Shown piece by piece: positions 1-64,000 of a stretch of DNA of 64,000 nt. The notes under the pieces were generated by a model, which saw nothing but the letters and a program-made list of their open reading frames with translations, did no database searches and was not told where the DNA came from. The stretch's first letter is position 1; each line of letters starts with the position of its first letter. The translations under genes were made by a program, and so were the position numbers. The stretch covers positions 62,001 through 126,000 of the forward strand of contig NZ_BKZP01000005.1 in the NCBI RefSeq assembly GCF_008974185.1, in the 5' to 3' direction. This DNA comes from Weizmannia acidilactici (GTDB lineage: Bacteria; Bacillota; Bacilli; Bacillales; Bacillaceae_C).

Positions 1-2
1 CG

Positions 3-239
<237 letters not shown>

Positions 240-269
240 TATAGAACTTGTCAAGAAAGGAGGATACAA

Positions 270-617
270 ATGCAAGCGTTAGCCCAATTATTGCCCCTTA
301 TTATTTTATTCGTCCTGTTCTACTTTTTGTTGATCAGGCCGCAGCAAAAGAGGCAGAAAAACATCCAAATGATGCAGAACAATTTGGCGAAAGGTGACAA
401 AATTGTCACGATTGGCGGGCTGCATGCGATTGTGGATTCTATTGATGAAAACAAAGTCGTGCTAAAATGCGGCGACGGTTCCAGGTTGACATTCGACCGC
501 TCGGCGATCCGCGAAGTGGTGGAATCCGCCTCGGCGAAAAAAGCAGAAGCCGCAAGCAAGAAAGAAAACAAAAAAGCGGCAGAAAAAAATGCTGCAGAAG
601 AATCCAAAACAAAATAA
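270..617 (+). CDS. yajC: preprotein translocase subunit YajC
   Basis: Small inner-membrane accessory of the SecDF-YajC complex that assists Sec-dependent export. One membrane helix lies at about residues 4-24, followed by the basic QQKRQK stretch and the conserved cytoplasmic segment with GDKIVTIGG and FDRSAI. The last 30 residues are Lys/Glu/Ala-rich and low in complexity. The ATG start is preceded by a strong AAAGGAGG. At 115 aa it is slightly longer than many homologues because of this tail. It follows tgt, and secDF lies 3.4 kb downstream. Confidence 0.95.
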   Translation: MQALAQLLPLIILFVLFYFLLIRPQQKRQKNIQMMQNNLAKGDKIVTIGGLHAIVDSIDENKVVLKCGDGSRLTFDRSAIREVVESASAKKAEAASKKENKKAAEKNAAEESKTK

Positions 618-650
618 AATAAGCGCCGCTAGACGCGGCGCTTATTTTTA
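615..650. terminator. bidirectional terminator between yajC and the convergent gene
   Basis: The stem AAGCGCCGC / GCGGCGCTT is flanked by A-rich sequence on the left and T-rich on the right, so it can terminate transcription from both convergent genes. Confidence 0.8.
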
Positions 651-1079
651 AGTTTCCCGGGACCGCCCTGAGAACAAGTTAACCCCCAAAATGCCCCCCA
701 TTGCGGCTGCCAGGATATAGCAAATATGGTAAACCATCTGCTTAAGGGTAAACAGTTCATCGTAGCCCAAATACTGAACGAGAAAGACAATCCCCGTATA
801 TATCATCCCTGTCATGCTGCCGAGTAGCCAACCTTTCTTTTTTCCTTTCCCTCCTCCGATCAGCCCGCCGATAAACAGGCTGAAAAATGAAATCATCGTC
901 ACAACTGTATGCAAAGATTGTTCCGTCAGATCGGAAAACCGCAGGATGAGCGAAATCACCAGGCTTGATACGGCAAGTAGTACAAAAATGGCGCCCAGCC
1001 CGTATAAAAGGCTGATGCTTAATCTTTGCGCTTCGATTTTCAGTCCCTCCTTTGTCCAATCCTTTTTCCCACAGTACAA
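648..1079 (-). CDS. TIGR04086-type small membrane protein (YrzE-like)
   Basis: Function unknown. About four hydrophobic helices are visible (near residues 25-48, 57-78, 82-105 and 112-135), with a Gly-rich turn GGLIGGGKGKKKG in the middle. Position between yajC and spoVB matches B. subtilis yrzE. The start is unclear. The only standard start in frame is a TTG at 1079 with no ribosome site, whereas a perfect AAAGGAGG at 1053-1046 sits 8 bases before an ATC codon (1037-1035) that begins I-E-A-Q-R-L, where the family N-terminus is expected. The functional protein may therefore begin at an AUC, about 129 aa. Confidence 0.75.
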   Translation of the reverse strand: MYCGKKDWTKEGLKIEAQRLSISLLYGLGAIFVLLAVSSLVISLILRFSDLTEQSLHTVVTMISFFSLFIGGLIGGGKGKKKGWLLGSMTGMIYTGIVFLVQYLGYDELFTLKQMVYHICYILAAAMGGILGVNLFSGRSRET

Positions 1080-1195
1080 GCATATTCACGGAAAATCGAA
1101 TATAGAATCGCATATGGATTTTTCAAGCAGGATTTTTTCTCCGATTGCGCATACTAAGTGGGTACCCAAACATAGAAGGAACAGGGGGATCGGTA

Positions 1196-1849
1196 TTGGA
1201 GAATCTTCTTATTATTTTTTTTCGTACATTGCTGCTATATGTTGTGATTATGGTGATTTTCCGCTTAATGGGGAAAAGGGAGATCGGGGAACTGAATGTC
1301 CTTGATTTGGTCGTCTTTATTATGATTGGGGAAATGGCAGTTGTCGCCATTGAAAACCACCGTGACCCGATTCTTAATTCATTGCTGCCAATGGCCGTTT
1401 TGCTCGGCATTCAAATTGGGCTGGCGCTGATTTCGCTCCGCAGCAGCCACTTCCGCAAAATGATTGACGGCAAGCCGAGCATCATCATCAATAAAGGGAA
1501 AATCGACGAAAAAGAGATGCGCAGGCAACGCTATAATTTTGACGACCTCTTAATGCAGCTGCGTACCAAAGACATTGACAACATTGCCGATGTGGAATTT
1601 GCAATTCTGGAGACATCGGGGGAATTGTCGGTTGTGAAAAAAAGCAAAAAGAAAAATAAACCTGCAACCTATACCGAACCGTTCATAGTTGGCGGACAAA
1701 TCCAAAAAAATAATTTGAAAAAGAGCAATAAAACCGAAGAGTGGCTGCGAAGAGAACTGGAAAAAAGGGGATACGGGGATATTGGCCAAATCTCTTTTTG
1801 CAGCTACCAGGACGGCGAGTTTTATATTGATCTGGATGATGAAAAATAA
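1196..1849 (+). CDS. DUF421 domain membrane protein (YetF/YrbG type)
   Basis: Membrane protein of unknown function. Three hydrophobic segments in the first 90 residues are followed by the DUF421 soluble part, which contains the characteristic GKPSIIINKGKI and MRRQRYNFDDLLMQLR motifs. A Lys-rich linker (about residues 156-185) leads to a C-terminal domain ending FYIDLDDEK. The TTG start at 1196 is chosen because GGGGGA lies just upstream; an ATG at 1145 has no ribosome site. It is transcribed alone, with a terminator directly after it. Confidence 0.8.
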   Translation: MENLLIIFFRTLLLYVVIMVIFRLMGKREIGELNVLDLVVFIMIGEMAVVAIENHRDPILNSLLPMAVLLGIQIGLALISLRSSHFRKMIDGKPSIIINKGKIDEKEMRRQRYNFDDLLMQLRTKDIDNIADVEFAILETSGELSVVKKSKKKNKPATYTEPFIVGGQIQKNNLKKSNKTEEWLRRELEKRGYGDIGQISFCSYQDGEFYIDLDDEK

Positions 1850-1880
1850 GCCCCGCTGTTTGCAGCCGGGCTTTTTCATG
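1848..1880 (+). terminator. terminator after the DUF421 gene
   Basis: AGCCCCGCTG and CAGCCGGGCT pair imperfectly and are followed by TTTTT. Confidence 0.7.
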
Positions 1881-1889
1881 CTCTGATTT

Positions 1890-1965
1890 ACCTGCGCGAA
1901 ATGATCCCGCTTTCCAAACATGCCGCGAGCCTGTTTCCGCAGGAGCCCCAAAAATCTCGCGCTTA
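1890..1965. repeat. short degenerate copy of the dispersed intergenic repeat
   Basis: CGCGAAATGATCCCGCTTTCC, a CGCGAGCCT core, TCCGCAGGAG and a closing ATCTCGCG follow the same order as the larger copies at 44126-44253 and 49004-49125, with the middle deleted. Confidence 0.5.
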
Positions 1966-2001
1966 TTCAATGCAGTCATCTAACAAAAGTTACGCGCTTT
2001 T

Positions 2002-3546
2002 TTAAAGCAGTTTTTTCAGAAGCGGAATATGCATGAGATCCGAACGGCGGATGAGTTTCGTCAGCAAAAGCAGCAGCAAATAAACTGCGGCTGTCAAAGA
2101 AATCCCGGCAAGCAGGCGGAAGGGGGACTCCACCTCTTCCAGAAAACGGGAAAGCCATTGTTGCCCGAAAGCACCGGAAACAACGGAAACCGCCAAAAGT
2201 TTCGCCCACTCATGAATATAAAGCGTAAACTGGATTTTTTTCAGCAAGGTTGCAAAATGCAGGAACGTGACAAGCACGGTGCCTGCCATAATGCCGATTG
2301 CGGCGCCGTTTATGCCGAACTCGGGGCGGGAAGCCAGTACAAAAATGACGCACAATTTGAGGGCGGCCCCGATGATGCTGTTGATCATGGCGGCTTTAGC
2401 AAGATCCAGTGCCTGCAGGGCTGCCTGGAGCGGTGCCTGACATGCCTGGAATATAAAAAACGGCGCCATGATTTTGATAAACTGTGATCCGTTTCCGGTC
2501 CCGTACATCAGCTGCATCAACGGTTCAGCAAACACATAAAGGATTACGACCGAGACGCCACCGGTCAAAAGCGAAAAACGCAAAGCCTGTTGGAGCCGGT
2601 GTTCAACAAGCCTGTAATTTTTCCGTGAATTCGCTTCACTGATGGCAGGCACAAGCGCGGTCGAAAGTGAAACCGTCACGAAGGATGGCAGCATCAAAAG
2701 CGGCATGGCGAATCCGGTTAAAGAGCCGTACTGTTGTGTGGCAATATGGGATGCAACACCGGCGATGGCCAGGCAGTGGGAAACGACAATCGGTTCAAGA
2801 AACCACGAGAGGTTGCCGATCAAACGGCTCCAGGTTGTCGGAATGGCAACGCGCATTAATTCATAGAACGTATCTTTCCCGGCTTTAGCCGCTTTAAAAA
2901 AATTTTTCCTCACCCGTATTTGCTTTTTCAGCTTGAACATCGTAAACATATAAAGAAGGGATGCAAACTCGCCCAAAATGGATGCAAACATGACGCCGGC
3001 AGCAGCATATTCGACCCCGTACGGCAAAAGCCAGTTTGCAAAGACGGCAATCAGCATGATGCGCACACTCTGTTCAATGACTTGTGAAATGGCAAACGGC
3101 TTCATATTTTGCTTGCCCTGGAAATAGCCGCGCAATACGGCGGAAATGGCGACAATCGGGATGATCGGCGTAATCGCAACAAGCGGATAATATACGCGTG
3201 CATCCGTAAACAGTTTCTCGGCCAGGAACGGAGCCAGAAAAATTAGCCCCGGTGTAAAGATAGCTGACAGGGAAATGGTAACAGTTAAAGAAATGACAAG
3301 GATTTTTTTGATTTTCACCTTATCCCCGACCGCATCCGCCTCGGCAATGCATTTTGAAATGGCGACCGGCAGGCCGAGCTGCGTGACCGTAATGACGAGC
3401 ATTAAGGTAGGAAAAGCCATTTGGTGGAGGCCGACGCCCGTTTCGCCAAGCGACCGGGCAATGACAACCCGGTTAATGAATCCAAGCACCCGTGTAACAA
3501 ACCCTGCTGCAAGCAAAATGATCGTTCCCCTCAAAAACTTGGACAT
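2002..3546 (-). CDS. spoVB: stage V sporulation protein B, MATE/MOP flippase family
   Basis: Polytopic membrane protein of 514 aa with about 14 predicted helices. It belongs to the MOP superfamily together with the lipid II flippases MurJ and Wzx. SpoVB is needed for spore cortex synthesis, probably by moving a peptidoglycan precursor. The N-terminus SKFLRGTIILLAAGFVTRVLG and the internal RGYFQGKQNM are family hallmarks. Gene order (yrzE, DUF421, spoVB reversed, comN, secDF) is that of Bacillus. The start codon ATG follows an AAGGTAGG-like site. Confidence 0.93.
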   Translation of the reverse strand: MSKFLRGTIILLAAGFVTRVLGFINRVVIARSLGETGVGLHQMAFPTLMLVITVTQLGLPVAISKCIAEADAVGDKVKIKKILVISLTVTISLSAIFTPGLIFLAPFLAEKLFTDARVYYPLVAITPIIPIVAISAVLRGYFQGKQNMKPFAISQVIEQSVRIMLIAVFANWLLPYGVEYAAAGVMFASILGEFASLLYMFTMFKLKKQIRVRKNFFKAAKAGKDTFYELMRVAIPTTWSRLIGNLSWFLEPIVVSHCLAIAGVASHIATQQYGSLTGFAMPLLMLPSFVTVSLSTALVPAISEANSRKNYRLVEHRLQQALRFSLLTGGVSVVILYVFAEPLMQLMYGTGNGSQFIKIMAPFFIFQACQAPLQAALQALDLAKAAMINSIIGAALKLCVIFVLASRPEFGINGAAIGIMAGTVLVTFLHFATLLKKIQFTLYIHEWAKLLAVSVVSGAFGQQWLSRFLEEVESPFRLLAGISLTAAVYLLLLLLTKLIRRSDLMHIPLLKKLL

Positions 3547-3648
3547 CTGATTTACCTACCTTCTCAAATCCGCGAATTTCCTATACAATGATGTATATGC
3601 ACAAAAAGGGACAAGAAGTACATCTATCGAATGAAAGGAGAAAAACCT

Positions 3649-3966
3649 GTGGAGGGCCGTCATCCTTACGAAAAGTATTATGAGGAACTCGAACCTGTCA
3701 TAAAAAGCAAGGCGGAAGAGTTTACCGTCATCGGGTATGGGGCGGTTGAAATGAAAGATTTGTGGAATTATTTAATGAAGAAAAAATGGAAAAATGCAAA
3801 ACCGGACGATGTGCATATGTATTCGCTTGTTTCCGATATTTTATCGGTCAAGCCCGGTGATTTTATGAGTTTTATGGCAGTGGAAGCTTACCGTTCCCCG
3901 GACTGGTTTGCCGACCTCGACGAAGCCGAGCTCGACGAGTTGCTGAATCCGGATAAAGCGAAATAA
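3649..3966 (+). CDS. comN: post-transcriptional regulator ComN (DUF2092-like small protein)
   Basis: Small cytoplasmic protein of 105 aa. In B. subtilis ComN promotes accumulation and polar localisation of comE mRNA, which encodes DNA-uptake proteins. The conserved block VKPGDFMSFMAVEAYRSPDW and the acidic end LDEAELDELL are present. A GTG at 3649 is preferred over the ATG at 3631 because AAAGGAG lies 8 bases before it. The gene is divergent from spoVB and upstream of secDF. Confidence 0.85.
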   Translation: MEGRHPYEKYYEELEPVIKSKAEEFTVIGYGAVEMKDLWNYLMKKKWKNAKPDDVHMYSLVSDILSVKPGDFMSFMAVEAYRSPDWFADLDEAELDELLNPDKAK

Positions 3967-3976
3967 TGAAGAAAAA

Positions 3977-4005
3977 TTGACACGCTTTTTTCGCTGTTTC
4001 ATAAT
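3977..4005 (+). promoter_or_regulatory. sigma-A promoter of secDF
   Basis: A consensus TTGACA at 3977-3982 and CATAAT at 4000-4005 are separated by 17 bases, 72 bases before the secDF start. Confidence 0.75.
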
Positions 4006-4077
4006 AGTAATGATATTGCCAACCGGGTTTGCACTCTTTTGTACGTAAACGTTTGATTTGCTAGGAGGCTATACATA

Positions 4078-6345
4078 ATGGTGAAAAGAAGCCGTATCGT
4101 TGCTTTCTTTCTTATTATCCTGTTGTTTGCGGGATTAATAGGGGGAACGACGGATAAAATTGTCAAAAAAATCAATCTCGGCCTTGATTTGCGGGGCGGG
4201 TTTGAAGTCCTATATAAAGTGGAGCCGGTGAAAAAAGGGCAGAAAATTGACAAAGCAGCGCTTGCCGACACTGCACAGGCGCTTGACCGCCGCATTAACG
4301 CGCTCGGCGTGAGCGAGCCGCAGATCCAGGTGGAAGGGAATAACCGGATCCGCGTCCAGCTTGCCGGGGTAAAAGACCAGAATGAAGCGCGGAAAATGCT
4401 GTCCACGACGGCGAACTTAACTTTCCGTGACGTGAATGACAAAGTGATGATGGACGGGACGGACCTTGTGCAGGGGAAAGCGAAACAGTCGTTTGACCAA
4501 AACGGCAAACCGGATGTTGTCCTGCAGTTAAAGAGCCGTCAAAAGTTTGCAAAAGTGACGAAAAAAATTCTCAGCATGGCACCTAACAACCAGCTCGTAA
4601 TTTGGATGGATTTCCAGGAAGGCAAAGATTCGTATAAAAAAGAAGTCACCAAGAGAAACCCGAAATTTTTGTCCAATCCGAATGTCAATTCCGTCTTGAA
4701 TACGGACTCGGTTGAAATTACCGGCAATTTTACGGTGAAAGAAGCGCAAAACCTTGCCGCGCTTTTGAATGCGGGTGCGCTGCCGGTGAAACTGCATGAA
4801 ATTTATTCGACTTCTGTCGGCGCATCTTTCGGCCAGGAAGCGCTGCATGATACAATTCTTGCCGGAATCATTGGTGTAGCGGCCATCTTTATTTTTATGA
4901 TCAGCTACTACCGCTTCCCGGGATTCATTGCGTCGATTACGCTTGCAGTCTATATCTTCCTGATTCTTCTCATATACAGATTAATCGGCGCGGTCCTGAC
5001 CTTGCCGGGGATTGCTGCGCTTGTGCTTGGGGTTGGGATGGCGGTTGACGCCAATATCATTACGTACGAGCGTATTAAAGAAGAGCTGCGCGTCGGAAAA
5101 AGCGTGAAATCTGCATTCAAAGCAGGGAATAAATCATCGTTTATCGCTATTTTCGACTCCAACTTAACAACCATTTTGGCGGCTGTTATATTGTTCTATT
5201 TCGGGACAAGTTCGATCAGAGGTTTTGCAACGACATTGATCATCAGTATTTTATTGAGTTTTCTGACGGCAGTTTACGGCTCTAGGTGGCTGCTCGGTCT
5301 CTGGGTGAACAGCAACTTCCTGAAAAAACGGCCGCATTGGTTTGGCGTGAAAAAATCGGCAATCCACGATATTGCGGAAAATGTTGATACGCATGACTTG
5401 AAAACAAAATTCGACTGGTACGATTTTGTTAAACACCGCAACATCTTTTTCGTATTGTCCGCTGTATTGATTATTTCGGGCTTTATCATTCTCGGCCTTT
5501 TCAAGCTGAACCTCAGCATTGACTTTTCGAGCGGAACACGGATCGAAATCAGTTCAAACCATGCGCTCACGCAGCAGGAAATCGAGAGCGACCTTAACCA
5601 TTTAAATTTGAAATCCGAAGATATTGTGATGGAAGGGGCCAGCCATCATAAAGCGGTTGTACGGGTCAAAGGGGCGTTCAGCGATAAAGACAAGAGTACG
5701 CAAATCATTTCGTATTTCACGGATAAATACGGAAAAACCCCAAGCATCAGCTCTGTTTCGCCGACAGTCGGAAAAGAACTGGCGAAGAGCGCCGTATATT
5801 CCCTTATTCTTGCAGCGATCGGCATCATCATTTACGTTGCCTTCCGGTTTGAATGGGCGATGGGAGTTGCCTCCATTGTTGCGCTCTTCCATGATGCATT
5901 TTTCATGATTGCCTTTTTCAGCATCACAAGGCTTGAAGTGGACGTAACCTTTATTGCAGCGGTGCTGACGATTGTCGGATATTCGATCAATGACTCGATC
6001 GTGACGTTCGACCGCATCCGCGATAATTTGAAACGCCGTCGAAAAATTAAAAGCGAAAAAGAAATCCATGACATTGTCAACGCCGGGATCCAGCAAACAC
6101 TGGGACGCTCGGTCAATACGGTGTTGACCGTGCTCATGACTGCCGTTTCGCTTGCCATATTCGGAAGCGAATCGATCCGGAATTTCTCGATCGCGCTAAT
6201 TGTCGGTTTGATTACCGGCACATATTCGTCGATCTTTATTGCTGCGCAATTTTGGTTTGTGTTGAAAAAGCGCCAGCTCAAAAAGCACGGATCCATTTTG
6301 ATCAAAAAAGCACAGCGCCCCCGTGTAAACGAGCCGCAAGTATAA
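4078..6345 (+). CDS. secDF: protein translocase subunit SecDF (fused)
   Basis: Proton-driven accessory of the SecYEG translocase, which pulls exported proteins out on the far side. SecD and SecF are fused in one 755-residue chain, as in Bacillus. The SecD half (1 to about 440) begins with a membrane helix and contains the D1 motif NLGLDLRGG, a large extracellular loop, and helices with GVGMAVDANIITYERIKEE. The SecF half (about 445-755) has SIDFSSGTRIEI and VGYSINDSIVTFDRIRDN. There are 12 helices in total. A strong ribosome site (AGGAGG) precedes the ATG. Confidence 0.97.
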   Translation: MVKRSRIVAFFLIILLFAGLIGGTTDKIVKKINLGLDLRGGFEVLYKVEPVKKGQKIDKAALADTAQALDRRINALGVSEPQIQVEGNNRIRVQLAGVKDQNEARKMLSTTANLTFRDVNDKVMMDGTDLVQGKAKQSFDQNGKPDVVLQLKSRQKFAKVTKKILSMAPNNQLVIWMDFQEGKDSYKKEVTKRNPKFLSNPNVNSVLNTDSVEITGNFTVKEAQNLAALLNAGALPVKLHEIYSTSVGASFGQEALHDTILAGIIGVAAIFIFMISYYRFPGFIASITLAVYIFLILLIYRLIGAVLTLPGIAALVLGVGMAVDANIITYERIKEELRVGKSVKSAFKAGNKSSFIAIFDSNLTTILAAVILFYFGTSSIRGFATTLIISILLSFLTAVYGSRWLLGLWVNSNFLKKRPHWFGVKKSAIHDIAENVDTHDLKTKFDWYDFVKHRNIFFVLSAVLIISGFIILGLFKLNLSIDFSSGTRIEISSNHALTQQEIESDLNHLNLKSEDIVMEGASHHKAVVRVKGAFSDKDKSTQIISYFTDKYGKTPSISSVSPTVGKELAKSAVYSLILAAIGIIIYVAFRFEWAMGVASIVALFHDAFFMIAFFSITRLEVDVTFIAAVLTIVGYSINDSIVTFDRIRDNLKRRRKIKSEKEIHDIVNAGIQQTLGRSVNTVLTVLMTAVSLAIFGSESIRNFSIALIVGLITGTYSSIFIAAQFWFVLKKRQLKKHGSILIKKAQRPRVNEPQV

Positions 6346-6353
6346 TGTTCAAG

Positions 6354-6382
6354 GCGCAGGCGAAATGCCTGTGCTTTTTCGC
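6354..6382 (+). terminator. terminator after secDF
   Basis: GCGCAGGC and GCCTGTGC pair and are followed by TTTTTC. Confidence 0.65.
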
Positions 6383-6447
6383 CATTTTTTGTAATGACAG
6401 CTGTCCGCCGAAAGGCTATAATAAAGTATTGTGAAAGAGGTGGAGAC

Positions 6448-8811
6448 ATGCTGCAGCCCAAAACAAGATGGCTGGTGCCGGACGGAGATCCGGAAGCCGC
6501 CAAAAAGCTTTCGCATCAATTGAATATTTCGCCACTTATTTCAAAATTATTGGTAAACCGCGGCATTACGGATATAGAAGAAGCGCGGTCTTTTTTATTC
6601 CATGACGGTGCGGGATACCATGATCCGCTGTTGATGCACGATATGGAAAAAGCTGTCAGACGTATTAAAAAAGCAATTGAACGGGAAGAACCGATTCTCG
6701 TTTTCGGAGACTATGACGCGGACGGTGTGACGAGTACCGCCGTCATGATGACAGTTTTAAAGGAACTTGGTGCAAAGGCACAGTTCTATATTCCGGATCG
6801 GTTCAAAGAAGGTTACGGGCCGAATGAAGCTGCTTTCCGCCGGGCGGCTGCCGAAGGGTTCCAAGTCATCATTACGGTGGATACCGGGATAGCCGCCGTC
6901 CATGAAGCGGCAGTCGCCCAGGAGCTCGGGATCACGCTCATTATTACGGACCACCATGAACCCGGGCCGGTTTTGCCGGAAGCGTATGCGATCGTCCATC
7001 CGAAGCATCCGAAAAGTACATACCCGTTCAGAGAATTGTCAGGGGCAGGTGTTGCTTTCAAAGTTGCCCATGCTTTATACGGAAAAGTGCCGGAACATCT
7101 TGAGGAACTGGCGTGTATCGGGACAATTGCCGATTTGGTGCCGCTGTTGGGAGAAAACCGTTTGATTGCGGTGAAAGGCATAAAACGGCTCAGAACAACA
7201 AAACGTCCGGGGCTTGCGGCTATATGCCGATGCGCGGATATTAACCAGGCGCAAATCAATGAAGAAACAATCGCCTTTGCTCTGGCGCCGCGGTTAAATG
7301 TGGCCGGGCGCCTTGAACATGCCGCCCTGTCAGCAGATCTTTTGCTAACGGAAGACAAAAAAGAAGCTGAAACGCTCGCTTCCGCCATCGACGGGCTCAA
7401 TAAAGAACGCCAAAAAATCGTAAATGACATCACGAAAGAAGCCATTGAAATGGTCGGTCAGGAAGCGGAGGCGGGGGCGCGCGTCCTCGTAGCTGGCAAA
7501 GAAGGATGGAATGCGGGCGTAATCGGAATCGTCGCATCCCGCCTCGTGGAGCGATTTTACAGGCCAGCAATCGTTTTAAGCTTTGACTCGGAAAAAGGGT
7601 TGGCGAAGGGATCGGCTCGAAGCATCGACGGGTTCCATATGTTTAACGAATTGTCGAAGTGCTGCGATATTTTGCCGCATTTTGGCGGGCATCCGATGGC
7701 GGCTGGGATGACACTTTCCATTTCCGATGTGGGTGAACTGCGGAAGCGGCTGAATCAACAGGCTGAAGCATTGCCGGAAGAAATCTTTGTGCCGGTGACA
7801 AAAATCGGGGCTGAAATTTCTGCCGGTGAAGCAGGGCTGGAAGCGATCAGGGAATTGGCGCTGCTTTCACCTTTTGGCACGGCCAACCCGAAGCCGCTTT
7901 TTTTGCTGGACGGGGTGGAATGCCCGCAAACCCGCCAAATCGGCGCGGATGGGAAACATTTAAAACTGCTTTTTTCCGACGGCAAGAATACGCTTGACGG
8001 AGTCGGCTTCGGTCTCGGGGATCTCGCCCCCCATATTTCCCCCGGCGCAAAAACTTCCGTTGTCGGGGAATTGTCGATTAACGAGTGGAACAATATCCGC
8101 AAACCGCAAATCATTGTGAAGGATGTAAAAATTGACAGCTGGCAATTGTTTGACATCAGGGGACGTAAGCCTTTGAAACAATGGGTGCGGCATGTGCCGG
8201 AAGAAGGCCAGGCTTTTATTGTGTTCCAGAAAGAAACGCTGCAAAAATTGCCGCTCGGCGATTACCCGGTCCGCCTTGTGCCAATATCAACTATGGAAGA
8301 GGCAAAAGCGTTCGATGCAGGGAATAAAAATATTGTTTTTCTCGATCTTCCCCCCGATGCCGGGATGATGGAAGCCCTGCTCAATGGCGGTGTTCCAAGC
8401 AGAATTTATGCGTATTTTTACCATGTACAGGACCATTTTTTCAGCACGTTTCCAACGCGCGACCATTTTAAATGGTTTTACGCTTTTTTGGCAAAAAGGA
8501 AAACTTTCAATCTGAAACGGTACGGGGATGAACTGGCGGCCTACCGCGGATGGTCAAGAAATACAATAGATTTCATTTCTCAGGTGTTTTTTGAACTTGA
8601 TTTTGTTACAATAAATGATGGGCTTATTTCTTTAAAAGCTGTGAATCAAAAACGCGATTTGCAGGAATCTTTTACTTACCAAAGGAAACAAGCACAATAT
8701 CAAATGGAAAAGGATCTGCTGTACTCATCTTTCCATGAACTGAAGATGTGGTTTGACCATCTAATCAAACCGGCTGTACAGTATGAGGAGGAAACAGCAC
8801 AATGGATTTAA
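6448..8811 (+). CDS. recJ: single-stranded-DNA-specific exonuclease RecJ
   Basis: 5'-3' single-strand DNA exonuclease acting in recombination and mismatch or base-excision repair. The DHH phosphoesterase motifs [13 protein letters not shown] (about residues 90-102) and TDHHEPG (about 168-174) and the DHHA1 motif with [10 protein letters not shown] are all present, followed by an OB-fold and a long C-terminal domain typical of the Bacillus protein (787 aa). The ATG at 6448 follows AGAGGTGGAG. The 3' end overlaps apt by 10 bases, so the two are one transcription unit. Confidence 0.95.
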
Positions 8812-9323
8812 AACAGTATATTGCCATCGTCCCAAACTGGCCGAAAGATGGCGTTATCTTTAAAGATGTCACGCCTTTGATGAATGACGGCGCGGCATTT
8901 AAATACGCGACAGACCAAATTGTCCAATATGCGAAAAACAAAAATATTGATCTGGTGGTCGGCCCGGAAGCGCGCGGATTTATTATCGGGTGCCCTGTTG
9001 CATACGAACTCGGCGTCGGATTTGCCCCGGTCCGCAAAGAAGGGAAACTGCCGCGTGAAACGATCCGTGCAGAATATGATTTGGAATACGGGAAAGCGGT
9101 GCTTACGATCCACAAAGATGCGATCAAACCGGGCCAGCGCGTGCTTATTACGGATGACCTGCTTGCAACAGGTGGGACGATGCAGGCAACGATCAAACTC
9201 GTTGAAGAACTGGGCGGTGTCGTAGCCGGGCTTGCATTTTTAATTGAGCTCAATTATTTGCACGGGCGCGAAAAACTGCAGGGTTATGATATACTTACCC
9301 TGATGAAATACGAGAATGAATAA
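8802..9323 (+). CDS. apt: adenine phosphoribosyltransferase
   Basis: Makes AMP from adenine and PRPP in purine salvage. The PRPP-binding loop [16 protein letters not shown] (about residues 117-132) and the N-terminal PGVIFKD-type segment ([11 protein letters not shown]) are intact. Length 173 aa is normal for the family. The start lies inside the end of recJ, with AGGAGGAAA upstream, which favours translational coupling. Confidence 0.97.
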
Positions 9324-9330
9324 TCGCAAG

Positions 9331-9362
9331 GAAATCGGCAATTTTGTCGATTTCTTTATTTA
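9331..9362 (+). terminator. weak terminator after apt
   Basis: GAAATCG and CGATTTC form a short stem followed by TTTATTTAT. Confidence 0.45.
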
Positions 9363-9383
9363 TATGGCTCTATTACATTTTAT

Positions 9384-9509
9384 TGTTGATTATTGCTAAT
9401 TTCTAAGACTCCTGCGGGAATTGCGGGCAAGAAGAGATCCTCGTGCTGAGGTATCGGGCGAAGAAGCTCGCGACGGTGCGGAAAGCGGGCGGATTTCGCG
9501 ATGATCAAC
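9384..9509. repeat. dispersed intergenic repeat, copy in reverse orientation
   Basis: The segment runs GTTGATTATTGC...GCGATGATCAAC and carries GACTCCTGCGGGAA and CGGAAAGCGGGC, the reverse complement of landmarks in the copies at 44126-44253 and 49004-49125. It fills most of the 418-base gap between apt and relA. Confidence 0.65.
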
Positions 9510-9644
9510 TTTGATCACAAACATAACCTTTTTTATAAGCCGGTTTAAAATGCCTGAATAGTAAAAAATATGAAAGACTGTTTCATACAAATTTGGATAA
9601 AATTCGGCATTTTCCTCTATTTTTTATCTTTATGGATCATTTAC

Positions 9645-9673
9645 TTTACAATCTTTTCATTTTTCATGATAAT
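9645..9673 (+). promoter_or_regulatory. candidate relA promoter
   Basis: TTTACA (9645-9650) and GATAAT (9668-9673) are separated by 17 bases and lie 69 bases before relA. Confidence 0.55.
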
Positions 9674-9741
9674 AATTACAATATGATTTTGCGATAAATC
9701 AATTCATATATACATTCCATTTCTATAAAGGTGATTTTTGT

Positions 9742-11931
9742 ATGGCGAATGATCGGATTTTGACCGCCGAAGATGTGATTGAACGGACGAAAAAATACTT
9801 AAATGATGAGCATGTGGAATTGGTGCGGCATGCTTACGAGTTCGCCAGAGAAGCGCATATTGCCCAGAAGCGCAAATCGGGTGAGCCTTATATTATTCAT
9901 CCGATCCAGGTGGCCGGGATACTGGCGGATTTGGAGATGGATCCTTCAACCGTTGCAGCCGGTTTTTTGCATGACGTAGTGGAAGATACGGATGTGACGC
10001 TTGACCAGCTGAGGGAAGAATTTAATGATGAAGTCGCGATGCTCGTCGACGGGGTGACAAAACTCGGGAAAATCAAATATAAATCGCACGAAGAGCAACA
10101 GGCGGAAAACCACCGGAAAATGTTTGTCGCGATGGCGCAGGACATCCGCGTTATTTTAATCAAACTGGCTGACCGCCTGCATAATATGCGCACGTTAAAA
10201 CATCTTCCCCCTGAGAAGCAGCGGAGAATCGCGAATGAAACCCTTGAAATTTTTGCGCCGCTTGCCCACCGTCTCGGCATTTCTACCATCAAATGGGAAC
10301 TGGAAGACACCGCGCTCCGTTATTTAAATCCCCAGCAATATTACAGGATTGTCAATTTAATGAAAAGGAAACGTGCCGAGCGCGAACAATATTTGCAAAA
10401 TGTGATTGAAGAAGTAAAAGAGCGGCTGCAGGATATCAATATCAAAGCTGAAATTTCCGGCAGGCCGAAACATATTTACTCGATTTACCGGAAAATGGTG
10501 CAGCAGCATAAGCAGTTCAACGAAATTTACGATCTGCTCGCGGTCAGGATTATTGTCAACAGCATAAAAGACTGTTACGCGGTGCTTGGAATCATCCATA
10601 CATGCTGGAAGCCGATGCCGGGAAGGTTTAAAGATTATATTGCAATGCCGAAACCGAACATGTACCAATCGCTTCATACGACCGTGATCGGCCCGAAAGG
10701 CGAACCGCTTGAAGTGCAGATCCGGACATTCGAAATGCACCGCATCGCTGAGTACGGGGTGGCTGCGCATTGGGCGTATAAAGAAGGCAAAACGGTCAAT
10801 GAAAAAACGTCTTTTGAGAAAAAATTGTCATGGTTCCGCGAAATTTTGGAGTTTCAAAACGAGTCGGCCAATGCCGAGGAATTTATGGAATCGCTGAAAA
10901 TCGACTTGTTCTCGGATATGGTGTTTGTGTTTACGCCAAAAGGGGACGTGATTGAACTGCCTTCAGGGTCTGTTCCGATTGATTTCGCTTACCGGATCCA
11001 CTCGGAAATCGGGAATAAAACGATCGGCGCGAAGGTCAACGGCAAGATGGTGACGCTCGATTATCAGCTGAAAACAGGGGATATTGTCGAAATTTTAACA
11101 TCGAAGCATTCTTACGGGCCGAGCCTTGACTGGATTAATTTAGCGCAAACTTCCCAGGCGAAAAATAAGATCCGCCAGTTTTTCAAACGGCAGCGGAAAG
11201 AAGAAAATATTGAAAAAGGCCGGGAAATGGTCGAAAAAGAAATTCGGGCGCTGGAATTTGATGTAAAAGAAGTGCTTACGTCGGAAAATATAAAACGGGT
11301 CGCGGAAAAATTCAATTTTGCGAACGAAGACGATATGTATGCCGCCGTCGGGTACAATGGGATTACTGCAAGCCAAATTGCCAACCGGCTTACGGAAAAA
11401 TGGCGTAAGCAGCGCGATTCCGAAGAGGCGATTAAAGAAATTGTATCCGAACAAAAGCAGCCTGTAAAACACCGGAAAAGGGATACGGGCGTAACAGTTA
11501 AGGGGATCGACAATTTGCTGATCCGCCTTTCCAAATGCTGCAATCCGGTGCCGGGCGACGAAATTGTCGGGTTTATTACAAAAGGGCGCGGTGTTTCCGT
11601 CCACCGCGCAGACTGCCCGAATGTGCAGAACGAAGAGGCGCGGAACCGGCTGATCCCGGTGGAGTGGGAAACGGATGCGTCCGACCGCAAAGAGTACAAT
11701 GTCGATATTGAAATTACCGGTTATGACCGCCGCGGCCTGTTGAATGAGGTGCTCCAGGCCGTTAATGAGACGAAAACGAATATTTCGGCGGTCAGCGGGC
11801 GGTCGGACCGCAACAAAATGGCAACCATTATTATGTCGATTTCCATTCAAAACATCAGCCATCTTCACCGAGTGGTGGAAAGGATTAAACATATTCCGGA
11901 TATTTATTCTGTCAGAAGGATCATGAGTTAA
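9742..11931 (+). CDS. relA: bifunctional (p)ppGpp synthetase/hydrolase
   Basis: Controls the stringent response. The HD hydrolase domain has [12 protein letters not shown] (about residues 72-83) and [14 protein letters not shown] (about 139-152). The synthetase domain has [20 protein letters not shown] (about 293-312). TGS ([17 protein letters not shown]), the zinc-finger segment [13 protein letters not shown] and a C-terminal ACT domain follow. Both catalytic domains retain their signature residues, so it should make and degrade the alarmone. 729 aa is close to the B. subtilis protein. It is followed by dtd after 13 bases. Confidence 0.97.
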
Positions 11932-11944
11932 AGGAGTTTAGAAG

Positions 11945-12385
11945 ATGAGGGTTGTACTGCAGCGCAGCAAAGAAGCGCGCGTAACCGTAAACGGGGAAAT
12001 TGCAGGCAGGATCGAAAATGGTTTTGTCTTGCTCGTCGGAGTTACCCATGAAGATACGGAAAAAGACGCGGCATATTTGGCTGAAAAAATTGTCCATTTG
12101 CGTGTATTTGAAGATTGCCAGGGAAAAATGAACTTGTCGCTGCTTGACACGGGTGGAGAGATTCTTTCGGTTTCCCAGTTTACGCTGTACGGGGATTGCC
12201 GGAAAGGGCGGCGCCCGAATTTTATGGAAGCGGCCAAGCCTGGTCATGCAGAAAAGATATATAACGAGTTTAACCGGCTGCTCGCGGAAAAAGGCGTCCA
12301 TGTCGAAACCGGCAGATTCGGGGAAATGATGGATGTCCGGCTGACGAATGACGGGCCGGTCACACTCATTTTGGAAAGCAAATAA
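11945..12385 (+). CDS. dtd: D-aminoacyl-tRNA deacylase
   Basis: Removes D-amino acids (and glycine on tRNA-Ala) from tRNA. The two substrate-pocket motifs SQFTLYGD (about residues 77-84) and NDGPVTL (about 138-144) are intact. At 146 aa it is full length. Co-transcribed with relA, as in other Firmicutes, with AAAGGAG before the ATG. Confidence 0.96.
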
Positions 12386-12398
12386 ACGTTTATACAGA

Positions 12399-12424
12399 AA
12401 CTCCGGCAAAGCCGGGGTTTTTTA
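12399..12424 (+). terminator. terminator of relA-dtd
   Basis: AACTCCGGC, a 3-base loop and GCCGGGGTT are followed by a T run. Confidence 0.8.
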
Positions 12425-12526
12425 TGCAAGAAGGAAATGTTATATTCGTAATTGATTTTCATAAAATTTCCGGTTATCCAGCGGGGGAAACTGCCCTGGC
12501 AGCAGATGAAGAAGTAAAATCGTTTA

Positions 12527-12613
12527 CAACTTATTTTTTAACAAAAATAAGTTGACAACTATCATTCAAATATGCGAAGATAGATTTCGTTAATAATTCG
12601 TATGCGAATTATT
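12527..12613 (+). promoter_or_regulatory. promoter with two palindromic operators, probably MarR-controlled
   Basis: A 12-bp arm inverted repeat (CAACTTATTTTT / AAAAATAAGTTG, 12527-12554) overlaps a TTGACA at 12552-12557. A second, perfect palindrome AATAATTCG-TATG-CGAATTATT lies at 12592-12613. The -10 is poor. The two sites flank the expected start of the MarR-HlyD-MFS operon. They differ in sequence, so they may bind different regulators. That MarR binds here is inferred from position. Confidence 0.6.
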
Positions 12614-12652
12614 TTGTACCAAACAATTTATATGCCAAAGGAAGGGGGATAC

Positions 12653-13093
12653 ATGGATCTCTGTACGAATGAATTGTTGAGGTCTCTTGCCAAGCTGAAT
12701 AAAGCCATTCTCCGCGTAGCCACAAAAGATGCGGAACAGCATGGCTTAACAGTAATGCAAATGTTTGCCTTAAATGCCATCAAGTTTCACCCAAACATGC
12801 GGTTAAACGAACTGGCTGAAAGTATTCGCTTAACGAACAGTACAGTAAGCGGCATCGTCGACCGGCTGGTTCACCATGGGCTTGTGAACAGAATTCCGTC
12901 TGTGAATGACCGGAGGGCCATTGTCCTCTGTTTGACCGATAAGGGGGAACACAAGCTTGATGAGCTTATGAATGGCAACTCTTTATTGAAAAAAAAAATG
13001 GATGCAATCGAAAAAGCATATGGGGCGGAATTGAAAAATATGTTGAAGCTCCATGAAGATATGCTGAAGATATTAACATCTGAGGAGGAATAA
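12653..13093 (+). CDS. MarR family transcriptional regulator
   Basis: Winged-helix repressor of 146 aa. The helix-turn-helix and wing cover about residues 50-95, with LAESIRLTNSTVSGIVDRLV as the recognition region and VNDRRAIVLCLTDKG as the wing. It is first in an operon with an HlyD-type adaptor and a DHA2 pump, the order of B. subtilis yhbI-yhbJ-yhcA, so it most likely represses that efflux system. The ATG at 12653 has GAAGGGGG upstream. Its ligand cannot be read from the sequence. Confidence 0.9.
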   Translation: MDLCTNELLRSLAKLNKAILRVATKDAEQHGLTVMQMFALNAIKFHPNMRLNELAESIRLTNSTVSGIVDRLVHHGLVNRIPSVNDRRAIVLCLTDKGEHKLDELMNGNSLLKKKMDAIEKAYGAELKNMLKLHEDMLKILTSEEE

Positions 13094-13101
13094 AGAATAC
13101 T

Positions 13102-13752
13102 ATGAGCGCAAGACGCATGATTTTATTAAACATCATTATTCTCGTCATTTTGGTTGGCGGCGGTTTTACCGGCTACTACTTCTACAACCGCTCGGTCAGT
13201 TATGTGACAACCGATAATGCGTATATTGACGGCCAGCAAGTTACGATTGCCTCCCCTGCAACAGGCAAACTCGTATCATGGAACGGGCAGGAAGGCAAGG
13301 AGTTCTCAAAAAATGAAAAAATCGGTACGATCCAGGTCCAAAACGGTACTTCTACTGTAAAAATGGACGTGAAAGCGCCGGCTGACGGCACGATCGTGAA
13401 AAACTCCGCAGTGACGAATACGTATGTTTCAGCGGGAACCACGCTTGCGCAAAGCTATAACTTGGATGCTTTATATGTAACGGCTGAAGTAAAAGAAACG
13501 GATATCAACGATGTTAAAACCGGCCAGGATGTTGATGTGTATGTGGATGCCTATCCAAATACAAAAATTACCGGAACTGTAGATTCAATTGGAAAAGCGG
13601 CTGCCAGCACGTTCTCCCTGATGCCGACGGACAGAAGTTCCGGCAACTACACGAAAGAAACGCAGGTAATTCCTGTGAAAGTGAAGCTTGACAGCTACGG
13701 CGGATTGGATTTGGTTCCAGGCATGAATGTGACTGTGCGTATCCATAAGTAG
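13102..13752 (+). CDS. HlyD/EmrA-type membrane fusion (adaptor) protein
   Basis: Periplasmic-adaptor-like protein anchored by an N-terminal helix (about residues 7-28). The biotinyl-lipoyl-like half-motifs YVTTDNAYIDGQQVTIASPATG and VKAPADGTIV are joined by a very short spacer, so the long coiled coil of Gram-negative adaptors is missing, as expected for a monoderm. The C-terminal beta-barrel part ends VPGMNVTVRI. 216 aa. It sits between the MarR gene (8 bases) and the pump gene (under 10 bases). Confidence 0.88.
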   Translation: MSARRMILLNIIILVILVGGGFTGYYFYNRSVSYVTTDNAYIDGQQVTIASPATGKLVSWNGQEGKEFSKNEKIGTIQVQNGTSTVKMDVKAPADGTIVKNSAVTNTYVSAGTTLAQSYNLDALYVTAEVKETDINDVKTGQDVDVYVDAYPNTKITGTVDSIGKAAASTFSLMPTDRSSGNYTKETQVIPVKVKLDSYGGLDLVPGMNVTVRIHK

Positions 13753-13761
13753 GTGAATCCG

Positions 13762-15603
13762 ATGGAAAAATTTATCGCAGGTTATGTTCTTTTGTCTATT
13801 ATTTTACTTGTTATTGTTAATTTAGCCATAAGGAACAGGGGCAGGAAGAAAGCAACGGACGTTGCGGAAGCACAGTTTGCCGCACGCCCGCAGCAAATGG
13901 CGGAAACGCAGGTTGAGCCGGTTGAAAAAGCCGAAAACGATGTGCCGGCCGTAACAGTTGAAAAGGCTGAAACAAGCGGGCCGGAAAAAAATGGGCCGGA
14001 TCATTTATTAAATGATGCGGCCCCGGCTGCGCAGGCTTCCATGCCGGCTTCTGCCGCAAGCCGTGCGGAATTGGAAGAAGGGCACGGCAGGGGAAAAATT
14101 ATCTTTGCCATGATGCTTGGCGCGTTTGTGGCGATATTGAACCAAACGCTTTTAAATGTGGCGATCCCGCACATTATGAATGATTTGAATGTGACGGCGA
14201 ACACGGTGCAATGGCTGTCGACCGGTTATATGCTTGTAAACGGAATTCTCGTTCCGGTTACTGCATTTATGATCAGCAAATGGGGCACGCGGAAAATGCT
14301 GATTACGGCAATTTCTTTATTTACAATCGGCTCCGTTTTGTGTGCAATTTCGACGAATTTTTCGATATTGATGCTCGGCCGTATTGTGCAGGCTGCAGGT
14401 GCCGGAATCATCATGCCGCTTATGATGACCGTATTTTTGACCATCTTCCCGCCTGAAAAACGCGGCACCGCGATGGGGATGATGGGGGTAGCTATGATTT
14501 TCGCACCGGCAATCGGGCCGACATTATCAGGTTGGTTGATCGGACACTACGATTGGCATATCCTGTTCTGGATCGTTATTCCGTTCGGGGCGATTGATAT
14601 ACTCGTCTCCTTGATCTGGATGAAAGATGTCATGAAAACGACAAACCCGAAAATCGATATTCCGGGCATTATTTTCTCAACACTCGGTTTCGGTTTTCTG
14701 CTGTACGGCTTCAGTGAAGCAGGGAATGACAGCTGGGACAGCAAAAAAGTCGTCATTTCCCTGATCATTGCTGCCATCTCGCTCATTTTATTCGTTTGGC
14801 GTGAGTTGACGACAGACAAACCAATGCTCGATTTACGCGTATTTAAATATGATATTTTCGCGCTTACGACGGTTGTCAGCATGGTCGTCAATATGGCAAT
14901 GTTTGCAGGGATGATCTTGCTGCCGATTTATTTGCAAAATATCCGCGGCTTTACGGCGCTTGATTCCGGTTTGCTGATGCTGCCGGGTGCGATTGTGATG
15001 GGGATTATGTCCCCGATTTCGGGTTGGCTGTTTGATAAAATGGGTGCCAGGCCGCTCGCTGTTGTTGGTCTGATCATTACGGTCTGGACGACTTACGAAT
15101 TTACGAAGTTATCGATGACGACTACCTATACCCACATGTTGATGTTGTATGTGCTGCGGAGTTTTGGCATGTCCTTCATCATGATGACGATCATGACGGA
15201 AGGGATGAACCAGCTGCCGATCCATTTAACAAGCCACGGGACGGCTGCAGCCAATACCGCCCGTACGGTTGCCGGAAGCCTCGGGACGGCATTTCTTGTC
15301 ACGGTAATGTCGACACGGTCCGATTTCCATACGGCCAATTATGTCAATGCTTTTTCAAGCATCAATCCATATGTGTCGGCTAAAATCTCTGCGATTGGGC
15401 AGGGCTTTGCCCATGCGGCAGGCCTGCCGGCGCAGTACGGCCAAGTGCTCGGGACATACGCCCTTTATAAAAAAGCGGTTGTCAATGCGACGATCAGCGG
15501 CATTAATGATGCATTCTTTGTGGCAACTGGAATTGCGGTGTTTGCTTTAATTTTGTCACTTTTTATCAAACGTGCGATGCCCGATCCGACAATCAAGAAA
15601 TAA
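13762..15603 (+). CDS. DHA2-family (14-TM) drug efflux MFS transporter with N-terminal extension
   Basis: Proton-driven multidrug exporter of the EmrB/QacA group. The MFS core starts near residue 110 (IIFAMMLGAFVAILNQTLLN) and shows motif A-like WGTRKML and motif C-like segment GVAMIFAPAIGPTLSGWL. Before it stand one extra helix (residues 3-24) and about 80 residues of Ala/Glu/Pro-rich linker, which the core family does not need. ATG 13762 follows AGGTG; a GTG at 13753 is also possible. It overlaps no gene and ends at a strong terminator. Confidence 0.9.
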   Translation: MEKFIAGYVLLSIILLVIVNLAIRNRGRKKATDVAEAQFAARPQQMAETQVEPVEKAENDVPAVTVEKAETSGPEKNGPDHLLNDAAPAAQASMPASAASRAELEEGHGRGKIIFAMMLGAFVAILNQTLLNVAIPHIMNDLNVTANTVQWLSTGYMLVNGILVPVTAFMISKWGTRKMLITAISLFTIGSVLCAISTNFSILMLGRIVQAAGAGIIMPLMMTVFLTIFPPEKRGTAMGMMGVAMIFAPAIGPTLSGWLIGHYDWHILFWIVIPFGAIDILVSLIWMKDVMKTTNPKIDIPGIIFSTLGFGFLLYGFSEAGNDSWDSKKVVISLIIAAISLILFVWRELTTDKPMLDLRVFKYDIFALTTVVSMVVNMAMFAGMILLPIYLQNIRGFTALDSGLLMLPGAIVMGIMSPISGWLFDKMGARPLAVVGLIITVWTTYEFTKLSMTTTYTHMLMLYVLRSFGMSFIMMTIMTEGMNQLPIHLTSHGTAAANTARTVAGSLGTAFLVTVMSTRSDFHTANYVNAFSSINPYVSAKISAIGQGFAHAAGLPAQYGQVLGTYALYKKAVVNATISGINDAFFVATGIAVFALILSLFIKRAMPDPTIKK

Positions 15604-15616
15604 AGTTGGTATTAAA

Positions 15617-15658
15617 AAAGCCGAAGGGGCCCTTTACTTTTTGCCCTTCGGCTTTTTC
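15617..15658. terminator. bidirectional terminator
   Basis: AAAAAGCCGAAGGG and CCCTTCGGCTTTTT pair around a short spacer and serve both the efflux operon and the convergent amidase gene. Confidence 0.85.
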
Positions 15659-15659
15659 C

Positions 15660-17144
15660 TTACTGGAAATACTGCTGCAGCCCGTCATAGATCCCGGTTA
15701 CCGCCTTCGTTTGGAATGATTTACCCAAAATGAGCTTTTCTTCTTTCGGGTTGCTTAAATACCCGAGCTCAAGCAAGATTGCCGGCTGTTCATTTTCCCG
15801 GATCACGTGGAAATCCCCAAACTTTACCCCTCTGTCATTTGTGCCGATCAGCCTGCTTATATTTTTGCTTACAATACTTGCAAGAGTGAAGTCGCGCGGA
15901 TGGTAGTAATAAGTCGTGTGCCCGGAAATGGATTCATCTTCGGAACTGTCGAAATGGATGCTGACAAAAGCATCAGCATGGTTTGCGTTTGATACGGCCA
16001 CCCTTTGCGGTAATGATACATAAGTATCGCTGTCACGGGTTAAAATGACTTTGGCGCCCGCGTTTACGAGCTTTTTATACAGGGCATTGGCGGTTTTAAG
16101 CGTAACGAGCTTTTCAAGGGTGCCGCCTGCGCCTGTTGTTCCGTTATCAAACCCGCCGTGCCCGGGATCAATTACAATCGTTTTCCCCTTTAATCCCGGG
16201 CGGTTTTTCCCTGCCGGCCTGCTTGTTTGGACAACCCAGGAAGCCACATATGCGGTAGCGCCGCTGTTCAGCCGGATTTCATACCAGTCCCCAGCCTGTT
16301 TGATCACGGGGTAACTTTCCCCGGCATTGCCGCGGGCGACGGCTGGAGCACTGGATAAAGGCTGGCTGCGCAGGTTTGTGTGATCGTAAAGAAGCTTCAC
16401 TTTCTCCACGTTTTCTGCTTTTTCTACCTGGTTTTCGTGTTCCACATAATAGCCTGCGACCCATCCGTGCGTGCCATTATCCAGTACGACTTCGTACCAA
16501 CCGTGGTCGGCGCCGGTAATTTGCAGCCTTGTTCCATAGCTAGCTGTTGCAACAGTTTCGCCATGGAGTGAAGGGGATTTTCGGATGTTCAACTTAGATG
16601 CAGCAACGATTGCTGCGCTTAGCCCACCTTCCGCTGCTTCCCCGGTATTTTTGTTTTTGCCGGTGTGCACATACTGGCTGCTTGTCCACCCCGATACAGA
16701 GCCACTTTCAATATGCGCCCAGCCGTTATGCATTTCGGTGACAGTTACTTCAATGTTTTTCGCAAGCGAACTCACAACCGGTGCGGTAAGATCCGGACTT
16801 TCCCTGACGCGTAAAATATCGGCGGTGACCACCCCCATTTTGGCGGATTGTGTTGTTTTATTGCTGCTTTCTTCCACCAGCCAACCGGCAATCCATCCCG
16901 CGTCCCCCGACGGCATGCGGATTTGGCGCCAGTCCCCGTCTTTTTGCAGGACGGCAAATGTTTCATTTTGAAGCGCTTCACCGATGATCGGGTAAGATAA
17001 CCCTGGGCCGCTCCGGATATACACGATTTCATGGGTGACGGTAACAGTTTCGTTTGCCTTTGCTGATACGGTCCTAAGAGCCGCCGGTGCAACAAGAAAA
17101 ATAAGCATTACGAAAAGCGCCATCGCCATGATTTTTTTCTTCAC
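15660..17144 (-). CDS. N-acetylmuramoyl-L-alanine amidase with four SH3 domains (YrvJ-like)
   Basis: Secreted cell-wall hydrolase. A signal peptide (MKKKIMAMALFVMLIFLV...) is followed by four bacterial SH3 repeats, each with an R-x-x-P/G-x-x-based core (IRSGPG, VRESPD, IRKSPS, LRSQPL), then an Amidase_3 domain. Zinc ligands are visible: DPGHGG, the Glu of GGTLEKL, SIHFDSS; and catalytic Glu in LLELGYLSN. The GTG at 17144 is chosen because AGGGGTGG stands before it and the signal peptide starts there; the longer frame adds no sensible leader. 494 aa. Neighbour of yrzK and hisS, as B. subtilis yrvJ. Confidence 0.9.
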   Translation of the reverse strand: MKKKIMAMALFVMLIFLVAPAALRTVSAKANETVTVTHEIVYIRSGPGLSYPIIGEALQNETFAVLQKDGDWRQIRMPSGDAGWIAGWLVEESSNKTTQSAKMGVVTADILRVRESPDLTAPVVSSLAKNIEVTVTEMHNGWAHIESGSVSGWTSSQYVHTGKNKNTGEAAEGGLSAAIVAASKLNIRKSPSLHGETVATASYGTRLQITGADHGWYEVVLDNGTHGWVAGYYVEHENQVEKAENVEKVKLLYDHTNLRSQPLSSAPAVARGNAGESYPVIKQAGDWYEIRLNSGATAYVASWVVQTSRPAGKNRPGLKGKTIVIDPGHGGFDNGTTGAGGTLEKLVTLKTANALYKKLVNAGAKVILTRDSDTYVSLPQRVAVSNANHADAFVSIHFDSSEDESISGHTTYYYHPRDFTLASIVSKNISRLIGTNDRGVKFGDFHVIRENEQPAILLELGYLSNPKEEKLILGKSFQTKAVTGIYDGLQQYFQ

Positions 17145-17304
17145 ATATCCACCCCTCGTCCCTGTTTGAATTGACGGTAATATTTGTGCACTATTCATTA
17201 TTCGTGGTCCGTAAAAAAACTCCTTTTTTCGGGTAAGAAAAAAATGAAAATAGGGAAAAATAACCTGGAGAAACGGATTTAGACATGCAAAGGAGTGACC
17301 AGCA

Positions 17305-17481
17305 ATGAGAGCAGCGGATAAAAATGCGGCAGCAAACAATGCGGTCAACCAATTTTACGGTGTCAATTTCCGTGATGCGGCAAGCGCGGAAATTGAAGCG
17401 CTCGATCTTGAATTGGCATCGGAATCTGGATTATCTAGAAGCGGCGTGAAATTGCTGAAAAAAAAGCTGGGCCGGTCGTAA
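17305..17481 (+). CDS. yrzK: YrzK-like small protein
   Basis: 58-residue hydrophilic protein of unknown function, starting MRAADKNAAANNAV and ending LLKKKLGRS. AAAGGAGTG stands 8 bases before the ATG. In B. subtilis yrzK lies between the yrvJ amidase and the hisS T-box, exactly this place. The middle (SAEIEALDLELASESG) and end look helical. Assignment rests on position and general similarity. Confidence 0.65.
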   Translation: MRAADKNAAANNAVNQFYGVNFRDAASAEIEALDLELASESGLSRSGVKLLKKKLGRS

Positions 17482-17534
17482 CCTAAAAGATGGGGGAATT
17501 TTGCCGGTAGCCTTGACAATGGAGGAACCTGCGC

Positions 17535-17820
17535 GTATCATAATAAAAATAGATGACAAAATTGCAAAAACCGATGACAAAGCAAAGTAATTAAGATACG
17601 GGTGAAAAGAGAGGAAATGTCCCAGGCTGAAAACATTTCCGCACCGCGGCTTAATGAACGAACACTTTGTAGGTTCCGTCCTGAACGGGCAACGCTCCAG
17701 TAGGGCCGGACGTTACAGGCGTTAACTGTAAAAGTGGAAGCACAATGCTTCAATTAGGGTGGCACCACGGGAAATAAGCTCTCGTCCCTTGTTTCGAACA
17801 AGGGACGGGAGTTTTTTATT
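17535..17820 (+). ncRNA. T-box leader of hisS-aspS
   Basis: tRNA-sensing leader that reads through its terminator when the cognate tRNA is uncharged. The T-box AGGGTGGCACCACGG (17756-17770) and a terminator CTCGTCCCTTGT / ACAAGGGACGGGAG plus T6 (17780-17818) are clear. Stem I base CAAAG / CTTTG and an AAGTAA loop-E-like segment can be traced. A CAC (His) triplet at 17663-17665 lies in the expected specifier position; this assignment is inference. Confidence 0.93.
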
Positions 17821-17853
17821 ATACATACATAAGCTCAAGAAGGAGGACGCGAT

Positions 17854-19137
17854 ATGGCCATTCAGATTCCGCGGGGTACGCAGGACATCCTGCCGGGTGA
17901 AGTGGAAAAATGGAATTATATTGAAAATACGGCAAAAAAAATATGCGAAAATTACCAGTACCGGGAAATTCGGACACCGATTTTCGAATATACGGAGCTT
18001 TTCCAAAAAGGGGTCGGCGATACGACGGATATCGTCCAGAAAGAAATGTACACGTTCCGGGACAGGGGGGATCGCAGCCTGACCTTGAGGCCGGAAGGGA
18101 CGGCGCCGGTCGTGCGTTCATTTATTGAACATAAAATGTTCGGAAACGCTGTCCAGCCGGTCAAATTGTATTACAACGGCCCGATGTTTCGTTACGAACG
18201 GCCGCAGGCGGGGCGCTTCCGACAGTTCGTCCAGTTCGGGGTCGAAGCGTTAGGGAGTGAAGACCCGGCCATTGACGCGGAAGTGATTTCGATGGCGATG
18301 GAAATCTATCAACAACTGGGCTTGAAAAACTTAAAACTTGTGATCAACAGCCTCGGGGATAAAGAGAGCAGGATGAAGCACCGGGAAGCGCTAATCAGCC
18401 ATTTTAAACCGCATATCGGCGAATTTTGCACTGACTGCCAAAATCGGCTTGAAAAAAACCCGCTGCGCATTCTTGACTGTAAAAAAGACCATGACCATCC
18501 GCTTATGAAAACAGCGCCGTCCATTTTAGATTATCTGAATGAACATTCAAAAGCGTATTTTGATCAGGTGCTGGATTATTTAAACGCGCTCGGCATTGCG
18601 TATGAAGTGGATTCGACATTGGTGCGTGGGCTGGATTATTATTACCATACCTGCTTTGAAATTATGAGCAATGCGGAAGGCTTCGGCGCGATTACAACGC
18701 TTTGCGGCGGCGGACGTTACAACGGCCTTGTACAGGAAATGGGCGGGCCGGAAACGCCGGGAATCGGCTTTGCGCTCAGCATCGAGCGGCTGCTTGCTGC
18801 GCTCGCGGCGGAAGGAATCGAACTGCCGGTTGCCCGCAGCCTGGATTGTTATGTCGTGGCGATCGGCGATGAAACGAAAACGGCCGCTTTTAAACTGCTG
18901 CATGCTTTAAGAAGCGAAGGTTTCTCTGCTGACAAAGACTATATGGGGCGCAAAGTAAAAGCGCAATTTAAAGCAGCCGACCGGGTGCAGGCAAAATTCG
19001 TTGCGGTTATCGGCGAAGATGAGTTAAAGGAAAATAAAGTCAATGTCAGAAATATGGCGACAGGCGAGCAGAAAGAATTGCCGATTGACGGGTTTATTTC
19101 CGAATTTAAAAAAATGGCAAACATGGGGGAAGAATAA
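17854..19137 (+). CDS. hisS: histidyl-tRNA synthetase
   Basis: Class II synthetase that charges tRNA-His. Motif 2 ([20 protein letters not shown], about residues 111-130), the His-specific [14 protein letters not shown] (about 258-271) and motif 3 ([11 protein letters not shown]) are intact, followed by the anticodon-binding domain. 427 aa. It shares one base with the aspS start codon (TAATG) and is controlled by the upstream T-box. Confidence 0.97.
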
Positions 19138-20906
19138 TGGAAGGACGTTCATATTACTGCGGCGATGTAACAGAACAGCATATAGGAGAAAAAGTGATAT
19201 TGAAAGGCTGGGTACAGAGAAGGCGCGATTTGGGCGGCCTGATTTTTATCGATTTGCGCGACCGGGCCGGCGTTGTCCAAATCGTATTTAATACGGCCGT
19301 ATCAAAAGAAGCGTTTGAACTGGCCGAAAAAGTCCGGAATGAATATGTTTTGGAAGTACGGGGGGAAGTCGTTGCACGTTCTGAAAACACGGTCAATCCG
19401 AACTTAAAAACCGGCAAAATTGAAATCCAGGCGGAACAGCTTGTGATCATCAACAGCGCGAAAAACCCGCCGTTTATGATTGAAAACCAGACGGATGTTG
19501 CGGAAGATGTGCGCCTGAAATACCGTTATCTTGACTTGCGGCGCCCGGTAATGTTTGAAACATTCAAAATGCGCCATGCCATCACAAAGTCGGTACGGAA
19601 CTTTTTGGATGAAGAAGGGTTTATCGATGTCGAAACCCCGATTTTAACGAAAAGCACCCCGGAAGGCGCGCGCGACTACCTGGTGCCGAGCCGGGTGCAT
19701 CCAGGGGAATTCTATGCGCTGCCGCAGTCACCGCAATTGTTTAAGCAATTGCTGATGATATCCGGCTTCGACCGCTACTACCAAATTGCCCGCTGCTTCC
19801 GCGATGAAGACTTGCGCGCGGACCGGCAGCCGGAATTCACGCAGATCGATATCGAAACGAGTTTCATGAGCCAGGAAGATATTTTGGCGATGACGGAAAG
19901 AATGATCAAACGCCTCATGAAAGAAGTGAAAAATATTGATATCGAAACGCCGCTGCAGAGGCTGACGTACGAAGAAGCGATGAACCGTTACGGCACTGAT
20001 AAACCGGATACGCGCTTCGGGATGGAGCTGGTTGATCTTTCGGAAACCGTCAAAAATTCCAAATTTAAAGTGTTTGCCTCTGCTGTAAGCGCGGGCGGCC
20101 AGGTGAAAGCCATCAATGCAAAAGGAGCGGCAGGCAAGTATTCCAGAAAAGACATCGATGCACTCGCGGAATTCGCTGGCCGTTACGGCGCAAAAGGCTT
20201 GGCGTGGCTGAAAATGGAAGAAGAAGGCCTTAAAGGTCCAGTCGCTAAATTTTTTACGGAAGAAGAACAGGCGCAGATTGCTGCCATTACAGAAGCCAAA
20301 GCAGGAGACCTCCTGCTGTTTGTAGCAGACAAAAAATCAGTTGTCGCGAACGCGCTCGGGGCGCTGCGGAACAAACTCGGCAAAGAACTTGACCTGATTG
20401 ACGAGTCAAAATTTAACTTCCTGTGGGTAACGGACTGGCCACTTCTTGAGTACGACGAAGAAGAAGGGCGCTATACGGCGGCTCACCATCCGTTCACAAT
20501 GCCGTTCCGTGAAGATATCGATAAGCTTGAAACCGATCCGGCAAGCGTCAAAGCGCAAGCCTATGACATTGTGTTAAACGGGTATGAACTTGGCGGCGGA
20601 TCGCTCAGAATTTACGAGCGTGACGTACAGGAAAAAATGTTCAAGGCGCTTGGCTTCTCAAAAGAACAGGCCCAGGCCCAGTTCGGCTTTTTGCTTGATG
20701 CATTTGACTACGGCACACCGCCGCACGGGGGCATTGCATTGGGCCTGGACCGGATCGTTATGTTGCTCGCCGGCCGCTCCAACTTACGCGATACAATTGC
20801 ATTTCCGAAGACGGCCAGCGCAAGCTGCCTGCTGACGGATGCGCCGGGTCCGGTCAGCGATTTGCAGCTGGATGCATTGCAATTGGAATTAAATTTGAAA
20901 AAATGA
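19137..20906 (+). CDS. aspS: aspartyl-tRNA synthetase
   Basis: Bacterial-type AspRS of 589 aa. An N-terminal OB anticodon-binding domain ([19 protein letters not shown]) is followed by the class II core with motif 2 [20 protein letters not shown], a GAD insertion domain (about 300-410) and motif 3 [16 protein letters not shown]. Overlaps hisS by one base and so shares its T-box control. Confidence 0.97.
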
Positions 20907-20983
20907 AACAAAAGTCCGGTGACGGTGAAAACAATTCCATTTGAAAACCGGCGGGAAAAATGATAATATATATACAAGTTGAA

Positions 20984-21206
20984 TGGGTCCTGATGTGTTC
21001 GTATATGAGCCTTATCGTTTTGACCGAACACTTCATTTCAGGGAGCCCGGAGTCTTCAGGCGGCGTACATGCCTTTTCCCGGGGACGTATAAAACCTGAA
21101 GCAGGGCACCCACCTGCTTGAGAGCGGGATCAAAACCAAGGATTGCAACAACGGCACATTCGGGACTCATTCCGCTTTTACCCTTCTTGAAAGAAGAGGG
21201 TTTTTT
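20984..21206 (+). ncRNA. ssrS: 6S RNA (BsrA/6S-1 type) with terminator
   Basis: RNA that binds sigma-A RNA polymerase and restrains transcription in stationary phase. GTCCTGATGTGTT at the 5' end and ACATTCGGGACTCA near the 3' end close the long hairpin; GGAGTCTTCAGGCG and the GCCTTTTCCCGGGGACG side are typical. Position directly after aspS is that of B. subtilis bsrA. A TGATAATAT -10-like element precedes it and a CCCTTCTT/AGAAGAGGG-T6 terminator ends it at 21181-21206. Confidence 0.9.
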
Positions 21207-21321
21207 ATTTTATTTCAGGAAAAACCGCTGGTGGTCGCAAAATTGACGGGGCTTACCCGGGAAGCGGATTTCGCGTCCAGCAACAATGTGAGACCATATA
21301 GCAGGAAAAGAAGGAAATTTC

Positions 21322-22317
21322 GTGGAACTTACAATTTTTGACCGTGCCAACCGCTTTCTCGGCAAAATGATGCCGGTTTTCATACCCGGAAGCCTGATCA
21401 TCGGGATGGTTTTCGGGTATCGCATCACAGGCTTCCTGTTTTTGGTGCCGTGGCTGTTTGCCTTTATGACATTTACCGGCAGCATCGGTTCGACGTTTAA
21501 GCAGCTTGGGGCCGTTGTCCGCCGTCCGTTTCCGATCGTGCTCGCATTGGCGGTGCTGCACGTGCTTATGCCCCTTTATGCATACGGTGTGGGCCATTTG
21601 TTTTTTCAACATCATCCATTAACCATTACCGGTTTTTTACTCTCGGTAGCAATTCCGACCGGCGTGACAAGCTTTGTGTGGGCCATGATGCAAAGAGGGA
21701 ATATCCCGCTTGTTTTAACGGTGATTTTATTGGATACACTGCTCTCTCCGCTCATTGTGCCGCTGACTTTGCTGCTGTTTGTCGGTAAAAGCGTGCATAT
21801 TGATGCCTGGCCGCTGATGCAGGATCTTTTTACAATGATTGTTATTCCATCCCTGCTCGGTATTCTGCTCAGCCAGTGGACATCGATGGAAACACAGCGA
21901 AAGGCTGCTTCAATCCTTTCCCCGTTTTCCAAAATTGGGATGTTTCTTGTTGTCATGATCAACGGCGGTGTTGTATCGCCGTATCTCAAGCACTTGAATG
22001 CCCATGTACTGTTTATAATCTTAACGGTCTTGTTCATCTCGGCATCCGGCTATTTTTTAAGCTGGATCACCGGGGCCGTTTTCCATCTGGATCGGGATAT
22101 GATCGTGACGCTGACTTACAGCGGCGGGATGCGCAATATCAGCGCAGGCTCGGTTATTGCTGTTTCGTTTTTTCCGGCCCAGGTTGTACTGCCGGTCATC
22201 TCGGGCATGCTGTTTCAGCAGGTGCTCGCTTCCTTTTATGGCCAGCTGCTTACCCGGTTTTACAGCAACCGTCGTGAAGGCGAAAACAAAACGTTGGAAC
22301 GTGAGACTTTACCGTAA
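21322..22317 (+). CDS. BASS-family (bile acid:sodium symporter-like) transporter
   Basis: 331-residue membrane protein with about nine or ten helices. The pattern resembles the SBF/BASS family: an N-terminal FLFLVPWLFAFMTF helix, PTGVTSFVWAMMQRGN, and a C-terminal crossover segment YSGGMRNISAGSVIAVSFFP that matches the family's helix 9 region. Substrate in bacteria is usually an organic anion or a pantoate-like compound and is not readable here. The GTG start has AAGAAGGA upstream. In B. subtilis 6S RNA and tcdA are adjacent, so this gene is an insertion relative to that order. Confidence 0.8.
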   Translation: MELTIFDRANRFLGKMMPVFIPGSLIIGMVFGYRITGFLFLVPWLFAFMTFTGSIGSTFKQLGAVVRRPFPIVLALAVLHVLMPLYAYGVGHLFFQHHPLTITGFLLSVAIPTGVTSFVWAMMQRGNIPLVLTVILLDTLLSPLIVPLTLLLFVGKSVHIDAWPLMQDLFTMIVIPSLLGILLSQWTSMETQRKAASILSPFSKIGMFLVVMINGGVVSPYLKHLNAHVLFIILTVLFISASGYFLSWITGAVFHLDRDMIVTLTYSGGMRNISAGSVIAVSFFPAQVVLPVISGMLFQQVLASFYGQLLTRFYSNRREGENKTLERETLP

Positions 22318-22384
22318 AATATTGCATTCCTGCCCTTTTTTGGATAATCTATGGAAGAAGTAAGTATGTTTGGAGATGATGAAG

Positions 22385-23152
22385 ATGCTGAACCAGTTTT
22401 CACGGAATGAACTGGCGATCGGGCAGGAAGGATTGCGAAAGCTGAAAAACAGCACCGTCGCCGTTCTCGGGGTCGGGGGCGTGGGATCGTTTGCGGTTGA
22501 AGCCCTTGCCAGATCGGCGATAGGAAAACTGATCCTTGTTGATAAAGACGATGTCGATATCACAAATATCAACCGCCAAATCCCGTCGCTGCTTTCTACC
22601 ATCGGCCAGCCGAAAGCCGATCTGATGAAAAAACGCATTGCCGATATTAACCCGGAGTGCGAAGTCATTTCTTTAAAAATGTTTTATACGGAAGAAACGT
22701 ATGAACAGTTTTTTGCATACAACCCCGATTATGTCGTGGATGCTTCTGATACGATTATTTACAAAGTGCATTTAATGAAGGAATGCCTGAAACGGAACAT
22801 AAAAATCATTTCCAGCATGGGGGCGGCCAATAAAATGGATCCGACGCGGCTCAGGATTGCCGATATTTCCGAAACGCACACTGATCCGATTGCCCGAGTT
22901 GTGCGGCTGAAACTGCGGAAAGAAGGCATCCGGAAAGGAATTCCTGTCGTGTTTTCCGATGAAAGCCCGATTGTAATCCGCGAAGATGTCCGCAAAGTGG
23001 TCGGGAATGACAATGCGGAGATCCGGAAAGCGCAAATGCCGCCTTCGTCAAACGCATTTGTCCCGTCAACAGCCGGCCTTTTTATGGCAAGCTATGTCGT
23101 CCGTGATATTCTGAAAGACATTCCGATCAAACGGGTGAAAGACGAAAAGTAA
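22385..23152 (+). CDS. tcdA: tRNA threonylcarbamoyladenosine dehydratase
   Basis: E1-like ThiF-fold enzyme (YrvM/CsdL) that uses ATP to cyclise t6A37 of ANN-decoding tRNAs to ct6A. The nucleotide-binding VLGVGGVGSFAVEALARS (about residues 30-47) and DKDDVDITNINRQ motif are intact. 255 aa. ATG 22385 is preferred because GGAG lies 9 bases upstream; two nearer ATGs are too close. Ends at a terminator. Confidence 0.93.
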   Translation: MLNQFSRNELAIGQEGLRKLKNSTVAVLGVGGVGSFAVEALARSAIGKLILVDKDDVDITNINRQIPSLLSTIGQPKADLMKKRIADINPECEVISLKMFYTEETYEQFFAYNPDYVVDASDTIIYKVHLMKECLKRNIKIISSMGAANKMDPTRLRIADISETHTDPIARVVRLKLRKEGIRKGIPVVFSDESPIVIREDVRKVVGNDNAEIRKAQMPPSSNAFVPSTAGLFMASYVVRDILKDIPIKRVKDEK

Positions 23153-23156
23153 ACGT

Positions 23157-23182
23157 AAAAACCGCTTTCCATGGCGGTTTTG
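23157..23182 (+). terminator. terminator after tcdA
   Basis: AAAACCGC / GCGGTTTT around a short loop, then TGTT. Confidence 0.7.
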
Positions 23183-23373
23183 TTGAAAAGGTTCTGTTAA
23201 ATTTAATAGGTCCCGTTAGCAATCTTACATTGACGCGCTATTCTTGGGATTTCTGCGGGAAAAGCGGGTTAATAGAGGCACCTCGGTAAAACAATAATAT
23301 GTAAGCCTGTTAAATTCCGACGATAATAAAATTTATGTATGGGGAAGCACTCATTTGCTTCCCCTTTGTTGGT

Positions 23374-23946
23374 TTAATCATTCCTGCGGTAACGTACAGA
23401 CCACATGCTTCCGTTTTTCCACTGTTCTTCTACCATCTGGTAACGGTCGCAACTGCTGCGTTTCCCGGAAGTGTGGCGTTTTCTGCTTGAAGTATGACAT
23501 TTTCTAGAAGTATGACATTTTCTAGAAGTATTGCGTTTTCTAGAAGTATTGCGTTTTCTGGAAGTATTGCGTTTTCTGGAAGTATTGTGTTTTCTGGAAG
23601 TGCAGCGTTTTCTAGAAGTATTGCGTTTTCTGGAAGTATTGCGTTTTCTAGAAGTATTGCGTTTTCTGGAAGTATTGCGTTTTCTAGAAGTATTGTGTTT
23701 TCTGCTAGAAGTATGACGCTTTCTGGAAGTATTGCAGCTCCTATTGCGAGAGGTATTCCTGTTCCTGGAAGTGCTCCTGTTGCGTGAAGTATTGCGGTGA
23801 TGGCTGCTGCATTCACATTCGCAGGTGCATTTGCAGCGTTTCCGTTTCCTGTCCCTTCCCGGATCCTGATACATATACTCGTCGAGACCATTTTGTGTCA
23901 CTTCGTCTACCCCTGCCTGAATATCTTCACGTGAATAGCGGCTCAT
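23374..23946 (-). CDS. cotG: spore outer-coat protein CotG-like
   Basis: 190 residues. The N-terminus (YSREDIQAGVDEVTQNGLDE-YMYQDP) and the C-terminus (EEQWKNGSMWSVRYRR) resemble the ends of B. subtilis CotG (SHSDIEEAVKSA..., KEYWKDGNCWVVKKKYK). Between them lie about 18 tandem Arg/Lys/Asn/Thr/Ser hexads (RKRNTS type), the counterpart of CotG's SHKKSR repeats. Such repeats are phosphorylated by CotH in B. subtilis. Divergent from cotH as in B. subtilis. AAAGGAGGG precedes the ATG. The protein is highly basic and low in complexity. Confidence 0.88.
   Translation of the reverse strand: MSRYSREDIQAGVDEVTQNGLDEYMYQDPGRDRKRKRCKCTCECECSSHHRNTSRNRSTSRNRNTSRNRSCNTSRKRHTSSRKHNTSRKRNTSRKRNTSRKRNTSRKRNTSRKRCTSRKHNTSRKRNTSRKRNTSRKRNTSRKCHTSRKCHTSSRKRHTSGKRSSCDRYQMVEEQWKNGSMWSVRYRRND
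23490..23725. repeat. 18-bp tandem repeat inside cotG
   Basis: About a dozen near-identical units (plus strand GGAAGTATTGCGTTTTCT and variants with TAGAAGTATT). The unit is a multiple of three, so copy changes keep the frame. Variation between G and A at one site (TCTGGAAG / TCTAGAAG) marks subtypes that alternate. Confidence 0.95.
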
Positions 23947-24166
23947 AGATTTCCCTCCTTTTCATTAGAGCCAAATCCATTAAAACTTGACTCTTTTCTT
24001 TACTATCTTACGTGAAATTCTTAACAGTGCGATATGACAAATATGTAAATTGAAAAAAATAGATAAATACCTTCATCGTTATTGGAGGAGCGGAAAGAAC
24101 TGTTTTTACCCGAAAGCCCATGCCAATTATTGTCTATCCCTCATAAAATTTAACGGGGGGAGATCA

Positions 24167-25252
24167 ATGAAAGCTATTAAAATACCTGTTTATCAAATTT
24201 ACATCCATCCAATGGATTTACGGGAATTAAAAAAGGATGTTTGGAATGACGAAACGCTTCCGGCAAAACTGACGGTTGGAAAAAAACGGTACGATATCGA
24301 TATAGCGTACCGTGGATCCCATATCCGTGATTTTCCGAAAAAATCTTATTATGTTTCTTTTTACGGCAGAAAAACTTTCCGGGGGGCGAAAGAAATCCAT
24401 CTGAATGGGGAATACAAAGATCCTTCATTAATTAGAAATAAACTGTCCCTCGATTTTTTTTCGGATATTGGCGTTCTTTCCCCGCGTTCACGGCATGTTT
24501 TTTTAAAAGTAAATGGCAAAACAGAAGGAATTTATCTGGAACTGGAATCTGTCGATGAAAATTTTTTGGCAAAAAGGGGACTTCCAAACGGTCCCATTTA
24601 TTACGCGATTGATGGTGATGCGAATTTCTCGCTGATGAGCGATCTTGATAAAGATGTAAAATCTTCCCTTTTATCCGGTTATGAAAGGAAGACGGGAACG
24701 GCAGAAGACAGCAACCACCTCGAAACATTTATTTATAAGATTAACACAATGCTGGAACTGGAGTTTGAGAAGGAAATCGGAAAATATTTAAATATAGACC
24801 GGTATCTCCGCTGGCTTGCGGGTGTTATTTTCACCCAAAACTACGACGGTTTTGTGCACAATTATGCATTCTATCAAAATCGTGATACAGGCCTTTTCGA
24901 GATGATCCCGTGGGATTACGATGCAACTTGGGGTCGTGATGTGAATGGAAAACGGATGGAAGAAGATTATGTCCCGCTGGAGGGTTATAATACCTTAACG
25001 GCCCGTATTCTGAATGTAACGGCTTTTCAGAAACAGTACCGTGACATATTATCCGAGATTTTACAGCACCAGTTTACCATTGATTTTATCAAGCCAAAAG
25101 TAGACGGCATGTACAAAGATCTGTACAGCTGTATCGCGCTTGATCCGTATAAAGACAAAACGGAATGGCTAGGGGAGCCGGAACTGATTTATCAATATAT
25201 TGCGGCAAGGAGTGCGTATATACGCGAACAGCTTGCCAAGCTCGGCTGGTAA
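24167..25252 (+). CDS. cotH: spore coat protein kinase CotH
   Basis: 361 residues, the same size as B. subtilis CotH (362). CotH is an atypical kinase that phosphorylates CotB and CotG and directs outer-coat assembly. Conserved blocks are evident: [16 protein letters not shown] (about 43-58), [30 protein letters not shown], and the active-site segment [18 protein letters not shown] 24167 with GGGGGGAG upstream is preferred over an ATG at 24050 that would add 39 unrelated residues. Divergent from cotG and followed by cotB. Confidence 0.95.
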
Positions 25253-25392
25253 AACAGTAGGTAACTGCTGATTTTGGAGAAACTAGGGAGAATGCCAATG
25301 CAAAAAAGAGCCGTGCCACGTATGATTATGATGTATCTACCTTCCAAGGATAAACATTCCGGAGGATAATCTATCTATTAAGGGGGAACATC

Positions 25393-26370
25393 ATGAGCAA
25401 AGACTTCATTCCATCATCTTTGTTGGGGAGGACCGTAACAATCTACAGGGGAGGGCCTGAATCGAAAACAGGCGTGTTGCTTGATATCCAGGACGATTAT
25501 GTAACGCTCGCTACCGAAAAAGACATCATCTATTATCAAACCCGACATATCCAAAGCATCAGCGAAAATTCAAAAAGAAACGCAGGGCAAATGAATACGG
25601 AGCGGGATAGCGAAAAGGAGTGCAGGTGTGCGCAGGACTTTTTTTCGCTTCTCGAAACGATGGTAAACCAGGCGATCCAAGTGAATCAGGGCGGCCCAGA
25701 GTCGAGGCTAGGCATATTGCTTGCTGTCGGCGAAGATTATATTGTGCTGTGGACAAAGGAAGACGGCACCGTATACTACAATCTGGAACATATTAAAAGC
25801 GTAGCGGAACGGGAAATGACGAAATATTTGGAAAATGGGAAGGTAGATTTCGTCCTGGCGCCGCACTTTTCTTCTTTGTTTAAAATTTTTAACCACCAGT
25901 GGGTATCGATTAACCGGAACGGGCCTGAGGCGATTGAAGGAATTTTAACTGAAAATTCCAGCGGCTTGTATACCCTTGTCCACAATGAAGAATTATTTCG
26001 GATTCATCCGTTCCATGTGAAAAGCATCAGCGTCGGTGCGAAGGGAGCTGGTAAGCAGGAACAAAACAAAGAAAATGAGAGCAGTTCCGGCACCAAGGAT
26101 GATGATGAATCCTCTTCATCCAGTTCGTCCAGTTCATCGAGTTCATCCAGTTCATCCGTCTCCTATTACGGGGATACAGAATCAAGTGGCGACCGTAATA
26201 GCGTTAGCAGCGATGACTATTATGAGGATACAGAATCAAGCGGCTCCTACAGCGAATCATCATCCTCTTCATCCTCATCAGACTGGGAATCTTCTGCTTA
26301 TTCAAATAACCTTTCCCATATCCGGGAAACTGTTGTACAATCGAAAAACTATGTATGGAAAACAAAATAA
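25393..26370 (+). CDS. cotB: spore outer-coat protein CotB
   Basis: 325 residues. Three repeats of an LSm-like module are visible, each with a gly-rich turn: VTIYRGGPESKTGVLLDI, IQVNQGGPESRLGILLAV and VSINRNGPEAIEGILTEN. They correspond to B. subtilis CotB (YRGGPESKKGKL, NQGGPESKKGRL, NRGGPEAIEGIL). From about residue 225 the chain is Ser-rich (uninterrupted runs of Ser near 240-260 and again near 295-302), the likely CotH substrate region, and it closes with a conserved IRETVVQSKNYVWK. Follows cotH. Confidence 0.93.
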   Translation: MSKDFIPSSLLGRTVTIYRGGPESKTGVLLDIQDDYVTLATEKDIIYYQTRHIQSISENSKRNAGQMNTERDSEKECRCAQDFFSLLETMVNQAIQVNQGGPESRLGILLAVGEDYIVLWTKEDGTVYYNLEHIKSVAEREMTKYLENGKVDFVLAPHFSSLFKIFNHQWVSINRNGPEAIEGILTENSSGLYTLVHNEELFRIHPFHVKSISVGAKGAGKQEQNKENESSSGTKDDDESSSSSSSSSSSSSSSSVSYYGDTESSGDRNSVSSDDYYEDTESSGSYSESSSSSSSSDWESSAYSNNLSHIRETVVQSKNYVWKTK

Positions 26371-26400
26371 CGGCAAATTCGAAGAAAAAGGAGGTGGCAA

Positions 26401-27075
26401 ATGGGAATAGAACAGCATCTTGGCAGTGAAATCGAGATCCTTTTATCCGGCAACTTAATACTGTCCGGGAACCTTATCGATGTCGGAGCGGATCTTCTGA
26501 TTTTGTATGACGGAAACGAATACCTATATATTCCTTTTGTCCATATTCATAAACTGAAAGAAAAAACAGAAAAAAATATCTTCGGAGAAACAACGCCTTC
26601 AGAACAGGAACTGGGGAAAAATGAACCTGTTTCCTACCGCAAAATTTTGATGAACGCAAAAGGGATGTTTGTCAAACTTATTTTATCCGAAAATCAAATC
26701 TTATATGGCTATATTGCCAGTGTCCTGAATGATTATTTTGTTTTTTACTCGCCGGTTTATAAAACGATTTTGGTATCGATGCAGCATGTAAAATGGCTCA
26801 CGCCGTATCCGGCTAGACAAACTCCATACAGCCTGTCCGATGAAGATTTGCCGGTGAAGCCGATTAATCAGCCTTTTGCACGGTCATTTGAAGAACAGTT
26901 GAAAAAATATGAGGGCTCGCTGGTTATATTTGACCTCGATACCTCGTCCGACAAAACGGGTGTACTGAAAAAACTGGACCAAAATATCGCAGAGCTGGCG
27001 AATGCTTATGGGGAAACCGTTTATTTAAAACTCGCACATATCAAATGCGCTTATGCAGCCAACTCCGGAACGTGA
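26401..27075 (+). CDS. CotB-like protein without serine tail
   Basis: 224 residues starting 30 bases after cotB, behind AAAGGAGG. Three LSm-like modules of the CotB type can be aligned by eye (EIEILLSGNLILSGNLIDV, VKLILSENQILYGYIASV, LVIFDLDTSSDKTGVLKKL), each followed by a Y-x-x-hydrophobic-x-H-I/V-K/H strand (IPFVHIHKL, VSMQHVKWL, LKLAHIKCA). The GGPES turn and the Ser-rich tail of CotB are missing. A coat or CotB-partner role is inferred from position and fold only. Confidence 0.65.
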   Translation: MGIEQHLGSEIEILLSGNLILSGNLIDVGADLLILYDGNEYLYIPFVHIHKLKEKTEKNIFGETTPSEQELGKNEPVSYRKILMNAKGMFVKLILSENQILYGYIASVLNDYFVFYSPVYKTILVSMQHVKWLTPYPARQTPYSLSDEDLPVKPINQPFARSFEEQLKKYEGSLVIFDLDTSSDKTGVLKKLDQNIAELANAYGETVYLKLAHIKCAYAANSGT

Positions 27076-27081
27076 CCGGAA

Positions 27082-27121
27082 AAACCCGGCGCTTGTCGAA
27101 TAAGCGCCGGGCCGGTTTTTT
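27082..27121. terminator. terminator between the coat cluster and arsB
   Basis: CCCGGCGCTT / AAGCGCCGGG stem followed by CCGGTTTTTT. Confidence 0.85.
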
Positions 27122-28477
27122 AATAGAACAGGCGCAGCCATCCGTATAATAAGAACAAGGTAGCCAAAACAGTGGGCAGAATGGTGACAAAAGTGATGCG
27201 GATATACTCTCTCCAGTGGAATTTGATATGATTAATTTTCAGAATATGCAGCCAGATTAAAGTAGCCAGTGTCCCGATAGGCAGAATCAGCGAGCCAATA
27301 TCGCTGCCAATTATACTTGCCATATAGGCTGTCTGCAGGTGAGCCGGTTGAAGGTCCATATGGGTAATCGTAAGGGTACTGACCATTAAGGCAGGATGGT
27401 TATTGAATAAGTTTGATAGCACCGTCACAAGCGCCCCCATCGCTATCGTACTGTGCATCATGTTTTCGCTAAGCAACGGTTGTAAGCCTGTTGCAAGCAG
27501 TCGCGTCAGCCCGGCATGATGGAGGCCGTAGATCATCATATACATGCTGAATGCAAAGACGAAGATATGCCATGGTGTTTTTTTCAGTACATCAAGCGGG
27601 GATTTTTTTAACACCAGGTAGCGCCATGTTAAAATGGCTGCTGAACCGGTGGCGGCTACAATCCATATTGGAATGCCCCAAAACGAAGCGGCGAACAGCC
27701 CGATCCTGAGCACGAGGACAAATAGAAGCACGCTGATCATCATGCGCTGCCGTTTCTGTTCCGGCGGCATTTTTTTGGTTCATGATGCCTGTCCCGGAGC
27801 GGATGGGCACGATAATGCAAAGGAGATTTTGCATGCGGGTCCGGCAATGTTTTCGGGATTCTTTTATAAAGCACTGCATACAATAAAAGCGCTAGGAAAA
27901 TCAAGCCTGCCAGGCACGGTATGAGCATCATTTCTGTCTGTGCGTATAAATCGAGGCCGATCATTTGCAGCGCGATCAAATTGACGACATTGCTGACGCC
28001 GATCGGGGCGCTTGATGCGGTTGCGATAATGGCACCGCTGATCAAATAAGGAATTTGCTCGTGTTTTTTTAAGCCGATTTTTTTGAATAGCAGAATGAGA
28101 ATCGGGGTGGTGATTAAGATACTGCCGTCGTTGTTGAAAAAGAGCGTCATCAGGAAGCAAAGGAAATTAATCAGCCAAAACAGCCGGATGCCTGATCCTT
28201 TTGCATAGCTTTGCAGTTTATCCGTTATCCAGTGGAAAAAGCCGAAACTTTGCAGAGCGATGGCCATGACCATGGTTGCAATGATCGTAATCGCAGCGCC
28301 CGATACGTGTTCGGCGATATCCGCCAGGTCGGACAGATTGACGCTTCCGATAGCAAACATGAGCAAGCCGCCGATCAATGCAGGGACCGCTTCATTTAAA
28401 CCGTTCGGCCGCCAAAGTATAAACGCCATCGCTGCTAAAAAAGTAAATACTGTGGCAAGAGCAGTGAAAAGATCCAT
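27120..28477 (-). pseudogene. arsB: ArsB/NhaD-type ion transporter split by a -1 frameshift
   Basis: Membrane transporter of the ArsB (arsenite/antimonite efflux) group read in two overlapping frames. The 5' part (28477 to about 27771) has FLMTLFFNNDGSILITTPILI and SSAPIGVSNVVNLIAL. The 3' part (27770 to 27120) has IFVFAFSMYMMIYGLHHAGLT and NLFNNHPALMVS. Joined they give about 452 aa, a normal length with no missing segment. The switch falls in an A7 run (minus strand CCA AAA AAA TGC; -1 gives AAA AAA ATG). It may be a true lesion, a sequencing indel, or a slippery site. No arsR or arsC is adjacent. Confidence 0.8.
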
Positions 28478-28678
28478 CTTTTCACCCCATTTCTGTCGTC
28501 CATTCTTTTCGGTATACTACTCCAGCAGTATTCGTCTTTGTTATATGATACGTTCCGGGGGAGATTTGAACTGGTCTTTTTACCAGTAACTACTAAAAAT
28601 CCACTTCTATCTTTGGGGGAAAACAGCCCTTTGGTAGAGCCGTTGATGCACGGCAACCGGGCAGGCAAGAATTGAGGA

Positions 28679-28718
28679 ATAAAAAAGCCGGCCCGCTCAA
28701 GTGAAAAGCGGGTCAGCT
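28679..28718 (-). terminator. terminator after rarA
   Basis: On the minus strand GCAGCTGACCCGC pairs with GCGGGCCGGC around a loop, then TTTTTTATT. Confidence 0.75.
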
Positions 28719-29993
28719 GCCTTTTTTGCTCTTTTCGATTTTTTCGTAAACAGCTGCGAGCGCACTTTCAAATTTTCCGGTTTTTTTCGGTTCGTAATAA
28801 TGGGCGTTTTTGATCGTGTCCGGTAAATACTGCTGTTTTACCCAGCCGTTTTCAAAATCATGCGGGTATTTGTAGCCGACGCCCCGCCCCAAAAGTTTGG
28901 CGCTTTTGTAATGGGCGTCTTTTAAATGGGCGGGCACTTCCCCGCTTTTTCCGGCGCGGATGTCAGCCAGCGCGGCGTCAATTGCCATGATCGCGGAATT
29001 GGATTTTGGCGACAGGCATAATTCGATCACGGCGGCCGCGAGCGGAATGCGTGCTTCCGGGAATCCGAGTTTCTCCGCAGCCTGTACGGCGGCAAGCGTG
29101 CGAGCGCCTGCCTGCGGGCTCGCGAGGCCGATATCTTCGTAGGCTATCACAAGCAGCCTTCTCGCAATGCTTGGCAGGTCGCCTGCTTCAATGAGTCTGC
29201 CCAAATAATGGAGGGCGGCATTGGCGTCGCTGCCGCGGATCGATTTTTGAAAAGCGCTCAGCACATCATAATGCGCATCGCCGTCTTTATCATGGGCGAG
29301 GCTTTTTTTCTGCATGCATTCTTCGGCAATATCCAATGTGATATGGATTGCGCCGCTATCGCCGGGCTCACTGGAGAACACCGCCAGTTCAAGTGCGTTT
29401 AAAGCACTGCGCACGTCTCCGTTGCTCGCTTGTGCAAAATGGTCGAATGCATCGTCATCAATTTTTACATTGTATTTTCCAAGACCCCTGTCGGCATCAT
29501 CCAACGCGCGCTTTAAGGCCAGCTTCATTTCATCAAGCGAAAGCGGATAAAGTTCAAAAATCTGGCAGCGGCTGCGGATCGCCGGGTTAATGGCATGGTA
29601 AGGGTTGCTTGTGGTTGCCCCGATTAGGACGATCATGCCGGACTCTAAATAAGGGAGCAAAAAATCCTGCTTCGCTTTATCCAAACGGTGCACTTCGTCC
29701 AAAAGCAGGATGACTTTCCCGCTCATTTTCGCCTCGGCCGCAACGATTTCCATATCTTTTTTATTGTTCGTTACCGCATTTAACGTGCGGAAAGCGTATT
29801 TTGTGCTGCCGGCAATGGCGCTTGCAATCGAGGTTTTGCCGGTTCCGGGCGGACCGTACAAAATCATGGAAGAAAGCTGCCTTGCTTTCACCATCCGGTA
29901 AATGATTTTGTTTTTGCCGACCAAGTGCTGCTGCCCGATCACTTCTTCGATCGTCCTCGGCCGCATCCGGTAAGCAAGTGGCTGGTCTTTCAT
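28713..29993 (-). CDS. rarA: replication-associated recombination protein A (RarA/MgsA)
   Basis: AAA+ ATPase acting at stalled replication forks. Walker A GPPGTGKTSIASAI (about residues 45-58), Walker B LLLDEVHRLDK (about 97-107), sensor 1 IGATTSNPYHAINPAIRSRC and the C-terminal tetramerisation domain (GRGVGYKYPHDFENGWV) are present. 426 aa. It is the yrvN gene of the B. subtilis region, next to cymR. Confidence 0.95.
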   Translation of the reverse strand: MKDQPLAYRMRPRTIEEVIGQQHLVGKNKIIYRMVKARQLSSMILYGPPGTGKTSIASAIAGSTKYAFRTLNAVTNNKKDMEIVAAEAKMSGKVILLLDEVHRLDKAKQDFLLPYLESGMIVLIGATTSNPYHAINPAIRSRCQIFELYPLSLDEMKLALKRALDDADRGLGKYNVKIDDDAFDHFAQASNGDVRSALNALELAVFSSEPGDSGAIHITLDIAEECMQKKSLAHDKDGDAHYDVLSAFQKSIRGSDANAALHYLGRLIEAGDLPSIARRLLVIAYEDIGLASPQAGARTLAAVQAAEKLGFPEARIPLAAAVIELCLSPKSNSAIMAIDAALADIRAGKSGEVPAHLKDAHYKSAKLLGRGVGYKYPHDFENGWVKQQYLPDTIKNAHYYEPKKTGKFESALAAVYEKIEKSKKGS

Positions 29994-30370
29994 AGCGATC
30001 TCTCCAAACTGTCTCTTGTACCATTATCTTACCAGATTTTGCGGGCGTGCGAAAAGCAATGCCGCTTGGGGGATTGTAATGCTGATTGCGAAGATCTCAC
30101 CCGGCATAAGTTTTTTCCGACCGCGATGATAAAATGTGCAGCAATAAGCAAATCTTTTTTTTTGCGAATATTGCGCATGGCTTGGTCATTTACGCTTTTT
30201 CTAGTAAATTAAACATGTACTTTGTTGTTTTTTGCTATAATGGTTGTGAGGCTGTATCGTGAACGGTTTTACATAAGGAATTTAGAAGGATTCCGGCAAA
30301 GATAGTACTTCATTGTGATCAGCCTGTTTATGGCTCTTAGAAAAGATGGAAGTATTGGAAGGTGAGTTCG
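29994..30370. other. intergenic region between rarA and the SDR gene
   Basis: Apart from the extended -10 promoter TGCTATAAT at 30233-30241 and its roughly 120-base untranslated leader, I see no gene or known RNA. The segment 30120-30200 is AT-rich. Confidence 0.5.
30233..30241 (+). promoter_or_regulatory. extended -10 promoter of the SDR gene
   Basis: TG-C-TATAAT with a weak -35 region; about 130 bases before the start codon. Confidence 0.55.
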
Positions 30371-31114
30371 ATGTTACTGGAAAATAAAGTTGCCGTCATT
30401 ACAGGCGGCGCTTCCGGGATCGGTGAGGCGACCGCCAAGCTTTTTGCCAATGAAGGTGCAAAAGTGGTGATTGGGGATGTTGCGGAATCAAAAATCACGG
30501 TTGCGGATAAAATTAAGGAAGCCGGAGGGGAAGCAATTTTTGTCCATTGTGACGTGTCCGATAAATACAGCGTGAGGCATCTGATGGAAAGGGCGACGGA
30601 TGCATACGGAAAACTTGACATCTTGGTAGCGTGTGCCGGCATTCCTGAAAAGCACGGGCCTGTCCATGAGCTGGATCAGGACTACTGGCAAAAAGTGCTG
30701 GATATTAACTTAACCGGCGTGATGCTTTCCAATAAATATGCCATTCCGTATATGCTGAAAAACGGCTCGGGCGCGATTGTCAATATGGGTTCGTTTATGG
30801 CCCACGTCGGCATCACCAACAGTGCGGCTTATTCCGCCGCAAAAGCTGCGGTTGTCAACTTGACGCGTGCAGAAGCGGTTACTTACGCAAAACGGGGAAT
30901 CCGCGTGAACAGTGTCTCTCCGGGTACGACAGATTCGCCGGCACTAAAATATTTCACAAAAGAACAAATTCAGGAAGTGATTGATCATAATCCGATGGGC
31001 AGGCTTGGCAGGCCGGAAGAAATCGCCAACGCCGTCCTGTTTCTTGTAAGTGATCACGCATCTTTTATTACCGGCACAGATCTCCATGTGGACGGCGGAT
31101 ATACAGCCCAATAA
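30371..31114 (+). CDS. short-chain dehydrogenase/reductase
   Basis: Classical NAD(P)-dependent SDR of 247 aa. TGGASGIGEA (about residues 12-21) binds the cofactor, VIGDVAESK suggests NAD preference through the Asp, and the catalytic S...Y-x3-K is at MGSFMAH...AAYSAAKAA. The usual NNAG reads VACAG here. The C-terminal VDGGYTAQ is standard. The substrate is not known. The ATG follows GGAAGGTGAG. Monocistronic between a promoter and a terminator. Confidence 0.92.
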   Translation: MLLENKVAVITGGASGIGEATAKLFANEGAKVVIGDVAESKITVADKIKEAGGEAIFVHCDVSDKYSVRHLMERATDAYGKLDILVACAGIPEKHGPVHELDQDYWQKVLDINLTGVMLSNKYAIPYMLKNGSGAIVNMGSFMAHVGITNSAAYSAAKAAVVNLTRAEAVTYAKRGIRVNSVSPGTTDSPALKYFTKEQIQEVIDHNPMGRLGRPEEIANAVLFLVSDHASFITGTDLHVDGGYTAQ

Positions 31115-31121
31115 AAAGCGG

Positions 31122-31154
31122 AACACCATTCGATTTTCCGGATGGTGTTTTTGT
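31122..31154 (+). terminator. terminator after the SDR gene
   Basis: AACACCATTCG / CGGATGGTGTT and TTTGTTT. Confidence 0.75.
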
Positions 31155-31520
31155 TTGGTGAAGCGGGGGTACGGCAGCGTATCAATGTCGGGAAACCGCG
31201 GGCAGCCTTATTTCGGGTTTCGCCTGTTTCACATTATCCTGATTACTATGCTATAATATGTTAAGCTGAGAACGAGTGTGTGTGTGAATAAAACGTGAAT
31301 CGCAAAGGGAATGTTGACAATTATTGGGCAATTTTTATGGTTGCTTGCTCGTTTATTGATCGTATCCGTTTTGGGTGCGGGCGCTTCGTACTGCGCCTCA
31401 TGACGGACGGTGTGAACATTTCACCCCGCCCAACGCTACGTTGCCGGATTTGCCCTACCGGAGTGCGGTGGCTTATGGGAAATTGGATGAAAAAGTAATA
31501 AGCGGAAAGAGGTGTGCATG
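31155..31520. other. intergenic region upstream of cymR
   Basis: No confident gene. A frame at 31307-31399 begins with a signal-peptide-like 30-residue hydrophobic stretch (MLTIIGQFLWLLARLLIVSV), but it stops soon after and a different frame is open from there to 31500. It may be a decayed short secreted-protein gene or leader of cymR. Confidence 0.3.
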
Positions 31521-31940
31521 ATGAAAATTTCAACAAAAGGCCGCTACGGGTTAACAATTATGATTGAACTGGCGAAAAGATACGGCGAAGGGCCGACATC
31601 TTTAAAATCGATTGCCCATAGCCAGGATTTATCCGAGCATTATTTGGAGCAACTGATTTCGCCACTCCGCAATGCCGGGTTTGTAAAAAGTATCCGCGGC
31701 GCTTACGGCGGCTATGTTTTAACGAAAAAACCTTCCCAAATCACAGCCGGCGATGTGATCCGCGTCCTTGAGGGCCCGATCACGCCTGTAGAAGGCATAG
31801 AAGATGAAGAACCGGTCAAACGCCAGCTTTGGATCCGGATCCGGGATGCGGTCAAAGACGTCCTGGACAGTACAACGATTGAAGATTTGGCAAAATACCG
31901 GGAAGATACCGAACCAGATGCTTACATGTATTATATTTAA
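31521..31940 (+). CDS. cymR: cysteine metabolism repressor CymR (Rrf2 family)
   Basis: Rrf2-type winged-helix repressor of 139 aa. In Bacillus CymR, bound to CysK, represses cysteine biosynthesis and uptake. The N-terminus MKISTKGRYGLTIMIELAKRYG and the wing SIRGAYGGYVLTK are typical. There is no cysteine in the chain, which fits CymR and argues against an iron-sulfur IscR. ATG 31521 is preferred from the spacing to AAAGAGGTG. The gene leads directly into iscS and mnmA. Confidence 0.94.
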   Translation: MKISTKGRYGLTIMIELAKRYGEGPTSLKSIAHSQDLSEHYLEQLISPLRNAGFVKSIRGAYGGYVLTKKPSQITAGDVIRVLEGPITPVEGIEDEEPVKRQLWIRIRDAVKDVLDSTTIEDLAKYREDTEPDAYMYYI

Positions 31941-31958
31941 TTATTTGGGGTGTAAAGA

Positions 31959-33104
31959 GTGGAAAAAATCTATTTGGACCATGCGGCTACTTCCCCTGTC
32001 CATCCGCAGGCTGCGGAAAAAATGATGCAGGTGCTCACCACTTCGTTTGGGAATGCATCAAGCATCCACGCTTTCGGCAGGGAAGCGCGCCGCATATTGG
32101 ATGAAGCGCGCCAAACGATTGCAGATAGCATCGGCGCGCAATTTAGTGAAATTATTTTTACAAGCGGCGGGACGGAAGCGGACAACTATGCGATTCTCGG
32201 CACGGCGGAAGCAGCTGCGGATAAAGGCAGGCATATTATTTCCACAGCAATCGAGCACCATGCAGTTTTGCATACAATGGAATATTTGGAGTCAAAAGGA
32301 TACGACGTGACATATTTGCAGCCGGATGAAACAGGAAGGATCCGGGCAAAAGACGTGCAAAAAGCGCTCAGGGATGATACAATTCTCGTCAGCGTCATGT
32401 ATGGAAATAATGAAGTGGGGACGATCCAGCCGATAGCGGAAATCGGCGAAATGTTGAGAAACCACCAGGCTTATTTCCACACCGATGCGGTCCAAGCATA
32501 CGGGTTGGTAAAATTAGACGTAAATGCCCTGAACGTGGACATGTTGTCGGTCTCGGCGCATAAAATCGGCGGGCCGAAGGGAATCGGATTTTTATATGTG
32601 CGGAACGGCACGAAACTGAAAAACCGAAATTTCGGCGGCGAACAGGAACTGAAACGGCGCCCGGGGACGGAAAATATTGCGTCAATTGCCGGATTCGCCG
32701 AAGCGGTAAAAATTGTGCAGCGTTCGCTTCCTGAAAAGCAGCAGCAATATAACGCTTTTAAATTTAAATTTATGGAAATTTTACGGCAGGAAAAGGTTGA
32801 ATTTCTCCTGAATGGCAATGCGGAGGAGGCATTGCCGCACGTGCTCAATCTTAGTTTTCCGAAGACGGATGTTGAGTCGATGCTTGTGAGTCTCGATATG
32901 GCGGGGATCGCTGCCTCGAGCGGTTCGGCCTGTACAGCCGGATCGATTGAACCATCGCATGTGCTCGTTGCAATGTTCGGGAAAAATTCGGAACGTCTCC
33001 ACAATTCGATCCGCTTCAGCTTCGGAATCGCAAACACGATGGAGCTGGTGGAAACGGCCGCCCGCAAAACTGCGGAAATTGTACGTAGGTTCCAGCAAAA
33101 ATAG
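31959..33104 (+). CDS. iscS: cysteine desulfurase (IscS/YrvO)
   Basis: PLP enzyme that takes sulfur from cysteine as a persulfide for MnmA. LDHAATSPV at the N-terminus, VDMLSVSAHKIGGPKGIGFLY with the PLP lysine (about residues 190-210) and the catalytic cysteine in SSGSACTAG (about 323-331) are all present. 381 aa. GTG start. 15 bases before mnmA, its sulfur acceptor, and 18 after cymR. Confidence 0.95.
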   Translation: MEKIYLDHAATSPVHPQAAEKMMQVLTTSFGNASSIHAFGREARRILDEARQTIADSIGAQFSEIIFTSGGTEADNYAILGTAEAAADKGRHIISTAIEHHAVLHTMEYLESKGYDVTYLQPDETGRIRAKDVQKALRDDTILVSVMYGNNEVGTIQPIAEIGEMLRNHQAYFHTDAVQAYGLVKLDVNALNVDMLSVSAHKIGGPKGIGFLYVRNGTKLKNRNFGGEQELKRRPGTENIASIAGFAEAVKIVQRSLPEKQQQYNAFKFKFMEILRQEKVEFLLNGNAEEALPHVLNLSFPKTDVESMLVSLDMAGIAASSGSACTAGSIEPSHVLVAMFGKNSERLHNSIRFSFGIANTMELVETAARKTAEIVRRFQQK

Positions 33105-34235
<1,131 letters not shown>

Positions 34236-34240
34236 ACACA

Positions 34241-34282
34241 CAATGCACACAGAATTTTTGGATTCTGTGTGCATTGTTTTTT
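34241..34282 (+). terminator. terminator of cymR-iscS-mnmA
   Basis: A perfect 15-bp stem (CAATGCACACAGAAT and its complement) around a 6-base loop followed by T6. Confidence 0.92.
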
Positions 34283-34484
34283 GGGGGAGGAAAATGGTAT
34301 GGGTACCCGTTTTGAGGAGGGCATAAATGCCAAAGGGATTAAAAAGAAGAGTCTTTTGGTCCGTATGAGATTTGTATAGACCGCTTTAATGCCGCTTACG
34401 GGATATGGCCTTTAGATCCTTTTAGCAATATTGAAATCGGTAACCGCTCCATTTCTCATACATACACAGGTTTTTGCTTTTTTA

Positions 34485-34493
34485 TGCTATAAT
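34485..34493 (+). promoter_or_regulatory. extended -10 promoter of yrrB-recD2
   Basis: TGCTATAAT, 33 bases before the yrrB start. Confidence 0.6.
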
Positions 34494-34525
34494 GCAAGTA
34501 TCATCAAACAGGAGTGTACCCAAAT

Positions 34526-35194
34526 ATGGACAAGCATCAACTTGGCATGAAAGCATTGCAGGAAAAGAAACTCGAAGCAGCGCTCAAATGGTTTAATGAA
34601 GCAATTGAAGAAAACCCGGATGATCCGCTCGGCTACATCCATTTCGGCGATGTGCTGCTCGCGGCCGGTGAATGGGAAAAAGCGCAAATTTTTTACCATA
34701 AAGCACTCGAATTAAAAGAAATGCCAGCACCATTCTACAGCCTCGGCACAATCCATTACCAGCAGGGGCATTACGAAGAGGCAGCCGGATATTTTGAAAA
34801 AGCGCTCAGGAACGGCCTACAAGACAAAGATACCCACTTTATGCTCGGCATGTGTTTTATGATGCTGGACAACCCGCGCTTCGCGATACCGTACCTGCAA
34901 AGGAGCGTTGAACTGGATGGAGACGACACGGAAGCAAGGTTCCAGTACGCGCTTTCCCTTGTAAAATCCAACCTTGCCGGCGAAGCGCTGGAACAATTCC
35001 AAAAGGTTCTCGAGGCAGAGCCTGAGCATACGGATGCTTTATACAATGCCGGTGCCATTTATATGCAATTTTACGGGCAGCTGGATGAAGCGCTCCGCTA
35101 TTTCCAAAAAGCGGTGGACATTCAACCGGACCATCTGCTGGCCGGTTACGGCATCAAAATGGCGGCCAAATTAAAGGAAATTGGTGCGCAGTAA
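34526..35194 (+). CDS. yrrB: TPR repeat protein YrrB
   Basis: 222 residues made of about six 34-residue tetratricopeptide repeats (MKALQEKKLEAALKWFNEAI, FGDVLLAAGEWEKAQIFYHKAL, ...). A cytoplasmic scaffold with unknown partner. It lies between mnmA and recD2 as in B. subtilis. ATG 34526 is preferred to the GTG at 34514 that overlaps the ribosome site. Confidence 0.9.
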   Translation: MDKHQLGMKALQEKKLEAALKWFNEAIEENPDDPLGYIHFGDVLLAAGEWEKAQIFYHKALELKEMPAPFYSLGTIHYQQGHYEEAAGYFEKALRNGLQDKDTHFMLGMCFMMLDNPRFAIPYLQRSVELDGDDTEARFQYALSLVKSNLAGEALEQFQKVLEAEPEHTDALYNAGAIYMQFYGQLDEALRYFQKAVDIQPDHLLAGYGIKMAAKLKEIGAQ

Positions 35195-35204
35195 GGTGGT
35201 TGAA

Positions 35205-37631
35205 TTGGAAAAACAGCATGCGATGGATTTATTCCAGGACCAGGAAAAATTTATAAAAGGGAAGCATCTCGTCACCATATTCCACAACGAGCAAAATTTG
35301 TATTCGGTCATTCGCGTGCGGATTGAAGAGACAAACGTTGAACTGGAAGAAAAGGAAACGGTGATTACCGGTTATTTTCCGCGCATCCACGAGCAGGAGA
35401 CATACACGTTCTTCGGAAAAATGCAGGAACACCCGAAATTCGGCCTTCAGTTCCATGCGGACCGCTTCCAAAAAGAAATCCCTAATACAAAGCAGGGCGT
35501 TGTCGAGTACCTTTCAAGCGATTTGTTTAATGGTATCGGCAAGAAAACGGCGGAACGGATTGTCGAGGCGCTCGGGGAAAATGCGATCAGCAAAATTCTG
35601 GAAGATCCGTCCGTCCTCGATCAAGTTCCAAAACTCGCTGCGGACAAAGCGCAGCTGATCCATGATACATTAGTCGAAAACCAGGGGCTTGAGCGTGTTA
35701 TGATCGGGCTGGCGCAGTACGGCTTCGGCCCGCAAATCGCGATGCGCATCTATCAGGTTTACCAGGATCAGGCGCTTGAGATCATTGCACAAAATCCGTA
35801 CCGGCTTGTAGATGATATCGATGGTATCGGGTTCGGGCGCGCCGATGAACTCGGCAGGCAGATTGGTATCAGCGGAACGCATCCGCACCGCATCCAGGCC
35901 GGCTGCCGCTATACGCTTGAAATGGAAAGCATGCAAAACGGGCATGTGTACGTCAATAAAGAAGAACTGGCACGGGATGTAAAAGCGCTTTTGGAAGAAT
36001 ATCAAAATGTTGAGATCCCCCTTGACTCCGTTGAGACTGAACTCTTAAAACTCGAGGAGGAAAGCAAGGTCGTCATTGAAGGCGATAAAGTGTACCTTCC
36101 GTCGCTTTATTTCTCAGAAAAAGGCATTGCCTCCAATATTGAGCGCATCATGTCACAAACAGAGTACGAAGATCAATTTCCGGAATCCGAATTTCTGCTT
36201 GCCCTCGGCGAGCTGGAAGAACGGATCGGCGTCGAATATGCGCCGTCACAAAAAGAAGCGATCCAAAAAGCGCTGATGAGCCCGATGATGATTTTAACCG
36301 GCGGGCCGGGCACCGGGAAAACGACGGTCATTAAAGGCATTGTTGAGCTGTACGGGGAACTCCACGGTATTTCGCTCGACCCGAAAACGTACAAAAAAGA
36401 CGAGGTTTTCCCGATTTTGCTCGCGGCACCGACGGGAAGGGCCGCCAAAAGGATGTCGGAGTCGACCGGGCTGCCAGCAATGACGATCCACCGTTTGCTC
36501 GGCATGACCGGCCAGGAGGATATGGATGATCGGGAAGAACGGCAAGTGGAAGGGAAACTCTTGATCATCGATGAAATGTCGATGGTTGATACATGGCTTG
36601 CGAACCAGCTGTTAAAAGCGCTGCCTGACCAGATCCAGGTGATTATGGTTGGGGATGAAGACCAGCTCCCGTCTGTCGGGCCGGGACAGGTGCTGAAAGA
36701 TCTGTTAATATCGGGCGTCATCCCGACGGTGCGGCTTACGAACATTTACCGGCAAAAAGACGGCTCATCCATTATTGAACTTGCCCACCATGTCAAAAAT
36801 GGCCGAATGCCGGAGAATGTCATGCAAATGCAGCCGGACCGCTCGTTTATCCGCTGCTCGTCCGGCCAGATTCCGGAAGCGGTTGAAAAAGTGGTGCAAA
36901 GCGCGAAACGGAAAGGCTACACGGCGAAAGACATCCAGGTGCTCGCCCCAATGTACAGGGGGCCGGCCGGGATCGACCGTTTGAACGGCCTTTTACAAAA
37001 TATTTTTAACCCGAATGAAAATGGCGCCCGTAAAGAACTGAAGTATGGCGATGTCGTATACCGGATCGGCGATAAAGTGCTGCAGCTTGTGAACAAGCCT
37101 GAGCATCAGGTGTACAACGGCGACATCGGTGAAATTGTTTCAATTTTTACGGCAAAAGAAAATACCGAGAAACAGGACATGGTGATTGTCTCTTTTGATG
37201 GCATTGAAGTGACATATACAAGGCCGGATCTCAACCAGATCACGCTTGCCTACTGTTGTTCCATCCATAAATCACAGGGGAGCGAGTTTCCGGTCGTGAT
37301 TTTGCCGGTTGTGCGCAGTTATTACCGGATGCTGCGCAGAAATCTGCTCTATACCGCGATTACGAGAAGCAAAAAGATTTTGATTTTGCTTGGAGAGGAA
37401 TCGGCTTTCCGGATGGGCGTGGAAAGGGAGGACGACCAAAAGCGGAAGACAACGCTGTGCGAAAAACTGGGTACAATCAAACAGGCAGTAACAAATCCAG
37501 AAGCGGCGGGGGAAATCCTTTACTTAACGGAGGAGAACTGGGGCAAAGTGGACCCGATGATCGGTATGGAAGGCATTACCCCTTACGTGTTGGCTGCTGA
37601 AGGCGGGACAGAACCGGAGACAGCTGAATAG
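35205..37631 (+). CDS. recD2: ATP-dependent RecD-like DNA helicase RecD2
   Basis: SF1B 5'-3' helicase involved in replication-fork progression and repair. The N-terminal OB/HhH part (LSSDLFNGIGKKTAERIVEAL and GIGFGRADELG) precedes the helicase core with Walker A GGPGTGKTTVIKG (about residues 366-378), Walker B LLIIDEMSMVD and the C-terminal UvrD-like segment IHKSQGSEFPVVILPV. A TTG at 35205 with AAGGTGG upstream is the likely start; an ATG follows at 35223. About 808 aa. It follows yrrB closely. Confidence 0.95.
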   Translation: MEKQHAMDLFQDQEKFIKGKHLVTIFHNEQNLYSVIRVRIEETNVELEEKETVITGYFPRIHEQETYTFFGKMQEHPKFGLQFHADRFQKEIPNTKQGVVEYLSSDLFNGIGKKTAERIVEALGENAISKILEDPSVLDQVPKLAADKAQLIHDTLVENQGLERVMIGLAQYGFGPQIAMRIYQVYQDQALEIIAQNPYRLVDDIDGIGFGRADELGRQIGISGTHPHRIQAGCRYTLEMESMQNGHVYVNKEELARDVKALLEEYQNVEIPLDSVETELLKLEEESKVVIEGDKVYLPSLYFSEKGIASNIERIMSQTEYEDQFPESEFLLALGELEERIGVEYAPSQKEAIQKALMSPMMILTGGPGTGKTTVIKGIVELYGELHGISLDPKTYKKDEVFPILLAAPTGRAAKRMSESTGLPAMTIHRLLGMTGQEDMDDREERQVEGKLLIIDEMSMVDTWLANQLLKALPDQIQVIMVGDEDQLPSVGPGQVLKDLLISGVIPTVRLTNIYRQKDGSSIIELAHHVKNGRMPENVMQMQPDRSFIRCSSGQIPEAVEKVVQSAKRKGYTAKDIQVLAPMYRGPAGIDRLNGLLQNIFNPNENGARKELKYGDVVYRIGDKVLQLVNKPEHQVYNGDIGEIVSIFTAKENTEKQDMVIVSFDGIEVTYTRPDLNQITLAYCCSIHKSQGSEFPVVILPVVRSYYRMLRRNLLYTAITRSKKILILLGEESAFRMGVEREDDQKRKTTLCEKLGTIKQAVTNPEAAGEILYLTEENWGKVDPMIGMEGITPYVLAAEGGTEPETAE

Positions 37632-37714
37632 AAAAAGTGGCGGGATTATCTGTTCAACGGTTCCCGCTGCTTTTATGTGAACATGTAAAACGGCTTTCAT
37701 CATCCCTGTTGTTT

Positions 37715-38161
37715 TTATCTCTTTTTCCGCATTTCCGGGCTGATTTCTTCCGAGCTTTCCATCCCGTACTGGAGATTTGCCGTTCCGCTCCTTCGTGGCG
37801 TTCGTTTAACAAGCACATAGTCGGCCAAATATTGGTGGTAAAAATGCTCAAAGACACTGATGACAACAGCGGCAGCGATGGAAACGGCCAGGCCGGGCAG
37901 ACTGTTATGGGCAAAAAACCGGCTCAGCCCCCAAATGACAGAAAAAGCAAGGCCGAAGTCGCTAAGAAGTGTAAACCATTCATTGGTTTGCGGAAGCAGG
38001 CCCAAGTCGGCCAGAAAATAGGAAATCAAACCAAGAATGAGCGCGGTGCACAGTACGCCGGCAAAGGAAATGCTGAATGCAAGGCCGAGCACCAAATATA
38101 AAAGGATAAAATGTCCGGCGATTTTAATGGCAAGTGGTTTTGCATTTTTCATGTATTTCAC
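37715..38161 (-). CDS. DUF2512 membrane protein (YndM-like)
   Basis: 148-residue membrane protein of unknown function, with four helices (about 13-33, 36-53, 63-80, 88-108) and a charged C-terminal tail. The N-terminus KPLAIKIAGHFILLYLVLG and the pairing of helices are typical of DUF2512. Transcribed alone, convergent to recD2 with 83 bases between them. Confidence 0.75.
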   Translation of the reverse strand: MKYMKNAKPLAIKIAGHFILLYLVLGLAFSISFAGVLCTALILGLISYFLADLGLLPQTNEWFTLLSDFGLAFSVIWGLSRFFAHNSLPGLAVSIAAAVVISVFEHFYHQYLADYVLVKRTPRRSGTANLQYGMESSEEISPEMRKKR

Positions 38162-38371
38162 TTCCTGCTTTTGTTTCTTCTATTTTTTGTGCGGCCGGAA
38201 AAGATATGCATACTAAAACAGATGGAAATTGTTTTCCCGCATGTTTAAAGGCAGAACAAGCAAACTATAAATGCCGTGACAATCGGCATGTATGTTTTTT
38301 GGAAAAAATGGGCATATTGGTAGGCAAAAAGGGCGGATTAAAGCCGCCATGGAAAAAGCGAGGTGCTTACC

Positions 38372-38557
38372 ATGAAATGCCCGAATTGCCAAAGCAAAGA
38401 CATCGGAAAGATCGGCATCAACCAGTATTATTGCTGGAACTGCTTTATAGAGTTATCGGTTGCGAAAAACATGATTCATACCCATCAGGTGGAAGAAGAC
38501 GGCACTTTGAGTTCTTTGGACGATTTGTTTGACGATGAAACGCGCAAGCTAAGCTGA
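38372..38557 (+). CDS. small zinc-ribbon protein
   Basis: 61 residues. Two CxxC pairs (CPNCQSKDIGKIGINQYYCWNC) form a zinc ribbon at the N-terminus, followed by an acidic tail. In B. subtilis the comparable place near yrrI is held by yrzR. Role unknown. ATG 38372 has AGGTG upstream. Confidence 0.75.
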   Translation: MKCPNCQSKDIGKIGINQYYCWNCFIELSVAKNMIHTHQVEEDGTLSSLDDLFDDETRKLS

Positions 38558-38577
38558 ACAGAAGGGGTGTGGAAAGA

Positions 38578-38709
38578 TTGAACAGAATGATGATGACTGT
38601 ACTCGGGTTTGGCGCAGGCATAGCCACCGCTTCGATGGCCAAAAGAGGCATGATGAACGGCAGGCAAATGCGGAAAATAGCAAGAAGGATGCGCAAGGCT
38701 TTCCGCTAA
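38578..38709 (+). CDS. DUF3918 small protein (YrzQ-like)
   Basis: 43 residues from a TTG with a GAAGGGGTGTGGAAAG context. The chain has one short hydrophobic stretch (MTVLGFGAGIATASMA) and a very basic end (RKIARRMRKAF), so it looks like a small amphipathic membrane-associated protein. Too short for long-ORF calling, but conserved in position ahead of the AI-2E gene in Bacillus. Confidence 0.7.
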   Translation: MNRMMMTVLGFGAGIATASMAKRGMMNGRQMRKIARRMRKAFR

Positions 38710-38716
38710 AATTTTG

Positions 38717-38750
38717 GGCCGCCGGCTGATCAACCGGCGGCCTTTTCCTG
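38717..38750 (+). terminator. terminator after the DUF3918 gene
   Basis: GGCCGCCGG / CCGGCGGCC followed by TTTTCC. Confidence 0.8.
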
Positions 38751-38807
38751 AAAAAGCGTTCATAAACTTCCCGCTTTCGCAAAAACTAGAAAGAGGGAGG
38801 TTTTTTT

Positions 38808-39899
38808 ATGCACCGGATCCGCAGGGAATGGCTTTATAAATTGTTGTGGCTGTTATTGATCTTGATCATTTTGTATGTACTGCTTTTGCTCAAGCCTTTC
38901 TGGGCGCCCGTATTGCATGTGGCCGCGACCGTATGCGTGCCGTTATTGATCGGCAGTTTTATCGCCTACATCCTCCATCCGCTCGTCGAATTTCTGCATC
39001 AAAACGGGTTGCCAAGAGGGTTGGCGATTTTGATCATTTATCTGCTTTTTTTCGGCGGCATCGCTTACGGCGTCTACAGGGGGCTGCCGCTTGTCATCGC
39101 GCAAATGAACGACCTGTCCGAACATATCCCACAGTTTGCCGACCAGTACAGGGACGGGGTCGCTTACTTGCAAACTTCGATGAAACACTGGCCGGACGGG
39201 CTCCAGGACCAGATCGACGAACGGATCGAGCGGTTTGAATTATGGCTTACGGAAAACGTCTCCAACGCCATCAATGTGCTGATGAAACTGTTGAATTATG
39301 CGATCGCGCTTGCGGTGATCCCTTTTATTTCCTTTTATCTGCTGAAAGATTTTGAACATGTGAAAAAAGCGGCGTTGGCCTTGACGCCGAAAAAATGGCG
39401 GCAATCCGCCCTCAGCTTTCTTCGCGATGTCGACCGGTCGATCGGCGGCTATATCCGCGGGCAGCTGCTTGACTGCCTGATCATCGGCTTTCTTTCTTTT
39501 GTGGCCTTTGCCATCCTTGGGATTAAGTATCCGATTTTACTCGGCATCATCATCGGAGTTACAAATGTGATTCCGTACTTCGGGCCGATTTTAGGCGCCA
39601 TCCCCGTTTCAGTGATCGCAGCGACCATTTCACTGAAATATGTGGTCTATGTGCTGGTAATCGTATTTGTCCTTCAATTTATTGAAAGCAATATTTTGTC
39701 GCCTTTTATCGTCGGAAAATCGCTGCACCTCCATCCGCTTTTTATCATTATTGCTTTAATCGTCGGCGAAGAAATTGGCGGGATAGCCGGCCTGATCCTT
39801 GCGGTGCCGGCGCTTGCGATCATGAAAGTGGCCGTCATCCACGCCCGCAAACATTTGCTTATGGTCGAAAGCGCAAACGAAGTTGACAAATTGGAATGA
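38808..39899 (+). CDS. AI-2E family transporter (YrrI-like)
   Basis: 363-residue membrane protein with about eight helices. The family core PFISFYLLKDFEHVKK, YIRGQLLDCLIIGFLSF and GVTNVIPYFGPILGAIPV are clear. Members export AI-2 or exchange Na+ or Li+ for H+; which applies here is unknown. GAGGGAGG precedes the ATG. It lies upstream of the alaS T-box. Confidence 0.9.
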   Translation: MHRIRREWLYKLLWLLLILIILYVLLLLKPFWAPVLHVAATVCVPLLIGSFIAYILHPLVEFLHQNGLPRGLAILIIYLLFFGGIAYGVYRGLPLVIAQMNDLSEHIPQFADQYRDGVAYLQTSMKHWPDGLQDQIDERIERFELWLTENVSNAINVLMKLLNYAIALAVIPFISFYLLKDFEHVKKAALALTPKKWRQSALSFLRDVDRSIGGYIRGQLLDCLIIGFLSFVAFAILGIKYPILLGIIIGVTNVIPYFGPILGAIPVSVIAATISLKYVVYVLVIVFVLQFIESNILSPFIVGKSLHLHPLFIIIALIVGEEIGGIAGLILAVPALAIMKVAVIHARKHLLMVESANEVDKLE

Positions 39900-39949
39900 T
39901 CTTTTTTATAATGCGGATATAGCTGAATATCGAAAATCGAAGAAAGATC

Positions 39950-40178
39950 GAGTATGTTATAGTCCATTTTAAACCGCTATTTGCGGCCCAGAGAGGAATT
40001 TCCGCGGCTGAAAGAAATTCCAAATGAAGGATAACAGAAGGCTAATCTGGAGTGCAGCCAAACTCTGCCGTTTTGCCCCGTTACCGGCACCCAAAGAGAA
40101 AGGCGTTTATTGCCTTTAATCAGGGTGGTACCGCGAGCAAGCCTCTCGTCCCTGTCCGGGATGGGGGCTTTTTTGCGT
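39950..40178 (+). ncRNA. T-box leader of alaS
   Basis: The T-box CAGGGTGGTACCGCGAGC (40121-40138) is followed by a terminator CTCGTCCCTGTCCGGGATGGGGG-T6 (40144-40175). A GCT (Ala) triplet at 40041-40043 lies in the expected specifier region. GAGAGGAA typical of the stem I distal part is present. Confidence 0.92.
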
Positions 40179-40220
40179 CCGGGCGGTTTTCGGTTTTCAT
40201 CATTGTAAGGAGGTTTTTGC

Positions 40221-42866
40221 ATGAAAAAAAGATCAAGTGCTGAAATCCGCAGCATGTTTTTGGAGTTTTTTAAAGGAAAAGGGCATAAAGTGGAACCAAG
40301 CGCTTCCCTGATCCCTGTCAATGACCCGTCACTGCTTTGGATCAACAGCGGCGTGGCGACCTTAAAAAAATATTTTGACGGGACGATCATCCCGGAAAAT
40401 CCACGTATTGTGAACGCGCAAAAAGCAATCCGCACAAACGATATTGAAAATGTCGGGAAAACGGCGCGCCACCATACGTTTTTTGAAATGCTCGGGAATT
40501 TTTCGATCGGGGATTATTTCCGAGAAGAAGCCATTACCTGGGCGTGGGAACTTTTAACCTCGGAAAAATGGTTTGGTATGCCGAAAGAAAAGCTGTATGT
40601 GACCGTATATCCGGACGACAAGGATTCGTATGACTGCTGGATCAAAGTTGGGGTATCTCCGGACCATATTATTCCGTTGGAAGGAAATTTCTGGGAAATC
40701 GGCGAAGGCCCATCCGGACCGGACACGGAAATTTTCTTCGACCGCGGGGAAAAATACGATCCTGAAAACGTAGGCATCAGGTTGCTGCAGGAAGACATAG
40801 AGAATGACCGGTATATCGAAATTTGGAATATCGTGCTTTCCCAGTTCAATGCAATTCCTGGGATTCCGCGCAGCGAGTATCCTGAACTGCCGAAGAAAAA
40901 CATTGATACCGGTATGGGGCTTGAGCGTATGGCTTGCGTGCTTCAGGGTGTCGACACGAACTATGACAGTGACTTGTTTATGCCGATTATCGAAAAAGTC
41001 GAAAAAATTTCAGGCAAAAAATACCGGGCCGGCAACAAGCAGGACGATACGGCCTTTAAAGTGATCGCCGACCATATCCGCACGGTTGCGTTTGCGGTTG
41101 CGGACGGGGCGCTGCCGTCGAATGAAGGCCGCGGGTATGTGTTGCGAAGGCTTTTGCGCCGGGCGGTCCGTTATGCTATCCAATTGGATATCCACGGGGC
41201 ATTTATGTACAAGCTTGTGCCGACGGTCGGCCGCATCATGAACTCCTATTATCCGGAAGTCGAGAAAAACGCCGACTTTGTGCAAAAGGTGGTCCGCTCC
41301 GAAGAAGAACGCTTCCAGGAAACGCTGAACGAAGGCCTGGCTATTTTAGAAGAACGCCTTGCGGAAGCGAAGAAAAACGGCTTAAAACAACTTCCGGGCG
41401 AAGACATTTTCCGCCTGTACGACACATATGGATTCCCGGTTGAGCTGACAGAAGAATATGCGCAGGATCAGGGCCTTGAAGTCGACCATGAAGGTTTTGA
41501 AAGAGAAATGGAACGGCAACGCGAACGTGCACGAAATGCCCGCTCACAAGCAGAGTCGATGTCCGTGCAGGGAGGCGTGCTCGGCGATATAAAGGTAGAA
41601 AGCGAATTTATCGGTTACGGCCAATTGCAGGGAACGGCGCATGTGGCTGTGCTCCTGAAAGGCGGAGAAATCGTTGAATCTGCACAGGCAGGCGATGAAA
41701 TCCAGTTTATTTTGGACAAAACGCCGTTTTATGCCGAAAGCGGGGGCCAGATTGCGGATGAAGGAATTTTAACGGCTGAAGACTTGAAAGTCCAAGTTAA
41801 AAATGTGCAAAAAGCTCCGAACGGGCAAAATCTGCACCAAGGTGTTGTCATCTCCGGAACGATCACAGCCGGCCAGGAAGTATTTGCGCAAGTAAATGAA
41901 GCGGAACGGCGCAATACGGAAAAGAACCATTCCGCAACGCACCTTTTGCACCAGGCATTAAAAGATGTGCTCGGCAAGCATGTCAACCAGGCCGGATCGC
42001 TCGTTGAACCGGGGCGCCTGCGTTTTGACTTCTCACATTTCGGCCAGGTGACGGAAGAAGAACTGGAAAAAATCGAAACAATCGTGAATGAAAAAATTTG
42101 GGCAAGCCTGCCGGTGACAACTGAATTGAAAAAGCTGGACGAAGCAAAGGCAATGGGCGCAATGGCATTGTTCGGCGAGAAATACGGCGATATTGTCCGC
42201 GTTGTTGCGATGGGCGGCTACAGCCTTGAACTTTGCGGCGGCTGCCACGTTTCCAACACAGCCCAAATCGGGTTGTTCAAAATCGTGTCCGAATCCGGGA
42301 TCGGCGCCGGCACAAGGCGGATTGAAGCGGTCACCGGGAAGGCTGCATACGAGCTGATGCAGGGCCAGATCCATCTTTTAAAAGAAGTAAGCGGTAAATT
42401 GAAAGTAAAACCGGCTGAGCTGGGCGGACGCATTGATACGCTCCTGCATGAACTGAAAGAACTGCAGCGTGAAAATGAATCTCTGTCCACAAAACTCGCC
42501 AACATTGAAGCGGGTTCGCTGGTGGATCGCGCGAAAGAAGTGGACGGAGTCAAAGTGCTGGCTGCGAAAGTCCAGGCTGGGGATATGAACCAATTGCGGA
42601 ACATGGCCGATGATTTGAAACAGAAGCTGGGAAGCGGCATTATCGTTCTCGCTGCCGCCCACGAAGGCAAAGTGAATATCATTGCGGGCGTGACAAAAGA
42701 TCTCGTAGAGAAAGGTTACCATGCCGGGAAACTTGTCAAAGAAATGGCATCGCGTTGCGGCGGGGGCGGCGGCGGCCGTCCGGATATGGCGCAAGCGGGC
42801 GGAAAACAGCCGGAAAAAATCGATGCTGCATTACAATTTGTAGACGAATGGGTAAAATCCGTTTGA
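40221..42866 (+). CDS. alaS: alanyl-tRNA synthetase
   Basis: 881 aa. The N-terminal aminoacylation core has [17 protein letters not shown] and [10 protein letters not shown]. The editing domain shows the zinc-binding [12 protein letters not shown] (HxxxH, about residues 567-578) and [10 protein letters not shown] (about 670-679). The C-terminal DHHA1 domain has [15 protein letters not shown]. All hallmark residues are intact. AAGGAGG precedes the ATG. Controlled by the T-box. Confidence 0.97.
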
Positions 42867-43017
42867 TTCGCGCGAAAAGTAGTGTACAATGGAAAAAAGC
42901 CTGTTGTTTACACGAAAAAAGTTTTTGGACGGAAAACGGAAATGCACCTTCGAAACTAGTGTAAACCGCATTTTTTCATGCAAACAAAGCCAAGCTCTAT
43001 AAGAGAGGTGCTGCTTG

Positions 43018-43290
43018 ATGAGCTCATTCGATAAAACGATGAGATTTAATTTCCCGGAAGAACCGATGGAACATGAGGTAAAGGAAGTTTTGCTGCATGT
43101 ATACAACGCATTGCAGGAAAAAGGCTACAACCCGATCAACCAGATTGTCGGCTACTTATTGTCAGGCGATCCGGCTTATATCCCGCGCCATCAGGATGCC
43201 CGCAATATGATCCGTAAACTGGAGCGGGACGAAATTATTGAGGAATTGGTGAAATCTTATTTGAAACAGCATCGCGGGGGATCGAATTGA
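43018..43290 (+). CDS. yrzL: IreB family regulatory protein (YrzL)
   Basis: 90 residues. UPF0297/IreB proteins in Enterococcus are PASTA-kinase substrates affecting cephalosporin resistance; the Bacillus role is less clear. The Thr-bearing N-terminus DKTMRFNF and the helix-rich [32 protein letters not shown] are characteristic. Overlaps the start of ruvX by 4 bases. ATG 43018 follows GAGAGGTG. Confidence 0.92.
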
Positions 43291-43712
43291 AAATCATGGG
43301 CCTTGACGTTGGTTCCAAAACTGTCGGTGTGGCGGTCAGCGATGAACTGGGATGGACGGCCCAGGGCATTGAAACGATCACCATTGACGAAGAAAAAGGG
43401 AAGTTTGGTTTCGACAGGGTTGCGGAACTGGCCAACATCCACGGCGTTGAAAAAATTGTCGTCGGATTCCCGAAAAATATGAACAATACGATCGGCCCGA
43501 GGGCAGAGGCGTCAAAAGCATATGCCGAAGAATTAAAAAAGCGGCTGAACCTGCCTGTTATTTTGTGGGACGAACGTTTAAGCACAATGGCGGCGGAAAG
43601 AATATTACTGGAAGCCGATGTCAGTAGAAAGAAAAGGAAAAAAGTAATCGATAAAATGGCAGCAAGCGTAATTCTGCAAGGATTCCTTGACAGCCAAAAT
43701 ATAATGAGGTGA
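43287..43712 (+). CDS. ruvX: RNase H-like Holliday junction resolvase / YqgF family
   Basis: RNase H fold nuclease linked to pre-16S rRNA 5' end maturation. [18 protein letters not shown] (about residues 5-22), VVGFPKNMN and [12 protein letters not shown] carry the acidic active-site residues. A TTG start at 43287 gives the normal 141 residues; the stop of the previous gene overlaps it. Part of the yrzL-ruvX-DUF1292 operon. Confidence 0.95.
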
Positions 43713-43716
43713 CGAA

Positions 43717-44025
43717 ATGGCGCATAACCATGAACATGATCATGAAGGACATCAGCATATTACGGTTGTAGATGATGACGGCAATGAGCAATTGTACGAG
43801 GTACTTTTCACATTTGAATCCGAAGAGTTCGGAAAATCTTACGTCCTGTATTATCCAGTCGGGGCGGAAGAAGATGAGGACGAAAGCATCGAGATCCACG
43901 CATCTGCTTATGTTGAAAGGGAAGACGGCACGGAAGGCGACCTCCAGCCAATCGAAACCGAAGAAGAATGGGATATGATCGAGGAAATGCTTAATACTTT
44001 CCTCGCCGAAGAAGAGGAAGAATAA
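43717..44025 (+). CDS. DUF1292 protein (YrzB-like)
   Basis: 102-residue very acidic protein (ends LAEEEEE). The core [35 protein letters not shown] is the DUF1292 signature. The His-rich first 15 residues ([12 protein letters not shown]) could bind metal. Function unknown. Four bases after ruvX. Confidence 0.9.
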
Positions 44026-44041
44026 TATTTGGATTGAAAAA

Positions 44042-44096
44042 TGGGGGTGTCCCAAAAGTCGGTAGATTGACCAGGGGGCACCCCCTTTTTTTATGT
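44042..44096 (+). terminator. terminator of the yrzL-ruvX-DUF1292 operon
   Basis: GGGGGTGTCCC and GGGGCACCCCC pair around a 20-base loop followed by TTTTTTTA. Confidence 0.75.
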
Positions 44097-44125
44097 AAGG
44101 TAATGTTATCCCGTTATCCAAGAAT

Positions 44126-44253
44126 GTTGATGATCGAAAAATTCACTCGCTTTCCGCACGCGTCGCGAGCCTCCTCGCTCGTCCCTCAAGCACACTGGGT
44201 CTCTTCTTGCTCGCTTTTCCCGCAGGAGTCTCGTGAATTTCGCGATCATCAAC
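44126..44253. repeat. dispersed intergenic repeat, most complete copy
   Basis: 128 bases bounded by a perfect 11-bp terminal inverted repeat (GTTGATGATCG / CGATCATCAAC). The inside matches 49004-49125 nearly base for base, including CTCGCTTTCCGCA, CCCTCAAGCACACTGGGTCT and TTTTCCCGCAGGAGTCTC. Confidence 0.9.
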
Positions 44254-44470
44254 GAGTCATATACAGAGAAAATGCAAAAAAACCGCCTTTTCCATTATAA
44301 TGCACTGTGCATTTTTTGGTTTGTAATGGGTGAACCCGTGCAGTTGGAAACGGCCATTTGAAAAGAAAATGAAATAAAACTTGACGAAAAATGTAGTATA
44401 ATGGACAAGAAAAAAGTCGAAAATGACTACCTAAACTTCAGATTTTTCTTTATGAGAGGAAGGTTCTGTT

Positions 44471-45571
44471 TTGGACGGAAACAAAAATCCGTTTCAATGG
44501 CTGATCCAAAAGATCAGGCAAAAACCGAAAATATCCATTACAGCAGGTATTGTGCTGATTGCCGTTCTTTTGTTCGGCGGGACGGGCCTTTATTACCAGT
44601 CAGCTTTGAAACCGGCAGATCCCCAAAACCATAAAACAAAGCTGGTTACCATCCCGCCGGGCTCTAACGTAAAAGATATCGGGCAAATCTTAAAAAAACA
44701 CGGCATTATTCAAAACGGCTATGTGTTCGCGATATATGCCAAATCCCATAATCAGTCCGGTTTCAAGGCGGGCACATACAAAATGGCCCCGTCGATGGGG
44801 ATGGATGAAATTATCCGCAGCCTGCAAAAAGGCGGGATCGCTGCAATCCGGTTTACAGTGCCAGAGGGGGCCAACCTGAACCAGATTGCCGGCATCATCA
44901 GCAAACATAGTTCTTTCAGTTCCAAAACCGTTTTACAAAAAGCGGATGACCCGAAATTTATCCAGAGATTGATGAAAAAATATCCGGGTCTTTTGACAAA
45001 GGATATTTTAAACAAGCAAATCAAACATCCGCTTGAAGGGTATTTTTTTCCGGCAACCTATTCTTTTTATAATGAAGATGTGACACTTGACGCGGTATTG
45101 GAAAGCATGGTGGCGAAAACGAATGAAGTTCTTGCCAAGTACGCGGAACAAACGGCAAAAAAGCATTTAACCCCGCACAGGCTTCTTACCATGGCATCAC
45201 TCATCGAGGAAGAAGCGACCGAAAAAGCGGACAGGGAGAAAATTTCAAGCGTTTTTTACAACCGATTAAAGAAAAACATGCCGCTTCAGACGGATCCGAC
45301 TGTGTTGTATGCGCTCAACCGGCATAAAGAAAAAGTTACGTATAAAGATTTGCGGGTAAATTCACCATATAACACTTACAGGCATAAAGGGCTGCCGCCA
45401 GGCCCTATTGCAAGCCCCGGGGAACAATCGATTAAAGCTGCGTTGAATCCTGAAAAAACCGATTACCTCTATTTCTTGGCAAATATCAAAACAGGAAAGG
45501 TCTATTTTGCAAAAACGCTCAAAGAACATAATGCTTTGAAAGAAAAATATATTGCGAAGGCAAAACCATAA
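44471..45571 (+). CDS. mltG: endolytic murein transglycosylase MltG (YrrL)
   Basis: Membrane-anchored enzyme that cuts nascent peptidoglycan strands. A cytoplasmic 20 residues and one helix (about 24-45) precede a LysM-like segment (VTIPPGSNVKDIGQILKKHG) and the YceG catalytic domain. The catalytic Glu is in MASLIEEEATEKADREKISS (about 237-256) and the conserved PYNTYRHKGLPPGPI-ASPG is present. 366 aa. TTG start with GAGGAAGG upstream. Confidence 0.93.
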   Translation: MDGNKNPFQWLIQKIRQKPKISITAGIVLIAVLLFGGTGLYYQSALKPADPQNHKTKLVTIPPGSNVKDIGQILKKHGIIQNGYVFAIYAKSHNQSGFKAGTYKMAPSMGMDEIIRSLQKGGIAAIRFTVPEGANLNQIAGIISKHSSFSSKTVLQKADDPKFIQRLMKKYPGLLTKDILNKQIKHPLEGYFFPATYSFYNEDVTLDAVLESMVAKTNEVLAKYAEQTAKKHLTPHRLLTMASLIEEEATEKADREKISSVFYNRLKKNMPLQTDPTVLYALNRHKEKVTYKDLRVNSPYNTYRHKGLPPGPIASPGEQSIKAALNPEKTDYLYFLANIKTGKVYFAKTLKEHNALKEKYIAKAKP

Positions 45572-45642
45572 AAGGTTCGCTTTCCCAGGGAAAATATGCT
45601 ACGATAATAAGCGGAATTTTGCATGGCAGTTAGGAGAACGAT

Positions 45643-45681
45643 ATGGAAGGAACGAATTTTTTCCGGGGGTTCAAGGGATGA
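45643..45681 (+). CDS. 12-codon leader ORF overlapping the yrrM start
   Basis: Encodes [21 protein letters not shown] ribosome site stands 6-7 bases before the ATG, stronger than anything in front of yrrM. Its TGA overlaps the yrrM ATG as ATGA. This looks like a translational-coupling leader. It may instead be a chance frame; conservation in relatives would decide. Confidence 0.45.
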   Translation: MEGTNFFRGFKG

Positions 45682-46319
45682 ACAGCCCGGTCGAAGCATA
45701 CATTCAATCGCTTTTTCGTAAAAAAAATGCACTCTTTGAAGAAATGGAACGATTCGCGAAAGAACAGCATATTCCGATTATGGAGCCGCTTGGCATCGAA
45801 ACGCTTTGCCAAGTGTTAAGAATCCAGCAGCCGCGAAAAATCCTTGAAATCGGAACGGCGATCGGATATTCGGCACTCAGGATGGCGGATGCGCTGCCGG
45901 ATGCGGAAATCATTACGATTGAACGGGAGAAAGGGCGGTATGATCAAGCTTCTGATTATTTTTCCCGTACGCCTTTATCCGGGCGAATCCGCCTATTAAA
46001 TGGGGATGCGCTTGACGGGGAGATCATTGAACAAGTCCGGGCGCTCGGTCCGTATGGCGCCATTTTTATTGATGCGGCCAAAGGGCAGTACCGGAAATTT
46101 TTTGATACGTACACCCCGTTCTTACGCGAAAACGGATGTGTTTACACCGATAATGTGCTTTTTAAGGGCCTCGTTGCGGAAACGTTCATCGAAAAGAAAC
46201 AGGTTAACAATCTTGTCCGGAAAATCAGGCAGTACAACGAATGGTTAATGCAACATGAACAATTTATCACCACGATTTTCCCCGTTGGAGATGGATTGGC
46301 AGTCAGTGTAAAGAGGTGA
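45678..46319 (+). CDS. yrrM: O-methyltransferase (YrrM)
   Basis: SAM-dependent O-methyltransferase of the COMT type, 213 aa. In Bacillus, YrrM (TrmR) methylates 5-hydroxyuridine 34 of tRNA to 5-methoxyuridine. The SAM motif [20 protein letters not shown] (about residues 55-74), [14 protein letters not shown] and DNVLFKG are conserved. ATG 45678 is chosen because the family N-terminus starts here; the longer frame from 45552 adds unrelated residues. Followed by udk after 7 bases. Confidence 0.92.
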
Positions 46320-46326
46320 AGGAAGC

Positions 46327-46962
46327 ATGGAACGCAAACCGGCCGTGATCGGTGTTGCCGGGGGCTCCGGTTCGGGAAAGACGAGCGTCACCCGCGCGAT
46401 TTACGAAAGCTTAAAAGAACATTCGATCTTGGTGCTTGAACAGGATTATTACTACAAGGACCAAAGCCATCTCCCGTTCGAAGAAAGATTGAAAACGAAT
46501 TATGACCATCCGTTTGCGTTCGACAATGACTTGTTGATCGAACATTTGCATAAGCTGCTCCGCTACGAGCCGATCGAAAAACCTGTTTATGATTATTCGA
46601 GGCACACGCGTTCAAACCGCACGATCCATGTCGAACCAAAAGATGTCATCATTTTGGAAGGCATTTTGGTATTGGAAGACGAAAGATTGCGCAACTTAAT
46701 GGATATCAAATTGTATGTCGATACCGACGCCGATTTGCGGATTATCCGGCGGCTGCAGCGCGATATCGAAGAGCGGGGGCGGACGCTGCAATCTGTTATT
46801 GAGCAGTATATCACCGTTGTCAGGCCGATGCACAACCAGTTCATCGAGCCGACAAAAAGGTATGCGGATGTCATCATCCCGGAAGGCGGACAGAACCGCG
46901 TCGCAATCGATTTGGTGGTGACAAAATTGCAATCCATTCTTGAACAAAAGTCTTTTTTGTAA
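46327..46962 (+). CDS. udk: uridine kinase
   Basis: Phosphorylates uridine and cytidine in salvage. Walker [18 protein letters not shown] (about residues 9-25), QDYYYKD, and [10 protein letters not shown] plus [17 protein letters not shown] are typical. 211 aa. AGGTGAAGGA precedes the ATG. In B. subtilis two peptidase genes (yrrN, yrrO) separate it from yrrM; they are absent here. Confidence 0.97.
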
Positions 46963-46982
46963 TACGATGATTTAGAATACAA

Positions 46983-47017
46983 GTTTAGCGCGCCGGAATG
47001 GTTTCGGCGCGCTAAAC
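46983..47017. other. 13-bp perfect inverted repeat between udk and greA
   Basis: GTTTAGCGCGCCG, a 9-base loop and CGGCGCGCTAAAC. No T run follows on either side, so it is not a classical intrinsic terminator. It could be an mRNA stabiliser or a protein site. Confidence 0.6.
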
Positions 47018-47099
47018 CACATGGAAAAGGACGGGGCTTTGTGCGAATCGCCGCGTGCATACACATATTGATAAATAAGACATATAGGAGTGAAGGGAT

Positions 47100-47570
47100 T
47101 TGGCTCAGGAAAAAGTTTATCCAATGACACAGGCTGGGAAAGAAAAATTAGAGCAGGAATTGGAATATTTGAAAACGGTAAAACGGAAAGAAGTCGTGGA
47201 GCGGATTAAAATTGCAAGAAGTTTCGGAGACCTTTCTGAAAACTCTGAGTACGATTCCGCAAAAGAAGAACAGGCTTTTGTGGAAGGCCGTATCACGACG
47301 ATCGAAAATATGATCCGCAACGCAAAAATTATTGAAGATGACGGCACAGACACCGTATCTCTCGGAAAATCTGTCACATTTGTGGAACTGCCGGACGGGG
47401 AAGAGGAAACGTATACGATTGTCGGGAGCGCGGAAGCCGACCCGTTTGAAGGAAAAATTTCAAATGATTCCCCAATTGCGAAAAGCTTAATCGGGAAAAG
47501 CGTCGGGGAAGAAGTCACCGTCCAGACGCCCGGCGGGGATATGAGAGTAAAAATCATTTCCATTAAATAA
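47100..47570 (+). CDS. greA: transcription elongation factor GreA
   Basis: Rescues backtracked RNA polymerase by stimulating transcript cleavage. The N-terminal coiled coil carries the acidic tip in [19 protein letters not shown] (about residues 41-59); the C-terminal FKBP-like domain ends [15 protein letters not shown]. 156 aa. TTG start with TAGGAGTGAAGGG. Confidence 0.96.
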
Positions 47571-47580
47571 AGGATTTTTA

Positions 47581-47608
47581 TGCGGCGGGGCATTGCTTCG
47601 CCGTTTTT
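47581..47608 (+). terminator. terminator after greA
   Basis: GCGGCG / CGCCGT around a loop, then TTTTTC. Confidence 0.65.
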
Positions 47609-47675
47609 CAATAGGTGAATCTTTTCGATTCCAAAAAGACATGGTATGATAAGGTCATGAAATGGAGGGATGACT

Positions 47676-48296
47676 TTGCCTGAATATTACAGCCGTGAAG
47701 AACGGAAACTTGCCATGCAAAAGTCAAAGCGGCGCAAAACCAATATGATTTTAAACACATTAATTGTGATCGTGATCGCGCTGATTTGTATTGTCGCCTA
47801 CTCCATTTTTTTCGCCGGGAGCGACAACAGCAAACCGGCAAACGATCAAAAAAAGGCGGCCACAACGAATGCTGCTTCGGCTCATAAACAAACATCATCA
47901 ACTGATTCTTCCAAGAAAAAAACAGCGGAAAAATCAGATAAAAAACAGTCAACCCGGAAAGTGGTAAAAAGCAGTGAACCGAATGTAAAAGAAGTCATTA
48001 CCGATTCAAGCTGGAAACCGGTCGGGACGGAACAAACGGGCGGGCATGTTTATTCAAGCAGCTCGTCTTCGATTGATTGGAAAGAAAAATTAAAGGCATT
48101 GTCTTACGCAACCGGTATTCCGGAAGATAATATGACGGTCTGGTTTTTGGAACACGGGGCGACAACGGATGAAGCGATCGGGACTGTTTCCGCGAAAAAC
48201 AGCCCGACTACCTACCGCGTTTATTTAACATGGGTGGACGGCAAAGGCTGGAAACCGGTAAAAATATATGAACTGATTGAGAATGATAAAAAATAA
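47676..48296 (+). CDS. yrrS: YrrS family membrane protein (DUF1510)
   Basis: One N-terminal helix (about residues 25-46) follows a basic cytoplasmic start (REERKLAMQKSKRRKT). A Lys/Ser/Thr-rich linker (50-105) leads to the extracellular DUF1510 domain (WKEKLKALSYATGI..., VYLTWVDGKGWKPV). In B. subtilis YrrS lies beside PBP4b and is thought to act in spore or wall morphogenesis; no PBP gene is adjacent here. A TTG at 47676 fits the GGAGGG spacing better than the ATG at 47670. Confidence 0.85.
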   Translation: MPEYYSREERKLAMQKSKRRKTNMILNTLIVIVIALICIVAYSIFFAGSDNSKPANDQKKAATTNAASAHKQTSSTDSSKKKTAEKSDKKQSTRKVVKSSEPNVKEVITDSSWKPVGTEQTGGHVYSSSSSSIDWKEKLKALSYATGIPEDNMTVWFLEHGATTDEAIGTVSAKNSPTTYRVYLTWVDGKGWKPVKIYELIENDKK

Positions 48297-48322
48297 GCGG
48301 GATCTGTCACCGCTTATTTTTT
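48288..48322. terminator. bidirectional terminator between yrrS and yrzA
   Basis: A perfect 13-bp stem AAAAAATAAGCGG / CCGCTTATTTTTT with a 9-base loop. Confidence 0.9.
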
Positions 48323-48520
48323 CAGCGCAAAATGGACAACGGCCGAATAATGGGGCCTGCCGTTCGCATCGAACTGCATTTGGTGCGAGGCGGATGATAC
48401 GCGCAGCATCAAAGCTTTATTGGCTTCGATTTTTTCATTTACTTTTTTCTCCAGGTCCCGGAGGCTGTCCGATTCGAAAAATTCTATTTTATCCTCAATG
48501 ATATCAAGTTGGAATTCCAT
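48314..48520 (-). CDS. yrzA: DUF2536 small protein (YrzA)
   Basis: 68 residues (MEFQLDIIEDKIEFFESDSL ... HYSAVVHFALKK). The central SASHQMQ and the closing YSAVVHF are the family signature. Function unknown. AAGGAG lies upstream; ATG 48520 or TTG 48526 may serve as start. Convergent to yrrS. Confidence 0.88.
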   Translation of the reverse strand: MEFQLDIIEDKIEFFESDSLRDLEKKVNEKIEANKALMLRVSSASHQMQFDANGRPHYSAVVHFALKK

Positions 48521-48718
48521 ATTCAATACACTCCTTTCACCAAATCCATCGTACCAGAACGAAATTTTTTAGCAACCCGTATTAACATCCCTATGTGTCA
48601 AGCTTTTCTCGACATCGTTTAAAAATCAGTAATTTCCAGACACACTCGTATAATAAGTTTCGATCCTATTAAATGAGTCAATTTCCAATTGAATGATTGT
48701 TCTTTGACAAGTGAATCT

Positions 48719-48752
48719 TTGATGTTTTCGGGGCGAGCCCCGAAAACATCAA
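48719..48752. repeat. 15-bp perfect inverted repeat with 4-base loop
   Basis: TTGATGTTTTCGGGG-CGAG-CCCCGAAAACATCAA. No T run follows. It sits alone in a gene-free stretch between yrzA and the ISLre2 relic. Confidence 0.7.
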
Positions 48753-49003
48753 TTTGGGACTTGGGCGTTTCGTGATGTTCCTAGATAATGGTCTTAGGAT
48801 CATTTGGTTTAACGTTGAGAACACTCTGTAGCTTTGACTACTTAAAAAGTCTGCGTCCTCAGGTTTTTGCCCGACCTTCTAACCCGTAGGCTGTTCCTCC
48901 GGTGAACACTTTTTGTACGCTTTTGGCTACCGCACTTTGCTTGTTTCCCTGGATAAGGGCAATCCAAAAAGCCTTTAAACCGGGCATATGGGGTACCCCT
49001 TTT
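48753..49003. other. gene-free stretch beside the ISLre2 relic
   Basis: No convincing gene. A short minus-strand frame is open (about 48859-49000) but has no ribosome site and no recognisable motif; it may be decayed transposon sequence. Confidence 0.3.
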
Positions 49004-49125
49004 TGATGATCGCGAAATTTACTCGCTTTCCGCAAGCGTCGCGAGCCTCCTTGCTCGTCCCTCAAGCACACTGGGTCTCTTCTTGCTCGCTTTTCCCGCA
49101 GGAGTCTCAGAAATTAGCGATCATT
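49004..49125. repeat. dispersed intergenic repeat, second full copy
   Basis: Same orientation as 44126-44253 and almost identical to it over its core; the ends read TTGATGATCGCGAAATT and AAATTAGCGATCAT, so the terminal inverted repeat is imperfect here. Confidence 0.88.
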
Positions 49126-49151
49126 ATATATCCTCAGCTTTTTATAGGATG

Positions 49152-49972
49152 TTAGGACTGCCCCTTATCCAGGTGAAGATATGACAACCTAAAAATTTTG
49201 CTTAAATTCCCTATTGTTGATTGAATGCTCATATACAGGCTTATAGATCCCTGTTTTGCCCCGATTGATGGGCGTGTTGGCTGTTTTAATAGTTGGGCGT
49301 ATCTTACAGTTTGTTTCATTTCACGCTGCTTTCTTGTTTGGTGTTTCAGATAAGCATTTCTTAATGTCCGGTTGAGCATTCCTTGTTTAATTTTTACCAT
49401 GGCTTCTCCGCCTACTTTGCTCCAATGCATCCCCCGTTTTTTCATCCGGAATGAGATGTGCCTTTGGTTGGATTCTATCGCCCCCAGCCCTCTGGCACCG
49501 ACCGGCACATTTTCCACTTTCTCTCTCCAGTCAAAAATGCGGTCCCAGTTCTTTGGGATATAAGTACGGAACTCCTTGACTTTTTTGAGATGCTTCTCAT
49601 CCACCAATGTGCTTTCATAGGTGTCTAAATACAGTGTGAACTTCTCTAAATCGTGGTCTTTTATATTTCACTTTTTCCGCCCCTGAATGTCCTCACTAAG
49701 GCTTGTGCGACATGGTATGCATCCAGTTGGTTGAGTACCGGAAACTCCGACTGTGAAAAGCTGTTTGGAACCTCTCTGCTGTATACCCTGTTAATATTTT
49801 CCATGGAAAGGCCTGTCTCTAGATGTACTCGCCTACCAGCGTACATTTCAATGATAAAGTGTTTCCCTATTTTTTCCCACACTTTAATCCCCGAGAAAAA
49901 TTTTACACATACAAACATCCCGATTTTTGCTTTATAATGGGAAGTGAAAATTTTTGCGAAAGAGGTAGGCAT
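49152..49972 (-). mobile_element. ISLre2/UPF0236-type transposase relic
   Basis: Two reading frames on the minus strand (49972-49661, then 49607-49152) look like pieces of one transposase. The second has VGARGLGAIESNQRHISFRMK and KKRGMHWSKVGGEAM, which are characteristic of ISLre2 transposases. The first has FPVLNQLDAYHVAQALVRTF, resembling their central region. The first 200 or so residues and the frame between the pieces are lost. Its upstream edge runs into the 5' region of mtnN. Confidence 0.75.
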
Positions 49973-50665
49973 ATGAAGATTGGGATTATCGGGGCAATGG
50001 AAGAAGAAGTGGCGCTTTTAAGGGGGCAGATTAAAGGGCGCCACGCCGAAACCATCGCCGGCTATGAATATACAACAGGGAAAATGAAAGGAAAAGATGT
50101 CGTCCTGCTCCGCTCAGGAATCGGAAAAGTGAATGCCGCGCTGTCCACCGGCATCCTGCTGCAAAAGTATGCGCCGGATGTGGTGATTAACACGGGCTCT
50201 GCGGGCGGTTCCAACCCTTCCCTGCGTGTCGGAGATGTCGTCATTTCGACGGAAGTGCGCCACCATGATGTGGATGCGACCGTTTTCGGGTATGAATACG
50301 GGCAGGTGCCGCAAATGCCGCCTGCATTTTTGGCAGACAGGAATTTGGTAAAGGTTGCGGAAGCGTGTGCGGAGAAACTTTCCGGCATTCAAGTCGTAAC
50401 AGGGCTAATCGCAACAGGCGATTCGTTTATGGATGACCCGGAAAAAGTCGCAGCTGTCAAAAAAGCTTTTCCAGACGTGCAGGCGGTTGAGATGGAAGCC
50501 GTTGCGGTCGGGCAGGTTGCCTATCAATTTAATACGCCTTTTGTTATCATCCGTTCACTTTCTGATATTGCCGGACAGGAGTCCAATATTTCTTTTGAAG
50601 AATATCTTGAAACCGCGGCTGTGAACTCGGCAAACCTTGTCATGGGCATTGTGGAGAAACTGTAA
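49973..50665 (+). CDS. mtnN: 5'-methylthioadenosine/S-adenosylhomocysteine nucleosidase
   Basis: Removes adenine from MTA and SAH in methionine recycling and AI-2 synthesis. [16 protein letters not shown] (with the catalytic Glu near residue 11), [20 protein letters not shown] (about 172-184) and the catalytic Asp in IRSLSDIAG are intact. 230 aa. AAAGAGGTAGG precedes ATG 49973; a longer frame upstream belongs to the ISLre2 relic DNA. yrrT, mccA and mccB, which flank it in B. subtilis, are absent. Confidence 0.96.
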
Positions 50666-50765
50666 TTATCCATGTTTTTTCTTCCCTTCCTTCAATTACT
50701 TGTCTTTTTTAAGTTTAATCTGTGATAAAGTAGGTATAGCAGATTAATAGAAAGGATGAAGACGA

Positions 50766-51035
50766 GTGGAGAAAGCGAAGGCCTTGTACGGAAAAATGGT
50801 GGATTTTAAGTTGTTTGGGATTATTCTGCTTGCTGTGACAGGCTTTTTATATTTGGGCGCCGTGATGCCGATCGAAGGGAAATCCGAACTCGGGACAAAA
50901 ATTTTATTGGTCGCATCCGCCGCTCTCGTTGCCATCTCTGCATTGTTTTTCACCATCTCGCGCATGTATTACCAGCGCCTGATGAAAAGCGAAGAAGGCA
51001 TGCAACTACTCCATCGGAAATACAACCGCAAATAA
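50766..51035 (+). CDS. yrhC: YrhC family membrane protein
   Basis: 89 residues with two helices (about 17-35 and 47-65: FGIILLAVTGFLYLGAVMP, ILLVASAALVAISALFF). Unknown function. In B. subtilis it ends the mtnN-mccA-mccB operon; here it follows mtnN directly after 100 bases. GTG start with AAAGGATGAAG. Confidence 0.85.
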   Translation: MEKAKALYGKMVDFKLFGIILLAVTGFLYLGAVMPIEGKSELGTKILLVASAALVAISALFFTISRMYYQRLMKSEEGMQLLHRKYNRK

Positions 51036-51224
51036 GTTGGAGAAGGCCGTGCCTTTGTATTTGGACGGATATTGTCGGTACGTACACTGTGTACAAGAGC
51101 AACTTTTTCACCGTACATCCCCTCCTAGTTTTCTTCTATTTACCCTCATTATAAGTGAAAAATCGCACATTGCCGTCCTGTATACAAGGGTTTCAGCCTT
51201 TTTTATTTTATTGCAAATATACGG

Positions 51225-51253
51225 TTTACAAACCGGCAGGAATTGGATATACT
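51225..51253 (+). promoter_or_regulatory. sigma-A promoter of the small-ORF locus
   Basis: TTTACA (51225-51230), a 17-base spacer and TATACT (51248-51253). Predicted start near 51260, about 36 bases before the first short ORF. Confidence 0.7.
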
Positions 51254-51295
51254 TTCCTATGTAAGCAAATTCATTTCTTAAGGAGGTTGTAGAAC

Positions 51296-51382
51296 ATGAT
51301 TTATCCAGTGCTGATGTCTTATTTTACAGCTGAACATGTTCAACATTCGCTCCTTAACGGTTTAGGTTTGCACATGATTTGA
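51296..51382 (+). CDS. 28-residue short ORF 1
   Basis: Starts MIYPVLMSYFTAEHVQHS and ends GLGLHMI. A perfect AAGGAGG at 51280-51286 lies 9 bases before the ATG, stronger than most genes in this window. Followed at once by two terminators. No known family recognised. It may be a leader peptide or a short membrane-active peptide. Confidence 0.6.
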   Translation: MIYPVLMSYFTAEHVQHSLLNGLGLHMI

Positions 51383-51397
51383 ATCTCGGCCGCGTAA

Positions 51398-51480
51398 CCG
51401 CAGGAAGCAATGTTGACGATTCCTGCGGCTTTTTGCTTTTTTCGGAAAACCGCAGGCGCGTTTCTTCCTGCGGTTTTTTT
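51398..51480 (+). terminator. tandem terminators after short ORF 1
   Basis: CCGCAGGAA / TTCCTGCGG (51398-51428) with TTTTT, then AACCGCAGG / CCTGCGGTT (51447-51475) with T run. The arms share CCGCAGG/CCTGCGG, so arms of one can pair with arms of the other. Confidence 0.75.
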
Positions 51481-51503
51481 GCGCCTTAAAGGAGGTGGGG
51501 AAA

Positions 51504-51647
51504 TTGACGTTGAATTTAATATTTGTCACTGTCACGATCAAGCGGATAAAAAAGACTCGGGAACAAAGGCAACATGATGAAGAAGTTTTCAGGCTGTACG
51601 AGGAAATAAGTGCAAAACGCGCCGAATTTCAAATCAGGAATTTCTAA
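51504..51647 (+). CDS. yrzI: YrzI family small protein (short ORF 2)
   Basis: 47 residues: a hydrophobic beta/helix-like start (MTLNLIFVTVTIKRIKK) followed by a charged helix (EQRQHDEEVFRLYEEISAKR). AAAGGAGG stands 12 bases before a TTG start. Position after yrhC fits B. subtilis yrzI. Function unknown to me. Confidence 0.75.
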   Translation: MTLNLIFVTVTIKRIKKTREQRQHDEEVFRLYEEISAKRAEFQIRNF

Positions 51648-51685
51648 TGGATGGAAAAACTTCCACAAGAAAGGAGAAAGATCCT

Positions 51686-51757
51686 ATGATTCCAGCAATC
51701 ATGCCCTGGTATACAAAACGCTTGCACTTTATCTTGATGGAGAAAGACTCCACCTAG
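51686..51757 (+). CDS. 23-residue short ORF 3
   Basis: Begins MIPAIMPWYTKRLHFILM and ends EKDST. GAAAGGAGA stands 9 bases upstream. It shares the M-I-x0-1-P start and aromatic Y-T/F-T turn with short ORF 1 (MIYPV.. / MIPAI..), which suggests a duplicated or convergent leader. Confidence 0.5.
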   Translation: MIPAIMPWYTKRLHFILMEKDST

Positions 51758-51784
51758 CTAAATCTATTTGCAGGGGGTGGCGGA

Positions 51785-51844
51785 ATGTTTTTGCACATTT
51801 TCATCTTCACCGCCGTTTTCCACTGGCGGAAAAAGAAAAGCTGA
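51785..51844 (+). CDS. 19-residue hydrophobic short ORF 4
   Basis: Encodes MFLHIFIFTAVFHWRKKKS: a hydrophobic segment capped by Trp-Arg-Lys3. AGGGGGTGGC lies 4-5 bases before the ATG. The hydrophobic/basic layout is that of many small membrane peptides, including type I toxins. Its stop lies inside the following terminator. No sequence match is claimed. Confidence 0.5.
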   Translation: MFLHIFIFTAVFHWRKKKS

Positions 51845-51868
51845 TGGCCTTGGCCATCAGCTTTTTCT
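51837..51868 (+). terminator. terminator after short ORF 4
   Basis: AAAGCTGATGGCC / GGCCATCAGCTTT with T run; starts inside the last codons of the short ORF. Confidence 0.85.
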
Positions 51869-51941
51869 AAATATGCAGGGAAAAGCCGTATTGTATTTAA
51901 AGCATACAAAAAAAGGGAGCGTTTCAAGGGTGGTGGAAAGA

Positions 51942-52189
51942 ATGTCTCTGATCGGTGTCGAAGAATCTCTAACAAATGCAATGGATGAGCTCTACGAAAA
52001 AGGTTATGACGAGAAAGCATTTCAGAATGAGGAAAATGCGCAAGGTGTGACTGTTATGTCGGAACCGGCGGAAACGACAATGTAGTGGGAATAGAAAATG
52101 CGTCTGAACCCTGTCCAATCATTGATGCAGAAAGTTTTTCAGCGGATGGATTCATCAAAAAAGTTGTAAGCAAATTGCAGCAGCCTTGA
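51942..52189 (+). pseudogene. UPF0180 (YkuS-like) gene with a 1-base deletion
   Basis: The first frame reads MSLIGVEESLTNAMDELYEK-GYDEKAF...NAQ, the N-terminus of UPF0180 proteins. After codon 30 the frame shifts. In the next frame GCDCYVGTGGNDNVVGIENA and FSADGFIKKVVSKLQQP continue the family (AQGCDCCVVTG, DNVMGI, VCQEVERKL). Inserting one T at CAAGGT^GTGAC (about 52043) restores the whole chain of about 82 residues. The product is probably not made, unless this is an assembly error. Confidence 0.85.
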
Positions 52190-52494
52190 AGGATTTGGGG
52201 AAATTACCGGGCCTCTTTTTTATAGGGAAGGATCCCGATAGTTGCAATGATTGCGGAAAAAGCAAATACATGATGGTTTATCAATTGAAAAATATTTTCA
52301 ATTGGAGAATGATAGACAAGCGGTCATTTTTCCAGAATTTCAATTACCAGGCTTATTTTTCAATTCAACAGAGTAGACGTCAGCAAAAATGCCCAAAATG
52401 CAATATTACAAATATAAAAATCGTTGGTTTATGACTATTTCAGCCGGATTCCGGAAACGATAAAATTGCTCAAGAGAAAACCGGGTGTTATTGC
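52190..52494. other. gene-free, AT-rich stretch before ahpC
   Basis: A frame with two CxxC pairs is open at 52186-52434 but has no ribosome site and no family I know. I see no other structure here. Confidence 0.3.
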
Positions 52495-52548
52495 TTGACA
52501 AAAAATTAATTCCATATAATAATTTATATAGAATTAAAATGATTATTG
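52495..52548 (+). promoter_or_regulatory. ahpCF promoter with candidate PerR box
   Basis: TTGACA (52495-52500) and TATAAT (52515-52520) are only 14 apart; TAATAA two bases on gives 16. TTAAAATGATTATTG (52534-52548) matches the PerR consensus TTATAATNATTATAA at 11 of 14 positions and overlies the start site. PerR control is known for Bacillus ahpCF. Confidence 0.6.
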
Positions 52549-52621
52549 TTTGCTTAGAAACTTTTATGTGAATACTAAGCAAGCAAATCATATATCAAAA
52601 CATTAATAGGAGGAATGAAAC

Positions 52622-53185
52622 ATGTCTCTTATCGGAAAACAAGTTGAACCATTCACAGCACAAGCATTTCATAACGGTGAGTTTGTAGAAGTTACCGAAC
52701 AAAACTTTAAAGGTAAATGGAGCATCGTATGCTTCTATCCTGCAGACTTCTCATTTGTTTGCCCAACCGAACTTGAAGACCTCCAAGAACAATATCCGGC
52801 TCTGAAAGACCTTGGTGTTGAAGTATATTCTGTTTCAACAGATACTCATTATGTACACAAAGCATGGCATGACCATTCAGAAGCAGTCGGTAAAATTGAA
52901 TACTTTATGATCGGCGACCCTTCGCAAAAAATTTGCCGCATTTTCGATATATTAAATGAAGAAGCCGGCCTTGCCGACCGCGGTACTTTCCTCATCGATC
53001 CGGACGGCGTTGTTCAAGCGGTTGAAATTAATGCTGACGGTATCGGCCGCGATGCCAGCACATGGATCAATAAAGTGAAAGCGGCACAATATGTCCGTCA
53101 ACATCCTGGCGAAGTTTGCCCGGCAAAATGGCAGGAAGGTGCTGAAACACTGAAACCAAGCCTTGATCTTGTTGGCAAGATTTGA
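52622..53185 (+). CDS. ahpC: alkyl hydroperoxide reductase subunit C (peroxiredoxin)
   Basis: Typical 2-Cys peroxiredoxin of 187 aa. The peroxidatic cysteine is in [13 protein letters not shown] (about residues 42-54), the resolving cysteine in [10 protein letters not shown] (about 160-169). AGGAGG precedes the ATG. Its reductase AhpF follows 13 bases downstream. Confidence 0.97.
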
Positions 53186-53198
53186 GGAGCTTGATCAT

Positions 53199-54755
53199 AT
53201 GATATTAGATGAAGAAATTAAAGCACAATTAGCCCAGTACCTGCAAATGATGGAGGGCGATGTCCTGCTCAAAGTGAGCGCCGGCTCCGATGAAGCATCC
53301 CGCAACATGCTGGATCTGGTGAATGAATTGGCTGCAATGTCGCCCAGGATCAAGGTGCAAAAAGCCCGATTGGAAAGGACGCCGAGCTTCAGTGTAAACC
53401 GTCCGGGCGAAGATACCGGCATCACTTTTGCCGGCGTTCCATTGGGGCATGAGTTTACTTCATTGGTACTGGCGCTGCTGCAGGTCAGCGGCCGTCCTCC
53501 AAAATTGGATCAGAGGGTCATTGATCAAATTAAAAATATTAAAGGTGAATACCATTTTGAAACGTATGTCAGCTTGACATGCCAAAACTGCCCTGTTGTT
53601 GTACAGGCGCTAAACGTCATGAGCGTTCTGAACCCGAACATTACACATACAATGATTGATGGCGCTGCATTCAAAGAAGAGGCAGAAAGCAAGGGCATTA
53701 TGGCAGTTCCGTCCATTTTCCTGAACGGTGAATTTTTCGAAAGCGGGCGCATGGAAGTGGAAGAAATCCTTGCCAAGATCGGCAGCGCTCCGGATAAGTC
53801 CGAGTTTGAAAATAAGGATCCTTTCGATGTGCTTGTTGTCGGCGGCGGGCCTGCAGGGGCAAGTGCGGCTATTTATGCTGCGCGTAAGGGCATCCGTACT
53901 GGCATTGTCGCTGAACGTTTTGGCGGACAGATTCTGGAAACATTGGGCATCGAAAATTATATCGGTGTCAAATATACGGAAGGCCCTAAACTTGCAGCAA
54001 ACCTTGAAGAACATGTCAAACAGTATGACGTGGATATCATGAATTTGCAACACGCCAAACGTTTGGAAAAGAAAGACATGATCGAAGTCGAACTTGAAAA
54101 CGGTGCTGTTCTGAAGAGCAAAACCGTTATTCTTGCTTTGGGTGCCCGCTGGCGCAACATAGGCGTACCGGGTGAAGCAGAGTTCAAGAACAAAGGCGTG
54201 GCCTACTGCCCGCACTGTGACGGTCCGTTATTCGCCGGAAAACATGTCGCTGTCATCGGCGGAGGTAACTCCGGTGTTGAAGCGGCTATTGACCTTGCCG
54301 GTGTTGTCAAACATGTCACGGTGATTGAATTTATGCCGGAGCTGAAGGCTGACGGCGTACTTCTTGAACGCCTGTACAGCCTGCCGAATGTCACGATAAT
54401 TAAAAATGCGCAAACAAAAGAGATTACCGGGACGGATAAAGTGAATGGCATCACGTACATTGATCGTGGCACGGGCAAAGAACACCACATTGAGCTGGAA
54501 GGTGTGTTCGTCCAAATCGGCCTTGTCCCGAATACCGAATGGTTGGGGGATACGGTTGAACGCACCCCGAGAGGCGAAATTGTTGTGGACAAGCTCGGCG
54601 CTACTAGTGTCCCGGGCGTATTTGCTGCAGGCGACTGCACGAACAGTGCGTATAAGCAAATTATCATTTCTATGGGGTCAGGCGCTACGGCTGCCCTCGG
54701 CGCGTTTGATTACCTTATTCGGGAAGCTAAAACAGACCAGGCAGTGCATAACTAA
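53199..54755 (+). CDS. ahpF: alkyl hydroperoxide reductase subunit F
   Basis: Flavoprotein that passes electrons from NADH to AhpC, 518 aa. The N-terminal double-thioredoxin domain carries [12 protein letters not shown] (CxxC, about residues 127-138), the FAD motif [19 protein letters not shown] (about 214-232), NADH motif [17 protein letters not shown] and the redox-active CPHCDGP (about 340-346). ATG 53199 follows GAGGAGCTTG. Confidence 0.97.
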
Positions 54756-54766
54756 ATCATATTTGT

Positions 54767-54806
54767 AAGCCGCTTGACGGTGATTTGGTCGTTAAGCGGC
54801 TTTTTT
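54767..54806 (+). terminator. terminator of ahpCF
   Basis: AAGCCGCTT / AAGCGGCTT with a long loop and TTTTT. Confidence 0.8.
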
Positions 54807-54941
54807 AGTGCCGTTTACCGGAAGCCGGGAACCATGGTGAACAATATTAACCTTGCCGCCTTTTCACCCGGACAGACACAAATCCGCTTCCAAATTCATA
54901 TGTTTGAACTATATAGGCTGTAGCCTAATGGAGGTGGAACT

Positions 54942-55664
54942 ATGACGGGTATCTTAACAGCGGTAGGTTACTTGATGAAGGAGCTAGTTTTTTTCGTATC
55001 GTACGTTAAAAACAATGCTTTTCCGCAGCCCCTCTCGGCCGTTGAAGAACGGAAATATTTAAAATTGATGGCAGAGGGAGACGCAGAAGCCCGAAACATT
55101 TTGATCGAACATAACTTACGGTTGGTGGCCCATATCGTAAAAAAGTTCGAGAACACCGGGGAAGATGCCGAAGATCTCATTTCCATCGGGACCATCGGCC
55201 TGATTAAAGCGATCGAGAGCTATTCGGAGAGCAAGGGAACGAAGCTTGCTACCTATGCGGCTCGCTGTATAGAAAATGAAATCCTGATGCATTTAAGGGC
55301 CTTAAAGAAAACAAAAAAAGACGTTTCCTTGCACGACCCGATCGGCCAGGATAAAGAAGGCAATGAAATTTCTTTGATTGACGTGCTGCAATCGGAAGCG
55401 GAAGATGTATTTGACACCATCCAGCTTAATATGGAATTAGAAAAAGTGAAGCAATTTTTTGATATTTTGGATGACCGGGAAAAAGAAGTCATTATTGGCA
55501 GATTCGGCCTTGATTTAAAAAAAGAAAAAACGCAGCGCGAAATCGCAAAGGAACTCGGCATTTCGAGAAGCTACGTGTCCCGGATTGAAAAGCGTGCCCT
55601 CATGAAAATGTTCCACGAATTTTACCGTCTCGAAAAAGAAAAAAAGAAAGGGACGGAAGGTTAA
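54942..55664 (+). CDS. sigK: RNA polymerase sporulation sigma factor SigK, uninterrupted
   Basis: Late mother-cell sigma factor, 240 aa. A 20-residue pro-sequence ([20 protein letters not shown]) precedes [12 protein letters not shown], the site where SpoIVFB cuts pro-sigma-K. Region 2 ([40 protein letters not shown]) and region 4 HTH ([20 protein letters not shown]) are intact. In B. subtilis 168 the gene is split by the skin element; here it is one frame. Monocistronic. Confidence 0.97.
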
Positions 55665-55673
55665 GCTGCAGTG

Positions 55674-55714
55674 AAAAAGGCACACTGCTTAGGATCAGGG
55701 CAGTGCGCCTTTTT
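55674..55714. terminator. terminator between sigK and pssA
   Basis: AAAAAGGCACACTGC / GCAGTGCGCCTTTTT; serves both convergent genes. Confidence 0.88.
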
Positions 55715-56253
55715 CATATTTTTTTCATTTTAAATGGTGTGACCATGAGCACGGACAAAAGCAATATCCAGAAGAAAAAGCAGTACGGCGGGATATAAGG
55801 AATGGCATAGACTGCTGCAGCCAAAAGCACACCGGCAGCGGTAATCGGCAACCCGTAAAAATAACCGTTTTGTGCCGCTGTGTTAAAGCAGGCGAGCCGG
55901 ATCACCCCGCATAGGAGATAAATGCAACTAAAAAGCACGCCGAAAAAACCGTATAGATGGAACAGCGCCGCATTCATCAGAACGGCCGGGGCAGCACCGA
56001 AAGAAACGGCATCGCAGAGCGAATCAAGCTGTTTGCCGAATTCGGATTCCACCTTCAGCCGACGTGCGAGTTTTCCATCAAACATGTCGAAAAGTGCAGC
56101 CAAAAAGATCAAAACGGCCGCCAACCCCAGCCTATTTCCGGCACAGCTGAACAATGCCGTTCCCCCGAGGTAGCCGTTCAGCAATGTCATCAGGTTGGCT
56201 GCCTGCATTTTGAATTTTTTTAAGACACGTGAATACCACCGATAAAGGCACAA
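55714..56253 (-). CDS. pssA: CDP-diacylglycerol-serine O-phosphatidyltransferase
   Basis: Makes phosphatidylserine. The CDP-alcohol phosphotransferase motif DG-x2-AR-x8-G-x3-D-x3-D is complete (DGKLARR...EFGKQLDSLCD). About five helices. The TTG at 56253 has GGGGAGG upstream; the family core starts later at MQAANLMTLLNG. About 179 aa. No psd gene follows in the window. Confidence 0.88.
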   Translation of the reverse strand: MCLYRWYSRVLKKFKMQAANLMTLLNGYLGGTALFSCAGNRLGLAAVLIFLAALFDMFDGKLARRLKVESEFGKQLDSLCDAVSFGAAPAVLMNAALFHLYGFFGVLFSCIYLLCGVIRLACFNTAAQNGYFYGLPITAAGVLLAAAVYAIPYIPPYCFFFWILLLSVLMVTPFKMKKI

Positions 56254-56314
56254 ATCTGCAATCCTCCCCACTACTGCCTTTTACATCATGCATATTCGCC
56301 CGGGGGGATTTTAG

Positions 56315-56346
56315 CACAAAAAAAACTGCCCCTTTAACAAAGGGCG
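56315..56346 (-). terminator. terminator of sda
   Basis: On the minus strand CGCCCTTTGTTAAAGGGGCAG then TTTTTTTTG, 4 bases after the sda stop. Confidence 0.75.
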
Positions 56347-56350
56347 ATTG

Positions 56351-56491
56351 TTAAGACGACACTCTAATTTTATGTGTAAGGGACCTGCGTTCAATTTCCT
56401 TTTCAATGAGACGGACAAACTCGGGGCTTAATTTCAGTTCCTTTGCTTTATAGTATGATTCGATCAAAAGCTCATCTGACAATTTTAACAT
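56351..56491 (-). CDS. sda: sporulation checkpoint inhibitor Sda
   Basis: 46 residues, the exact length of B. subtilis Sda. Begins [20 protein letters not shown], with [19 protein letters not shown] at the end; the B. subtilis protein reads [20 protein letters not shown] and IENEIKRRSLGHIISVSS. Sda blocks the KinA/KinB kinases when replication is in trouble. GGAGGTGGAGCTG precedes the ATG. Missed by long-ORF calling because of its size. Confidence 0.95.
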
Positions 56492-56548
56492 CAGCTCCAC
56501 CTCCGAAAATCAACGTTCTATTTTTTTACCAACCGGCATATCCTTTTA

Positions 56549-56578
56549 GATATAGAGTTTGTACCCTTACTTTACCAA
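56549..56578 (-). promoter_or_regulatory. sda promoter
   Basis: On the minus strand TTGGTA (56578-56573), 18 bases and TATATC (56554-56549), 60 bases before the sda start. Confidence 0.6.
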
Positions 56579-56605
56579 ATTCAATCCTATGGAACAAGCG
56601 TTCTT

Positions 56606-56704
56606 TTATCCACAAAAGTATGTTTATAACTTGTGGGCAAATTGTTTATAATACAGGAAAAGCTATACATGCCATTGTGTGGACTGTGTATAATCTTATC
56701 CACA
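56606..56704. promoter_or_regulatory. DnaA-box cluster upstream of sda
   Basis: Perfect DnaA boxes TTATCCACA at 56606-56614 and 56696-56704, and TTATACACA on the minus strand at 56693-56685. A weaker half-site TTGTGGGCA is near 56631. DnaA regulates sda in B. subtilis, linking initiation and sporulation. The first box is 28 bases upstream of the sda -35. Confidence 0.9.
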
Positions 56705-56954
56705 GCAAAAGAGAATAGTAGAAATTTGTCGAAAAATTTTTAGGAAGATTTTTGCGGAATCCTTTTTTAACATCGGTGAGAGCTGTATGGGACAAAAATA
56801 TGTTCTTTTGTAAGGCATTTCTGGATAAAAGTGGATGCGAATTGTCTTTCAAGGCAGCGCTGAGAGACATTTAGGAGAAAAAAAGCCCAAACTGTCCTTC
56901 ATAAAGGCAGTTCATCCGTTTCTCTATTACAAAAACGGCTTTAGAAACATAAAA
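56705..56954. other. gene-free region between the DnaA boxes and the CDF gene
   Basis: No gene or known RNA seen. AT-rich without marked inverted repeats. Confidence 0.4.
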
Positions 56955-56987
56955 AAATAAGGGCTGCAGTGTAACAGCCCCTAACAG
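56955..56987 (-). terminator. terminator of the CDF gene
   Basis: AGGGGCTG / CAGCCCTT stem then ATTTTTTTAT on the minus strand. Confidence 0.75.
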
Positions 56988-56988
56988 C

Positions 56989-57900
56989 TCAAACTTTATG
57001 ATCCGGCGCCAGGCCGCAAGCATACGTGCCTTTTTCAATTTGTATCGTGGTGTGTTCGATCCCGAATTTGTTGTGCAGTTCTTTTTCCAGTTTTTCAAGC
57101 AGTGCATCGTTGTCCTCAATTTGAGAGCGGACGATATGGGCGGTCAGCACTGCTTCCGTTGTACTCATGCCCCAAATATGCAAATCGTGGACATTTAAAA
57201 CGGTCGGCATGTTTTCCAAATAGGCTTTGATTTCATCAGTATCAATGCCGGCAGGAACAGCATCAAGCGATAAATCGACGGCTTCGCGCAAAAGCCCCCA
57301 AGTTCCGGCAAAGATCACGGCGGCAATGAGAATGCTGACAACCGGGTCAAGCCATTCCCAGCCGGTAATAAGAATAATGGCGCCGGCAACGACGACGCCG
57401 AGTGAAACTAGTGCATCGGCAGCCATATGCAGGAATGCGCCGCGGATATTTAAGTCGTGTTCACGTCCCGACATAAACAGCAGTGCGGTTGCCGCGTTAA
57501 TCACAATTCCAATGACGGCCACGATCATGACTGTTTTTCCCGCTACAGGCTGAGGATGGGCAAAGCGTTGTACGGCTTCGAGAAAAATCGCCCCGACTGC
57601 AATGAGCAAGATAATGGCATTCAAAAGCGCCGCCATTATTGATGATTTTTTATAGCCATATGTGCGCTTTTTTGTTGGAAGCTTTTTTCCCAACAAAACG
57701 GCTGCCCAGGCAATGATCAGGCCTAGCACATCGCTCAGATTGTGGCCCGCGTCAGCCAACAGGGCAAGGGAATCGGAGAAAAAGCCGTAAACTGCTTCAA
57801 TGATAATAAAAACGGTATTGAGGCCGATGCCGGCAGCAAAGGCTTTGCCGTATCGGGCCGGATGATGGTGGTGGTGATGGTGTTCATGGCTGTTGGACAT
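56989..57900 (-). CDS. czcD: cation diffusion facilitator (CzcD-like zinc exporter)
   Basis: 303 aa. A His-rich start (HEHHHHHHHPARYG), six helices with the metal site DSLALLADAGHNLSDVLGLI (DxxxH..D type), a basic-aromatic linker TYGYKKSSIMAALLNA, and a C-terminal metallochaperone-like domain (LNVHDLHIWGMST). The family exchanges Zn2+ (also Co2+, Cd2+) for H+ or K+. Transcribed alone, divergent from the VIT gene. Confidence 0.92.
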   Translation of the reverse strand: MSNSHEHHHHHHHPARYGKAFAAGIGLNTVFIIIEAVYGFFSDSLALLADAGHNLSDVLGLIIAWAAVLLGKKLPTKKRTYGYKKSSIMAALLNAIILLIAVGAIFLEAVQRFAHPQPVAGKTVMIVAVIGIVINAATALLFMSGREHDLNIRGAFLHMAADALVSLGVVVAGAIILITGWEWLDPVVSILIAAVIFAGTWGLLREAVDLSLDAVPAGIDTDEIKAYLENMPTVLNVHDLHIWGMSTTEAVLTAHIVRSQIEDNDALLEKLEKELHNKFGIEHTTIQIEKGTYACGLAPDHKV

Positions 57901-58131
57901 GCAATTAACTCCTTTTCATAGCGCTGTTCATATTGTCAATTTTCTGTGTTTCAAAGCCGAAAAAGTTGCGGGATCCAAATAAATGTCCGAATCGTTGATA
58001 AACTCATTATATGCGTATCTCCTTCGTTTGCAAAGAAACTTTTACAACACGGCAAATTTTCCGTCGGTTTTTCCCGTTGTGAAGTGTTAAAATGGAGATG
58101 GGCTTATACATAAAAAGATTGAAAGGAAGAG

Positions 58132-58836
58132 ATGGGAATGCCGAATACCGAACATGTGGAAGAACATTTTCAGGCATCCGATACGGTTCGTGATATCGTC
58201 ATCGGTATGTCGGACGGATTGACAGTCCCGTTTGCGCTTGCAGCAGGCCTGTCCGGCGCAGTGGATTCGCCGATGCTCGTTTTGGCGGCAGGGGCCGCTG
58301 AAATTGCGGCAGGGTCCATTGCGATGGGCCTCGGAGGCTATTTGGCGGCAAAATCGGATGCCGAGCATTACTATAATGAATTAAAAAGGGAATACCGTGA
58401 AGTGGAAGAAGTGCCGGACCGCGAAAAAGATGAAGTTCGCGACGTGTTCAAGGAATATGATCTCGAACCGGAACATATTGAAGCCATCGTCGATAAAATG
58501 GCAGAAAATCCGGATAAATGGGTTGATTTTATGATGAAATTCGAACTCGGGCTTGATAAACCCGAAAAAGGGCGCAGTTTAAAAAGTGCTTTTACGATTG
58601 CTTTATCTTATATCGTCGGCGGCCTAATCCCGCTCTCCCCGTATTTTTTTGTCACACATGCATCACAGGCGTTGCTCGTCTCCGTTATCATTACGCTTAT
58701 TGTCCTGTTTATTTTCGGGGCGGTGAAAGGGCGTGTTACAGGTTCCCATCCGTATAAAAGCGGACTGGAAACGGTCATTATCGGCGGTTTGGCCGCTGCT
58801 GCCGCATTCGGGCTTGCAAGACTGCTGACAAAATAG
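58132..58836 (+). CDS. VIT1/CCC1-family metal transporter
   Basis: 234 aa. The typical start DTVRDIVIGMSDGLTVPFALAAGLSGA (first helix) and AAGSIAMGLGGYLAAKSDAEHY with an acidic cytosolic metal-binding hairpin (EVEEVPDREKDEVRDVFKEY) are followed by three helices. Family members move Fe2+ or Mn2+. AAAGGAAGAG precedes the ATG. Next to a zinc exporter, but divergent. Confidence 0.88.
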   Translation: MGMPNTEHVEEHFQASDTVRDIVIGMSDGLTVPFALAAGLSGAVDSPMLVLAAGAAEIAAGSIAMGLGGYLAAKSDAEHYYNELKREYREVEEVPDREKDEVRDVFKEYDLEPEHIEAIVDKMAENPDKWVDFMMKFELGLDKPEKGRSLKSAFTIALSYIVGGLIPLSPYFFVTHASQALLVSVIITLIVLFIFGAVKGRVTGSHPYKSGLETVIIGGLAAAAAFGLARLLTK

Positions 58837-58883
58837 CTGTTTTCCATCCGCTTCTGCCGGGCGGGAGGGTCTTTAACGTATTT

Positions 58884-58912
58884 TTGCTTTTCTTGGAGAA
58901 ATAAGCTATAAT
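58884..58912 (+). promoter_or_regulatory. promoter of the fluoride-responsive unit
   Basis: TTGCTT (58884-58889), 17 bases, TATAAT (58907-58912), directly before the riboswitch. Confidence 0.7.
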
Positions 58913-58933
58913 ATTAGCATCCTTTGTTCAAAC

Positions 58934-59022
58934 GATAAGGCGATGGAGTTCGCCATAACCGCCTGCGGGCTGATGACTCCTGCTGATATGGATCTTCTTT
59001 TCATATTGGCAGGAGTTTTTTG
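58934..59022 (+). ncRNA. fluoride riboswitch (crcB motif) with terminator
   Basis: GGCGATGGAGTTCGCC, ATAACCGCC and GGGCTGATGACTCCTG follow the crcB RNA consensus (GGNGATGGNNTTCGCC, AACCGCC, CTGATGACTCCT). The terminator CTCCTGC...GCAGGAG-T6 (58977-59022) reuses the 3' end of the aptamer, so ligand binding should prevent termination. The first fluC starts 48 bases later. Confidence 0.95.
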
Positions 59023-59070
59023 ATGCGGCGTGCAGCGCTTTTTCGATAAGATATTTTCGGAGGAGATAGT

Positions 59071-59484
59071 ATGTTATATGTTTTAGTAGGCATTGCCGGC
59101 ATCTTTGGTGCATTGGCGCGCTATGATTTAGGAATCTGGATCGGGATGCATGTCCATACGATTTTTCCGTTTGCGACGCTTTGCATTAATATGATCGGCT
59201 GTTTTCTGCTTGGATGGCTGACGATGCATATTTTTAAATCAAAAAATGTTCATCCATATATTGCGAGCGCACTCGGCACCGGCTTTGTCGGTTCTTTTAC
59301 AACATTCTCGACTTTTAGCGTCGAAACGGTGCAGCTTTTCCAGCAGTCGCTTTATATTTATGCTGTTCTGTATATTTTCTGCAGTTTATTCGGCGGCCTC
59401 ATGATGTCGTGGGCCGGATTTAAGATCGGGGCTAGACTGCATGCGCGGTCGAAAGCGCATCAGGTGCAGACTCAGGAAAATTAG
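59071..59484 (+). CDS. crcB1: fluoride efflux channel subunit FluC 1
   Basis: Fluoride channel subunit of 137 aa with four helices. GIFGALARYDLG (about residues 9-20), ATLCINMIGCFLLGWLT and GTGFVGSFTTFSTFSVET are the FluC hallmarks, with the phenylalanines that line the pore. Paired with a second, different subunit 13 bases downstream, as in Bacillus heterodimers. GGAGGAGA precedes the ATG. Confidence 0.95.
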   Translation: MLYVLVGIAGIFGALARYDLGIWIGMHVHTIFPFATLCINMIGCFLLGWLTMHIFKSKNVHPYIASALGTGFVGSFTTFSTFSVETVQLFQQSLYIYAVLYIFCSLFGGLMMSWAGFKIGARLHARSKAHQVQTQEN

Positions 59485-59497
59485 AGGTGATGTTTCT

Positions 59498-59863
59498 ATG
59501 GTCATGAATGGCATTTTTATTGCAATCGGCGCTTTTTTTGGGGCAATTTCCCGGTTTTCTCTTTCTCAATTGATCAAACGGATCTATCCGGTAAAATTTC
59601 CGGCTGCAACATTTTTTATTAACCTGTCGGGCTCTTTTCTGCTCGGCCTTCTGTTCGGCCTTGGCGCCGGCAGTTCATGGCGCCTGTTGCTTGGCACCGG
59701 CTTCATGGGGGCTTTTACGACCTTTTCCACTTTTAAACTTGAAAATATTCAGTTGCATGCTGAAAAACAATGGCGTATCCTTATCCCGTACCTGGCACTC
59801 AGTTATGTAATCGGGATTGCGATGGCGTTTCTCGGTATCATGCTCGGAGATTTCCTGGCCTGA
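59498..59863 (+). CDS. crcB2: fluoride efflux channel subunit FluC 2
   Basis: 121 aa, a diverged partner of FluC 1. GAFFGAISRFSLS, FINLSGSFLLGLLFG and GTGFMGAFTTFSTFKLEN are present. ATG 59498 follows AGAGGTGATG. Both genes should be turned on by the riboswitch. Confidence 0.95.
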   Translation: MVMNGIFIAIGAFFGAISRFSLSQLIKRIYPVKFPAATFFINLSGSFLLGLLFGLGAGSSWRLLLGTGFMGAFTTFSTFKLENIQLHAEKQWRILIPYLALSYVIGIAMAFLGIMLGDFLA

Positions 59864-60050
59864 AATGAAACTTTTGGACAGTCACTTCGTAATAATATAA
59901 GAAAAGCAATCAGTGGAATGATACTTTGTTAGCCGGCAGCCTGCTTTTTTAACCGGAGGGTGAAGGATATCCTTTTGAAAATTTTCGGTTTTTACAGGTA
60001 TCCTTTTGCAATTCTGCAGAACGTACGAACAAAGAACAGGAGGAAGATGT

Positions 60051-60629
60051 ATGAGAAAATCCATGCCATGGCTGGTCGTGGCCGCGATCCTGGTTATTCT
60101 CGTTATTGGTGTTTTTTCAAGTTATAACGGTTTTGTCAACGCAGAAGAAAACGTAAACCAATCTTATTCGCAAATTCAAAACCAGCTGCAAAGGCGGATG
60201 GACTTGATCCCGAACCTTGTAAACACAGTCAAAGGCTACGCTTTGCATGAAAAAGCTGTTATTGATGACATTTCGAAAGCACGTGCACAATTGGCCGGTG
60301 CAAAAACCCCAGCTGACCAAGCGGCGGCAAACGACCAGCTGAACACTGCTTTGAGCCGGCTGATGGTTGTCGTGGAAAATTATCCGGATTTGAAAGCAAA
60401 CCAAAATTACACACAGCTGATGGATGAACTTGCCGGTACGGAAAACCGGCTCGCAGTTGCGCGCCAGGATTACAACAGCGCCGTCGCAACATATAACAAA
60501 AAGGTAAAAAGAATGCCCGGCGCAATTATTGCCAATCTGTTCGGTTTCCATGAAAAAGAATACTTTAAAGCAGAAACAAGCGCGAATGAAGCGCCAAAAG
60601 TTGATTTTGGGAACAGCAGTGGTCAGTGA
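60051..60629 (+). CDS. LemA family protein
   Basis: 192 aa. One N-terminal helix (about residues 6-25) is followed by the four-helix LemA domain, with NVNQSYSQIQNQLQRRMDLI-PNLVNTVKGY and TENRLAVARQDYNSAVATYN. Role unknown in Bacillus; often paired, as here, with a TPM protein. AGGAGGAAG precedes the ATG. Overlaps the next gene by one base (TGATG). Confidence 0.92.
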   Translation: MRKSMPWLVVAAILVILVIGVFSSYNGFVNAEENVNQSYSQIQNQLQRRMDLIPNLVNTVKGYALHEKAVIDDISKARAQLAGAKTPADQAAANDQLNTALSRLMVVVENYPDLKANQNYTQLMDELAGTENRLAVARQDYNSAVATYNKKVKRMPGAIIANLFGFHEKEYFKAETSANEAPKVDFGNSSGQ

Positions 60630-61402
60630 TGAAAAGAAGCGCGCTTATTACAGCCGTTTTTTTCACATGTCTGTTTGCTGTTTTCTCAATCGTTCCGCCG
60701 GCCAAAGCTGCGCCGAAGATACCCAAGCCGGTTGGGGACATATATGTTCAGGATTTTGCCGGTGTGCTGACAGACAGCCAGAAACAGAAACTGATCTCGC
60801 TTGGCAGGCAGCTGGATGATAAAACAAAAGCACAAGTCGCTGTTCTGACCGTGGACACGATCGGGAAGAATACGACAATTGAAACATTTTCCAATCAAGC
60901 TTTCCGCCAGTACGGGCTGGGCGACAAAAAAATGAACAATGGCGTGCTGATCGTATTGGCAGTGAAAGACAAAAAAATCAGAATCGAAGTCGGCTACGGC
61001 CTGGAAGGTGCGCTCCCGGACGGAAAAGTGGGCCGCATTCTCGACCAGTACGCGATGCCGTATCTGAAAGAAGGCAAGGAAGATGCAGCAGTTGTCAATA
61101 CGTATAAAAAACTGGCCAATGAAACGGCGAAAGAATACAATGCAAATATTCAATCAAAACCGCAGGCGTATGAACCGCCGCCTACCAATCAGGCTTCCCC
61201 GCTTTCGTTCTGGAAGCAGGTTTTAATCGGCCTCGGGGTGCTTGTTCTGATTTTGATCGATTTCAAGTTTTTCGGCGGCACTTTGACTTATTTTCTGCTC
61301 AATATCCTCTCGATGTTCTTTCATGGCGGCGGGGGGAGAGGGGGAGGCAGCAAAGGCGGCGGCGGTTCTTCCGGCGGTGGGGGAGCAAGCCGGGGGTGGT
61401 AA
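60629..61402 (+). CDS. TPM-domain (YgcG-like) membrane protein
   Basis: 257 aa. Signal peptide (residues 1-27), TPM/DUF477 domain (YVQDFAGVLTDSQKQKLISL, NNGVLIVLAVKDKKIRIEVGYG), one transmembrane helix (about 196-215), and a Gly-rich tail with the GGGGRGGGS and terminal SRGW typical of the family. ATG 60629 is preferred to GTG 60626. Confidence 0.9.
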   Translation: MKRSALITAVFFTCLFAVFSIVPPAKAAPKIPKPVGDIYVQDFAGVLTDSQKQKLISLGRQLDDKTKAQVAVLTVDTIGKNTTIETFSNQAFRQYGLGDKKMNNGVLIVLAVKDKKIRIEVGYGLEGALPDGKVGRILDQYAMPYLKEGKEDAAVVNTYKKLANETAKEYNANIQSKPQAYEPPPTNQASPLSFWKQVLIGLGVLVLILIDFKFFGGTLTYFLLNILSMFFHGGGGRGGGSKGGGGSSGGGGASRGW

Positions 61403-61408
61403 CTTTCA

Positions 61409-61440
61409 ACACGGGGAAATTCGCTTCGTGTATTTTTTTG
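61409..61440 (+). terminator. terminator after lemA-TPM
   Basis: ACACGGGGAA / TTCGTGT-like stem and ATTTTTTTG. Confidence 0.6.
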
Positions 61441-61555
61441 TCAAAGGAAAAAAGTTTCATGGTTTTGTCATTGGTTTTAGCCACTTTTGTCGAATATAAA
61501 GTGTAAGGATTTTATGGAAGATACGTGAAAAACCTTGCACTTGGCGGCCATTTCA

Positions 61556-63016
61556 ATGTACAAAAAAACGGAATATCAGTTAACTTTCGTAGAAGATTTT
61601 TTTCTACCATTCGGCGGAAAATTAAATAAAGAAAATCGCTGGGTTCGCCTGGCTGAAGTTATTCCTTGGTGGAAAGCTGAAGAAAAGTACGCCAAGTCCT
61701 TTAAGAATAAATTAAAAGGCGAACGAGCTTACTCCGTAAGAATCGCTCTTGGAGCTCTCTACATCAAAGAACGGCTTGGGCTGACTGACCGTGAAACTGT
61801 CGAACAGATCACAGAAAACCCGTATTTGCAGTATTTTATCGGGTTGCCGGAATTTCAGGAAAAAGCGCCATTCGACCATTCTTTGATGCCTCGTTTCAGG
61901 AAACGTCTGGGCGCAAATATCATCAATGAACTCAATGAGTGGATTGTTCTGGGAGAACAGAAACGCCAGTCGGAAGAGACATCTGAAGAAGATGACAACG
62001 ATGATGATAATCATGATGATGACGATCATGACGGTGACGATCATCATCCTTCCTGTCCAGCTTCGAAAGAGAGCCCGAGTGAATCGGCTTCTGCTGAAAC
62101 GAAGAACAAAGGAAAGCTAATCCTGGACGCAACCTGTGCACCGGCCGATATTGCTTATCCCACGGACCTTGGGCTGTTGAACGAAGCTCGTGAGAAACTG
62201 GAACATATCATTGATGTGCTGCATGAGCCCCACAAAGGAAAGCAACAAAAGCCACGGACCTACAGAAAAAGGGCCCGCAAGGCCTATCTTTCTGTCGCCA
62301 AACAACGCAAAGCTGGTGCCCGGAAAATCCGGAAAGCCGTCGGCAAACAGCTTCGATACGTGAAACGTGATCTTGAGATCATTGAAAAGCTTGTTGCCCA
62401 AAGTTCCTTGTCCCTTTTGAACAAAAATGAGTACCGGCAACTTCTTGTCATTCATGAGCTTTACCGCCAGCAGGCAGAAATGTACAAAAAGAAATCTCGA
62501 CGGATTGACCACCGGATTGTGAGCATTTCCCAACCGCATGTCCGCCCAATTGTAAGGGGCAAGGCAAAAGCGAACGTGGAGTTCGGTTCAAAAGTCGCCA
62601 TCAGTGTTGTCGATGGCTATGCCCTGATTGAAAGGCTCGATTGGGAAAACTACAATGAAGGCATCACTCTCAAGGAATCTGTTGAAAATTACTACAACCG
62701 GTTTGGTTTCTACCCAGAAGCAATTCTGGCGGACAAAATTTACCGGAATCGTGAAAATCTGGCTTACTGCAAATCTCTCGGCATCTAAAGTGGGCCACGG
62801 CTTGGCTGCCCATCCAAGACAGAAGACCATTCCTTGGAACGATTGGCGAATCAGGATACCTCTGAACGTAATGCCGTTGAAGGCAAATTTGGTGAAGGCA
62901 AGCGCAAATACGGGCTGGACCTTATTCGAGCACGACTTCAGGAGACAAGTGAAACAGTTGTAGCTCTCCAATTTCTCATCATGAACTTGGAGCGAAAGCT
63001 CAGAGTTATTTTTTGA
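61556..63016 (+). mobile_element. IS5/IS1182-type transposase gene with an in-frame stop
   Basis: DUF772-type N-terminus (KGERAYSVRIALGALYIKER, FDHSLMPRFRKRLG), first Asp in LILDATCAPADIAYPTDLG, second in PEAILADKIYRNRENLAYC. A TAA at 62786-62788 interrupts the frame, which then continues open to 63016 with RNAVEGKFGEGKRKYGLD, the segment that should carry the catalytic Glu. An acidic/His-rich low-complexity insert (EDDNDDDNHDDDDHDGDDHH, about residues 146-166) lies between the domains. The chain is complete otherwise. I could not locate the element's terminal repeats. Confidence 0.85.
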
Positions 63017-63017
63017 A

Positions 63018-63509
63018 ATCTTTACAAAAAAAGTTTTGATAGTAGAAGGCGATACAGAAGAAGTTGTAATAAGAGAAACAGTTGCAAGGATGCCTGAAGA
63101 CATGTATAAGGATTTCTCATATAATTGGGAAGTTGTAAAGGCAAGAGGAAAGGCTGCAATTATTCCATTAGTGAAATATTTTAACGCTTTAGGTATTTAT
63201 CCAAATGTTATACATGATAGAGATGGTGGTATAGAAAAAGCCTTTAATTTTAACAAGTCAATTTTAGATGCGGTAGGAGATCCAAATCGAGTTTTTCCTA
63301 TTAAAGAGTGTATGGAAGACCTGTTAGGGTATAAATCTTCAAGTTCCGATAAACCATATAAAGCTTACCATTTTATAAATTCCAACTGGGGGAAGAAATG
63401 GGAAGATATTAATCCAGAGTGGAGAGGAATAATTGAACAGATTATATACGGTAAAAAGGAAATTAATACTTCATATATTGGAGTAGCGGCAACGAAAGAT
63501 GAAAATTAA
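63018..63509 (+). pseudogene. TOPRIM end of an OLD-family ATP-dependent nuclease, decapitated
   Basis: The frame IFTKKVLIVEGDTEEVVIRE, then AIIPLVKYFNALGIYPNVIH-DRDGG matches the TOPRIM domain of OLD-family nucleases (the conserved Glu in EGDTE, the D-x-D in HDRDGG). The N-terminal ABC-type ATPase is missing: the frame begins where the transposase ends. The codon use and AT-rich DNA differ from neighbours. There is no start codon or ribosome site of its own (a TTG at 63036 cuts into the TOPRIM strand), so it is a remnant. Ends IGVAATKDEN. Confidence 0.75.
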
Positions 63510-64000
63510 TACTTCGCTTTATCTTATGGAAATTATTTTTATGATACATTTTGGGGTTTCATATGCATCGTCTAATGCTCTTAAAATCAAAATTATATAA
63601 TTATCTAAAAAGCATATCCGACCACATTTTTCGAATTTAGATCCAACACAGAAGATAAGTTTTATGTTTTTGAAATTCTATATATGAAAGTAAATAAAAT
63701 TAATTGCCGTTTAATTCTTTTAATTTTAGTTACCCATTACAATTTACTAATAGCTAAAAGCAGCTTTTTGTTGAAGAATATCTTTCTATTCTATTTAAAT
63801 AACAAAGAAACACCACTGCACCTCATTTATATTTTTATAACATAACTACCGTCAACACTCGATACACGTGGAGTGTGTTGTCTTGATGTCAAGGGTGGAT
63901 AAATAGAAGGGCTGAAAATGTTTATAAAACAAGGATTTCCAGACATTGAACTTTTCTCTCGGCTTCTTTGCCAGAGGTAACAATGTCGGGAAACCCTTAT
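63510..64000. other. AT-rich, gene-free end of the window
   Basis: No gene with a ribosome site and no recognisable protein is seen. Near 63853-63885 CAACACTC...GAGTGTGTTG forms an imperfect inverted repeat. The composition continues that of the OLD remnant, as expected for an acquired segment. Confidence 0.4.

Follow-up and report, generated by a model that had tools for sequence, protein, structure and literature searches.

A probable ribosome-dependent transcription attenuator in the leader of the yrzI small-peptide operon of Weizmannia acidilactici

The yrzI operon of Bacillus subtilis (S1026-yrzI-S1025-S1024) is both a translation-inhibitor reporter and a model Rae1 substrate, and no account of its induction was found in the literature searched. 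In the primary Rae1 papers S1025 is said to encode 17 amino acids, and its cleavage by Rae1 reportedly depends on translation and on the reading frame. The gene yheI, which is named beside yrzI as a reporter, we take to be bmrC. S1024, S1025, S1026 and yrzI are candidate Rae1 targets (PMC10632193), S1025 is the first characterised Rae1 substrate (PMC11780869), and a yrzI-luciferase fusion is listed, alongside yheI, as a reporter of protein-synthesis inhibition (PMC7604286, citing Hutter 2004a). It has also been reported that the yrzI and bmrCD mRNAs are up on RNase P/Z depletion (PMC10100781) and that bmrBCD and yrzI are both up in a whiA mutant (PMC10714963). Transcripts of the region have also been described: an Hfq-bound RNA of 234 nt, ncr2184/ncr60, lies between yrzI and yrhG (PMC3574147), the yrzI 5' UTR of B. 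licheniformis is 301 nt long (PMC3871023), and in FZB42 the interval from yrzI to yrhG yields a small transcript that bears an ORF and was formerly called an sRNA (PMC4634765). In the B. subtilis-like genome of our comparison (G449), yrzI at 2778941-2779072 adjoins the published ncr2184/ncr60 coordinates (2779115-2779348), which suggests that this genome is that of strain 168 or a nearly identical one.

Three described leaders resemble the one analysed here. The vmlR leader of B. subtilis follows a like logic of anti-antiterminator, antiterminator and terminator, keyed to a ribosome that halts on the leader ORF during initiation or close to it (PMC9226507). The B. subtilis bmrBCD leader is controlled by ribosome-mediated attenuation induced by translation inhibitors, as we propose for yrzI (PMC4191407), and the bmrCD mRNA is also a Rae1 target, whose level changes together with that of yrzI under two conditions. 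For rli80-hflXr of Listeria, a leader ORF (14 aa), alternative hairpins and induction by lincomycin and erythromycin have been described (PMC6310831).

Layout of the operon in W. acidilactici

The window analysed is a stretch of 64,000 nucleotides from a 3.19 Mb Bacillales draft genome. Direct reading of positions 51225-51868 located what the original prediction had placed there, namely one promoter, four short ORFs of 28, 47, 23 and 19 aa, and three intrinsic terminators, with a purine-rich ribosome site 5' of each ORF; all of these lie on the forward strand. An mtnN-like gene and yrhC (YrhC Pfam E 4e-22) are found upstream, and an AhpC-type peroxiredoxin gene 3' of the operon. The gene family, the gene order and the set of small ORFs are the same as in the B. 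subtilis yrzI operon, Rae1 is encoded in both genomes, and judged by sequence the locus is the orthologue of that operon. YrzI is present in 19 of the 34 genomes of the host's family and in 193 of the 397 of its order; our comparison set consisted of 204 YrzI loci, oriented on YrzI.

The promoter, TTTACA-17-TATACT at 51225-51253, has 10 of 12 matches, a quality that in a single match does not exceed the chance expectation in 1 kb. TTTAC-N16-18-TA---T was found 5' of ORF1 in 174 of 180 related loci and in 52 of 53 lineage representatives. The extended -10, GGATATACT, is common in relatives, as is a TTAC/GTAA dyad after it. Of the 174 leaders with a detected promoter, 92 have this dyad (TTAC-N2-5-GTAA) immediately 3' of the -10 box; in the window it occupies 51253-51265, and it is a possible operator or 5'-end stem.

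Two observations concern the flanks. An 81 bp stretch at 51085-51165 is 98.8% identical to L002:1486-1566 on contig C29 of the same genome, and appears to duplicate, in shortened form, the 5' end of a small gene on the minus strand next to yrhC. Downstream of the operon, a UPF0180 (YkuS-like) gene is split across 51945-52190, its N-terminal half (E 2e-4) and C-terminal half (E 0.2) lying in different frames, and the pieces look like a pseudogene.

Coding sequences of the operon

The second peptide (51504-51647, 47 aa, TTG start, Shine-Dalgarno (SD) AAGGAGG at 51489-51495) had been assigned to the YrzI family, and a Pfam search bore this out (PF09501, E 3.2e-8, 34 bits against a cut-off of 23); with NCBIfam TIGR02413 it scored 22.7 bits, under that family's stricter cut-off of 47. 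The recognition of this one ORF alone proved wrong or incomplete: ORF3 (51686-51757, 23 aa, MIPAIMPWYTKRLHFILMEKDST, SD AAAGGAG at 51670-51676), a short ORF with EKD-type codons beside yrzI, is the equivalent of the known Rae1 substrate S1025. ORF3 had no Pfam or NCBIfam match, and a plasmid search was likewise without a match. ORF4 (51785-51844, SD AGGGGGTGG) encodes a 19-aa hydrophobic peptide with a basic tail. Scored against the YrzI profile, 30 of 75 ORF4 peptides exceeded the 99th percentile of shuffled sequences, the likeness being to the N-terminal part of YrzI, and ORF4 is possibly a truncated YrzI paralogue.

The original prediction had proposed testing the four frames for synonymous-biased conservation. 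Related loci were compared in non-overlapping pairs, and pN/pS was 0.17 for YrzI (49 pairs), 0.26 for ORF3 (52 pairs) and 0.25 for ORF4 (16 pairs), which indicates purifying selection on ORFs 2-4 and identifies ORF3 and ORF4, at the level of sequence comparison, as real coding sequences. ORF1 did not follow, its peptide being nearly unconstrained at 0.78 (38 pairs), though its frame and its RNA are kept.

An ORF3 tail of the xKD[S/T] type was found in at least 151 of the 204 loci, which is a detection rate under a search rule that admitted only ORFs with an xKD[S/T/Q]-like tail; a liberal search added 13 further loci, some of them doubtful. The usual tails are EKDST, EKDQV, EKDTT or MKDTT, and the B. 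subtilis-like locus L190 of genome G449 has a 17-aa ORF3, MLRMELLMHYTMEKDQV. In many species GTGGAGAAAGATTCCAC forms a small hairpin in ORF3. This hairpin (GGTGGA..TCCACC) was rejected as the main constraint: it is missing in genus g52 and in the subtilis group, both of which keep EKD, and the EKD tail is kept in two operon orders. Because the hairpin is missing where EKD persists, the tail is kept as codons or as peptide, as would be expected for the site of a translation-dependent nuclease. GAG AAA GAC TCC ACC (EKDST, 51740-51754) is the expected Rae1 cleavage region, given the conservation of the tail and the S1025 precedent, and by analogy Rae1 probably cuts ORF3 in W. acidilactici as well. 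The genome itself encodes Rae1 (PF05991, E 3.8e-60). Co-occurrence of yrzI and rae1 was uninformative as evidence since rae1 is nearly universal, with a Rae1/YacP match in 396 of the 397 genomes of the order; the exception, G412, has YrzI.

The arrangement of these genes varies among relatives. Genus g52 (L169-L181) has the order leader, ORF3 (..TEKDST), then yrzI. In L011, L012, L052, L097 and others, two to five copies of YrzI stand in tandem; most multi-YrzI operons are closed by a single ORF3, and L128 carries YrzI and ORF3 duplicated together.

The ORF1 leader and its alternative pairings

ORF1 (51296-51382) encodes 28 aa, MIYPVLMSYFTAEHVQHSLLNGLGLHMI, and had no Pfam or NCBIfam match. 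The start pattern that had been noted in ORFs 1 and 3 (MIYPV/MIPAI) is absent in relatives and is a matter of chance. At least 22 open codons were found in the ORF1 frame in 82% of lineage representatives, compared with 6% and 39% when the remaining frames are read, the low +1-frame figure being partly accounted for by ATGA starts. The SD of ORF1 (TTAAGGAGGTTGT, 51278-51290), which we call element 1, pairs in the minimum-energy fold with element 2 (TTCAACATTCGCTCCTTAACGGTTT, 51339-51363), in the 3' part of ORF1. Element 2, which also shows up in an inverted-repeat search of the window, is a candidate anti-SD and antiterminator strand that can pair either with element 1 or with the 5' arm and loop of the first terminator, T1.

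A segment complementary to its own SD is typical of ORF1, commonly AGGAGGTCGAA with TTCGACC; this exact core is missing from 13 of the 53 representatives, the window included, where other bases pair. Across lineages the core of element 2 is read in all three ORF1 frames (translated as HST, IRP or FD), and because it falls in every frame the constraint acts on the RNA. The ORF1 stop codon ends a near-constant 21 nt past this segment (5-95% range 19-50 nt). From its sequence behavior, ORF1 is a leader ORF rather than a functional peptide. No run of codons for a single amino acid is common to these leaders, only 3 of 53 having any triple (RRR, LLL, MMM). An amino-acid biosynthetic attenuator of the trp/his type was set aside for want of a shared regulatory-codon run among the 53 leaders, and the lack of such a run suggests that the leader would respond to ribosomes arrested near initiation in general, and not to a particular amino acid.

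T1 (51398-51434, fold z -2.3) comprises a stem at 51398-51428 and a T-tract; its 5' arm (51398-51406) lies inside element 3 (51396-51417) and its 3' arm (51420-51428) is element 4. T2 (51444-51480, stem 51444-51479, fold z -3.3) has as its 5' arm element 5 (51444-51456) and as its 3' arm element 6 (51467-51479). The terminator of the operon, T3 (51835-51869, stem 51835-51866, fold z -4.8), is an inverted repeat that overlaps the end of ORF4. T1 and T2 have loops too long for an automated terminator scan, which therefore passed them over; the inverted-repeat search picked up T2 and the arms CCGCAGG/CCTGCGG that it and T1 had been said to have in common. The leader as a whole (51266-51500) folds much better than shuffled sequence (z -4.6). 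The succession of SD, ORF1 and terminators was found in 180 of the 204 YrzI loci, 148 of them with two terminators and 18 with three. The arms are CCGCAGG/CCTGCGG in most families and CCACAGG/CCTGTGG in others, and are mostly alike within each genome.

The original prediction had derived attenuation from these common arms. Exchange of arms between T1 and T2 was ruled out as the sole switch: hairpins using the T2 3' arm still terminate, and since these pairings still end before the U-tract no readthrough would result, while expression of yrzI by readthrough requires that T2 fail too. The T2 5' arm ranks fifth among the 31 window terminators for pairing with the T1 3' arm. Alternative pairing itself gained comparative support, but only once the ORF1 segment at 51339-51363 was added to the arms.

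Since the loop between elements 1 and 2 is too variable in length for a useful alignment, a covariance model was replaced by a matched/mismatched test, in which the duplex energy of an element with its own partner was compared with that for partners taken from other lineages. Two scales were used: 53 clusters, and one locus per family for 23 families in 60 random draws. Over the 53 clusters, matched pairs were more stable than mismatched ones for 1:2 (-15.1 versus -12.6 kcal/mol, z -8.2), 2:3 (-16.0 versus -12.4 kcal/mol, z -10.0) and 4:5 (-12.8 versus -10.7 kcal/mol, z -6.7), and the control pairings 1:3 (z +1.7) and 2:5 (z +0.2) showed no matched advantage. With one locus from each of the 23 families the z scores were -5.8, -6.1 and -5.6 for 1:2, 2:3 and 4:5; for the controls 1:3, 2:5 and 2:4 they were +1.9, +0.8 and 0.0, and at this scale element 2 has no specific pairing to T2. 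The pairing 3:6 is as strong as 4:5 over the 53 clusters, which makes a 4:5 hand-over indistinguishable from plain duplication of the terminator sequence. In the window, 2:3 joins UUCAACAUUCGCUCCUUAACGGUUU (51339-51363) to AACCGCAGGAAGCAAUGUUGAC (51396-51417) at -21.0 kcal/mol, and 1:2 has -15.4 kcal/mol. The anti-antiterminator (1:2), antiterminator (2:3) and terminator (3:4) pairings are mutually exclusive, as in an attenuator, and frame retention, the SD and T1/T2 together place a leader ORF, predicted to be translated, upstream of an intrinsic terminator. Alternative pairing with attenuation at the yrzI leader is strongly supported by these comparisons.

Folding model, rival explanations and related systems

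Folding was scored on the transcript just short of the T1 3' arm. With no ribosome, the mean predicted probabilities were 0.81 for 1:2 and 0.40 for 2:3. Occupation of the SD and first codons raised P(2:3) to 0.93, with values above 0.5 in 51 of 53 lineages, and a ribosome at the ORF1 stop gave 0.29. When the SD was occupied and element 3 was foreign or shuffled, P(2:3) was 0.65 or 0.54, and paired tests of the advantage of the own element 3 gave p of about 1e-8 and 1e-9. A 29-nt footprint moved along ORF1 gave mean P(2:3) of 0.82-0.85 only for stalls at codons 1-3 and as little as 0.09 near codon 23. In a few lineages, L190 and L172 among them, folding favours 2:3 with no ribosome at all, and by itself shows no switch there. 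In the fully transcribed leader 2:3 is less stable than T1 in almost every lineage. Equilibrium P(T1) was uninformative as a test of switching, because T1 wins nearly everywhere, and for the same reason the model needs co-transcriptional kinetics. The bmrB antiterminator is likewise the less stable structure, and co-transcriptional timing was proposed there (PMC4191407).

We consider it probable that the yrzI leader is a conserved ribosome-dependent transcription attenuator that feeds the mRNA of Rae1-targeted peptides. Gene identities, coding status, and the conservation and covariation of 1:2, 2:3 and 4:5 were computed here; the Rae1 substrate, the reporter use of yrzI and the mRNA rise on RNase P/Z depletion are inputs from the literature. 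In the absence of a ribosome, element 2 would pair with the SD, T1 would form and transcription would stop. A ribosome that reached the 3' half of ORF1 in unhindered translation would cover element 2, with the same outcome, and the short terminated product would be the counterpart of the B. subtilis small RNA ncr60/ncr2184. If translation were blocked and the ribosome stayed on the SD and first ORF1 codons, element 2 would be left free to pair with element 3 and T1 would be broken; that this strand can be exposed without translation of ORF1 is modelled from folding. The freed T1 3' arm could then capture the T2 5' arm, giving readthrough past both terminators and synthesis of the peptides. Such a capture needs matching arms, as are observed, and simple duplication would give the same pattern; the hand-over from T1 to T2, like switching on real transcripts, is what the model infers. 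Once ORF3 was translated, Rae1 could cleave the mRNA, and the response would cease.

This model would explain the induction of yrzI, and hence its use as a reporter of protein-synthesis inhibitors, and it predicts that the best inducers are drugs that stall the ribosome during initiation or on codons 1-3. It brings ncr60 as the leader sRNA, induction by drugs and decay through Rae1 into one scheme, and it would account for the retention, in many families, of two or three successive terminators whose arms match. More tentatively, and with somewhat less than even confidence, we suggest that the leader represents a widespread undescribed class of attenuators, in which the leader SD is a competing strand, tandem terminators form a 'domino' and the mRNA is destroyed via ORF3. 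The sensor of such a class would be a ribosome held at initiation or within the first three codons, and the domino a register change from 1:2/3:4/5:6 to 2:3/4:5 as one unit, by which several terminators would open together.

It is unlikely that the leader is a simpler one, in which ORF1 would be autoregulated at translation or the product would be the sRNA ncr60/ncr2184, the terminators would insulate, yrzI would be expressed by leakage and its rise would reflect mRNA stabilisation only. Rae1 needs translation, so a translation block should indeed stabilise the mRNA. The yrzI transcript is among the mRNAs raised on depletion of tRNA maturases, several others of which were shown to be stabilised, and part of its rise under translation stress could have this origin (PMC10100781); ncr2184/ncr60 is, moreover, a discrete Hfq-bound RNA (PMC3574147), and the FZB42 yrzI-yrhG transcript was called an sRNA (PMC4634765). 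A leader of this kind nevertheless leaves unexplained the complementarity of element 2 to its own T1 5' arm (z -6.1, 23 families) and not to that of T2, as well as the matching arms of T1 and T2. A toxin-like or toxin-antitoxin locus, with membrane-active peptides and RNA features controlling the toxin, is very improbable: hydrophobic N-terminal stretches followed by basic residues in YrzI and ORF4, RNA-level control that looks elaborate and up to five tandem YrzI copies in some genomes would suit it, whereas the ORF1 peptide is nearly unconstrained and inspection of the locus revealed neither an RNA nor a protein antitoxin. That ORF1, ORF3 and ORF4 are chance ORFs and YrzI the sole gene is scarcely credible, for although frames of about 20 codons after purine-rich sequence are common, the pN/pS values of ORF3 (0.26, 52 pairs) and ORF4 (0.25, 16 pairs), the ORF3 tail in at least 151 of 204 loci and the open ORF1 frame contradict it. 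An RNA-regulated small-peptide operon, as originally suggested, is the best description of the locus, and the earlier interpretation as a whole is partly supported.

The yrzI gene set and its link to Rae1 were already known. The yrzI leader is undescribed as an attenuator in the literature searched, which was seen partly as excerpts; Leroy 2017, Deves 2023 and Hutter 2004 lay outside that scope and may hold a prior statement. Rfam gave no gathering-score match in eight lineages, and in the window only weak sub-threshold chance matches.

Compared with the B. subtilis yrzI operon, ORF3 here has the EKD tail and is 23 aa long rather than the 17 of L190, yrzI starts with TTG, and Rae1 cutting is predicted; the last peptide is a hydrophobic 19-mer, where the subtilis group has an ORF of about 51 aa that is unrelated to it. 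Listeria rli80-hflXr differs in its RLR stalling motif, the one terminator of the published model and the resistance gene downstream, and a tandem terminator array is absent from the portion of the published description examined (PMC6310831). By analogy of mechanism, the closest systems appear to be bmrB and, for its sensing of initiation arrest, vmlR. In bmrB the structures lie all inside the ORF, there is one terminator and a transporter is controlled (PMC4191407). In vmlR the uORF has 3 codons, the SD is outside the hairpin and there is one terminator (PMC9226507), whereas in the yrzI leader the SD would itself be the competing strand, the ORF has about 25-40 codons, and two or three terminators would be linked.

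What the first reader, a model, noticed from the sequence alone, without database searches (positions are those of the whole stretch)
61556..63509. Transposase abuts the TOPRIM end of an OLD-family nuclease: remains of a defence gene
The last 160 residues of an OLD-family nuclease begin within a few bases of the transposase 3' end. OLD nucleases with an ATPase head occur in anti-phage systems (for example GajA of Gabija, and other OLD-type systems). Here the ATPase head is gone, the DNA is markedly AT-rich, and no partner gene (such as a GajB helicase) is visible in the remaining 500 bases. The nuclease may have been interrupted, with its head lost or located elsewhere, and the window ends just after it.
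Basis: partly seen in the sequence, partly recalled or inferred. Interest (0 to 1): 0.55.

Follow-up and report, generated by a model that had tools for sequence, protein, structure and literature searches.

The report
Headless remnant of OLD defence nuclease
A worn-down jumping gene sits directly against the last quarter of a broken bacterial OLD nuclease gene whose ATP-using front part has been deleted, so this is most likely an ordinary dead remnant and not a working defence system.

Summary
Window 63019-63509 encodes the C-terminal ~163 residues of an OLD-family ATPase-nuclease (Pfam OLD-like_TOPRIM, E 8e-14). It starts inside the last bases of a transposase remnant. The ATPase head is absent from the whole assembly and from four same-genus genomes. 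The closest intact gene (640 aa, 67% identical over the shared part) belongs to a conserved family; 72 of 72 analysed loci match the fragment at their C-terminal TOPRIM. Neighbours, length and fold comparison place it with stand-alone Class 1-type OLD, not Gabija. The insertion sequence has lost both terminal repeats and its transposase is broken. IS and OLD homology overlap by about 11 bases at the junction. This looks like a deletion with one end in a decayed IS and the other in the OLD gene, not a clean insertion. The nine TOPRIM positions checked are kept, but the only in-frame start before the catalytic glutamate is a TTG inside the first TOPRIM strand, with no ribosome-binding site that I could see. 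In YbjD, a published stand-alone OLD, the part without the ATPase had no anti-phage effect. Verdict: a pseudogene remnant, low interest.

The parts
61464..63029 (+). Remnant of an IS5-family insertion sequence; both terminal inverted repeats lost (29 bp on the left and 69 bp on the right, measured against the intact G003 copy)
   Evidence: 84.9% identical to L037 565-2134, where the whole element is L037 536-2203; the 12-base repeat is not found in window 61300-63300
61535..62788 (+). Truncated transposase ORF, 417 aa (513 aa in the intact copy)
   Evidence: ORF; NCBIfam IS5 family transposase E 3e-111; intact copy
63019..63029 (.). Junction: bases in which IS homology and OLD homology overlap
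   Evidence: blastn ends; sequences printed; longest exact match of other IS copies across the junction is 8-9 bases
63019..63509 (+). OLD TOPRIM remnant, C-terminal ~163 residues including the natural stop; matches residues 481 onward of the 640-aa intact relative

Best explanation
This is a pseudogene remnant. An AT-rich, probably horizontally acquired stand-alone (Class 1-type) OLD ATPase-nuclease gene sat near an IS copy. A deletion, probably by short-homology recombination, removed the first ~480 codons of the OLD gene together with the right end of the IS and fused the IS interior to the start of the TOPRIM domain. The intact protein most likely worked as an ATP-regulated phage sensor that unleashes a metal-dependent TOPRIM nuclease. 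The remnant has no ATPase, no proper start signal and most likely no function. Shown: domain identity, loss of the head, loss of both IS ends, the overlap at the junction, and intact relatives. Inferred: the order of events, the recombination mechanism, the ancestral defence role, and the lack of expression.
For: TOPRIM domain. Intact relatives in long open frames, found with the fragment alone. Head absent from the assembly. Both IS terminal repeats absent and transposase truncated. IS and OLD homology overlap at 63019-63029. The left flank is a chromosomal gene that same-genus genomes share without the IS. A related plasmid copy (pBpOF4-02) lacks the counterpart of residues 1-121, so 5' loss has happened in this family before. 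The first in-frame start is an internal TTG and the first ATG lies after the EGDTE motif. In YbjD the part without the ATPase had no anti-phage effect (PMC13261556, first of two parts of the text read).
Against: The frame is open without a stop, and the nine TOPRIM positions checked are the same in 72 of 72 sequences, the window included, so decay after truncation is not visible; truncation may be recent or selection may persist. No expression data. The pre-deletion arrangement was not found in any genome searched.
Confidence: 0.84

Rival explanations
1. The IS inserted cleanly into the OLD gene, and the head lies on its other side or was carried elsewhere by a rearrangement.
For: The IS remnant and the OLD fragment are directly adjacent. 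The draft assembly has 123 contigs, so part of the genome could be missing.
Against: Both IS ends are missing. The left neighbour is an intact chromosomal gene. No head is found in the assembly, whose completeness is given as 100.
Confidence: 0.05
2. The fragment is a remnant of a Gabija gajA gene that has also lost its gajB helicase.
For: The best PADLOC score of the fragment is GajA PDLC00085, 3e-10.
Against: The full-length relative scores Old 4.1e-61 against best GajA 1.4e-26. No helicase family is in 2 or more of 130 nearest neighbours of relatives. The TOPRIM model fits Class 1 (Z 15.3) better than Class 2 (Z 10.3-11.6).
Confidence: 0.05
3. The headless TOPRIM is a working small protein: a nuclease, or a domain that interferes with other OLD proteins.
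For: Open frame; EGDTE, the paired aspartates and a lysine are kept; the domain is predicted to fold completely.
Against: No start before TOPRIM strand 1 apart from one internal TTG, and no Shine-Dalgarno sequence that I could see. Headless YbjD was inactive against phage (PMC13261556).
Confidence: 0.05
4. The junction is an assembly artefact.
For: Draft assembly of 123 contigs; several IS copies exist in the genome.
Against: This IS copy is only 85-95% identical to the other copies in the genome, and the longest exact match of other copies across the junction is 8-9 bases, short for a misjoin.
Confidence: 0.04

Closest known systems
Class 1 (stand-alone) OLD nucleases: P2 Old, Thermus scotoductus OLD (PDB 6p74), E. 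coli YbjD/OldB
   Same: TOPRIM fold and catalytic motif; the best structural match is 6p74 (Z 15.3, rmsd 2.7, 136 aligned); relatives are single genes without a recurrent partner; the best PADLOC model of the intact relative is Old
   Different: The window copy has lost the whole ATPase head and its start
Gabija GajA (Class 2 OLD)
   Same: OLD-type TOPRIM; PADLOC GajA model 3e-10 for the fragment
   Different: No GajB helicase in the window, before the contig end, or recurring beside relatives; fold match weaker (Z 9.5-11.6)
IS5-family insertion sequence
   Same: Transposase remnant, NCBIfam IS5 family E 3e-111
   Different: Both terminal repeats lost and transposase truncated

Membership tests
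Class 1 OLD nuclease | N-terminal ABC-type ATPase head | tested here: not met
   Absent in the window and in the assembly; present in the intact relative P0001 (AAA_15 E 8.9e-46). The window copy is therefore a remnant, not a member.
Class 1 OLD nuclease | C-terminal OLD TOPRIM with acidic motif | tested here: met
   PF20469 E 8.2e-14; EGDTE and DRD positions identical in 72 of 72 sequences
Class 1 OLD nuclease | Single gene, no helicase or reverse transcriptase partner (judged on relatives) | tested here: met
   Largest neighbour cluster is in 7 of 72 loci; no helicase or RT family in 2 or more of 130 nearest neighbours, with 14 of 144 slots left out
Gabija (Class 2 OLD) | UvrD-like helicase gajB directly downstream | tested here: not met
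   None to the contig end; none recurrent beside relatives
Gabija (Class 2 OLD) | Extra helical region in the C-terminal part (about 50 aa longer than Class 1) | tested here: not met
   The fragment is 164 aa and aligns to 158 residues of Class 1 6p74 (Z 15.3), against about 202 residues of Class 2 6nk8 (Z 11.6); definition from PMC10568477 and PMC6755086, passages
Retron OLD (Class 3) | Reverse transcriptase next to the OLD gene | tested here: not met
   No RT family in 2 or more of 130 nearest neighbours of relatives; none seen near the remnant
PARIS (AriA/AriB) | ATPase AriA with a separate TOPRIM protein AriB | tested here: inconclusive
   The head of the relative matches AriA 3.5e-47, but its TOPRIM is fused in the same protein; AriB was not searched for on its own
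IS5-family element, intact | Terminal inverted repeats and full-length transposase | tested here: not met
   Repeat absent in window 61300-63300; transposase 417 aa against 513 aa

The most novel reading that the evidence does not exclude
A headless OLD TOPRIM, freed from its ATPase, is still expressed from an outside promoter as a small nuclease, or as a dominant interfering domain that blunts OLD proteins of incoming plasmids and phages.
Probability: 0.04. Interest if true: 0.45.

Novelty: new member of a known kind. Interest (0 to 1): 0.12.

Why it matters
Little, beyond correct annotation: a tool that calls Gabija or OLD from the TOPRIM alone could report a defence gene here that is most likely dead. 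The useful by-product is a clear family of relatives (72 loci, mostly about 600-640 aa) of a stand-alone OLD lineage, which could help to test whether isolated OLD genes defend bacteria on their own. A 2023 review names this as an open question (PMC10568477, passages read).

Tried and rejected
Head elsewhere in the genome: searched with the 640-aa relative; only its residues 481-625 were found, here. Intact copy in the same genus: none in 4 other genomes; weak hits in G001 (E 0.004, residues 9-59) and G004 (E 0.01, residues 278-414) are to the head region and were not followed up. Viral contigs: 2 pattern matches, none confirmed. A sequence search of the PDB gave only 6p74 at E 0.3, so a fold comparison was used. 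The mad4 hit (4e-5) was not pursued, because OLD and GajA models score better. The 2.2 kb downstream showed no homology to the related loci fetched by then, with blastn for the DNA and tblastn for the DUF4357 protein. Short stand-alone TOPRIM family: rejected, which were queried with the fragment alone; one match, G097, is a 34-residue stretch in a 38-aa frame and was not followed up. The 80-locus scan cannot speak to this, because both of its search patterns lie in the head. AriB and other TOPRIM families are not listed; nothing is concluded from that. The literature search for DUF2130 with defense and phage listed 8 papers, none of which holds DUF2130. Another search did not bring up the V. 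cholerae OLD paper cited in PMC13261556.

Full report
The observation. Window 61464-63509 holds two damaged genes back to back. The frame at 63015-63506 encodes an OLD-like TOPRIM domain (PF20469, E 8.2e-14), with PADLOC hits to GajA (3e-10), Old (1.2e-8) and mad4 (4e-5). It is the only PF20469 match in the genome. The window lies on contig C5, which continues for only 1688 bases beyond it. The DNA after the fragment, to the contig end, holds a 299-aa DUF4357 protein and an IstB fragment, both on the minus strand, and no helicase.

What the gene was. Queried with the fragment alone, tblastn finds 50 plasmid records; all 30 listed are annotated AAA family ATPase. It finds one phage record. In 397 genomes of the order there are 8 matches besides the window itself, 7 of them in open frames of 577-645 aa; the eighth is a 34-residue stretch in a 38-aa frame. 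The nearest complete gene (P0001, 640 aa, Alkalibacillus haloalkaliphilus by the record title of L042) is 67% identical over its residues 481-625. It carries AAA_15 (E 8.9e-46) and OLD-like_TOPRIM. The C-terminal stop of the window copy is the natural one.

A scan of species genomes with an alignment of four full-length relatives found 148 relatives and kept 80. In 76 of these 80 loci an ORF matched P0001, and 72 of them scored over 300 bits; the other 8 loci were dropped. The window fragment matches 72 of those 72 at their C-terminal part. Both search patterns of that scan lie in the ATPase head, so the presence of a head in these loci is by design and is not counted as evidence. The plasmid pBpOF4-02 copy lacks a counterpart of residues 1-121, so 5' loss has happened in a second copy of this family.

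What happened here. A same-genus genome (G003) holds a complete copy of the element: 1668 bp, L037 536-2203, with the repeat GGGCTTGCTGAA at both ends and one 513-aa transposase. The window copy matches only L037 565-2134, so 29 bp on the left and 69 bp on the right, including both repeats, are gone. Its transposase stops at 417 aa. DNA homology to IS copies ends at 63029 and DNA homology to the OLD gene starts at 63019, so the join lies in about 11 bases that resemble both. The left flank is a chromosomal gene that same-genus genomes share without the IS. A clean insertion would leave both IS ends and put the head on the left; neither is seen. A deletion or other illegitimate recombination with one end inside the IS and the other at the start of the TOPRIM domain explains this; that mechanism is inference. 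Misassembly is unlikely, because the longest exact match of other IS copies across the junction is 8-9 bases, but no reads were available.

Could it still work? The TOPRIM is predicted to fold as a complete domain (pLDDT 87.5, pTM 0.82). The nine positions that I checked, among them EGDTE and the DRD aspartates, are the same in 72 of 72 aligned sequences, the window included. But the frame has no start before TOPRIM strand 1 other than an internal TTG (63036), and the first ATG (63090) lies after the EGDTE motif. I saw no convincing Shine-Dalgarno sequence before the TTG; that is my reading of the printed bases, not a test. In E. coli YbjD a construct without the ATPase lost all anti-phage effect, while one without the TOPRIM kept it (PMC13261556, first of two parts of the text read). 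By analogy this remnant is inert.

Which class. The intact relative scores PADLOC Old 4.1e-61, AriA 3.5e-47 (head only) and best GajA 1.4e-26. The fragment model matches Class 1 TsOLD (6p74) at Z 15.3, rmsd 2.7, 136 aligned; Class 2 C-terminal structures score Z 10.3-11.6 and GajA Z 9.5. The full-length model does not separate the classes (6p74 Z 21.8, GajA 21.4, Eco8 20.7). Neighbour genes do not recur: in the flanks of up to 6 kb the largest cluster, which I take for tyrosine recombinases, is in 7 of 72 loci. Of 130 nearest neighbours (14 of 144 slots left out: 5 empty, 9 over 950 aa), DUF2130 is in 6, N6_N4_Mtase in 3 and SAVED in 2, and no helicase or reverse transcriptase family is in 2 or more; families in a single neighbour are not all listed. 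The literature defines Class 1 OLD as single genes and Class 2 as paired with a helicase and about 50 aa longer (PMC10568477, PMC6755086, passages read). So the ancestor was most likely a Class 1-type OLD. Membership of the window copy itself fails, because the ATPase is gone.

How the ancestor worked. From the OLD literature (PMC10568477, passages; PMC12409363, passages) OLD proteins couple an ATPase to a two-metal TOPRIM nuclease; the trigger and target of this family are unknown. That it defended against phage is inference. It rests on the family's membership in OLD and on some relatives lying beside other defence genes, for example a SAVED-domain operon on a Klebsiella plasmid and a nearby gene on the Alkalibacillus contig that I take for a TIR protein from its sequence, not from a search.

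Verdict. It is an ordinary decayed remnant of a known kind. Interest is low.

Noticed in passing
L103:195-1418, L104:2584-4035, L106:2800-4125, L083:8240-9583: A DUF2130-type protein lies 4-6 bases upstream of the OLD gene in three alphaproteobacterial/Rickettsiales MAG contigs and 431 bases downstream in Hahella; DUF2130 is the commonest family among the nearest neighbours (6 of 130). A possible partner in a sub-branch.
   Followed up: partly
L036:4886-7006 (G003) and L130 (G000:C12): Two species of the genus share 2121 bp at 99.95% identity beside flanking DNA of about 76% identity, which suggests a recent transfer.
   Followed up: no
L009:6117-7468 (beyond the window end): A DUF4357 protein and an IstB C-terminal fragment follow the OLD remnant before the contig ends, which suggests an accessory stretch of decayed mobile DNA.
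   Followed up: partly
L023:7864-9468 (plasmid pBpOF4-02): The closest plasmid relative lacks a counterpart of residues 1-121 of the intact protein, so 5' truncation recurs in this family.
   Followed up: partly
L025:1-6435 (Klebsiella plasmid pS245-2): An intact OLD relative lies about 500 bases downstream of a nucleotidyltransferase, ThiF, Mov34 and SAVED gene row that looks like a CBASS operon (the name is my reading of the annotation).
   Followed up: no
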